In this document: piece after piece, positions 1-38,051 of the stretch | Layout of the letters: every line of letters starts with the position of its first letter | Position numbering within the stretch: the first letter of the stretch is position 1 | Source of the DNA: Planctomycetaceae bacterium | GTDB lineage: Bacteria; Planctomycetota; Planctomycetia; Pirellulales; Pirellulaceae | Assembly (NCBI GenBank): GCA_007694185.1 | Contig: RECD01000190.1 | Coordinates: 1 to 38,051, forward strand | DNA length: 38,051 nucleotides | Direction: 5' to 3' | Position numbers and translations under genes: made by a program | Notes under the pieces: model-generated | The model's input: the letters and a program-made list of their open reading frames with translations, nothing else | What the model was told of the DNA's origin: nothing | Database searches by the model: none

Positions 1-494
1 GCGTAGCTGTTATGACCATGGTTGCCTTGGCCTTGCGGGTTGACATCCGACGGGCAGAAATTGGTCGAAATGTTCGCCCGGTTCGGCAGCCACTCGGCAT
101 TCCCGTACCAACCGGCGGGTCCGCCGGGCGGGATGACGTGACCGTTGGAGAGAGTCGCTCCAGCGGCCACCATATCGAACAGTGCCTGCTGCTCGATGAA
201 GCCCAACAGCGGCAGGAACGCGCTCTTGCGGAAATAATTGCCATCGAAACGGGCTGTGTTGCCACCGCCCATGGTCCCGCCTTTTCGAGGCGGCAACAGC
301 TTGTAGGTGCTCTCGTAATTGTGCAGAGCCAAGCCGTACTGTTTCAAGTGATTGCTGCACTGCATCCGCCGGGCGGCTTCACGAGCCGCTTGGACGGCCG
401 GCAGCAACAAGCCGACCATGACGCCGATGATCGCGATGACCACCAACAGTTCTACCAGCGTGAAGCCTTCACGCCGAGATTGGGAACGAAACAT
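1..494 (-). CDS. DUF1559 prepilin-like protein, N-terminal part (runs off the window)
   Basis: This is the N-terminal 164 residues of a planctomycete DUF1559 protein; the rest lies beyond base 1. It opens with a short basic leader followed by [14 protein letters not shown], a type IV pilin-like cleavage/methylation site and hydrophobic helix at about residues 11-30. The family-typical [20 protein letters not shown] follows, then a Trp/Gly-rich globular part. ATG at 494 is preceded by AGGAGG six bases upstream, the clearest ribosome binding site in the window, which fixes the start. These proteins are abundant in Planctomycetes and are presumed to be anchored in the membrane like pseudopilins; their exact role is not known. 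The gene is divergent from the small lipoprotein gene at 893. Family assignment is secure and function is unknown. Confidence 0.93.
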
Positions 495-892
495 ACGAAA
501 CCTCCTGAGTAGGAAATCATCAAAAAAAAGAGAAGAAAAACACTGGACGAAGTGCAGAAGAGAGACCGTTTCGAACGGGACTTGTCGGACAACCGGATCA
601 AGCCACCTTCCGCGCAGGCACAGCGCCGCCAACTGAGCTCTATTCTGTTGGCACCTTAAGGACCTGTCAAGGCATTTAAGGCGAAACGGGCGGCCGTTGC
701 GACGGCGTCAACCGAAAAAGTGGTAATGGCGAATTTTTTTGTAGGCCGTCGGTTTCCAGGCGGTGCGGCTTGCCGTTGTCCGTGACCGGCGGGAACGATA
801 CTCTGGGGAATGCAGGGCGATTGACACTCGCTCCTCGCGTCATCTCATTGCTATTTTCAAACCCCGCTATTTCCAAACACTCCGAGTGGAAC
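495..892. other. Divergent intergenic region
   Basis: No convincing gene lies in these 398 bases between the DUF1559 and lipoprotein genes. The part near 520-540 is A-rich on the plus strand. A good sigma-70-like promoter for the DUF1559 gene lies at 642-670. For the lipoprotein gene I see TTGACA at 821-826, but no good -10 at the normal distance from it. Confidence 0.6.
642..670 (-). promoter_or_regulatory. Candidate sigma-70 promoter for the DUF1559 gene
   Basis: Read on the minus strand, TTGACA (670-665) is followed after 17 bases by CAGAAT (647-642). The -35 is a perfect consensus match and the spacing is ideal. It would start a transcript near 635 with an untranslated leader of about 140 bases. 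Found by eye only. Confidence 0.45.
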
Positions 893-1357
893 ATGAAATC
901 ATTGTCCTATGCGAGCTTGTGCCTTTCTGCGCTGGTCCTGGTGTCGGGATGCGGCGGTCCGAGTGCCGAATTCCCGACTGTCCCCGTCTCGATCACGGTG
1001 ACCTACAAGGGCTCACCGCTCGAAGGTGCCAACATCAGCATGGTGAACAACACCACGCACAGCAAACCGGTCGTCGCGATCGGCCGCACGGACGCGCAAG
1101 GGGTCGCGAAGATGAGCACCCCCAACAGTGGCGATGGCGCCGTGAAGGGGATTCACCTGGTCACGATCAACAAATACTCCACGACAGAAACCGCACCGGC
1201 GGCCGACATCGAGAGCGACGACTACGACCCGGATTCGGCATCGAATGTTGCCGCTCCCAAGAGTCTGATTCCGGTCAAGTACACGTCGCTCAACTCGGGC
1301 CTGACGATCGAAGTCGGCGACACAGCGGTGACCAAGACATTTGACCTGGAGGATTGA
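893..1357 (+). CDS. Small secreted lipoprotein (planctomycete carboxypeptidase-regulatory-like type)
   Basis: A 154-aa protein with a lipoprotein signal: a short N-terminus, a hydrophobic stretch and the lipobox LVSGC with the lipidated Cys at residue 20. The mature part is a single small beta-rich domain. It has VTYKGSPLEGANISMVN near residues 36-52 and GRTDAQGVAKMST further on, the pattern of carboxypeptidase regulatory-like (Ig-fold) domains found in many planctomycete lipoproteins of 130-160 aa. Such genes often sit beside DUF1559 genes, as here, although this pair is divergent rather than in tandem. The reading frame extends upstream to a TTG at 770, but the ATG at 893 puts the signal peptide at the N-terminus. 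Molecular role unknown. Confidence 0.85.
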   Translation: MKSLSYASLCLSALVLVSGCGGPSAEFPTVPVSITVTYKGSPLEGANISMVNNTTHSKPVVAIGRTDAQGVAKMSTPNSGDGAVKGIHLVTINKYSTTETAPAADIESDDYDPDSASNVAAPKSLIPVKYTSLNSGLTIEVGDTAVTKTFDLED

Positions 1358-1618
1358 TTCCTTACCCGAATGTGTCGGCAGCCGAACGCGGCCGTGCGGT
1401 TCAACGCCCAAGCCCGCAAGGGATCGGCCCGTGAGCAAACGGCCGGGGAGGGCGTCCTTCCGAGATCGATTCCGGGCAGGAGATACTCGGTGCGGGCAAA
1501 GGACACCCGGCAGACGCCGGCCATGGTGGTGCCAAACGCTGTCCGGAATCGGGACGCAAGCGAGTCTTTTTCGATGCCCGTGGCGAGCTGATCGCCGCGG
1601 GTCACTTGGCTTCGCGGG

Positions 1619-4600
1619 TCATTTCGGTTCGTGTACGCTGAAGAAGATCGCGTAGAGCACCGGCACCAAGAACATCGTCACCACCGACGCGAAGATCAGG
1701 CCGAACATCAGCGACACGGCCATGCCGACGAAGAACGGGTCTTGAAGCAGCGGGATCATCCCCAGCACGGTGGTGATGGCGACCATCAACACGGGCCGCA
1801 GCTTCATCACGCAGCCGTCCAAGATCGACCGGTACGGGTCTCCGCCGGCCGCGATTTCGGTGGTGAACTTATTCAGCACGACGATCGAATTCTTGATCTG
1901 CTCACCTCCCAGCGCGAGCACACCCAAGAGCGCCATGAACCCGAACGGTTGTCCGGTGAGCAGCAATCCGGCGGTGACGCCGACGATGCACAGCGGCACG
2001 GCCAACCAGATCACCAGGGTGACCCGAAACGAGTTGAACAGGCAGACGACAATGAAGATCATGATGGCCAGTGCCGCGGGAAGCGGTTGGGCCAGCGCCG
2101 CGCGGGCGTCGTTCGAATCCTCATACTCGCCGCCCCAATCGAGGCGGTAGCCGGGCGGCAATTCGATCGCTTCGATCTCCGCCCGGACGCGGTTGAACAG
2201 TTCGCTCGGCAAACCGGAACGTGGGTCGGCGTGGACGGTGATCGTCGGGAATCGGTCACGTCGGCGGACGATCGGGTCTTCCCAGGCGAACTCGACACCC
2301 GACGTCACCTGACTGAGTGGGATCATCCGGCCGGCGACGGGGCTCCAGATCTGCAGGCTGTCGATCACCGCCACGTCGGTCCGTTCCGATTCGGGCGGAC
2401 GTGCGACGATCGGCAGCAGGCGGGTTTCCTGGGGGAAGACGCCGGCGCCTTCGCTGCCCGGTTCGCGATAAAAGCCGACGACGCGTCCCTCGAAGCTGGT
2501 TTCGAGTGCCTGCGCGACCTCGACTCGGGTGATCCCGTTGCGTCGGGCTTGCATTTCCAACAGGCCGGGGCGAAGGACCTTTTCACGTTCTCGCCAGTCG
2601 TGGCGGACACAGACCGCACCGCCATCCTGTTCGAGGACCAACCGGGCTCGGTCGGCCAAAACCCTCAGTCGTTCCGGGTCGGGGCCGCGGAAGCGTGCCT
2701 GGACTCGCCCCCCGTCGCCGGGACCGAGCAGGAACTTCTTGGCCACGGCATTCGCATTGGGGTAATTCGAATCGAGATGCGTTTGGAGCGTCTCGATCAG
2801 CCCGTCGATCGAGTCTTCGTCTTGCACGTCGACCAAGAACTGCACGAACGCCCGATTTTCTCGTTCCGGCGTGTAGACCAGCATGAACCGCAGGGCCCCG
2901 CCGCCGACGAAGGTCGAAACGTGAGTGACATCGGGTTGGTCCAAAATGAACTCGCCGACCCGGTCCGAAAAGAACTCCGACTCGCGGATGTGTGTGCCGG
3001 CGGGCAAGAAGACGTCGACCATGAATTGGGGGCGGTTCGCCGGCGGGAAAAAGCTCTGCTTGACCAGGCCGAAGCCGAACAGCGCGACGACGAGCAACAC
3101 GGCCGAGGTGATCACCACGAGCCAGCGAAACCGCAAGGCCATGACCAGCAGGCTGCGGTAGGTCGTGAAGACGATCCCGCCGTAGGGGTCGTCGGCCCGG
3201 CCGGCGGCCGTGTCGGAGACGGGCTGGGTCGACTCGTTCTGCGTCGACGGTTCGGCCGCGGGGACGTCGGCCGGGTTGCCGAGCGGCTTGAAAAACAGGT
3301 AGCTCAGCAGCGGCGTGATGGTGATCGCCGAAATCCAACTGAGGGTCAACGAGATCAGGATGACCCAGAACAGCGAATTGCAATATTCGCCCGTCCCGTC
3401 CTCGGACAGACCGATCGCGGCGAAGGCGACGACGGCGATCGCGGTCGCGCCGAACAGCGGGAACTGGTTTTGGGTGACCGCGCGACGGACGACTTGCAGT
3501 TTGTCATGCCCCGCTTCGATCTCGACCCGGATCCCCTCGATGATGATGATCGCGTTGTCGGTCAGCATGCAGAGGGCGATGATCAGGGCCCCAAGCGAGA
3601 TCCGTTCCATCAGGATGTCGCCGTCGATGAACATCACCAGAAAGGTCGCCATGATGGTCAGGAACAGCACCATGCCGATGATGAGCCCGGTCTTGCGGCC
3701 CATCGTGACCAGCAGCACGATGACGACGATGCTGACCGCTTTGATCAGGTTGAAAATGAAGTCGTTGGTCGCGGCGGTAACGGCTTCCGGTTGGAAGTTG
3801 ATTTCACCGATCTCGATCCCGATCGGCTGCAGACTTTCCAGTTCCGCCAATTTCTCGCGGATCGCTTGGCCCATCGTGACGACGTTGCCACCTTGGACGG
3901 TGGAAATTCCCAAGCCGATCGCGGACATGCCGTCGTATTTCAGCAACCGTCGTGGCGGTTCGGGATCGCCCCGGCGGACGGTCGCGACGTCGCGGAGAAA
4001 CAGTTGTCGGCCGGTGTCGTCCGAGCCGATCAACAGGTCGAGCATGTCATCGGCGGAGATGAAGCCGCCGGCGGGATCGATCGCGATGTGTTCGTCGCCG
4101 ACCCGCACCCGTCCGCCATCGGCCGCGACGTTGCGGGCTTGCAATTCGGCGTAGATCCGGTCTTCCGGGATCCCGAGTCTCGCCAGCCGCTGGCGGGAAA
4201 TTTCGAGGTAGACGACTTCGGTCTGTTCCCCGAACAGTTGGACGCTCTTGACGTCCCTCACGGCCAACAGTTCACGCCGCAGGAATTCGGTGTAGCGGCG
4301 GAGTTCCGGGTAGCTGAACCCGTCGCCGGTGATCGCGAAGAAGATACCGAACACGTCGCCGAAATCGTCGACGATCAGCGACCGCCCGCGGACGGAGGGG
4401 GGCAGTTGCGACTGGACGTCGGCGATCTTGCGACGCAGTTCGTCCCAGACCTGTGGCATCGAGTGCTTGTCGAACCGATCCTTGATGCGGACCGACACGA
4501 CCGAGCGTCCGCGGAGCGATTCGGACTCAACCCGCTCCAATTGACCGAGCCGCTGGGCGGCGGTTTCGATCGGCGTGGTGACCTCTTTGGCTACTTCCTC

Positions 4601-4768
4601 GGCGCTGGCCCCCGGGTAGGGGGTGATGACGAGCGCCTCCTTGATCGTGAACTCGGGGTCTTCCAGCCGACCCATCCGTTGGTAGGCGACGGCACCGCCG
4701 ACCACGATCATCGCCATGATGAAGTACAGAACCCGGTCGTTACGTACGGAAAGCTCACCCAAATTCAT
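1619..4768 (-). CDS. RND efflux pump inner-membrane subunit (AcrB/HAE family)
   Basis: A 1049-aa resistance-nodulation-division permease of full family length. It would use the proton gradient to drive export through a tripartite envelope complex. The N-terminal transmembrane helix (about residues 13-28) is followed by the first large periplasmic domain with the typical PYPGASAEEVAKEVTTPIE segment. Transmembrane block 2-6 contains LTDNAIIIIEGI, the equivalent of the AcrB VDDAIVVVE proton-relay helix. A second periplasmic domain and a second membrane block with QIKNSIVVLNKF follow; its Lys matches the relay lysine of AcrB. The ATG start overlaps the adaptor gene stop by four bases (ATGA), so the two are translationally coupled. 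Substrate cannot be told from sequence. No outer-membrane TolC-like gene is present nearby, so that component must come from elsewhere. Confidence 0.95.
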   Translation of the reverse strand: MNLGELSVRNDRVLYFIMAMIVVGGAVAYQRMGRLEDPEFTIKEALVITPYPGASAEEVAKEVTTPIETAAQRLGQLERVESESLRGRSVVSVRIKDRFDKHSMPQVWDELRRKIADVQSQLPPSVRGRSLIVDDFGDVFGIFFAITGDGFSYPELRRYTEFLRRELLAVRDVKSVQLFGEQTEVVYLEISRQRLARLGIPEDRIYAELQARNVAADGGRVRVGDEHIAIDPAGGFISADDMLDLLIGSDDTGRQLFLRDVATVRRGDPEPPRRLLKYDGMSAIGLGISTVQGGNVVTMGQAIREKLAELESLQPIGIEIGEINFQPEAVTAATNDFIFNLIKAVSIVVIVLLVTMGRKTGLIIGMVLFLTIMATFLVMFIDGDILMERISLGALIIALCMLTDNAIIIIEGIRVEIEAGHDKLQVVRRAVTQNQFPLFGATAIAVVAFAAIGLSEDGTGEYCNSLFWVILISLTLSWISAITITPLLSYLFFKPLGNPADVPAAEPSTQNESTQPVSDTAAGRADDPYGGIVFTTYRSLLVMALRFRWLVVITSAVLLVVALFGFGLVKQSFFPPANRPQFMVDVFLPAGTHIRESEFFSDRVGEFILDQPDVTHVSTFVGGGALRFMLVYTPERENRAFVQFLVDVQDEDSIDGLIETLQTHLDSNYPNANAVAKKFLLGPGDGGRVQARFRGPDPERLRVLADRARLVLEQDGGAVCVRHDWREREKVLRPGLLEMQARRNGITRVEVAQALETSFEGRVVGFYREPGSEGAGVFPQETRLLPIVARPPESERTDVAVIDSLQIWSPVAGRMIPLSQVTSGVEFAWEDPIVRRRDRFPTITVHADPRSGLPSELFNRVRAEIEAIELPPGYRLDWGGEYEDSNDARAALAQPLPAALAIMIFIVVCLFNSFRVTLVIWLAVPLCIVGVTAGLLLTGQPFGFMALLGVLALGGEQIKNSIVVLNKFTTEIAAGGDPYRSILDGCVMKLRPVLMVAITTVLGMIPLLQDPFFVGMAVSLMFGLIFASVVTMFLVPVLYAIFFSVHEPK

Positions 4769-6099
4769 CTTTGGGACCCTCCGAGTTCGTCGCCCAGGTC
4801 GCGGACTCGCATCCCCTCACGCAAGCGGTTGACACCGGCGACGACGATTCGCTGTCCCGGTTCGACCCCCGACGCGATCTCGACGTCACCGGCGGCGGAA
4901 CTGCCGAGGGTGACCTCTTGCCCGGTCACGGTATCCTCGGGGCCAAGGACCCAGACGATCTGCTGGCCGCTGCTGAGGTGATAAACCGCTGACATCGGCA
5001 CCATCATTCGGCTGCCCAAGATCTCGGCGCGACGGTAGGTCATCGTGACGGTCGCCGACATCCCCGGCAACACGTTGATCCCTTCGGGGGCCGACATCGC
5101 GACGCGGACGTTGAAGGTCTGGGTAGTCGGGTCGGCCCGCTGGGCCATTTCGGTGACACGGACAGGAAAGCGAACTCCCGGGGCACCACTGATTTCCGCG
5201 ACGACTTGAACGACGTCGGCGGACTGAAGGTTGGCCGCCATCACGGTTTCGGGGACGTCGACGGCGATCTCGACCTCATCCACGTCCTGAAACTTGACGA
5301 TCGGCTCCTTCGCACGGACATTTTGCCCTTCCTCGACAAAGCGTTCGGCGATCACGCCGTCGTAGGGGGCACGCAGCGTGCAGTCCTGCAAGTTCAGGTT
5401 GGCTTCCACGACTTGGCCTTCCAGTCCGCGGACGACACCCTGTTGGGCGTCGATGTCTTCGGCGCGAGCGATGGAGCCGATTTCGAGCAATTGGCGAGCC
5501 GACTGCAGGTCTTCCTCGGCGATCCGAAACACGGTCTCCGCCCGTTCGTAATCGGCCCGAGAAACGGCGCGGGACTCGATCAGCAAGGCATAGCGGCGGT
5601 ACTCCGCGCGGGCGTTGGCCAACCGCTGTTCGGCGGCCCGGATATCGGCCTCACGACGCAACCGTTCCTCCGGCCGGTCGCCGGCCAGCAGGGCTCGCAG
5701 CGCCGCGCGGGCTTGGTCGAGTTGCCCTTGGAGGGCTGTCAAACGGGCTTTGAATTCGTCCTCACGCAACTGGGCGATCACCTCCCCTTTGGCCACTTCC
5801 TGACCTTCGCGGACGGGGAGTGAAACCAGCAACCCGGAGACCTGGAACGCCAACTGGACCCGTTGGGACGCGTCCACCCTGCCAGGAAAGGCCCGGGTCG
5901 AGGTGTTTTCGCCAGGTACGATCAACATCGTCTTGACCGGCCGGACGATTTCAGGCCGCTCCGTTTCCGCGGGATCGCAACCGGCGATGGTCAGGATCGC
6001 CAGGCCGAGGAGTGCCGACCCGACGATGCTCGTCAGCACGGGCTTGGAGGGAGACCTGCCGCGAAAGTGCGTCGGCAGTCTGCGAAAGTCGATATTCAT
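4765..6099 (-). CDS. RND efflux periplasmic adaptor (membrane fusion protein), lipoprotein
   Basis: A 444-aa AcrA/HlyD-family adaptor joining the downstream RND pump to an outer-membrane channel. Basic residues and a hydrophobic stretch lead to lipobox LTIAGC with Cys at residue 41. The first half of the lipoyl domain (FPGRVDASQRVQLAFQVSG, then VREGQEVAKGEVIAQL) precedes a long charged alpha-helical hairpin at about residues 110-195. The second lipoyl half follows (APYDGVIAERFVEEGQNV), then the beta-barrel and membrane-proximal domains. The frame continues upstream to a TTG at 6165. ATG at 6099 is preferred because it gives a normal signal peptide, though neither start has a clear Shine-Dalgarno. 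It overlaps the pump gene by ATGA. Confidence 0.93.
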   Translation of the reverse strand: MNIDFRRLPTHFRGRSPSKPVLTSIVGSALLGLAILTIAGCDPAETERPEIVRPVKTMLIVPGENTSTRAFPGRVDASQRVQLAFQVSGLLVSLPVREGQEVAKGEVIAQLREDEFKARLTALQGQLDQARAALRALLAGDRPEERLRREADIRAAEQRLANARAEYRRYALLIESRAVSRADYERAETVFRIAEEDLQSARQLLEIGSIARAEDIDAQQGVVRGLEGQVVEANLNLQDCTLRAPYDGVIAERFVEEGQNVRAKEPIVKFQDVDEVEIAVDVPETVMAANLQSADVVQVVAEISGAPGVRFPVRVTEMAQRADPTTQTFNVRVAMSAPEGINVLPGMSATVTMTYRRAEILGSRMMVPMSAVYHLSSGQQIVWVLGPEDTVTGQEVTLGSSAAGDVEIASGVEPGQRIVVAGVNRLREGMRVRDLGDELGGSQR

Positions 6100-6171
6100 G
6101 CGTGGCTGTGACCCGAGGGATGGAAAGAAAACGTATGACTTCGCAGACTGCCCAGCTTTCCCCAATCCGTC

Positions 6172-6185
6172 CGGTTTGAAAACCG
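6172..6185 (-). terminator. Hairpin after speA, possible terminator
   Basis: CGGTTT-TC-AAACCG is a perfect 6-bp inverted repeat about 10 bases past the speA stop codon on the minus strand. There is no T-tract after it, so it may equally be an RNA stability element. It lies between speA and the adaptor gene downstream. Confidence 0.3.
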
Positions 6186-6194
6186 TCGGCTCAG

Positions 6195-8105
<1,911 letters not shown>

Positions 8106-8196
8106 GGTGCCGATGAGCACTCCGGAAGGGGACAGAACGGTTCAGAAAGGGAACGTGCCGTGGCGGCGGAAACACCGACAGATGGTAGCGATCGGC

Positions 8197-9057
8197 CTAC
8201 TGGGGCTTCATCCCCAGCACGTCGAACATGTCGTACAGTCCGGCGGGTCGGCTTTGCAGCCACTTCGCCGCGGCGATCGCCCCGGACGCGTAACAGTCTC
8301 GGTTGCTGGCGGCGACGGTCAGTTCGATCCTTTCGCCGAGCATCCCGAAGACGATCGTGTGTTCACCCGGGTTGTCGCCGACCCGAATGGCGTGATAGCC
8401 GATTTCTTGAGCCGTTCGTCGACCCGTCTTACCCTCGCGGCCATGGACGTGCCGCACCGGGCCGTTGGTAGCCAATTGTTCTGCGATCAATTCGCCGAAC
8501 TTGAGCGCCGTCCCGCTGGGGGCGTCTTCTTTGAAGCGGTGATGGCGTTCGAGGATCTCGATGTCGACGCCACCGGCCACGTCCTTTAGCGCCGCGGTGA
8601 CCTGCTGAGTCAGCCGCATCGTCAGGTTGACCGCCAACGACATGCTCGGGGCCCAGCAGATCGGGATCGACGCGGCGGCTTGCCGTAACGCCTCGTGCTG
8701 GTGAGCTTCCAGACCGGTCGTCGCCACGACCAGCGGCAGGCCCCGGCGAACGCAGTTCACCACGCACCCGTCGACCGCCTCGGGGAGCGAAAAATCGATC
8801 ACGCAGCGACCGGCGGTGCTCGCCGAAGCGGGTGCCGTCACAGCATCGGCTACGGACCAGTCGCCCGCCAGCGAGATTTTGACCGGGGCTAAGCCAGCCA
8901 GCACCGCGACGTCCTGCCCGATCGCGGGCGATTCCGGACGGTCGATCGCCGCGACCAACCGAACCGCCGGGTCCTCGACGGCCAAAGCGACGACGCGGCG
9001 TCCCATCCGCCCGGCGGCGCCGTGGACGATCAGGCTTACGGAGGACTCGTCCGACAT
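8197..9057 (-). CDS. dapB: 4-hydroxy-tetrahydrodipicolinate reductase
   Basis: A 286-aa DapB, slightly longer than the usual 240-275. It reduces hydroxy-tetrahydrodipicolinate with NAD(P)H in the lysine/diaminopimelate pathway. The N-terminal Rossmann motif VHGAAGRMGRRV lies at residues 11-22. VIDFSLPEAV and ATTG are the nucleotide-side loops, and the catalytic and substrate loop reads EILERHHRFKEDAPSGTALK, with the His-His and Lys of the family. The C-terminus ends GLYDMFDVLGM, typical of DapB. The open frame continues far upstream, but ATG at 9057 gives the Rossmann motif its normal position near the N-terminus. A possible promoter lies at 9182-9210. Confidence 0.95.
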   Translation of the reverse strand: MSDESSVSLIVHGAAGRMGRRVVALAVEDPAVRLVAAIDRPESPAIGQDVAVLAGLAPVKISLAGDWSVADAVTAPASASTAGRCVIDFSLPEAVDGCVVNCVRRGLPLVVATTGLEAHQHEALRQAAASIPICWAPSMSLAVNLTMRLTQQVTAALKDVAGGVDIEILERHHRFKEDAPSGTALKFGELIAEQLATNGPVRHVHGREGKTGRRTAQEIGYHAIRVGDNPGEHTIVFGMLGERIELTVAASNRDCYASGAIAAAKWLQSRPAGLYDMFDVLGMKPQ

Positions 9058-9441
9058 CAGCGACTCGGTGAAAGGACAGACGTTGCGCGGAACCGAGGCG
9101 ACGGGTACGCAGCCAAGGCCGAAAGTTGGAATCCAAACGGAATCGGGCGACTCACGCCGCTGGCCGAACCCAAACCCGCTCTTTATCGTCATTGCCCTGC
9201 CCGATGACAATCCGGCCGACAACAAAATCGAACCGGTTACAGGGTGCGACGGAAGGCCGCGGCCGCGTAGAATGAATGCAACGAGGGGCACCGAGGTTGC
9301 GACCGTATTTCGTCGTCACGTTTGCTGCGGCCTGTCGTGCAAGCGGGCGGCGGCGGGCGTCCCATGAAAAGGGCCAGTCCGTTGAACCGTTCGATCGCAC
9401 GCCCCTGATCAAGTCACTTTCGAACCGGACGGGAATCGCCG
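9058..9441. other. Divergent intergenic region
   Basis: These 384 bases lie between dapB and the DUF1501 gene. A candidate dapB promoter sits at 9182-9210. On the plus strand I see TAGAAT at 9268-9273 but no matching -35, and a 14-codon ORF at 9364 with no sign of being real. Nothing else recognised. Confidence 0.5.
9182..9210 (-). promoter_or_regulatory. Candidate sigma-70 promoter for dapB (and perhaps speA)
   Basis: On the minus strand TTGTCA (9210-9205) is followed after 17 bases by GATAAA (9187-9182): five of six and four of six consensus matches. It predicts a leader of about 120 bases before the dapB ATG. Found by eye. Confidence 0.4.
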
Positions 9442-10872
9442 ATGAGACCTTTGTGGACAGCGAGCCGATCCGACCTGCGTGTCGAGACAGCCATTCGTTC
9501 CGGCGGAGATGAGCGTCAAGGCGCAGACATTGTCCTGCCGTCGGCGGCCGCGGCTTTTCCTTGTGGTGGGGCCGGGCATTGGACCCGACGTGGTTGGCTC
9601 GGCGGCGTGGCGGGCGGCTTTGGCGCCGGCGCGATGCTCGGCCCGATCGCCGATCTGCTCGGGAACGAAGCGGCGGTCGACGGGGTTCGACCGAGCGACC
9701 CGTCCCGGCCTCGATCGGTGATCCTGTTGTGGCTGCAAGGCGGCGCCAGCCAATTGGAGACATTTGATCCCCATCCGGAAGCGAAACATGGGGGATTGGT
9801 CAAGGCGATCGAGACTTCGCTGCCGGGCCTGCGGATCGCGGACACGTTGCCGCGATTGGCAGAACGGATGCACGACTTAGCTCTGGTTCGCAGCGTGATC
9901 GGCAACGAGGGGGACCACGAGCGGGCGATCTACCAAATTCAATCGGGCTATCGGCCTGACCCGACGCTGATTCATCCGTCGGTCGGCGCGATCCTCTGTC
10001 ATCAAAGCGACCTTGGGGCGGAGATCCCACGCCACATTTCGATCCTGCCGCTGGGGCGGCCGGGGCGCGGCGGCTACTTGGGGGCCAAGTTCGACGCGTT
10101 CAAGGTCGGCGATCCGTCACAGCCGATTCCCGACGTGCGGCATCGGATGGACGAGGAACGTTTCCGGCGTCGCATCGACGATCTGTTGAACGTCGTCGAA
10201 CCACGTTTCGCCCGCGGCCGGTTGATCGATCTGGAACGGACGCGGACGCTGCACGCCGCCTCGACCGACGCGGCGTTGACCATGATGACGAGCGAGCAGT
10301 TGTCGGCGTTTGACGTCAGCGACGAGCCGGCAGCGGTTCGTGAAGGGTTCGGCGATACGGCTCAGGGACGCGGTTGCTTGGCCGCCGTGAGGTTGGTCGA
10401 AGCCGGGGTGCGGTGCGTCGAAGTCACTTTTGGCGGCTGGGATTCGCACATCAACAACCACTCGTTGCAAGCGTCTGCATGTCAGTTGCTCGACCCGTCC
10501 GCAGCGGCGTTGATCGATGAACTGAAAAAACGCGACCTGTGGGAAACGACTTTGGTCGTCGTGGCGGGCGAGTTCGGCAGGACGCCGCGGATCAACCCGG
10601 CGGAGGGCCGTGACCACTGGGTCCATGGCTTCTCGATCGCCTTGGGAGGATGCGGCATCCGCAGCGGTGTGGTGCATGGTGAGACGGCTGCCGAACGCGA
10701 TCCCGATGACCCGGCAGCGGGGGTCAGCGACCCGGTCGGGATCGCAGACGTTCACGCGACGTTGCTGACGGCGCTGGGCATCGATCCCAAAATCCAGCTC
10801 GACACCCCGATCCGTCGCCCGATGCGGCTCAGCGAAGGGGAGCCGATCGGGGCGCTATTGGCAGGCGGCTGA
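9442..10872 (+). CDS. DUF1501 family exported protein (alkaline-phosphatase-like fold)
   Basis: A 476-aa DUF1501 protein, a family greatly expanded in Planctomycetes and related to sulfatases and phosphatases. After a variable N-terminal segment, HWTRRGWLGGVAGGFGAGAM (about residues 47-65) is a twin-arginine-type signal, suggesting folded export. The core has RSVILLWLQGGASQLETFDPH, the metal-site start of the domain, then LVRSV, GGYLGAKFDAF, RCVEVTFGGWDSH and LVVVAGEFGRTPRIN. It ends with GRDHW and HATLLTALGID, all in family order. In many planctomycetes these genes pair with a DUF1549/DUF1553 cytochrome-like gene; none is in this window. The substrate is unknown. It converges with the dehydrogenase gene at the end of the BMC block, 33 bases away. 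Confidence 0.9.
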   Translation: MRPLWTASRSDLRVETAIRSGGDERQGADIVLPSAAAAFPCGGAGHWTRRGWLGGVAGGFGAGAMLGPIADLLGNEAAVDGVRPSDPSRPRSVILLWLQGGASQLETFDPHPEAKHGGLVKAIETSLPGLRIADTLPRLAERMHDLALVRSVIGNEGDHERAIYQIQSGYRPDPTLIHPSVGAILCHQSDLGAEIPRHISILPLGRPGRGGYLGAKFDAFKVGDPSQPIPDVRHRMDEERFRRRIDDLLNVVEPRFARGRLIDLERTRTLHAASTDAALTMMTSEQLSAFDVSDEPAAVREGFGDTAQGRGCLAAVRLVEAGVRCVEVTFGGWDSHINNHSLQASACQLLDPSAAALIDELKKRDLWETTLVVVAGEFGRTPRINPAEGRDHWVHGFSIALGGCGIRSGVVHGETAAERDPDDPAAGVSDPVGIADVHATLLTALGIDPKIQLDTPIRRPMRLSEGEPIGALLAGG

Positions 10873-10905
10873 GCCGAGAGCGTGCTCGCCTGAATTGGAA
10901 GCGGA

Positions 10906-11841
10906 TCAGCCGACGCGTTGCAGGACGAGTTCCAGAGTCTTGCGCAGGGCAGAACCGCTGGCCCGCAGCCCTTGGACTTCTTTTGGCCACAAGTCGATCT
11001 GCATCTGGTCGATGACACCCGCTCGCCCGACGCGGGTCGGGACCGACAGGGCAACGTCCCGGATGCCGTAGCAACCGTTTTGCACCGTGCTGATGGGCAA
11101 CACGCGGCGGCGGTCCAACGCGATCGCTTCGATCACGTCGCGGATCGCGATGCCGACGGCGAAGCCGGCTCCACCTTTGCGTTTGATCACTTCCGCGCCG
11201 CTCCCCTTGGTGCGGGTGAACAGTTCGCCAGCGAGCGTCGTGTTCCAGCCGGGGTACTTGTCGAGCGGCAGTCCGGCGATCGTCGCGCTGCTCCAGATCG
11301 GTACCATCGAATCGCCATGTTCGCCGAGGATCAACGCGTCGACTTGGGTCGGCGGGGCGTCGAGTTGGGCGGCGATCAGGCTGCGGAACCGGATCGTGTC
11401 GAGTTGGGTGCCGAGCCCGATCACTTGCGATTCGGGCAGCCCCAACTTCTTGGCGGCGACATAGGTCAGGATGTCGACCGGGTTGGAAACGACCAACACG
11501 ATCGCGGAGGGCTTCGGCTTAGCGGCTTTGACGTCGCCGAGGATCTGCATGAACAGGTCGGTGTTGCGGTTGATCAGATCGAGCCGCGATTCGTCCGGCT
11601 TGCGGCGGAGACCTGCGGTGATGCAGATGAAGTCGCTGTCGGCGATGTGTTCGTAACCGCCGCCGACGATCTTTTGGTCGGCGACGCTCGGGGCGCCGTG
11701 TTGCAGATCGAGCGCTTGGCCGACGGCAGCTTCCTGGTTCACGTCCAGCATCGCGATCTCACGGACGATGCCGCCGCATTGCAGGGCGAAGCCGGCGCAC
11801 GAACCGACGAGTCCGCCGCCGCCGATGATAGAAACTTTCAT
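10906..11841 (-). CDS. Lactate/malate dehydrogenase family enzyme of the BMC locus
   Basis: A 311-aa NAD-dependent 2-hydroxyacid dehydrogenase of the LDH/MDH family and the last gene of the BMC block. GGGGLVGSCAGF (residues 7-18) is the NAD-binding loop. Catalytic residues are present: Arg86 (R109 in LDH numbering), Asp148 (D168), Arg151 (R171) and His175 (H195, in LILGEHGDSMVPIW). The specificity loop reads AGLRRKPDESR: position 102, Gln in lactate and Arg in malate dehydrogenases, is Arg80, while Glu84 is more LDH-like. Substrate is therefore uncertain. Homologues in planctomycete BMC loci are annotated as lactate dehydrogenase, and a role in NADH recycling or in 2-hydroxyacid metabolism is inferred. 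The start is the ATG that begins MKVSIIGGGG; the upstream open frame is chance. Confidence 0.9.
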   Translation of the reverse strand: MKVSIIGGGGLVGSCAGFALQCGGIVREIAMLDVNQEAAVGQALDLQHGAPSVADQKIVGGGYEHIADSDFICITAGLRRKPDESRLDLINRNTDLFMQILGDVKAAKPKPSAIVLVVSNPVDILTYVAAKKLGLPESQVIGLGTQLDTIRFRSLIAAQLDAPPTQVDALILGEHGDSMVPIWSSATIAGLPLDKYPGWNTTLAGELFTRTKGSGAEVIKRKGGAGFAVGIAIRDVIEAIALDRRRVLPISTVQNGCYGIRDVALSVPTRVGRAGVIDQMQIDLWPKEVQGLRASGSALRKTLELVLQRVG

Positions 11842-11933
11842 GATGGGAAGTCGTTGGTTTTCGGGTATTCGCAGGGGAAAAGTGCCCCGGCCGTTTGTCG
11901 GGCTGGGGCGGCAAAGTCGGGGGCGTCTGCCGG

Positions 11934-12812
11934 TCAGGCTTTCGAGGTCATCTGACGCATCACCTCGTCGGTGATCAGTCGGACCAATTGCGCCTCGTCG
12001 ATCCCCTTGCCGGCGGCCGGCGACGACGTCGCGGTCGATTCGGCGGCGGGCGACGTGCGGATCGGCGGGGCGAAAGCGCGGCGTTCGACGCCGGCGTCGG
12101 CCCAAGAGTCGCGGAAGATGTCGTTCGCGCAGATGTCGCAGTTCTTGTAATCCTCCGTGTTGCGGGGGTCCTTGTAGCCCCACTGGTCCTTCAGTTCCAG
12201 CAATTCCCGAGACTTGCCTTCGGACAGGTAGGCGACATGTCCCAGTTGGCGGGCCAGCATCAGCATCCGGCAATAGGAATCGAGGATCTCGGTCCACCAA
12301 TAAGCCTGTTCGACCGTCTCGCCGTAGCTGACCGTCCCGTGGTTGGCCAGGATCATCACGTTCGTCTTATGGACGAAGGGGATGATCGTATCGGCGAAAG
12401 CTTGGCCGCCGGGGGTTTCGTACTTGGTGATCGGCACGTCACCCAGGAAGACTTCGACCTCGGGCAGGATGCATTGTGGGATCGGTTCACGGGCGATCGC
12501 GAACGCGGTCGCGTGTGGCGGGTGGCAGTGGACGACGCTGCGGATGTCTTCCCGTTGACGGTAAATTTCTAGGTGCAACAGCGCCTCGCTCGATCGCTTT
12601 TTTCGTCCCGACAACTGCTTACCGGTCATGTCGACCAGCGAGATGTCATCGGGCTTGAGGAAGCCTTTGCAGTGCAGCGTGGGGGTGCAGAGGACTTCGT
12701 TTTCGCCGACCCGCACGGTGATGTTGCCGTCGTTGGCCGCGGCGAACTGGCGGTTGTAGATCCGGCGACCGATGTCGCACATGTCCTGCTTGATCTGATG
12801 AAGGTTTTGCAT
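11934..12812 (-). CDS. Class II aldolase (fuculose/rhamnulose-1-phosphate aldolase type), BMC cargo
   Basis: A 292-aa zinc aldolase of the FucA/AraD family. It is expected to cleave L-fuculose- or L-rhamnulose-1-phosphate into DHAP and L-lactaldehyde, supplying the aldehyde to the compartment. Zinc ligands match E. coli FucA in spacing: Glu76 (SSEALLH), His95 and His97 (VVHCHPPHA) and His158 (ANHGTV). The family core ends near residue 215. A Cys-containing linker (NCDICAND), a Pro/Ala/Ser-rich spacer and a C-terminal amphipathic helix GIDEAQLVRLITDEVMRQM (about 270-288) follow. A helix after a flexible linker is the mark of a BMC encapsulation peptide. The gene follows BMC-P at 12882 after a 69-base gap. 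The sugar kinase and isomerase that would act before it are not in the window. Confidence 0.9.
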   Translation of the reverse strand: MQNLHQIKQDMCDIGRRIYNRQFAAANDGNITVRVGENEVLCTPTLHCKGFLKPDDISLVDMTGKQLSGRKKRSSEALLHLEIYRQREDIRSVVHCHPPHATAFAIAREPIPQCILPEVEVFLGDVPITKYETPGGQAFADTIIPFVHKTNVMILANHGTVSYGETVEQAYWWTEILDSYCRMLMLARQLGHVAYLSEGKSRELLELKDQWGYKDPRNTEDYKNCDICANDIFRDSWADAGVERRAFAPPIRTSPAAESTATSSPAAGKGIDEAQLVRLITDEVMRQMTSKA

Positions 12813-12881
12813 GGGACGGTCAGTCAGCTTGAGGATGAGGGGACGGTTTGGTGTTTTGAGTTCGGGTGTCGGTTCGGGGCG

Positions 12882-13163
12882 TCAATCGAGACGGACTTCG
12901 TCGAGGATCGCCACGATCGAGGCGTCGAGCGGCTTGACGTTGGGGGCGAACGGTTGGGCCGCTTCGGGGCCTTCGGCCATCGCGACCAGGTCGCCCAAAC
13001 CACAGCCACAAAGGTCCCAGGCGACGACCGTTTCACCACCGAGCGGTTGCCGGTTCAGGTCTTCGATCCGGTTGACGAGCTCGACCGCCTTGAGCGTCGA
13101 GCCGCCCAGTGCGGGGTGCCACCGGGAGAGGGTCACCGTGCCGACGGTTCGGGCCAAAATCAT
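12882..13163 (-). CDS. BMC-P pentameric shell protein (EutN/CcmL family)
   Basis: A 93-aa vertex protein of a bacterial microcompartment. Five copies would cap each corner of the icosahedral shell. The family pattern is clear: MILARTVGTVTLSRWHPALGG at the start, KAVELVNRIED, ETVVAWDLCGCGLGDLVAMAEG and the final DASIVAILDEV strand. It begins within the stop of the upstream 118-aa gene (ATGA overlap at 13160-13163), so the two are probably translated together. It is one of three different BMC-P genes in the block; three paralogs are typical of planctomycete BMC loci. Confidence 0.93.
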   Translation of the reverse strand: MILARTVGTVTLSRWHPALGGSTLKAVELVNRIEDLNRQPLGGETVVAWDLCGCGLGDLVAMAEGPEAAQPFAPNVKPLDASIVAILDEVRLD

Positions 13164-13516
13164 CGGATGACTCCTGTCGGTTTGACGGGGCGGGCCGGGC
13201 CCGCAGACCCGTCACGATGGAAGCGGATCCCGCGCAACTTGGCTTCGTCGCGGGCCAGCGGCGTAAGAATCGCCTTGGCGGGGATGTGAACTTCGGTCGT
13301 GCCGGTCGGGATCGATTCCAGCGTCGCGGCGGTGATCAGCCGAGCGGTGGTCACGTGGGGGACTGGGGCGAGACCGCCAGCCAATCCGTTCGCCGTGCCG
13401 CCATGTGCCGTGCCGCCGATCGGTGGCCCGCCCATCGCCAACAGGCGACGAATCACCTCGCGGACGATCCGCTCGATCAGTTCGTCGTGGTCGGTCGGGG
13501 ACGGGGACATGGACAT
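13160..13516 (-). CDS. Unknown 118-aa BMC-locus protein with encapsulation-peptide-like N-terminus
   Basis: I do not recognise a characterised family. It has three parts. Residues 9-27 (HDELIERIVREVIRRLLAM) form an amphipathic helix like the encapsulation peptides of PduP and PduL in this block. Residues 28-52 are a Gly/Ala/Pro-rich linker. The C-terminal part holds VTTARLITAATLESI and then VHIPAKAILTPLARDEAKLR, which resembles the short segment ending 'TPLARDxAxxxGI' that recurs in BMC-associated proteins. It is too small to be a usual enzyme, so a scaffold or adaptor role is possible but is inference. ATG 13516 is the start; a second in-frame ATG lies two codons on. The stop overlaps the next BMC-P gene by ATGA. 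Confidence 0.85.
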   Translation of the reverse strand: MSMSPSPTDHDELIERIVREVIRRLLAMGGPPIGGTAHGGTANGLAGGLAPVPHVTTARLITAATLESIPTGTTEVHIPAKAILTPLARDEAKLRGIRFHRDGSAGPARPVKPTGVIR

Positions 13517-13558
13517 CAGAGGCTTGGGTTGACGGTTAGCGGTAATCTGGCGGCCGGA

Positions 13559-13822
13559 TCAATCTTGGTCATCGAGACTCCCCAACACGCTCCAGCGGGC
13601 CGGGGTGTGGGAATGGCCCACGATTTCGCGGACATGCGATCCGTCGCTGGTGATCATCACCCGGTCGCCGCGGCGGCAACCGAGCGGGTCGATCGCGATC
13701 AGCGGCGACGTGTCGGGTGATCCGTCCGCCAGCAGCGGTTGGACGATCACCAACCGGCGGCCTTCCAAGCTGGAGTGCTTGGTCGTGGCGTTGGTCGTAC
13801 CGAGGACGCGGGCGGTTTGCAT
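13559..13822 (-). CDS. BMC-P pentameric shell protein (EutN/CcmL family)
   Basis: An 87-aa EutN/CcmL vertex protein. It starts MQTARVLGTTNATTKHSSLEG, runs through LVIVQPLLADG and the family's AIDPLGCRRGDRVMITSDG loop, and ends HTPARWSVLGSLDD. The final strand differs from the usual 'IVGIVD' end, so it is the most divergent of the three BMC-P proteins here. It lies 14 bases downstream of pduP and 42 bases upstream of the 118-aa gene on the minus strand. Confidence 0.9.
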   Translation of the reverse strand: MQTARVLGTTNATTKHSSLEGRRLVIVQPLLADGSPDTSPLIAIDPLGCRRGDRVMITSDGSHVREIVGHSHTPARWSVLGSLDDQD

Positions 13823-13836
13823 GGCGGTATTGCCGA

Positions 13837-15282
13837 TTACAGGCCGGCGGCCCCACCGACGACGTTCAGGTCATCGATCATGCTGCAGCGGCGTTCGCGG
13901 GTGAACGTGAACGGGGTGGTGACGCCTTCGCCGGTCGGGCCGGCGATCGAGAACGACAGGTAGCCCTCGCCGCCCAAGCCGAGCGACGCCATGCAGGGGC
14001 CGTTCTTGACGAACAGCGTGACGTCGAGGATGCGTCCCATCTTGGTCATGTTGCGAACGTCGCGGCTGTGGATGATCGCGGTGTGGCGGAAGCCGTGTTC
14101 GTACTTTTTCGCCATCGCGATCGCGTGGTCGACGTCGCGGGCACGGACGAACGGGACGAACGGCATCATCTGCTCGACGCTGACGAACGGGTGGTGTTCG
14201 TCGGTCTCGCCGAACAGCAGCTCGCAGCTCGGCGGTACGGAGACCCCTGCGGCCTGAGCCAGGAACGAGGCGTCTTTGCCGATGTAGTCCTTGCAAGCGG
14301 CGTCGTGTTTGTCGTCGCCGACCTTGACGATCGCCTTGGACGTCAGCGCCGCGATCTGGGAGCCGTTCAGTTGCACGGCCCCGGCCCGCCGCATCGCCTC
14401 CAGCATCGCGTCGAAGACACGGTCGACGACGAAGACTTCCTTTTCGGCGATGCACAGCAGGTTGTTGTCGTAGGCGGCCCCCTGGATGATGCAGCGGGCG
14501 GCGTTGTCCAGATCGGCGGTCTCATCGACGACCACCGGCGGGTTGCCGGGACCGGCGACGATCGCCCGTTTGCCGCTGTTCAGCGCGGCGCGGGCCACGG
14601 CCGGGCCGCCGGTGACGCAGATCAGCGCCACGTCGCGGTGCTTGAAGAGCGCTTCGGCCGATTCGAGGGTCGGTTCCGCGATCACGCAGACCAAGTTGTC
14701 GATGCCGATTTCGGCGTGGATCGCGCGGTTGTAGCGGCGGACCCCTTCGACGGCGACGCCTTTGCCCGCGGGGTGTGGGTTGACGACCACCGTGTTGCCG
14801 CCGGCGATCATGCTGACCGCGTTGCCCGTGATCGTCGGCAGGCTGTGGGTCACCGGGGTGATCGCGCCGATGACGCCGAACGGCGCCCGTTCGATCAACG
14901 CGATGCCGTGATCGCCGCTGAACGCCTTCGTCTCGAGGAACTCGACCCCGGGGCTGCGTTCGCCGAGCGTCTTGAGCTTTTCGATCTTGTGTTCGGGGCG
15001 ACCGATTCCGGTTTCCCGCATCTCCATCAGGCCCAATTCTTCGCACTGGGAGATCGCGATGTCGCGGATGATTTGGATCACCCGTTTGCGATCGGCGACG
15101 GGGCGTTCACGAAGCTGTTCGAAGGCGGCGCGGGCGGCGCGGATCGCCGAATCGGCGTCGGCGAACACGCCGTGCTGACCCACCGACGGGTGGCCGCCGC
15201 GGGCCGCGTTGCCGGGCGGGAGCGGGCCGACTTCGGCCAGCACCTGGGCAACGACACTGCGGATCAGGTTTTCGTCATACAT
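13837..15282 (-). CDS. pduP: CoA-acylating aldehyde dehydrogenase (PduP type), BMC core enzyme
   Basis: A 481-aa enzyme that oxidises an aldehyde, here probably lactaldehyde, with NAD+ and CoA to the acyl-CoA inside the compartment. Residues 1-19 (MYDENLIRSVVAQVLAEVG) form an amphipathic encapsulation-type helix, followed by a Pro/Gly linker and then the aldehyde dehydrogenase fold. FGVIGAITPVTHSLPT is the cofactor region and Cys277 in YDNNLLCIAEKE is the catalytic thiol, as in PduP/EutE. HSRDVRNMTKMGR and SIAGPTGEGVTTPFTFTR are C-terminal family motifs. A TTG three codons earlier lies inside the preceding gene's stop. ATG 15282 is preferred and begins five bases after that stop. Confidence 0.95.
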   Translation of the reverse strand: MYDENLIRSVVAQVLAEVGPLPPGNAARGGHPSVGQHGVFADADSAIRAARAAFEQLRERPVADRKRVIQIIRDIAISQCEELGLMEMRETGIGRPEHKIEKLKTLGERSPGVEFLETKAFSGDHGIALIERAPFGVIGAITPVTHSLPTITGNAVSMIAGGNTVVVNPHPAGKGVAVEGVRRYNRAIHAEIGIDNLVCVIAEPTLESAEALFKHRDVALICVTGGPAVARAALNSGKRAIVAGPGNPPVVVDETADLDNAARCIIQGAAYDNNLLCIAEKEVFVVDRVFDAMLEAMRRAGAVQLNGSQIAALTSKAIVKVGDDKHDAACKDYIGKDASFLAQAAGVSVPPSCELLFGETDEHHPFVSVEQMMPFVPFVRARDVDHAIAMAKKYEHGFRHTAIIHSRDVRNMTKMGRILDVTLFVKNGPCMASLGLGGEGYLSFSIAGPTGEGVTTPFTFTRERRCSMIDDLNVVGGAAGL

Positions 15283-15287
15283 GGTTA

Positions 15288-15596
15288 TCAATCTCGCTTG
15301 TATATCGATTGTTTGTCGATCGTCACCGCATCGACGATGCCGATCACGGCCGCGTCGATCGGCAGTTTTGCGGTTTCGGGGGTCAGTCGCGCGCTGCTGC
15401 CTTGGACCACCAAGACGAAGTCGTCAACGCCGGCGCCGAGGGTGTCGACGGCGATGAAGGTTCGGCCGGTGGTGACCAGCGAACCGCGTTTCTTTTCGTC
15501 GAGGCGGTACGGTTCGACGACCAGCAGCTTGTGGCCGACCATCGAGGCGGCCTTCTGGGTGCTGACGACCGATCCGGTCACGCGAGCGATGAACAT
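15288..15596 (-). CDS. BMC-P pentameric shell protein (EutN/CcmL family)
   Basis: A 102-aa vertex protein. It begins MFIARVTGSVVSTQKAASMV and continues with HKLLVVEPYRLDEKKRG, where the longer hairpin is typical of EutN. FIAVDTLGAGVDDFVLVVQGS and PIDAAVIGIVDAVTID complete the barrel. It is the closest of the three to canonical EutN/CcmL. It sits between ackA (7 bases upstream) and pduP (5 bases downstream), so all three are surely on one transcript. Confidence 0.94.
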   Translation of the reverse strand: MFIARVTGSVVSTQKAASMVGHKLLVVEPYRLDEKKRGSLVTTGRTFIAVDTLGAGVDDFVLVVQGSSARLTPETAKLPIDAAVIGIVDAVTIDKQSIYKRD

Positions 15597-15603
15597 CAGG
15601 AAC

Positions 15604-16797
15604 TCACTCAGCAGGTTGTCCGAGCACTTCGACGCACTGGCGTGCGACGATCAATTCTTCGTTGGTCGGGATCACCCACAATTGCGTGCGGCTGGATTCG
15701 GCGTGGAATGTCGCCTCGCCCTTCACCGCCTCGTTCTTTTCCGGGTCGACCACGATCCCCAACTCCTCCAAGCCCTGGCAGACCGCTTGTCGCGTGCGCA
15801 CGCCGTTTTCGCCGATGCCGCCGGTGAAGACGATCGCGTCGACACCGCCCAACGCGACGATCATTCCGCCCATGTGTCGGCGGATTTCTTCGCTGTAGAC
15901 GTCGAGCGCCAATTGGCAACTCGAGTTCCCCGCGTCCGCACCCGCTTCCAGGTCTCGCATGTCTCCGCTCACGCCGCTGATCCCCAACAGGCCGCCACGG
16001 GAACTCATCTCCCCCAACACCTGATCGAGCGTCAGTCCGGTGCGGGCGATGATCAGCGGCAACGCGAAGGGATCGAAATCGCCGACGCGGTTGTTCTGGG
16101 GCAATCCGGTTTGCGGCGTCATGCCCATCGTCGTCATGACGCTGCGGCCGTCGCGGATCGCCGTCAGGCTGCTGCTGCCGCCCAGGTGGCACGAGATGAT
16201 GCGGGCATTGCGGCGACCGAGCAACTCGGCGCCACGGGTGGCGATGTAGCGGTGACTGGCACCATGGAATCCCCACTTCTTGATGTGCATCGACTCGGTC
16301 CACTCGGCCGGGATCGCGTAAGTCCGGCGGGACTCGGGGATCGTCCGGTGGAAGTCGGTTTCGAAAGCGGCGACCAAGGGGATCCCCTCGATCTGTTCTC
16401 GCATCGTCTTCATCGCCGCGATGTAGGGCGGGTTGTGCGCGGGGGCTGCCGCGTTCATCTCGCTCATCGCTTCCAAGACGTCATCGTCGACCCGAAACAC
16501 GCCCGAAATCCGGCCGCCGTGAACCGCCTTGAAGCCGATCGCCGAGACGTCCGACGGGGATTTCAACACCCCGTGTTCCGGATCGGTCAATTGCGTCAAA
16601 CAGGCCTTCACCGCGACACCGTGGTCGGGAACCGGCGCCTCGATCGTTTGCGACCAATCGCCGATCTGCACGTCGGTCCGACTTTGGGACTGTCCGATCC
16701 TTTCGACCCCGCCGCGCGCCAGCAAGCGTTCGCCGTTCATATCGAACAGACGGTACTTGAAGCTGGTCGAGCCGAGGTTGGCAACGAGAACGAGCAC
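15604..16797 (-). CDS. ackA: Acetate/propionate kinase-like enzyme of the BMC locus
   Basis: A 397-aa ASKHA-fold acetokinase. It would convert the acyl-phosphate made by PduL plus ADP into acid plus ATP. ANLGSTSFKYRLFD (6-19) is the N-terminal phosphate loop, HNPPYIAAM carries the His121 region, and KWGFHGASHRYIA holds His178. NNRVGDFDP holds Arg237, FTGGIGENG is the adenosine site and PTNEELIVARQ the C-terminal Glu. Several normally strict motifs differ. GHRxVHGG is GFKAVHGG (Phe89, Lys90), FDTAFHQT is FETDFHRT (Glu146), and HLGNG is HLGGS. Substrate preference may therefore differ from housekeeping AckA. The start is GTG, with GGA a few bases upstream. A strong hairpin separates it from the BMC-H gene. 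Confidence 0.93.
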   Translation of the reverse strand: MLVLVANLGSTSFKYRLFDMNGERLLARGGVERIGQSQSRTDVQIGDWSQTIEAPVPDHGVAVKACLTQLTDPEHGVLKSPSDVSAIGFKAVHGGRISGVFRVDDDVLEAMSEMNAAAPAHNPPYIAAMKTMREQIEGIPLVAAFETDFHRTIPESRRTYAIPAEWTESMHIKKWGFHGASHRYIATRGAELLGRRNARIISCHLGGSSSLTAIRDGRSVMTTMGMTPQTGLPQNNRVGDFDPFALPLIIARTGLTLDQVLGEMSSRGGLLGISGVSGDMRDLEAGADAGNSSCQLALDVYSEEIRRHMGGMIVALGGVDAIVFTGGIGENGVRTRQAVCQGLEELGIVVDPEKNEAVKGEATFHAESSRTQLWVIPTNEELIVARQCVEVLGQPAE

Positions 16798-16835
16798 GAG
16801 ATCCGTCTTGGGCTGAGGGGGAAAAGTCGATCGGA

Positions 16836-16870
16836 CCCGCGAACCGGCCGCCGGGGCGGCGGGTTCGGGG
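16836..16870 (-). terminator. Strong intercistronic hairpin between BMC-H and ackA (attenuator or stability element)
   Basis: On the minus strand an inverted repeat begins two bases past the BMC-H stop codon. The core is GGCGG/CCGCC around a five-base loop, extended after a three-base bulge by CGAAC/GTTCG and then CCC/GGG. About ten bases further on come TTTT and CCCCC. It may stop part of the transcripts or protect the 3' end of the shell-gene RNA, so that shell proteins are made in excess of enzymes. Inference from sequence only. Confidence 0.45.
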
Positions 16871-16871
16871 A

Positions 16872-17138
16872 TCAGGAGAAAAAAGCCTGAGCCAGCCCTT
16901 CGGCGGGACGGGCGATGATGTGGCTGCCGACCAATTCGCCGACCTGCGACGCGGCGTTGCAGCCCGCTTCGACGGCCGCGCGGACGCTGCCGACGTCGCC
17001 GGTGACGACCGCCGTCACGTAGGCACCGCCGATGTCGACCCGGCGGACGATTTCGACGTTAGCGGCTTTGGCCATCGCGTCGGTCGCTTCGATCAGCGGC
17101 AACAGGCCCTTGGTTTCGATCAATCCGATTGCGTTCAT
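16872..17138 (-). CDS. BMC-H hexameric shell protein
   Basis: An 88-aa single-domain BMC shell protein. Hexamers tile the facets of the compartment and their central pores pass substrates. The start NAIGLIETKGLLPLIEATDAM and the core VTGDVGSVRAAVEAGCNAA are classical. The loop RRVDIGGAYVTAVV corresponds to the pore region, with GG before AYV. It ends in a short HIIARPAEGLAQAF segment. It follows the other BMC-H gene by 52 bases, and the two are about half identical by eye. Confidence 0.96.
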   Translation of the reverse strand: MNAIGLIETKGLLPLIEATDAMAKAANVEIVRRVDIGGAYVTAVVTGDVGSVRAAVEAGCNAASQVGELVGSHIIARPAEGLAQAFFS

Positions 17139-17190
17139 GGGGAACTCTTTGAGGTGAAAACTTGGGAGGGGATGCGGATGAGAGCGGAAA

Positions 17191-17496
17191 TCAGTTGGCG
17201 ACTTCCAGCAGTTTGGTCTTCAGCACCTTGCCGAGGTCGCCGTGCGGACGGGGGATGACCTGGACGCTGACGACTTCGCCGACCCGGCCGGCCGCGGCGG
17301 CGCCGGCGTCGGTAGCGGCCTTGACCGCCGCGACATCGCCGCTGACGAAGGCGCTGACCAAGCCGCTGCCGACCTTGTCCCAGCCAAGGAAGGTGACGTT
17401 GGCGGCTTTCATCATCGCGTCACAGGCTTCGACCAAGGCGATGAACCCCTTGGTTTCGATCATTCCGAGTGCTTCGTTCATCTTTGCTTTTGCCAT
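17191..17496 (-). CDS. BMC-H hexameric shell protein
   Basis: A 101-aa BMC-H protein with [20 protein letters not shown] at the start. The pore-side segment is [17 protein letters not shown], where KVGSG occupies the pore loop. [21 protein letters not shown] and [12 protein letters not shown] complete the domain. Its tail ([11 protein letters not shown]) is longer than in its neighbour. The different pore loops (KVGSG versus DIGGA) suggest that the two hexamers differ in what they let through. Probably the main facet protein, being nearer the promoter; that is inference. Confidence 0.96.
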
Positions 17497-17579
17497 GGAA
17501 ACTTACCTAACAGGGGGGGTGAAAAGGAGCAGGAATCGCCGGCGCGTGCGGTCACGCGGCGGCCAAGGGTTCTGAGTGA

Positions 17580-18338
17580 TCACGACGGGTGCTGGCAGGC
17601 ACACGCCTGTTCGACCTGCTTGCGGATCAAGACTTCGGTCGCCGAGTCGAGGTTGCAAGCGTTCCCTTCGTCGGTGTCGATGTGCACTTCGAGCTTCGCC
17701 GCCTTGTCCTCGCGAACCAGCAGGTCATCGAAAGTCAGGGCGCACTGCGGGCTGCGAACGACCAACTGCATCATGTCGCCGTTGCGGACACCGAAGTGCC
17801 GGGCATCGTGATCGTTCATGTGGACGTGGCGGGCGGCGCGGATAACCCCTTGGGTCAACTGGACCGATCCGGCGGGGCCGACCAGGACACAGCCCGGTGT
17901 GCCCTCGATCTGGCCACTGTGGCGGACCGGGGCGTCGATCCCCAGCGAGATCGAATCGGTGAACGCCAATTCGACCTGACTGGCCGGACGGGTCGGACCG
18001 AGCACCCGGACGCTCGGCAGCATCCGCCGCCGCGGGCCGACGATCATCACCGTCTGCTCGGCGGCATAAAAACCGTCCTGGTAGAGGTCCTTTTCGGGGA
18101 TCAGCTTCGCGCCGCGGCCGAACAGGATCTCGACATGTTCGTCCGTCAGGTGGCAGTGCCGGGCCGAGATGCTGACCCGCAGCTTCGGCTTGCCGTCGAC
18201 CCAACCCGGCGGGTTGGCGGCACCGGTCGCCAGGGCGGCCGGGCCGGCGACCGGCGACGCAGCGGACTGCATGCGGCGGATCGCCTCGCGGACCAAGGCC
18301 TCGATCTGGCGGCGTTCGGGAATGGTTTGTGTCGTCAT
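17580..18338 (-). CDS. pduL: BMC phosphate propanoyltransferase (PduL)
   Basis: A 252-aa zinc phosphotransacylase that exchanges the acyl-CoA made by PduP for acyl-phosphate and recycles CoA inside the compartment. Residues 9-24 ([16 protein letters not shown]) are an amphipathic encapsulation helix, then a Gly/Ala/Pro linker of about 25 residues. Two barrel repeats follow. [19 protein letters not shown] (His61, His63) and [15 protein letters not shown] (His171, His173) carry metal-binding histidines, and [13 protein letters not shown] (His219, Glu224, Cys228) completes the site. A ribosome site is not obvious. The gene lies 29 bases after the regulator gene and 83 bases before the first BMC-H gene. 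Confidence 0.95.
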
Positions 18339-18367
18339 CGAAACGCAAGTAGCGAAAATGAGAAGAA

Positions 18368-19129
18368 TCAGGTCTCGTCAGCCAAGGTTAGTTCGACGCC
18401 CGCGGTTTGCAGGCGATTTTGCCAATCCGTTGTCAATCGTTTATCTGTGATCACGCCGTCGACTTCGCCCAACCCACACAATCGCGACAAGCTGGCTCGT
18501 CCGAACTTGCTGCTGTCGGCCACGATGCAGTTCACCGCCGCGATCCGCGACATCATCCGCTCGGTCTCGACCAGCAACAGGTTGCTGTTGTAGTAGCCCT
18601 CGGCGTCGACCCCGGCGACCGACAGGAAGGCCCGGTCGACCCGCAGCGATGACAACAAGCTGTCGGCCATCGGGCCGATCGTCACCCCCGTGCGGTGGTC
18701 GACGTTGCCGCCGATCAGCACCAACTCGATGTTGCTGCAACCGCTCAACAGGTTCGCCACCGGCAGGCTGTTGGTCACCACCTGGAGCCGGCGGATGACC
18801 AGTTGCCGAGCGATCTCGTAGGTCGTGCTGCCGCCGTCCAGCAGTACCGTCTCGCCATCATGAATCTGAGCCGCAGCCGCGACGGCGATGCCCCGTTTCT
18901 GGGCGGCGCTGTGGTCGCCACGCGAATCGAAGACCCGCATCTTGTCGGCCGAGCCGGTCCAAAAGACGCCGCCATGCGTCCGCTTGGCCTCACCGAGCCG
19001 TTCCAGCAAATCGACGTCGCGTCGGACCGTCGATTCGCTGACCGACAGCGAATCGGCCAATTCGGCCAGCGACGCGAATCCTCGCGTTTGTACGATTCGT
19101 CGCAATTCCCCGCGACGCTGTTCACTCAC
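18368..19129 (-). CDS. DeoR/GlpR-family transcriptional regulator of the BMC operon
   Basis: A 253-aa sugar-responsive regulator. The N-terminal winged helix-turn-helix ([36 protein letters not shown], then KRTHGGVFW) is typical DeoR. The C-terminal DeoRC domain has [15 protein letters not shown] near residues 95-110, [30 protein letters not shown] and FLSVAGVD. It would bind a phosphorylated sugar or pathway intermediate and control the operon it heads. Both candidate starts are weak. GTG 19129 is chosen because it begins directly with SEQRR, the usual DeoR N-terminus; TTG 19138 is the alternative. A candidate promoter and inverted repeat lie just upstream. Confidence 0.93.
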
Positions 19130-19169
19130 GGCAATCAACTAAACGATCAACTGGAGAAGGAAATCTTTC

Positions 19170-19183
19170 ATCACATGACTGAT
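19170..19183. promoter_or_regulatory. Possible operator overlapping the BMC promoter
   Basis: ATCA-N6-TGAT is a small inverted repeat that overlaps the proposed -10 and start point of the regulator gene. The position would suit repression by the DeoR protein itself. The repeat is short and may be chance. Confidence 0.25.
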
Positions 19184-19209
19184 TATTGCCAAAAAAACCG
19201 AAAACGCAA
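19182..19209 (-). promoter_or_regulatory. Candidate promoter of the BMC operon
   Basis: On the minus strand TTGCGT (19209-19204), a 16-base spacer containing a T-tract, and AATAAT (19187-19182) resemble a sigma-70 promoter. The -10 matches five of six. It would give a leader of about 45 bases before the regulator start. It is the only good promoter seen upstream of the block. Confidence 0.45.
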
Positions 19210-19229
19210 GTAGACTCGCCGCAGATTTC

Positions 19230-19808
19230 CTATTTTGAATGGCCGGATGAGCGTTGTTCAGTGTTCGCCGCCCGGCCTCTTGCAAGGTGTCGACGGCCGA
19301 ACCAATCGCCGAGGATGCAGATCAGCCAGATTGGGAATAGGATCGAGGCGGCGTGGAGCCCGAACCGCAGCAAAGCGATCGGTAGGAGCGGGTAACCGGA
19401 ATCAAAGAGGTTCCGAAATGCCAGCCCGAACCAGATCGCGAACGCGAGAGACGAGATCGCCGGCAGGACCTGAGGCCAGGCGGTACGAAGCCAGCGGCCC
19501 ACCCCGAGCGAGATCAGCAGCGGCCACCAAGCGACGAAGGCCGGCACCAACAGGATGCCGAGGGCCCGCACCCAAAATCGGTCGTCCGCAGCGACCGCTT
19601 CGCCGAACGAACTCGTTCCCGCGAGCCCCCGGATCGCCAGCGCGAGCGTAGTCGGAAACCCCAACAGGACCAGGCCGCCGGATACCCACAGGCCGTATCG
19701 ACAGGCTCGGTTCGGCGTGTCGCGATCATCCGAAGCCTGATAGCCGGTTTCCGCCGGTAGCTCCCTGCTCGCGACGTAGGGATTGCTCCGATCGTCGGTC
19801 TTCGTCAC
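19230..19808 (-). CDS. Hypothetical four-helix membrane protein
   Basis: A 192-aa integral membrane protein I cannot assign to a family. A polar N-terminus of about 35 residues contains SNPYVAS, an 'NPY' element often seen at the start of planctomycete membrane proteins. Four hydrophobic stretches follow: YGLWVSGGLVLLGFPTTLAL, then ALGILLVPAFVAWWPLLISL, then VLPAISSLAFAIWFGLAF, and a last one near ALLRFGLHAASILFPIWLIC. The tail is basic and polar. The start is GTG 19808; no ATG in frame is better. It lies between the BMC block and the ABC permease on the same strand but with gaps of about 90 bases on both sides, so co-transcription is uncertain. Confidence 0.75.
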   Translation of the reverse strand: MTKTDDRSNPYVASRELPAETGYQASDDRDTPNRACRYGLWVSGGLVLLGFPTTLALAIRGLAGTSSFGEAVAADDRFWVRALGILLVPAFVAWWPLLISLGVGRWLRTAWPQVLPAISSLAFAIWFGLAFRNLFDSGYPLLPIALLRFGLHAASILFPIWLICILGDWFGRRHLARGRAANTEQRSSGHSK

Positions 19809-19898
19809 CGGTTAAGCATGGATGCGGTTGACCAGGGGCGATGGGTTGCGATCAGCCGGCGATCCGCTCGCCGGATACACACAATCAGGCGGTCACGA

Positions 19899-21272
19899 TC
19901 AGGCCGCCAGATTACGGCTGACGTCGGTCCGGTAGGCGATCGTCGCCGGGAGCAGGCCGGCGAGGGTCGCCAACAGCAAAACCAGCGGCAGGACAAGGAA
20001 CTCGAACTGGCTGACTCGGAAGAACCCGGGCCAGACCCCGGTGTAGCTTTCGATCATGGGGCTGGCGATCAGGATCGCGGCATGAGCCAGCACCCAACCG
20101 GCGATGCTGCCGATGATCGCGATCAGCAAGCTTTCCAACAGGATGATCGACGTCACGGCGTCGCGGCGGGCGCCCAAGGCTCGCATCACGGCGATGTCCC
20201 TGCGTCGATCGTTCATCGAGTTGTAGATCCCGACCAGGATGCTCATCGCGGCGACGACGCAAGTGATCACCGTGACGATGATCAGCGCCGTCCGCAGCGG
20301 TCCGACGATCTCGGTGAGCAGTTTGTGAATCACGCCGACCGGCGCGGCGGCTTGGGCGTCCTTCCCCTCGTTGATCAGGTTCATCAGTTGCGCGCCCCAC
20401 AGGCCGCCGGTGCGGACCAGGATCGAAGTCACTTCGCGCTCGGGGATCGTCAGCGGGCGGATCTCATTCCCGTCCGGATCGATCCCCATCGGGGCGCTGC
20501 CTTGGACCATGTCGTCCGGGTACTGATCGACCGGCTTGGCATGGTTTTCCATCAAATAAAAACCCTCCAGGTTGACGAACGCCGCGCGGTCGCTGGGTGT
20601 GCCGGTGGGGGCCAACACGCCGACGATCTGGAAGGCGTCTCGGTGTCCTTTGCCGTCGGGATCGCCATGGGTGGGAAAGAATTCGTCGCCCACTCCGAGG
20701 TTCAGCGTCGAGGCGACCCGCGAACCGAGCACCGCCTCGAAGTAGCCGTTCTCGGCGTTGTGGGCTTCGAAGTTTCGGCCTTGGCGAAAAGTGAAGGGTT
20801 GATCGACTTCCGGGCCGTGCAGCAGCTTGTCGAAAAAGTCGGTCGTGGTGCCGACGACGCGGTATTGGTCGATGTAATCGCCGAGCGCCAGCGGGATCGC
20901 CAGCCCGCCACCGACGTACCGCGCATACTTGCCGTCGACCTGGCCGAGCGATTCGGAGCCGCCATATCGACGCACCATTTCGGCCCGTTCCTCGGCCGAA
21001 TGGAACTCCATGTAGTCTGTGAACGGCAGGTTCTGGATCGGCTGACTGAGGTAATAAACCGAGTTGAGGGTCAACTGCAGCGGGTCGCCCTTGGGCCCGA
21101 TGACGAGGTTGTAACTGACCGACGAATTGCCGCGGAACGCGTCGGTGATGATCCCGTAGACCGCCAACACCAGGACAACGAGCGCGACGCCGAGGGCGAG
21201 CGACAGCGTGGTCAGGATGCTCGACACGGAGCGGTATCGGAAGTTACGCCAGGCGATTTGTAGGAGCGACAT
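19899..21272 (-). CDS. ABC transporter permease, FtsX/MacB-LolC type
   Basis: A 457-aa permease with four membrane segments arranged as in MacB and FtsX. The first is at about residues 17-43 (SSILTTLSLALGVALVVLVLAVYGII), followed by a large extracytoplasmic domain of about 270 residues. Three helices close the protein: ALIIVTVITCVVAAMSILVG, then SIILLESLLIAIIGSIAGWV, then a last one near EFLVLPLVLLLATLAGLLP. The cytoplasmic loop YNSMNDRRRDIAVMRALGAR is the family signature. It pairs with the ATPase gene 61 bases upstream. Such systems act in lipoprotein release, peptide export or envelope stress rather than uptake; the substrate is unknown. Confidence 0.92.
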   Translation of the reverse strand: MSLLQIAWRNFRYRSVSSILTTLSLALGVALVVLVLAVYGIITDAFRGNSSVSYNLVIGPKGDPLQLTLNSVYYLSQPIQNLPFTDYMEFHSAEERAEMVRRYGGSESLGQVDGKYARYVGGGLAIPLALGDYIDQYRVVGTTTDFFDKLLHGPEVDQPFTFRQGRNFEAHNAENGYFEAVLGSRVASTLNLGVGDEFFPTHGDPDGKGHRDAFQIVGVLAPTGTPSDRAAFVNLEGFYLMENHAKPVDQYPDDMVQGSAPMGIDPDGNEIRPLTIPEREVTSILVRTGGLWGAQLMNLINEGKDAQAAAPVGVIHKLLTEIVGPLRTALIIVTVITCVVAAMSILVGIYNSMNDRRRDIAVMRALGARRDAVTSIILLESLLIAIIGSIAGWVLAHAAILIASPMIESYTGVWPGFFRVSQFEFLVLPLVLLLATLAGLLPATIAYRTDVSRNLAA

Positions 21273-21333
21273 CGGCGGTGTAGCGAGAGTTGGGCGAACG
21301 GAGTGTGGGAAGAAGTCCGGAAAACGGGGGGGA

Positions 21334-22032
21334 TCAGCCGGCGGGGGCTGCCGCGGCGTCGGGGAGTTGACCGAAGACGCGATTGATCTGTTCGAGGCGT
21401 TCGACGCGATCGAACTGGGCCGCCAATTCCATGCTGTGGGTGACCAGCAGCAGGGCGACGTCGTCCTCGCGGCAGCTTTCGCGGATCAGTTCGATCACCG
21501 CTTTGCCGCTGGCCGGGTCGACGTTCGCGGTCGGTTCGTCCGCCAGCAGCAACTTGGGGCGGCTAGCCAGGCTGCGGGCGATCGCGACCCGCTGTTGCTG
21601 GCCGACCGACAGTTGGCTGGGGCGGTAGTGCGCGCGGTCGGCCAGGCCCACCCGTTCCAGCAGCGATTCGGCTCGCCCGATGTCATGCCGGCCGGCGGCA
21701 AAGGACATCCCCAACCGCACGTTTTCCAACGCCGTGAAGCCGGCCAGCAGGTTGAAGGTTTGAAAGACGTAACCTGTGGTCGCGGCACGAAACCGGTCAC
21801 GACCCGATTCGCTCAGCCGCGTGATCTCGGTTCCGGCGATCCGGATCGAGCCGCTGTCGGGGGTCAGCAGCCCGGCGATCAGGTGCAACAGCGTTGTCTT
21901 GCCGCCACCGCTTTGGCCGATCAGGACGGCCTGTTCGCCGGCATCGAGCCTTAGCGTCGCGACGTCGAGGATGTTCAATCGCCCGCCACCGGGCTGATCG
22001 AATGATTTTTTCAGCTCTTGGATTTCCAGCAC
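21334..22032 (-). CDS. ABC transporter ATP-binding protein, LolD/MacB type
   Basis: A 232-aa nucleotide-binding domain that would energise the adjacent FtsX-like permease. Walker A is GQSGGGKTT, the Q-loop region YVFQTFNLLAGFTALENV, the signature LSVGQQQR, Walker B LLLADEPTANVD and the switch LLVTHS. The Q-loop and signature are typical of the LolD/FtsE/MacB group. The frame is open to a TTG at 22095. GTG at 22032, giving MLEIQELKKSFDQ, fits the normal family N-terminus better, but the choice is uncertain because neither has a good ribosome site. Confidence 0.92.
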   Translation of the reverse strand: MLEIQELKKSFDQPGGGRLNILDVATLRLDAGEQAVLIGQSGGGKTTLLHLIAGLLTPDSGSIRIAGTEITRLSESGRDRFRAATTGYVFQTFNLLAGFTALENVRLGMSFAAGRHDIGRAESLLERVGLADRAHYRPSQLSVGQQQRVAIARSLASRPKLLLADEPTANVDPASGKAVIELIRESCREDDVALLLVTHSMELAAQFDRVERLEQINRVFGQLPDAAAAPAG

Positions 22033-22207
22033 GTTGCTCGGCTCGGGTTCGAAGGACGCGATCAGGCGGCAGGGTCGCGGCCGCCGATTGGCCAATCGAT
22101 TAGCTTAGCAGCTTGCCGGTTCGGTCGACATCGTTCGCACCGCCGGTTAAGGTCGCCACGACCCGTTGCCCGGAAATCCTCGTTGTATTTTTGCTACGCC
22201 TGTTCGC

Positions 22208-23536
22208 ATGCCGAAGTTCATTCCCCCCGAACCGTTGGTGATGGTGAGCCGATTGGCCAAATGGCTGATGATCGGGACGGTCGTCGGCGTCATGGCGGGT
22301 GCCGGGTCGGCCGCTTTTTTGGCCGGGTTGTACTGGGCGACCGACACCCGCGAGGCCAACCCGTGGTTGCTGTGGTGGCTGCCGGCAGGTGGGTTGCTGA
22401 TCGGTTGGGGGTATCACCGCTTCGGCCGTGACGTCGAGGGGGGCAACAACCTGTTGCTCGAACGGATCCACCAGCCCGGTGGGGCGGTGCCTTGGCGGAT
22501 GGCCCCGATGATCGCCATCGCGACCGTCGGCACGCATCTGTTCGGCGGCTCGGCTGGTCGCGAAGGGACGGCGGTGCAGATGGGTGGCGGGTTGGCGGAT
22601 GGGATCGCACGGTTGCTACGATTGGGGCCGGCCGATCACCGATTGGTGCTGATCAGCGGGATCAGCGGCGGTTTCGGGGCGGTCTTCGGGACGCCACTGG
22701 CGGGGACCATCTTTGGGCTGGAAGTCCTGTCGGTCGGGCGGATTCGTTACGACGCGTTGATCCCCTGTCTGACCGCGGCTACCGTCGGTGACCTGGTCTG
22801 CCGGGGGCTGGGGATCGAGCATCACGAATACGTCGTCGGGGCGGTCCCCGACGTTACCGCCGGCTGGCTGATGTGGGTCTTGCTGGCGGCGATCGCGTTC
22901 GGGCTCACCGGCCGCGTTTTTGCCGAATTGACTCACTTGATCAGCCGTCAGGTGGCCGGGTACGTCGCCGTCCCCTGGCTGCGGCCGTTCTACGGCGGCA
23001 TGGCCGTGATCGGGCTGACCTACCTCGCCGGCACTCGCGATTACTTGGGGTTGAGCCTGCCGCTGATCGATCGGGCCTTCACCACGAGTGACCTGTTCGT
23101 CGGTGCCTTCGCATGGAAAACCCTGTTCACCTCGGTAACGCTGGGAACGGGGTTCAAGGGTGGCGAAGTGACGCCACTGTTTTGCATCGGGGCAACACTC
23201 GGGCATGCCTTCGCGACTTTGACCGGTCAGCCCTTAGCCACCTTTGCGGCATTGGGCTTTGTCGCCGTTTTCGCCGCCGCGGCGAAGACGCCGTTGGCCT
23301 GCGTGCTGATGGGGATCGAGCTGTTCGGGGCCGAATTGGCCGTCCCGTTGATGTTGGCCTGCGCGATCGGTTTTATCATCTCCGGCCGCCGAGGCATTTA
23401 CGCGTCGCAGCGGCCGGACATGCCGGATACGGCGGACATGCCAGATACGCCCGACAGCCCGAATGCCCCGGATGCTGATTCGGCAGCGCGCATCAGCGGC
23501 AACCCGTGCTCGACGGGCCGGGCTGGTGTCCGGTGA
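22208..23536 (+). CDS. CLC-type antiporter, probably CLC-F (fluoride/proton)
   Basis: A 442-aa CLC-family membrane protein. Its selectivity motifs match the CLC-F branch of fluoride/H+ exchangers rather than chloride CLCs. GREGT (Glu119 as gating glutamate) replaces GREGP, and GFKGGEVTPLF (Glu320-Val321-Thr322) replaces GxFxP. GGNNLLLERIH stands where chloride CLCs have GSGIP. Helices run from about residue 18 to 395, and there are no CBS domains. The tail is a short Pro/Asp/Met-rich repeat. Expected role: exporting cytoplasmic fluoride at the inner membrane. ATG 22208 is preferred to an upstream frame opening at 22166. I could not find a fluoride riboswitch in its leader. It ends 10 bases from the convergent chelatase gene. 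Confidence 0.87.
   Translation: MPKFIPPEPLVMVSRLAKWLMIGTVVGVMAGAGSAAFLAGLYWATDTREANPWLLWWLPAGGLLIGWGYHRFGRDVEGGNNLLLERIHQPGGAVPWRMAPMIAIATVGTHLFGGSAGREGTAVQMGGGLADGIARLLRLGPADHRLVLISGISGGFGAVFGTPLAGTIFGLEVLSVGRIRYDALIPCLTAATVGDLVCRGLGIEHHEYVVGAVPDVTAGWLMWVLLAAIAFGLTGRVFAELTHLISRQVAGYVAVPWLRPFYGGMAVIGLTYLAGTRDYLGLSLPLIDRAFTTSDLFVGAFAWKTLFTSVTLGTGFKGGEVTPLFCIGATLGHAFATLTGQPLATFAALGFVAVFAAAAKTPLACVLMGIELFGAELAVPLMLACAIGFIISGRRGIYASQRPDMPDTADMPDTPDSPNAPDADSAARISGNPCSTGRAGVR
23414..23479 (+). repeat. Short Pro-Asp repeat coding the CLC-F tail
   Basis: Imperfect units of the type CCGGAYATGCCNGATACG encode PDMPDTADMPDTPDSPNAPD, a degenerate repeat in the cytoplasmic tail. It looks like a local slippage expansion of 6-9 bases per unit and is not conserved family sequence. 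Confidence 0.6.
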
Positions 23537-23546
23537 GCGGCCGCGG

Positions 23547-24380
23547 TCAGGTGTTTCGCGAGACTTGCGGATGGGCCGCGTGGGAACCGCCAGCCGCGGC
23601 TTGGCGGATCCGCCGGATCAGCCCGGCGACCACCGCTTGGTCGGGCCCGAGGTAATCGGCGACGTGATATCGGTGCTGCCGGTCGCGGTCTGCCGCTGCG
23701 GCGACCTGTTCCCGGACGGCCTGGTGAATGGCGCCCTGGAACAGCAGGTGCGGCTGGACGATCACGTCCCGAATTTTCGGATCGGCGGTCACTGCGGTTA
23801 GAACCTCCGTCAGCTTCGGATTGGCCATCGCGTAGTAGGCTACGGCGACTTTGCGGACCGGTCGGCGATGGGCGACCGTGGCGGCCAGTACCCGCAGGTC
23901 GGCTTGAGCACAGGGATCGTGACTGCCACGTCCCAAAACGACCACGGCGGTCTGGGCGGGATCCGAGGCGGCTCTCGCGATTCCTTGTTCCCAGCGATCG
24001 GCGACCAGATCGATCAATTCGGGACAGCGCGACAGCGGCCGGGTTTGCAACCAATCGACGCCGGGCGTGGTCGCGGCGCAGCGGGCCAATTCCGCCGGGA
24101 TGTCCGATTTCGCGTGTCCGGCGGCGAACAGCAGCAGCGGTGCCGCGATCACCTGCCGAACGCCGGCTGCTACCAGTTTTTCCCAGGCTTCGGGGATCGT
24201 CGGCGGCTGGAGTTCCAGCAGGCTGATTTCGACCGGCATCGGCGAAAGCGCGGCGGCCAATCGTCGGCCGAGCAGCAGGAACTCTTGGTGCCCTCCGGCG
24301 TCCCGGGTGCCATGGCCGATCAGCAACACGCCGCCGCCGGGGAGGGATTTCAAAAGCTCGGCCGAGGCGGTTGCGGTCAT
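23547..24380 (-). CDS. CbiX/SirB-type sirohydrochlorin chelatase
   Basis: A 277-aa class II chelatase with two related halves. It would insert cobalt or iron into sirohydrochlorin for cobalamin or sirohaem. The first half has LLIGHGTRDAGGHQEF (the metal-binding His in GHGTR) and APLLLFAAGHAKSDIPAEL. The second half begins AVVVLGRGSHDP and has DVIVQPHLLFQGAI; these are the paired motifs of the family, with the His shifted in the second repeat. Cobalt and iron versions cannot be told apart from sequence. No other cobalamin or sirohaem gene is in the window. ATG 24380 is the start. It converges with the CLC gene and is 41 bases downstream of the mutase. Confidence 0.88.
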   Translation of the reverse strand: MTATASAELLKSLPGGGVLLIGHGTRDAGGHQEFLLLGRRLAAALSPMPVEISLLELQPPTIPEAWEKLVAAGVRQVIAAPLLLFAAGHAKSDIPAELARCAATTPGVDWLQTRPLSRCPELIDLVADRWEQGIARAASDPAQTAVVVLGRGSHDPCAQADLRVLAATVAHRRPVRKVAVAYYAMANPKLTEVLTAVTADPKIRDVIVQPHLLFQGAIHQAVREQVAAAADRDRQHRYHVADYLGPDQAVVAGLIRRIRQAAAGGSHAAHPQVSRNT

Positions 24381-24420
24381 GCGGGGCCGAGGATGGCAAG
24401 CGGTTTTGTGGGGATACTGT

Positions 24421-26268
24421 TCAGCCGGTTTTCTTGGCGAGAGCCCGGAGTTCGCTTTCCCAGCCGTCCAGTCGCGCGGTCAAGGTCGCGCGAGCGGCTT
24501 CCAGGTCGGACGACTCTTCGGGCGACAGCCGGGCGAACAGGTAAATTTTGATTTTCGGTTCGGTCCCCGACGGGCGGGCGGCGAAGTAATTGCCGGTTTC
24601 GGAAAAATCCATGATCACCATGTCACCGGTCGGGCCGACCAGCGGGCTGGTCGGGAAGGACTCGGGCGAACCTCCCGGAGTGATCTCCTTGCGAACGCCC
24701 GCCAGGTAGTCTCGGACGGAGGCAACCGGCATGCCGGCCAATTCCCGGACCGGCTCGGCCCGCAGGGCGGTCATCAGCCGCTTCATCGCCGCCATCCCTT
24801 CGCTCCCTTCCATCACCAAATTGATCACCTTTTCCTGGTGATAACCGTGCCGGTGATAGAGTTCGGCCATCCGCTGGTGCAGCGTTTTTCCCTCCGCTTG
24901 TAGTTCGGCCACCAATTCGCTCATCAGCATGCAAGCCAGTGGGCCGTCCTTGTCGCGCACGTAATCGCCCACCAGGTAACCGTGCGATTCCTCGGCGCCG
25001 AACACGAACCGGTCGGGGCCGCAGCGGTCGATCGTCTCGGCGATATTTTTGAAGCCGACCATCAAGTCGCCTTCGCAACGCACCGAGTAGAAATCGGCGA
25101 TGTGGCGGAGCAGTTCGGTCGTGACCAGGGTTTTGACGACGTAATGTTCGGGGGTCAAACTACCTACCGCGGCGCGATGGGACAACACGAAATCGGCCAG
25201 CACCGCGGCGATCTGGTTGCCCGAGAGTGTCGCCCAGGGGCCGGACGGGTCGAGCGTCAGCGGCGCGGCGCAGCCGAGGCGGTCGGCGTCGGGGTCGGTG
25301 GCCAGGATCAGTTGGTGTCCGGCGGACTGTGCGTAGCGGATCGGTTCGTCGAACACCGCCACGTTCTCGGGATTGGCGACGTTCCCGGGGACATTCGGGA
25401 AGTCGGGATTCGGGTCGGCTTGCGGCCCGAACAGTTCGACATCGGTGAACCCGTCACGTTCGAGGACCGGAAGGGTCGCCAACGCGCCGACGCCATGCAG
25501 CGGCGTGAACAGGATTTTCAGTTCGCGTGGCCCGGCGATCGCACACGCCACGACGGCATCGACGTAAGCCGCATCGACCTCGGACGTCACGATCTCGACA
25601 CGTCCGTCGGCCAGCGCTTCGGCGAACGGGACGTGAGCGATTTCCTGACAATCGAGCACCTGATCGATGATCCCGGCATCGTGGGGGGGAAGGACCTGCA
25701 CGCCGCCTCGCCAATAGACCTTGACCGCGTTATCGCTGGGCGGGTTGTGACTGGCGGTGACCATGATCCCGCAGGAGCAATCCTTCAACCGCATCGCGAA
25801 GGAGAGCTGGGGCGTCGCCCGGTAATCATCCAAAAAATAGACGTGAAAGCCGTTGGCCACCAAGATCCCGGCGCACCATTCGGCGAAGTGACGTGAGCGG
25901 TGGCGGGTGTCGTAGGCGATCGCGCAGGACAGGTCCGAATCGCCACAGGTCTGCTTGACGTAGGTCGCCATCCCCTGAGCGCTCTCGCCGATCGTCCGGT
26001 CGTTGATCGCGTTGGAGCCGATCGGGTACATCCGCCCGCGACGACCACCGGTGCCGAACGGGATGATCGTCCAAAAGGCGTCATCGAGCTGCTTCCAACG
26101 TTCGTCGCGGATGTGTTCGAGCACTTGCGGGAGGTACTCGGCGTAGCGGGATTGGGTCAACCAAGCCCGCAGGTTTTCGACCGCCGTTTCACTAAGCGAC
26201 CCGCGGCCCGCCGCCGCGACAATTTGCTCGAGGGCCTGGGAGACTTCGGGCGTTGCGGTTGCGGTCAT
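24421..26268 (-). CDS. Phosphoglucomutase/phosphomannomutase family phosphosugar mutase
   Basis: A 615-aa alpha-D-phosphohexomutase interconverting sugar 1- and 6-phosphates, most likely glucose phosphates. It has the four family signatures in order. TASHNPPSDNAVKVYW carries the phosphoserine, DPDADRLG the magnesium loop, FGAEESHGYLVGDYV the sugar-specificity loop, and RPSGTEPKIKIYL the phosphate loop. Length and the GAEESHG loop resemble the bacterial PgcA-like phosphoglucomutases. A further ATG at 26355 would add a basic Pro-rich extension of 29 residues and cannot be excluded; 26268 gives a conventional N-terminus. It follows moaA on the same strand. Confidence 0.93.
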   Translation of the reverse strand: MTATATPEVSQALEQIVAAAGRGSLSETAVENLRAWLTQSRYAEYLPQVLEHIRDERWKQLDDAFWTIIPFGTGGRRGRMYPIGSNAINDRTIGESAQGMATYVKQTCGDSDLSCAIAYDTRHRSRHFAEWCAGILVANGFHVYFLDDYRATPQLSFAMRLKDCSCGIMVTASHNPPSDNAVKVYWRGGVQVLPPHDAGIIDQVLDCQEIAHVPFAEALADGRVEIVTSEVDAAYVDAVVACAIAGPRELKILFTPLHGVGALATLPVLERDGFTDVELFGPQADPNPDFPNVPGNVANPENVAVFDEPIRYAQSAGHQLILATDPDADRLGCAAPLTLDPSGPWATLSGNQIAAVLADFVLSHRAAVGSLTPEHYVVKTLVTTELLRHIADFYSVRCEGDLMVGFKNIAETIDRCGPDRFVFGAEESHGYLVGDYVRDKDGPLACMLMSELVAELQAEGKTLHQRMAELYHRHGYHQEKVINLVMEGSEGMAAMKRLMTALRAEPVRELAGMPVASVRDYLAGVRKEITPGGSPESFPTSPLVGPTGDMVIMDFSETGNYFAARPSGTEPKIKIYLFARLSPEESSDLEAARATLTARLDGWESELRALAKKTG

Positions 26269-26394
26269 GATCGGTCGTGGGGGCTCGGAGGGGTGATGCT
26301 TGGAAGTGCGGCCCGCTGGTCTCTGTGGCCGGGCCGATTCGGCCTTGGCGGACATCCAGAAGCCGCCGATTCTAGGGGGCGTGGATCGGTACCT

Positions 26395-27456
26395 TCAACC
26401 GCCGATCTGAAACATCGCCCGCTGGGGCGTCGCGAATCCGATCTGGCTGATCAAATGCCCGGCGGCTTTCGCCCGGACCGCTTGGGCGACCTCGTTCAGG
26501 ATCGCCTCGTCGGACGCCCCACCCCGCAGGTGACCTCGCAGGTCCCATTCGGCATCCGAGAAGAGGCAATTTCGGATCGTTCCCTCGGCGGTCAGCCGGA
26601 GGCGGTCGCAGGCGCCGCAGAACGGTTCGGTCACCGGCCGGATCAGCCCCACGCGGGGCAACGGGCGGGGACGACCGTCATCAACGCCCCGGCCCTGCGG
26701 CGTGACCGGCCAATCGACCAGTTCGTAGTCGCGGGCGGGCTGAGACGGCTGCGGAGGAGGCACCGGCCGCAACTCGCCGAAGCGGCGACGCAGGCGGCGG
26801 AGGATTTCGTCGCCACCGAGCACCCGATCGGGCTGCCACTGGCGGTCGGCATCCAGCGGCATGTACTCGATGAACCGCAGCGTCAAACCCCGCGAGGCCG
26901 CGAACTCGACCAGCGGCTCCAGTTCCGATTCGGTCAGGTCACGGATCGCCAGGGCGTTCAGGCGGATCTGGTCAAATCCGGCGTCGATCGCGGCGTCGAT
27001 TCCCGCCAGCACCCGCGCGACACCTTGGCGACGGGTGATCTGTTGGAAGACGGCCTCATTCAGTGTGTCGAGGCTGATGTTGAGCCGCCGCAATCCGGCT
27101 CGGCGGAGCGATTCGGCCTGTTGCGGCAACAGCAGTCCGTTGGTCGTCAGCGCCAGGTCCGAGATCCCCTCCACGCTCGCCAGCATCGCGACCAACCGAT
27201 CGAGATCTCGTCGGACCAGCGGCTCTCCGCCGGTCAGGCGAACGTCGCGAACCCCGGCGGCCGCCAACACACGGACCAACCGCGTGATCTCCTCAAACGT
27301 CAGCAACTGTTCCCGCGGGGCGAACGTCACGTTCCCCGCGGGCATGCAGTAAAAGCAGCGGATGTTGCAGCGGTCGGTGACGCTGATCCGCAAACTGGTG
27401 TGAACCCGGCCGAACGAATCGGTCAGACTCGTCACGGGCTGAGCGGACGAAGTCAT
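26395..27456 (-). CDS. moaA: GTP 3',8-cyclase (molybdenum cofactor synthesis)
   Basis: A 353-aa radical-SAM enzyme that starts molybdopterin synthesis by cyclising GTP. The N-terminal cluster motif is CNIRCFYC (Cys30, Cys34, Cys37) with RLTGGEPLVRRD for SAM binding. The C-terminal second cluster is in FCGACDRLRLTAEGTIRNCLF. The chain ends in Gly-Gly, which in MoaA is needed for activity. ATG 27456 is chosen; the frame runs 28 codons further but has no family sequence there. An insert rich in Pro and Arg lies at about residues 245-270 (LRRRFGELRPVPPPQPSQ). MoaC and other moa genes are not nearby. Confidence 0.95.
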   Translation of the reverse strand: MTSSAQPVTSLTDSFGRVHTSLRISVTDRCNIRCFYCMPAGNVTFAPREQLLTFEEITRLVRVLAAAGVRDVRLTGGEPLVRRDLDRLVAMLASVEGISDLALTTNGLLLPQQAESLRRAGLRRLNISLDTLNEAVFQQITRRQGVARVLAGIDAAIDAGFDQIRLNALAIRDLTESELEPLVEFAASRGLTLRFIEYMPLDADRQWQPDRVLGGDEILRRLRRRFGELRPVPPPQPSQPARDYELVDWPVTPQGRGVDDGRPRPLPRVGLIRPVTEPFCGACDRLRLTAEGTIRNCLFSDAEWDLRGHLRGGASDEAILNEVAQAVRAKAAGHLISQIGFATPQRAMFQIGG

Positions 27457-27757
27457 GGCGAAGCCGGTGCGTCGGGGCGGAAGCTCAAGACGGATGCTCG
27501 AAAATGAAACGGAATGGGGCTCGGTCGGGCGGAAAATCACCCGTTTGGTTCGCTCGGCGGTTCGGATGCGATCGAAATCCGGACCGCGTGCCGGGCGGCC
27601 AATGTGGCGAAGGACTGGCGCGGCGGCGGCAAGAACGTTCGCCCTTGCCTTCCGTTAAGATATGACATGTTTTCGGATTTGGCACCCTTGCCACTCGGCG
27701 TCATTTGCTAGACAGTGCGGTTTATTCAGCCAGCCCCTGCCGGAAAGAGCCCACCTC
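27457..27757. other. Divergent intergenic region, moaA / V-ATPase
   Basis: These 301 bases lie between the moaA start and the ATPase operon start. The part from about 27660 to 27745 is less GC-rich and probably holds the operon promoter. I see no gene, repeat or RNA element with confidence. Confidence 0.5.
27688..27714 (+). promoter_or_regulatory. Possible V-ATPase operon promoter (extended -10)
   Basis: TTGCCA at 27688-27693, a 15-base spacer and TGCTAGACA (-10 TAGACA at 27709-27714 with an upstream TG) form a fair extended -10 promoter about 45 bases before the first ATG. The short spacer weakens the case. Confidence 0.28.
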
Positions 27758-29098
27758 ATGATTCGGGACCTGTTGCTTCATACCAAGGTCATCTCGATCG
27801 TCGGCGACATTTTGACCGTGCGTGCCGATGACGTCGGGTTGGGCGAGTTGGCCGTCGTCGAATCCGAAGACGACGAAAGCTCATTGGCGCAAGTGGTCGA
27901 AATTCAGGAAGACAAGGTGTCCTTGCAGGTCTTCCGGGGTGCCAAGGGGATCACGACGCGAGCCCGAGTTCGATTTTTGGGGCACCCTGCCCGGGTCGCC
28001 TATTCGCCGAACATCCTCGGGCGGATTTTCAACGGGGTCGGCGAACCGATCGACGGCGGTCCGGCCCTGATCGACGACCCGCGGATCAACATCGGGGGGC
28101 CGTCGGTCAACCCGACGCTGCGGATCGTGCCCAAGCAGATGATCGAGACCAAGGTCCCGATGATCGACGTGTTCAACAGCTTGGTCGAGAGCCAAAAGAT
28201 TCCGATCTTTTCGATCGCGGGCGAGCCCTACAACAAATTGCTCGGCCGGATCGGGATCCAGGCTGACGCCGACATCGTCGTGTTCTGCGGCTTGGGGCTG
28301 ATCTTTGACGAGTTCCATTTTTTCCGGCGGATGTTCGAAGACGAGGGGATGCTGCCGCGGACGGTGATGTTCGCCAACCTCGCTTCGGACCCGATCGTCG
28401 AACGGCTGATGGCCCCCGACTTGGCCCTGAAGGTTGCCGAACGGTTCGCGGTCGAAGAAGGCAAGCGGGTGCTGGTGCTGATCACCGACATGACCGCGTT
28501 TGCTGACGCGTTGAAGGAAATCGGTGTGGCGATGGAGCGGGTCCCGTCCAATCGTGGATACATGGGTGACCTGTACAGCCAGTTGGCGTCCCGTTACGAG
28601 CGCGCCTGCGATTACAAGGGGGCCGGTTCGGTGACCCTGCTGGCGGTCACGACGATGCCGGGCAACGACGTCACTCACCCGGTCCCGGACAACACCGGCT
28701 ACATCACCGAAGGCCAGTTCTATTTGCATGGCGGGATGATCGATCCGTTCGGGTCGTTGTCCCGGTTGAAGCAGCAGGTGATCGGGACCGTCACCCGCGA
28801 GGATCACTCGCAGGTGATGAACACGATGATCCGGCTTTATTCGGGCGCTCGTGACGCCCAGAAGAAGCAGCAAATGGCGTTCGATTTGTCGCCGTTCGAT
28901 GAGAAATCGCTGAAATTCGGCAAGCTGTTTCAAGAGCGGTTCATGGACATCGATGTGTCGCTGACGCTCAACGAGGCGCTCGACCTGGGGTGGCAAACGA
29001 TGGCGGAGTGCTTCGAGCCGGAAGAGTTGCTGATGCGGGATCAGTTCATCGAGCGGTATTACCCTAAGAGTCTTCGAGATGGGAATCGCGCTCAATAA
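27758..29098 (+). CDS. atpB: V-type ATPase subunit B (non-catalytic)
   Basis: A 446-aa regulatory nucleotide-binding subunit of the V1 head, alternating with A around the rotor. The N-terminal beta-barrel is followed by YSPNILGRIFNGVGEPIDGG and by PIFSIAGEPYNKLLGRI, where a true Walker A is absent, as expected for subunit B. LITDMTAFADALKEI and VPSNRGYMGDLYSQLASRYERA are strong family motifs. DNTGYITEGQFYLHGGMIDPFGS precedes the C-terminal helices. ATG 27758 is the start; the frame open to 27662 carries no family sequence. It is the first gene of the operon here, although it normally follows subunit A. The last 20 bases overlap subunit D. Confidence 0.96.
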   Translation: MIRDLLLHTKVISIVGDILTVRADDVGLGELAVVESEDDESSLAQVVEIQEDKVSLQVFRGAKGITTRARVRFLGHPARVAYSPNILGRIFNGVGEPIDGGPALIDDPRINIGGPSVNPTLRIVPKQMIETKVPMIDVFNSLVESQKIPIFSIAGEPYNKLLGRIGIQADADIVVFCGLGLIFDEFHFFRRMFEDEGMLPRTVMFANLASDPIVERLMAPDLALKVAERFAVEEGKRVLVLITDMTAFADALKEIGVAMERVPSNRGYMGDLYSQLASRYERACDYKGAGSVTLLAVTTMPGNDVTHPVPDNTGYITEGQFYLHGGMIDPFGSLSRLKQQVIGTVTREDHSQVMNTMIRLYSGARDAQKKQQMAFDLSPFDEKSLKFGKLFQERFMDIDVSLTLNEALDLGWQTMAECFEPEELLMRDQFIERYYPKSLRDGNRAQ

Positions 29099-29684
29099 AA
29101 CGACGCTCAAGTCGCAGCGGGATCAGGCGAAGACCTACAAGCAGTTCCTGCCGTCGCTCGAATTGCGTCGTCAGCAGTTGTTGGCGGCTTTGAAGAAATC
29201 ACGACTGGAATTGCTCGCGATCGAAGCCCGGATCGAGGAGCTGCGGGTGCGGCTCGAACCGCTCTACCCGTTGCTCGGCAGTTCCACCATCCCGACGTTG
29301 ACGACGACCAGTCTGGTCAAGGTTCGGGCTGTCCGGATCGAGACCGAAAACATGGTCGGCACGAAGGTCCCGGTGGTCCGTGAAATCGATTTTGAGGTGG
29401 CGGAATACTGGCCGCTCGCGACCCCGTTTTGGTTCGATCACCTGATCGACAACCTGCGACACATGACCCGGTTGCGGGTCGAGCACCAGGTGGGTCAGCG
29501 GCGGGTCGAGGCGCTGGAATTGGCGGCTCGGCGGGTCACCCAGCGGGTCAATTTGTTCGAGAAGGTCTTGATCCCACGGGCCGAGGATAACATTCGTCGG
29601 ATCGTCATTTTTTTGTCTGACCAGGAGCGTGCCGCGGTGGTCCGTTCGAAAATTTCCAAACGGAAGCGGGCGTCGGAAGACTGA
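29079..29684 (+). CDS. atpD: V-type ATPase subunit D (central stalk)
   Basis: A 201-aa rotor shaft subunit, analogous to F-ATPase gamma. It is two long helices forming a coiled coil. The N-terminal one is NKTTLKSQRDQAKTYKQFLP followed by a Leu-rich segment to about residue 62. The C-terminal one is RVEALELAARRVTQRVNLFE through DNIRRIVIFLSDQERAAVVRSKISKRK, typical of subunit D. The middle part (70-125) is the variable globular head. The start overlaps the subunit B gene by 20 bases, which suggests translational coupling. Confidence 0.95.
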   Translation: MGIALNKTTLKSQRDQAKTYKQFLPSLELRRQQLLAALKKSRLELLAIEARIEELRVRLEPLYPLLGSSTIPTLTTTSLVKVRAVRIETENMVGTKVPVVREIDFEVAEYWPLATPFWFDHLIDNLRHMTRLRVEHQVGQRRVEALELAARRVTQRVNLFEKVLIPRAEDNIRRIVIFLSDQERAAVVRSKISKRKRASED

Positions 29685-29699
29685 CCCACCTCAGCACCC

Positions 29700-31562
29700 A
29701 TGGCCATCGTCAAGCTCAACAAGGTCACGCTTTACGGCTGCGAACCGCAGCGGGATGCGGTCCTGCGCGGGCTCCAGGATCTCGGCTGCGTCCATTTGGT
29801 CGATCTGCACGGGCCGGACAAACTTGAATACCTGGGTGACAAAGCCCGCAGCGAGGTTCACGAGGCGATCAAGTATTTGGAGTTGTGCCCGGATCAGCGG
29901 CCGGCGGCGACTCACACGTCGGAATACGACCGCGTCCGGATCACCCGCCGTACGCTGATCAATCGTCGTGCGCACGAGGACTTGGGTGAAGAACGCGAGA
30001 AGCTGAAGCGGGCCATCGCCGCGACCGCGGCGTGGGGAGATTTCGAGTTGCCCGACCCCGCATCGCTGGGCGGTTTGCGGTTGTGGCTCTACCGGTTGCG
30101 ACACAGCGAAATGGAACGGCTGGCCGAACTCGATTATGCCTGGCAGCTCGTTTCACGCAGCAGCCGGTTCGATCATGTGGTCGTCGTCAATCCGTCGGAG
30201 CCCAAGGGGGTGCCGGGGCGTCCGGTCACGCTCGATCATCGCTCACGAAGCGATCTGCTCAAGCGATTGGAAGAGGTCGAACGGTTGTTGGAACGGCTCG
30301 ACTTGGAACGGATCGCGCTGACCAGTTGGATCGTGCGATTGCGTGAGGACATGGAAGCGGCGGACGACGAACGTCGCTTGACCGTCGCGGCGGGGCATGC
30401 GTTGACCGAGGGACCGATTTTTGCGTTTCAGGGGTGGGCGCCCAAAGCGGCGACGGAGCCGATCGAGGAGTTCGCACGGCGTCAGGGCTTGGCATTGACC
30501 GTTCAGGCTCCGGGGCCGGACGACACGCCCCCGACGCTGCTCAGCAACCCGCGGGCGGTCGCTGGTGCCGAAGGCGCGGTGACGTTCTACATGACCCCGA
30601 GCTATCAGGCCTGGGACCCGACCTGGATCATGTACGTCTCGTTCTCGCTCTTTTTCGCGATGATCATGGCCGACGCCGCCTACGGGGTCGTGATGGCCAT
30701 CGTGTTGGCGGCGATCTGGGGCAAGCTGGGGAGTTCCGAAGGCGGTCGTCGGATGCGGGGCTTGTTGGCCGCGATCGTCGCGATGACGATCGGTTACGGG
30801 GTGCTGATCGGCAGCTATTTCGGCTCGGCCCCGCCGGCCGGTTCGCTGCCCGATCGTTTCGTCTGGAAAAGTGGCGAGGGCTCGATCATGAACGATCAGT
30901 CCGCGATGATGCTGTTGGCGGCTACCATCGGCGTTTTCCATCTGACGCTCGCCAACCTGATCAACGCTTGGAAATGGCTCGGAAGTTCGCGGGCGCTGGG
31001 CCATGTGGGTTGGGCCGTCGCGTTGGTCGGCGGGTTGGTGATGGCGATCGCGAAGCTGCCCGAACCGGCGGTCGTCCCCTGGCTGGCGGCGAAATTGGGC
31101 ATGCCGCCCGAGACGCTCGGCGAGTCCCTATGGCAAGTCGGCATGTTCGGGCTGGGCGGCGGGTTGGGGTTTGTGTTCCTGTTCTCCAGCGAGCGACCGT
31201 TCTTTTCCGCCAAGCCCAAAGATTGGTTGTGGCGGCCGCTCGAAGGTCTGATGGGACTGACGAACGTCTCGAAAGCTTTCGGCGATTCGCTCAGTTACCT
31301 CCGCTTGTTCGCCCTTGGGCTGGCCAGCGCCAAATTGGCCGTTACCTTTAACGGGCTCGCGTCCGAGGCGATGAACATGTCGGGGATCGGCATTCTGGTC
31401 GGATCGATCATTTTCTTTGTCGGTCACACGCTGAATCTGGCCTTGGGGATCGTGGGGGGAGTGGTCCACGGGCTACGTTTGAATTGCATCGAGTTTTTCA
31501 GTTGGTCCCTGACGGACGAGGGATATCCGTTTCGCGCATTTTGTAAAAAGGCAGACCGTTGA
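29700..31562 (+). CDS. atpI: V-type ATPase subunit I (membrane stator, a-subunit type)
   Basis: A 620-aa subunit that anchors the peripheral stalk and provides the ion half-channels next to the K ring. MAIVKLNKVTLYGCEPQRDA begins the cytoplasmic N-terminal half (to about residue 300), which contains a long coiled coil (RLEEVERLLERLDLERIALT). The membrane half begins at SLFFAMIMADAAYGVVMAIV and has seven or eight helices. FGDSLSYLRLFALGLASAKLA is the conserved helix with the Arg that faces the ring glutamate. The end (GIVGGVVHGLRLNCIEFFSW) is typical. It stops in a TGATG overlap with the K gene. Confidence 0.95.
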   Translation: MAIVKLNKVTLYGCEPQRDAVLRGLQDLGCVHLVDLHGPDKLEYLGDKARSEVHEAIKYLELCPDQRPAATHTSEYDRVRITRRTLINRRAHEDLGEEREKLKRAIAATAAWGDFELPDPASLGGLRLWLYRLRHSEMERLAELDYAWQLVSRSSRFDHVVVVNPSEPKGVPGRPVTLDHRSRSDLLKRLEEVERLLERLDLERIALTSWIVRLREDMEAADDERRLTVAAGHALTEGPIFAFQGWAPKAATEPIEEFARRQGLALTVQAPGPDDTPPTLLSNPRAVAGAEGAVTFYMTPSYQAWDPTWIMYVSFSLFFAMIMADAAYGVVMAIVLAAIWGKLGSSEGGRRMRGLLAAIVAMTIGYGVLIGSYFGSAPPAGSLPDRFVWKSGEGSIMNDQSAMMLLAATIGVFHLTLANLINAWKWLGSSRALGHVGWAVALVGGLVMAIAKLPEPAVVPWLAAKLGMPPETLGESLWQVGMFGLGGGLGFVFLFSSERPFFSAKPKDWLWRPLEGLMGLTNVSKAFGDSLSYLRLFALGLASAKLAVTFNGLASEAMNMSGIGILVGSIIFFVGHTLNLALGIVGGVVHGLRLNCIEFFSWSLTDEGYPFRAFCKKADR

Positions 31563-32023
31563 TGGATGATACATTTTGGCTGATGCTCGGCTGGGCCGGG
31601 ATTTATGCCCCGTTGTCCTTAGGGGCGATCGGCAGCATTTTGGGGTGTAGCGCCGCGGGCCAAGCGGCGTGCGGTGCGATGCTGGACGTCGAGACGGGCT
31701 ACGGCCGGCTGGTCGGCTTGTCGGCCTTGCCGTCGTCGCAAACGATTTACGGGATCGTCGTCATGTTGTCGTTGAACCGCCCGGTGACGGTCGAAGTCGC
31801 CCCCGGCCTATTCGCCATCGGGGTGATGTGCGGGGTCGCCCTGCTGTTCAGCGCTTGGTACCAGGGTCAGTGCTGTGCGTCGGCCGTTCACGCGACGAAG
31901 AACAAACCGGAGATTTTCGGCTTGTCGGCCGCCCCGGCGGCGATCGTCGAAGGCTTCGCCGTGTTCGCCTTCATCTTCGCCCTGATCATCGCGGTCGGCC
32001 TGCCCGTCCCGGGAGCCGTTTGA
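31562..32023 (+). CDS. atpK: V-type ATPase subunit K (rotor ring proteolipid)
   Basis: A 153-aa double-hairpin c-ring subunit with four membrane helices. The ion-carrying glutamate is Glu130 in PAAIVEGFAVFAFIFALI. The corresponding site in the first hairpin has Gln60 in ALPSSQTIYGIVV, so there is one ion-binding carboxylate per subunit, as in V-type rings. Leu56, Ser59, Gln60, Tyr63, Gln101 and Glu130 align with Enterococcus hirae NtpK Leu61, Thr64, Gln65, Tyr68, Gln110 and Glu139, which bind sodium. A TTG one codon earlier is a less likely start; ATG 31562 uses the TGATG junction. Unusually Cys-rich (Cys29, 37, 90, 104, 105). Confidence 0.95.
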   Translation: MDDTFWLMLGWAGIYAPLSLGAIGSILGCSAAGQAACGAMLDVETGYGRLVGLSALPSSQTIYGIVVMLSLNRPVTVEVAPGLFAIGVMCGVALLFSAWYQGQCCASAVHATKNKPEIFGLSAAPAAIVEGFAVFAFIFALIIAVGLPVPGAV

Positions 32024-32026
32024 GCC

Positions 32027-32668
32027 ATGGCCAATGAAAATCTGACCAAAGCCGCCGGCGTCGAGGAGCTGATCGATCGGCTGAAGACCGACGGCGTTAC
32101 CAAGGGAAAGCACGAGGCGGACGCGATCGTAGCCGACGCCAAACGCCAGGCCTTGAGCACGACCGATGCGGCGCGTCAGGAGGCGAACCAGATTATCGCG
32201 GACGCCAAAGCGGAGGCGGAACGGTTGCGTCAGACGTCGCATCAGGCGTTGCAGTTGGCCGGCCGAGACGCCTTGATCCGACTGCGTGAATCGTTCCAGT
32301 TGCAGTTCGAGAATCGCTTGCAGAAGCTGGTCGGATCGACCCTGCGAGATCCGGACACGTTGCGGCAACTGATTCTCGAGATCGCCGGCAAGGTGCGGCC
32401 GCAGCAGGCGGGTGAGACGGTCGAATTGTTGGTCCCTCGGGAATCGGCCCCCGCCGGCGACCCGCTGGCGTCCTACGTCGCCGGGTTGACGAGAGAAATG
32501 CTCGCCGAAGGGGTGACGTTCGGGGTGGACGACGATTTCGAGACCGGGGTGCGCGTGCGGCTCGTCGATCACGATCTCGACGTCGACCTCAGCGACGAGG
32601 CGTTGGCGCATTTTCTCGGGCGGTTCCTGATCCCGAGATTCCGTGACCTGATGGACTTCAAGAGCTGA
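32027..32668 (+). CDS. atpE: V-type ATPase subunit E (peripheral stalk)
   Basis: A 213-aa peripheral stalk subunit. The N-terminal 90 residues form a long charged helix (ELIDRLKTDGVTKGKHEADA, ADAKRQALSTTDAARQEANQ), which would pair with a stalk partner. The C-terminal globular domain is the A3B3-binding part. Identification rests partly on position between K and the DUF2764 gene, as in other bacterial V-ATPase operons, and partly on the helix-plus-domain layout. No separate G/H subunit gene is present, which is usual for bacterial operons of this type. It follows K after 3 bases. Confidence 0.88.
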   Translation: MANENLTKAAGVEELIDRLKTDGVTKGKHEADAIVADAKRQALSTTDAARQEANQIIADAKAEAERLRQTSHQALQLAGRDALIRLRESFQLQFENRLQKLVGSTLRDPDTLRQLILEIAGKVRPQQAGETVELLVPRESAPAGDPLASYVAGLTREMLAEGVTFGVDDDFETGVRVRLVDHDLDVDLSDEALAHFLGRFLIPRFRDLMDFKS

Positions 32669-32682
32669 GAGCTACGGCGACC

Positions 32683-33366
32683 GTGACCCATTCCCGTTCC
32701 TACTACACGCTCGTCGCCAGCCTGCCGGCATTGCCGTCGCGGTTCGATGCCGGCCGTGTGCCGATCAGCTGGCCGACGTTGCGTGATCGGTTGCGGATGT
32801 TGGAACTGCCGGACGCCAAAGTCACTCGCCAGATCGGCCGGTTTTTCCTGTGGGCCCGTCAGTCGCTCGACCAGACCGACGCGCAGGTGATCGAGCGGTA
32901 CCACGAACTGATGCGACACACGCCCAATTCGCTCGTCCGGCATTTGATCCACAGCCGTACCGAGAGCCGACTGTTGATCAGCGCCGTCCGGCGTCATCGG
33001 ATGGGGTTGGGCCCACCGGACTGGAGCTTGCGGGCCGGCACCGATGACCCGCTCGTCAGCCATTTGAAAAAGAATTGGTCGGAGCCGAACTTCAGCCTCG
33101 GCGCGCGGTACCGATGGATGGAAGCCTTCGTCAAGCACTATGACCAGGGCGACATGCGAATGGCCCAGTGGGTCACTTTCAATGAACGCTGGCGGGATTG
33201 GACCCGCATCGCCGAACGTTACAACTTCACTTTCGAGGCGGTCATCGTCTACCTGGTCCGCTGGGAGATCGTCGACCGCTGGACCAGCCAAAACGCCGAA
33301 GTCGGCAAGGCCCGCTTCGCCAACCTGATCAAGGAGACTTTGGGTGAATACGCAGAATCCCGGTAG
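32683..33366 (+). CDS. V-ATPase operon-associated DUF2764 protein
   Basis: A 227-aa protein matching DUF2764, found between the E and A genes of V-ATPase operons in Chlamydiae, Bacteroidetes and Planctomycetes. It begins SRSYYTLVASLPALPSRFDA, the family's hallmark start. The rest is mostly helical with many aromatic and charged residues (KKNWSEPNFSLGARYRW, NFTFEAVIVYLVRWEIVDRW). Its C-terminal half may take the role of subunit C, which is absent here, but this is inference. The start is GTG. The last 23 bases overlap the start of subunit A. Confidence 0.9.
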   Translation: MTHSRSYYTLVASLPALPSRFDAGRVPISWPTLRDRLRMLELPDAKVTRQIGRFFLWARQSLDQTDAQVIERYHELMRHTPNSLVRHLIHSRTESRLLISAVRRHRMGLGPPDWSLRAGTDDPLVSHLKKNWSEPNFSLGARYRWMEAFVKHYDQGDMRMAQWVTFNERWRDWTRIAERYNFTFEAVIVYLVRWEIVDRWTSQNAEVGKARFANLIKETLGEYAESR

Positions 33367-35200
33367 CGGCAGCGGCGCCGCGCGGTCGTCATCCGCGGCG
33401 CCGGCAACCGCGCGGGTGCTGGGCGTCAACGGCAACATCGTCCGGATCGCGGTCGATTCGGGGCCGATCATGAAGAACGAAGTCGCCTTCGTTCGGGTCG
33501 GCGAGGAACGGTTGAAATCGGAGGTGTTGCGGGTCTACGGCAACATCGCCGACTTGCAGGTCTTCGAAGATACCGACGGAGTCCGTCATGGCGATCCCGT
33601 CGAATTGACCGGCCGCATGTTGTCGCTGACCCTCGGCCCGGGGATGCTGGGCGTGATCTACGACGGCCTGCAGAACCCGCTGGTCACCCTGGCCGAGATG
33701 GACGGCTTTTTTCTCAAGCGGGGACGCGACCTCTACCCGTTGGACGCGAACCAGACCTGGGATTTCCAACCGGTGAAGCGACCGGGCGACCGGGTGCAGG
33801 CCGGCGACGCGCTGGGCCATGTCGACGAGAAGAACATCCGTCACCGGATCATGGCCCCCTTCGACCTGTCCGGGCCGGCCGATATCGTCTCGATCGAATC
33901 GGGCTCGCGGACCGCGCGGCAGGTCGTCGCCGTCTTGCAAGACCAACGCGGGCGTCGCCGGGAGGTCACCCTGACCCAGGATTGGCCGGTGCGGAGGCCG
34001 ATCCCGCAAGCGATGCAGCGGGCGAGGTTGGTGCAGCGGCGGTTCCCCAGCGAACCGTTGATCACGACCACCCGGATCATCGACACCTTCTTTCCGATCG
34101 CCCGCGGCGGGACGGCCTGTGTTCCGGGGCCGTTCGGCGCCGGCAAGACGGTCTTGCAGGGTTTGATCGCTCGTTATTGCACCGTCGACCTGGTGATCGT
34201 TGTCGCCTGTGGCGAACGGGCGGGCGAAGTGGTCGAAACGATCCATGACTTTGCCGAGATGCCGGACCCCCGGACCGGCGGCAAGCTGATGGACCGCACG
34301 ATCATCATCTGCAACACCTCCTCGATGCCGGTCGCCGCCCGGGAGGCATCCATTTACACCGGCATCACGCTGGGAGAATATTACCGGCAGATGGGACTGG
34401 ACGTCCTGCTGCTCGCTGATTCGACCTCCCGTTGGGCCCAAGCGATGCGGGAAACGTCCGGCCGCTTGGAAGAAATCCCCGGCGAGGAAGCCTTCCCGGC
34501 CTACCTCGACTCGGCGATCAAGGGCGTTTATGAACGCTCGGGAGTGCTCGAGTTGAACGACGGCACGACCGGCAGCCTGACCATGATCGGCTCGGTCTCG
34601 CCCGCCGGCGGCAACTTCGAGGAACCGGTCACCCAAGCGACGCTGGGAACGGTCAAGTGTTTCCTCGGGCTGTCTTATGCCCGCGCGTACAAGCGGTTCT
34701 ATCCGGCGATCGACCCGTTGATCTCGTGGTCGCGGTACCGCGAGCAGTTGCAATCCTATTTCGACGCGAACCTCGATCCGCACTGGACGGAAAGCGTCAC
34801 GCAGATGCACGAACTGCTTCGCAAGGGAGAGAACGTCTTCCAGATGATGCAGGTGACCGGCGAGGAAGGGGTCACGATCGGGGATTATGTGACCTATCAG
34901 AAGTCGCTGTTTTTCGACATGGTCTATTTGCAACAGGACGCGTTCGATAAGGTCGACGTGACGGTCCCGATCGATCGTCAGCGGGCGTCGTTCCTGCTGT
35001 GCAAGCGGATCATCGATCGGGATTACCAGTTCGACACGAAAGCCGAAGCGTTGACCTTTTTCACGCGGATGACGGGCTTGTTCAAAAATCTGAACTACGC
35101 CCCGTTCGAGTCGGCGGAATATCACAAGTACGTCGAACAGATCAACTCGCTCGACCGGGACGCCTACGCCGGACAAGCCGTCGCCACGACTGCGGGCTGA
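33344..35200 (+). CDS. atpA: V-type ATPase subunit A (catalytic)
   Basis: A 618-aa catalytic subunit that hydrolyses or makes ATP in the V1 head. The first 20 residues are a Gly/Ser/Ala-rich extension, then the beta-barrel (ARVLGVNGNIVRIA). The A-type bulge domain covers about residues 110-200, and Walker A is GPFGAGKTV (262-270). VIVVACGERAGEVVETIHDF carries the catalytic Glu of the GER motif. LLLADSTSRWAQAMRETSGR and EEIPGEEAFPAYL are the Walker B and contact regions. The start is GTG 33344, with AAGGAG seven bases before it, inside the end of the DUF2764 gene. It is last in this operon, whereas subunit A usually precedes B. Confidence 0.96.
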   Translation: MNTQNPGSGSGAARSSSAAPATARVLGVNGNIVRIAVDSGPIMKNEVAFVRVGEERLKSEVLRVYGNIADLQVFEDTDGVRHGDPVELTGRMLSLTLGPGMLGVIYDGLQNPLVTLAEMDGFFLKRGRDLYPLDANQTWDFQPVKRPGDRVQAGDALGHVDEKNIRHRIMAPFDLSGPADIVSIESGSRTARQVVAVLQDQRGRRREVTLTQDWPVRRPIPQAMQRARLVQRRFPSEPLITTTRIIDTFFPIARGGTACVPGPFGAGKTVLQGLIARYCTVDLVIVVACGERAGEVVETIHDFAEMPDPRTGGKLMDRTIIICNTSSMPVAAREASIYTGITLGEYYRQMGLDVLLLADSTSRWAQAMRETSGRLEEIPGEEAFPAYLDSAIKGVYERSGVLELNDGTTGSLTMIGSVSPAGGNFEEPVTQATLGTVKCFLGLSYARAYKRFYPAIDPLISWSRYREQLQSYFDANLDPHWTESVTQMHELLRKGENVFQMMQVTGEEGVTIGDYVTYQKSLFFDMVYLQQDAFDKVDVTVPIDRQRASFLLCKRIIDRDYQFDTKAEALTFFTRMTGLFKNLNYAPFESAEYHKYVEQINSLDRDAYAGQAVATTAG

Positions 35201-35245
35201 TGCCCGTCGAACCCTCCGATCCGATTCTCACACCGCACCAAGCTC

Positions 35246-36640
35246 ATGAAGACTTCTCGCCACGACCTGGTCATCCTCGGCGGTGGCCCCGCCGGCTACG
35301 TCGCCGCCATCCGGGCCGCCCAACTCGGTATGAAGGTCGCTTGCATCGATGAGCAGGACCGCTTCGGCGGCACCTGCGTCCGTGTCGGGTGCATCCCCAG
35401 CAAAGCCTTGCTCGAATCGAGCCACTTGTATGCCGAAGCCAAACATCGGTTCGGCGAACATGGCTTGAAGGTCAGCGGCCTGGAGGTGGATCTGCCGGCG
35501 ATGATGGCCCGCAAGCAGAAGATCGTCGACACGCTGACCGGCGGCATCGACATGCTGTTCAAGCATCGCGGCGTCACCCCCGTCTTGGGGCGAGGCAAGT
35601 TGCGGGATGTCGAGACGGTCGAAGTGACCCAAGGCGACGATACGTTTTTGGTCCAAGGCGACCAATTGCTGCTCTGCCCTGGCAGTCGCCCGGCGTCGCT
35701 GCCGATGGTCGAAGAGGACGGTGACCGGATCGGCAACAGCACCACGGCGTTGTCTTTCCCGGACGTGCCGAAACGGCTCGTCGTCATCGGCGGCGGTTAC
35801 ATCGGCCTGGAACTCGGCAGCGTCTGGAATCGGCTCGGTAGCGAGGTGATCGTGCTCGAAGCGCTCGACCGCATCCTGCCGGGAATGGACTCGGAACTCG
35901 CGACGATCGCCCACCGAACGTTCAAGAAGCAAGGCATCGAATTCCGCACCAGCACCTTTGTCGAATCGGCCAAGCGGGATGGCGATCGCTGCGTCGTTGC
36001 GGTCAAGGGTTCCGACCCGATCGAATGCGACCGCGTGCTGTTGGCCACCGGCCGCACGCCAATGACGGCCGACCTGGGCTTGGAAGCGGTCGGCATCGAG
36101 CCCGATCGGCGCGGGTTCCTCAGCGTCGATGAGGACTTTCGCACCTCGGTCAAATCGATCTATGCGGCCGGCGATTGCATCGGCGGCCTGATGTTGGCCC
36201 ACAAGGCGATGGAAGAAGGGGTCGTCTGCGTCGAGCGGATGGCGGGTATCTCCGCCCACATGAATTACGACGTCATCCCGGCGATCATCTACACCCATCC
36301 CGAAATCGCTTCGGTCGGCAAGACCGAGGACCAATTGAAGGAAGCCGGCGTCGAGTACCGCAAGGGCATTTGCCCATTCGGCGCCAACGGCCGCGCCCGA
36401 ACCCTCGGTGAACCGGACGGCCGCGTCAAAGTTCTGGCCGACAAGCAGACCGACCGGATTCTCGGTGTACACATCATCGGCGTCCGGGCGGGTGACATGA
36501 TCGCCGAAGCGGCGGTGGCGATGGAGTTTGGCGCGACCAGCGAAGACGTCGCTCGGAGCTGCCACGCTCACCCGACCTTGGCGGAAGCGTTGCACGAAGC
36601 CGCCTTGGCGGTCGACGGCCGCGCCATCCATACCACCTGA
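35246..36640 (+). CDS. lpdA: Dihydrolipoyl dehydrogenase
   Basis: A 464-aa FAD-dependent disulfide oxidoreductase, the E3 component of 2-oxoacid dehydrogenase complexes or of glycine cleavage. LVILGGGPAGYVAAIRAA binds FAD, and the redox disulfide is in GGTCVRVGCIPSKALLESS. LVVIGGGYIGLELGSVWNRLG binds NAD, IYAAGDCIGGLMLAHKAMEE is the second FAD motif, and CHAHPTLAEALHEAALA carries the catalytic His-Glu pair. It lies 45 bases after subunit A and may be read through from the ATPase operon. No E1 or E2 gene is in the window, so its partner complex is unknown. Confidence 0.95.
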   Translation: MKTSRHDLVILGGGPAGYVAAIRAAQLGMKVACIDEQDRFGGTCVRVGCIPSKALLESSHLYAEAKHRFGEHGLKVSGLEVDLPAMMARKQKIVDTLTGGIDMLFKHRGVTPVLGRGKLRDVETVEVTQGDDTFLVQGDQLLLCPGSRPASLPMVEEDGDRIGNSTTALSFPDVPKRLVVIGGGYIGLELGSVWNRLGSEVIVLEALDRILPGMDSELATIAHRTFKKQGIEFRTSTFVESAKRDGDRCVVAVKGSDPIECDRVLLATGRTPMTADLGLEAVGIEPDRRGFLSVDEDFRTSVKSIYAAGDCIGGLMLAHKAMEEGVVCVERMAGISAHMNYDVIPAIIYTHPEIASVGKTEDQLKEAGVEYRKGICPFGANGRARTLGEPDGRVKVLADKQTDRILGVHIIGVRAGDMIAEAAVAMEFGATSEDVARSCHAHPTLAEALHEAALAVDGRAIHTT

Positions 36641-36701
36641 TCGGGGCGTCCACTTCTCGGCTCGAAATCACCGGGTGCGGGATACCCAATCGGTTTCTTC
36701 A

Positions 36702-36716
36702 CGGAACGACGTTCCG
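36702..36716. terminator. Hairpin between convergent genes, possible bidirectional terminator
   Basis: CGGAAC-GAC-GTTCCG is a perfect 6-bp inverted repeat in the 118-base gap between the converging lpdA and methyltransferase genes. TTCA and TGAA flank it and may extend the stem with a small bulge. No T-tract follows on either side. Confidence 0.35.
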
Positions 36717-36758
36717 AATGAAGCCTCGTGGTCCGTGGCGGTTAGTCGTACCCTCGGT

Positions 36759-37769
36759 TCAGTTCGCTGCCGCCGTGGGTGACGCAGCCAAAGTGGCGAC
36801 GGGCAATCGAGCCAAGATCTGCCGGACCACCGGCAGGCTTAAACTGTTGCCGGCCAACGCCCAGCGGCGACGGGTCGATAACGCTTGGGGCCAACGAAAG
36901 TCGCTCGGAAACCCAAGCATCTTCAGCACCTCGTCAGGGGAAAAGAACCTCGCGTTCAGCGGCTCACCCGCTTGCAGACGCAGGTAAGAGCCGCTGCGAA
37001 CCGGCGTCCGTCCATAGCTGCTGGTGAAGCAGGCGGCTTGGCAAGCCGGATCATCGGGATCAACCAAGTCGATCGCCGAGCGATATTTTTCCAGCCACTC
37101 ACGCGGGACGGCGAGCGACGGGTCCGCGTCGTTGCCGCGGTCGATCAGCGTCCCGAGTTCGATCGGCGTGTGGCTCCAGCGGGCCTGGGGACGAAGCGGA
37201 CGGCGGCTGGCGATCAGATAACTCCGCAACCGCCGCATCGGCCAGCCGAGTTCCGAAGGGCAACGCAGTTCCCATTCACAGGTGAACCCGGCCGATTCCA
37301 ATTGCCGGCAGACCCGAGCCGCCGTCCGCGATTCGGCGAACGGGGGGACGTTTTCGATCACGATCGACTCGGGGTAGGGCAACTCGGCGATGACCCGACC
37401 GATCAGGGCCAGCAGCGATTCGGTGCGTGGATCTTCGTCATCCCGCTGTTTCCCCTTGCGGGTGAAAGGCAGGCAGGGCGGGCTGAGCCACCACAGATCG
37501 GCATTGAGCCGATCGACAGCGAGGCTGCGGATTTCGGCGGCATGCACCAGATGATTGGGAAAGTTCAACTGATAGACATCGAGCGCCCCCAGATCGATAT
37601 CCCAGGCCGACTTGATCTCGAGTGAGGGGCGACTCGAATCCGCAACGGTCCACGAGCGGATGGCGGACGCGAAACCACCGATACCGCAGTAGAGTTCGAC
37701 ACAACGGCACGGCATGAGTTCGGCCGCCTCGGGGCCGGCGGCTCGGGTAGGCAAATTTTCAACTGGCAT
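36759..37769 (-). CDS. DNMT2/TRDMT1-like cytosine-C5 methyltransferase
   Basis: A 336-aa SAM-dependent cytosine-C5 methyltransferase. Its motifs match DNMT2, a tRNA-Asp C38 methylase in eukaryotes, better than DNA methylases. VELYCGIGGFASAI (motif I, 24-37) is SAM binding. SPPCLPFTRKGKQ (96-108) is motif IV with Cys99 as nucleophile; the usual PPCQPFTR has Leu for Gln. IVIENVPPF is the ENV motif, RRLRSYLIA is motif VIII, and CFTSSYGRTPVRSGSYL (247-263) is the CFT element diagnostic of DNMT2. FFSPDEVLKMLGFP and RWALAGNSLSLPVV are motifs IX-X. No restriction endonuclease lies nearby, as expected for an RNA enzyme. Start uncertain: ATG 37769 is given; ATG 37715 would begin close to motif I, as in DNMT2. 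Confidence 0.88.
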   Translation of the reverse strand: MPVENLPTRAAGPEAAELMPCRCVELYCGIGGFASAIRSWTVADSSRPSLEIKSAWDIDLGALDVYQLNFPNHLVHAAEIRSLAVDRLNADLWWLSPPCLPFTRKGKQRDDEDPRTESLLALIGRVIAELPYPESIVIENVPPFAESRTAARVCRQLESAGFTCEWELRCPSELGWPMRRLRSYLIASRRPLRPQARWSHTPIELGTLIDRGNDADPSLAVPREWLEKYRSAIDLVDPDDPACQAACFTSSYGRTPVRSGSYLRLQAGEPLNARFFSPDEVLKMLGFPSDFRWPQALSTRRRWALAGNSLSLPVVRQILARLPVATLAASPTAAAN

Positions 37770-38051
37770 CAGACGGTCCGCTTTTCGTTCGCACGGAGTC
37801 CCTCGCCAGTCCCGTGGCGCGACCATGCGTGGGAGCGCATACTCGGTAATTGCTGGCTGCCGCCTGAGTCGGATTGCTCGACCGAACAACTGATGGCGGC
37901 CGGCAGAGCGTCAAAAAGGTTAACACCCCCTTCCCCGATTCGCAGCCCACAAACTCGCGAATGGCAGCCGGAATTCCCGGCATCGTTCCGGTTTACCGTG
38001 CGGTGATACCGGATGAATCCTTCCGCAAAAGCGGGTAGCGCATCGATCTTC
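37770..38051. other. Region upstream of the methyltransferase gene
   Basis: No supportable gene in these 282 bases. A minus-strand frame of 74 codons here has no family resemblance and no good start. TTGACG on the minus strand near 37910 could be a -35, but no good -10 follows. Confidence 0.4.

Follow-up and report, generated by a model that had tools for sequence, protein, structure and literature searches.

A planctomycete DNMT2 homologue with leucine beside the catalytic cysteine, in a host whose tRNA-Asp carries A38

At one end of a planctomycete contig lies an open frame whose motifs resemble those of DNMT2 (TRDMT1), which raises two questions: does it encode a true DNMT2 or a DNA cytosine methylase that looks like one, and what would such an enzyme methylate in this host? 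The frame, of 336 residues, spans 36759–37769 on the minus strand of contig RECD01000190.1 of Planctomycetaceae bacterium; this contig, 38,051 nucleotides long and analysed whole, is called the window below. The frame is a real gene and not a chance one, since it matches PF00145 (E 1.2e-27) and human DNMT2 (E 1.1e-37) and has two orthologues in the same genus, 54% identical to its product. These orthologues (L002 and L003) start at the residue matching Met19, so translation may in fact begin from the ATG at 37715; residues 1–3 and 5–9, which have pLDDT below 50 in the AlphaFold2 model, bear on the same point. The features referred to below are these:

36759..37769, minus strand: DNMT2-like cytosine-5 methyltransferase gene, 336 residues as read from 37769; alternative ATG at 37715 (Met19)
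37674..37697, minus strand: motif I, ELYCGIGG, residues 25–32; from the sequence, SAM site by family knowledge
37458..37484, minus strand: motif IV, SPPCLPFTR, residues 96–104, with catalytic Cys99 (Cys in 81/81) followed by Leu100 where Gln is usual
37347..37355, minus strand: motif VI, ENV, residues 139–141, invariant (81/81)
37224..37235, minus strand: motif VIII, RRLR, residues 179–182; Arg180 and Arg182 invariant (81/81)
37011..37031, minus strand: DNMT2 CFT motif, CFTSSYG, residues 247–253; from sequence and alignment
36840..36851, minus strand: motif X, GNSL, residues 307–310; from sequence and alignment

The motifs on which the original prediction was built are all present: PPCLPFTR (residues 97–104), ENV, RRLRSYLIA (179–187), CFTSSYG, LGFP (285–288) and GNSL. 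ELYCGIGG, which I take to be the SAM site, precedes them. Across the 81 aligned bacterial proteins in which motifs were counted, the catalytic Cys, the Glu and the Arg pair are kept without exception. The CFT motif, placed near motif IX in the passage of PMC3227630 that describes it for DNMT2, is exact in 64 of them, with 17 exceptions. Two further signatures are given in part of PMC3380923. The first, hydrophobic-D-I-V, reads IDLV at residues 233–236 of the window protein; its Asp occurs in 24 of the 81 bacterial members, the motif having been described from eukaryotic enzymes. The second, CFTxxYxxY, ends in a Tyr that is Thr255 in the window protein and is found in 1 of the 81; since this Tyr is also absent from the S. 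pombe and Entamoeba DNMT2 sequences compared, it does not define the family.

General libraries would make the protein a DNA methylase: Pfam and NCBIfam cover only the general C5-methylase family (PF00145 in the former; in the latter dcm, whose 74 bits fall short of the 100.65 cut-off), and PADLOC assigns it as a type II methylase or DruM. It could then be a solitary DNA cytosine methylase merely resembling DNMT2, with the chromosome or invading DNA as its substrate, and part of PMC3380923 indeed reports weak DNA activity for DNMT2 enzymes. More specific comparisons set the protein apart from DNA methylases. A phmmer search of solved structures returned human DNMT2 first, followed by the DNMT2 enzymes of insect, S. 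pombe and Entamoeba, while the best HhaI entry reached E 1.5e-9; a family profile of 11 members gave five DNMT2 sequences E-values of 1.3e-74 to 2.5e-59, against 1.1e-32 for the best HhaI. The AlphaFold2 model (81 sequences; mean pLDDT 92, pTM 0.90) ranks the same way. Foldseek places nine DNMT2 chains at ranks 1–9 by E-value and HhaI next, although the TM-scores overlap (0.74–0.79 for DNMT2, up to 0.74 for the better HhaI entries), and in VIA-align five DNMT2 entries have Z-scores of 32.0–36.1 where the best HhaI entry has 30.1, a modest gap given that the fold is shared. Human DNMT2 (1g55, 9hgm) shares with the window protein the fold, the catalytic residues, CFT and GNSL; for 1g55 the Z-score is 33.7 over 277 residues, 32% of the aligned residues being identical. 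M.HhaI, a DNA methylase of a restriction system, has the same catalytic fold, but the M.HhaI sequence used has no CFT and falls on a separate branch in the trees.

Those trees put the window protein on the DNMT2 side, which is where the original prediction had expected it. In a quick tree of 87 rows, 13 DNA methylases split from 74 DNMT2 rows with SH-aLRT 96; in a careful tree of 45 rows, a DNMT2 branch holding both bacterial and eukaryotic members splits from nine DNA methylases at 98/98, the eukaryotic sequences group together (100/99), and so do the window protein and its two genus relatives (100/99). One AU test counts against the DNMT2 reading: constraining the window protein to group with the DNA methylases yields p 0.055, no clear rejection. 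Constraining it to group with the eukaryotes yields p 0.0013. The order of eukaryotic and bacterial DNMT2 differs between the trees, being one of sister groups in the quick tree (96) and having 49/10, that is no resolution, in the careful one, with four eukaryotic sequences in all. Sequence, tree and predicted structure all put the window protein closer to the DNMT2 of eukaryotes than to DNA methylases of the restriction type. Its membership of the DNMT2 (TRDMT1-type) family, on which phmmer, family profile, trees and predicted structure agree, is well supported and nearly certain, while the solitary DNA methylase is very improbable.

The surroundings of the gene were considered in the same light, a neighbouring restriction endonuclease or nicking enzyme being what was looked for. 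On the near side the neighbours are a dihydrolipoyl dehydrogenase gene (35246–36640), convergent with the DNMT2-like gene, and V-type ATPase genes beyond it. In the opposite direction the contig stops at 38051, only 282 bases upstream of 37769, so that the upstream side of the gene is unseen. Promoter and terminator scans gave results at about chance level. The V-type ATPase genes near the dehydrogenase gene (subunits B, I, K/C, E and A) extend over 27662–35200.

According to a passage of PMC3227630, Geobacter was in 2011 the one known bacterial source of DNMT2, which it might have acquired from eukaryotes. A scan of genomes from 84,980 species now gave 442 pattern matches, 266 of them encoding relatives, of which the best 80 were kept as loci. 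These 80 score 298–429 bits with the family profile, whereas twelve DNA methylases encountered in the relatives reach 58–104 bits; two fragments of the same family at contig ends score 204 bits (L012) and 98 bits (L023). The best 80 of the 266 come from Planctomycetota, Acidobacteriota, Geobacter and other Desulfuromonadales, Syntrophales, Sulfurospirillum, Myxococcales and others; many relatives are metagenome bins, and an isolated odd taxon may reflect mis-binning. Within Pirellulaceae, the family of the window, 55 of 199 genomes have a match at E 1e-40 or better; of 294 genomes sampled across the phylum, 3 do, the window's own and two of another family. The claim that DNMT2 is rare in bacteria and known from Geobacter therefore understates its spread: bacterial DNMT2 is not confined to Geobacter, with more than a quarter of the family's genomes and at least 80 loci in several phyla bearing it, although in the phylum at large the gene is still rare. 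A set drawn from many phyla makes the origin of DNMT2 testable anew. No relative was met in a single-protein scan of viral contigs, and in literature on bacterial DNMT2/TRDMT1, covered in part through titles and the beginnings of abstracts, no account of a planctomycete DNMT2 was found.

The 80 related loci also bear on the DNA methylase alternative. None of their 25 commonest neighbour clusters occurs in more than 11 loci, which argues against a standing restriction partner as far as recurrence goes, an endonuclease in single loci being possible. The commonest cluster (11 of 80 loci) looks by eye like a sulfatase. At L069 and L099 the DNMT2 domain is embedded in open frames of unusual length (655 and 1076 codons between stops), perhaps through base composition only.

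If the protein is a DNMT2, does the leucine beside its catalytic cysteine mark an altered enzyme, as had been proposed? The Gln-to-Leu change is real, and at position 100 the 81 aligned proteins have Gln in 68, Thr in 9, Leu in 3 and Pro in 1. With 13 of the 81 bacterial members lacking Gln, the site is tolerant, and Leu alone is no argument for altered activity. The three Leu rows are the window protein, L029 and L030, the latter two being taken, with the profile score among the grounds, as the same genes as L002 and L003. The proposal that relatives be examined for the Leu had a clear outcome: the gene is found in 3 of the 5 genus genomes examined, the window's included, and Leu100 is common to all three. 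The change can accordingly be called shared within the genus, and on the sequences compared I conclude that it is by itself no sign of inactivity. Five of the nine Thr rows were kept in the quick tree, where they form one branch (support 97); seven of the nine Thr-bearing members (L066, L067, L073, L077, L078, L083 and L084) have CFA or CFG instead of CFT.

A weakened or inactive DNMT2, a tRNA-binding chaperone or a decaying gene, could nevertheless be imagined from the scarcity of Leu in the alignment and from the lack of a match to the gene in two of the four other genus genomes (95% and 89% complete). This is improbable: the remaining catalytic residues are all kept, and the other two genes with Leu, compared as a single pair that takes in two codons ahead of the ATG, give a dN/dS of 0.19; between one of them and the window gene the ratio is 0.31, with a large synonymous change (dS 1.4). 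Moreover, part of PMC5372726 describes an S. pombe DNMT2 in which Pro-to-Ser on the other side of the Cys leaves the enzyme active. In M.HhaI the equivalent residue, Gln82, is listed as DNA-binding, and it is kept in Entamoeba DNMT2, according to a portion of PMC3380923; its loss from the window protein speaks against a DNA methylase. Leu100 is read, from these sequence comparisons, as a probably tolerated and not an inactivating substitution at a site that contacts nucleic acid in M.HhaI.

The remaining question is that of the substrate. C38 is the usual base at that position of tRNA-Asp and an aspartate identity base in bacteria, and the original prediction cited it as the base that DNMT2 methylates. 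Rfam gave 39 tRNA matches in the host, of which ARAGORN read 38, the 39th being a tRNA-Ile that runs off the end of a contig (its loop is CUGAUAA, with A38); with this truncation and one tRNA-Met only, the list is probably incomplete. The sole tRNA-Asp found, at G000:C177:3089-3129, has the loop CUGUCGA, with G37-A38. The classical DNMT2 target base is thus missing from this host as far as the tRNAs found, and tRNA-Asp does not hold as the target here. Among the 199 family genomes an exact pattern finds A38 in the tRNA-Asp of 178 and C38 in 5. A38 occurs in 49 of the 55 DNMT2-bearing genomes (C38 in 2, no match in 4) and in 129 of the 144 without the gene (C38 in 3, no match in 12). Gene presence as a correlate of tRNA-Asp position 38 in the family was set aside, no association being found (Fisher p 0.62). 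Phylum-wide, where 201 of 294 genomes have a match, A38 is frequent among the matches listed, and since the gene is rare there, loss of C38 does not follow the gene. Outside the family, 50 DNMT2-bearing genomes (taken as outside it by the titles of their loci) include 21 with a tRNA-Asp match, all 26 matches having C38, and 29 with none by the exact pattern. A DNMT2 in a host that has tRNA-Asp without the base to methylate is a natural experiment parting the enzyme from its best-known substrate. In hosts with A38, the aspartyl-tRNA synthetase would have to cope without the usual identity base.

Four of the host tRNAs have C38: Glu(UUC), Gln(CUG), Ser(GGA) and Val(UAC). The identity sequence of human DNMT2 is given in part of PMC9976931 as C32-U-N-N-C-A-C38, and by this rule, taken from the human enzyme, tRNA-Glu(UUC), with the loop CUUUCAC, alone among the 39 tRNAs found fits. 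Table 1 of PMC5372726 lists tRNA-Glu as the substrate of Geobacter DNMT2. C38 is present in all 39 of the DNMT2-bearing family genomes with a usable tRNA-Glu match among the matches listed; the rest of the 55 comprise 7 without a match, 1 with a match unlike a tRNA, and 8 outside the matches listed, including the host, whose C38 was read by ARAGORN. Relatives that lack the gene have C38 in tRNA-Glu as well, which means that conservation of this base is no pointer to the DNMT2 enzyme. Confidence in the tRNA-Glu reading is slightly lowered by the absence of a tRNA-Glu match, by exact pattern, from G001 and G004, the genomes that hold the other two Leu-bearing genes. An enzyme whose main target is another C38 tRNA, such as tRNA-Val(UAC), or several tRNAs, is the chief competitor: eukaryotic DNMT2 enzymes are described in part of PMC5372726 as acting in some cases on tRNA-Val and tRNA-Gly too, and tRNA-Val(UAC) has C38 in 29 of 44 DNMT2-bearing family genomes among the matches listed. 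Yet the other 15 of the 44 have A38 and, in the host, none of the Val, Gln and Ser loops matches the human sequence, which makes this unlikely. A tie between gene presence and tRNA-Val(UAC) was dropped as inconsistent.

The reading that I prefer, and hold to be probable, is that the enzyme is a bacterial DNMT2 making m5C38 in tRNA-Glu, as reported for Geobacter. Methylation of tRNA as such is predicted with considerable assurance, and tRNA-Glu as its main target with somewhat better than even expectation. S-adenosylmethionine would be bound at motif I and cytosine 38 of the anticodon loop, most likely that of tRNA-Glu(UUC), would be flipped out; Cys99 would attack C6 of this cytosine with the help of Glu139, Arg180 and Arg182, and the methyl group would be moved to C5, yielding 5-methylcytosine. 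Effects on tRNA charging, stability or translation may follow. It is conceivable, though doubtful, that planctomycete DNMT2 abandoned tRNA-Asp entirely because that tRNA lost C38, and that a lineage-specific rewiring of the active-site loop, with Leu or Thr replacing Gln next to the catalytic Cys, adapted the enzyme to tRNA-Glu or another RNA.

The window gene thus adds to the DNMT2 family a member whose motif IV is uncommon and in whose host the classical substrate base was not found. It resembles the DNMT2 of Geobacter sulfurreducens in being a bacterial enzyme of this family, the latter with tRNA-Glu methylation reported in part of PMC5372726, and the quick tree places relatives from Geobacter in the DNMT2 branch too, G. 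sulfurreducens itself being outside the set. It differs from Geobacteraceae in motif IV, PPCQP in all eight proteins fetched and PPCLP in the window, and in tRNA-Asp, for which three of the eight genomes have a pattern match, each with C38 against A38 in the window host. From human DNMT2 it likewise differs in PPCL against PPCQ and in the tRNA-Asp C38 target, not found in its host. The host has tgt, the queuosine insertion gene. In several family genomes a second tRNA-Glu-like sequence with A38 (loop CTTTCAA or CTTTCGA) stands beside the one with CTTTCAC, for example at G067:C201, G023:C1:749915 and G007:C119.
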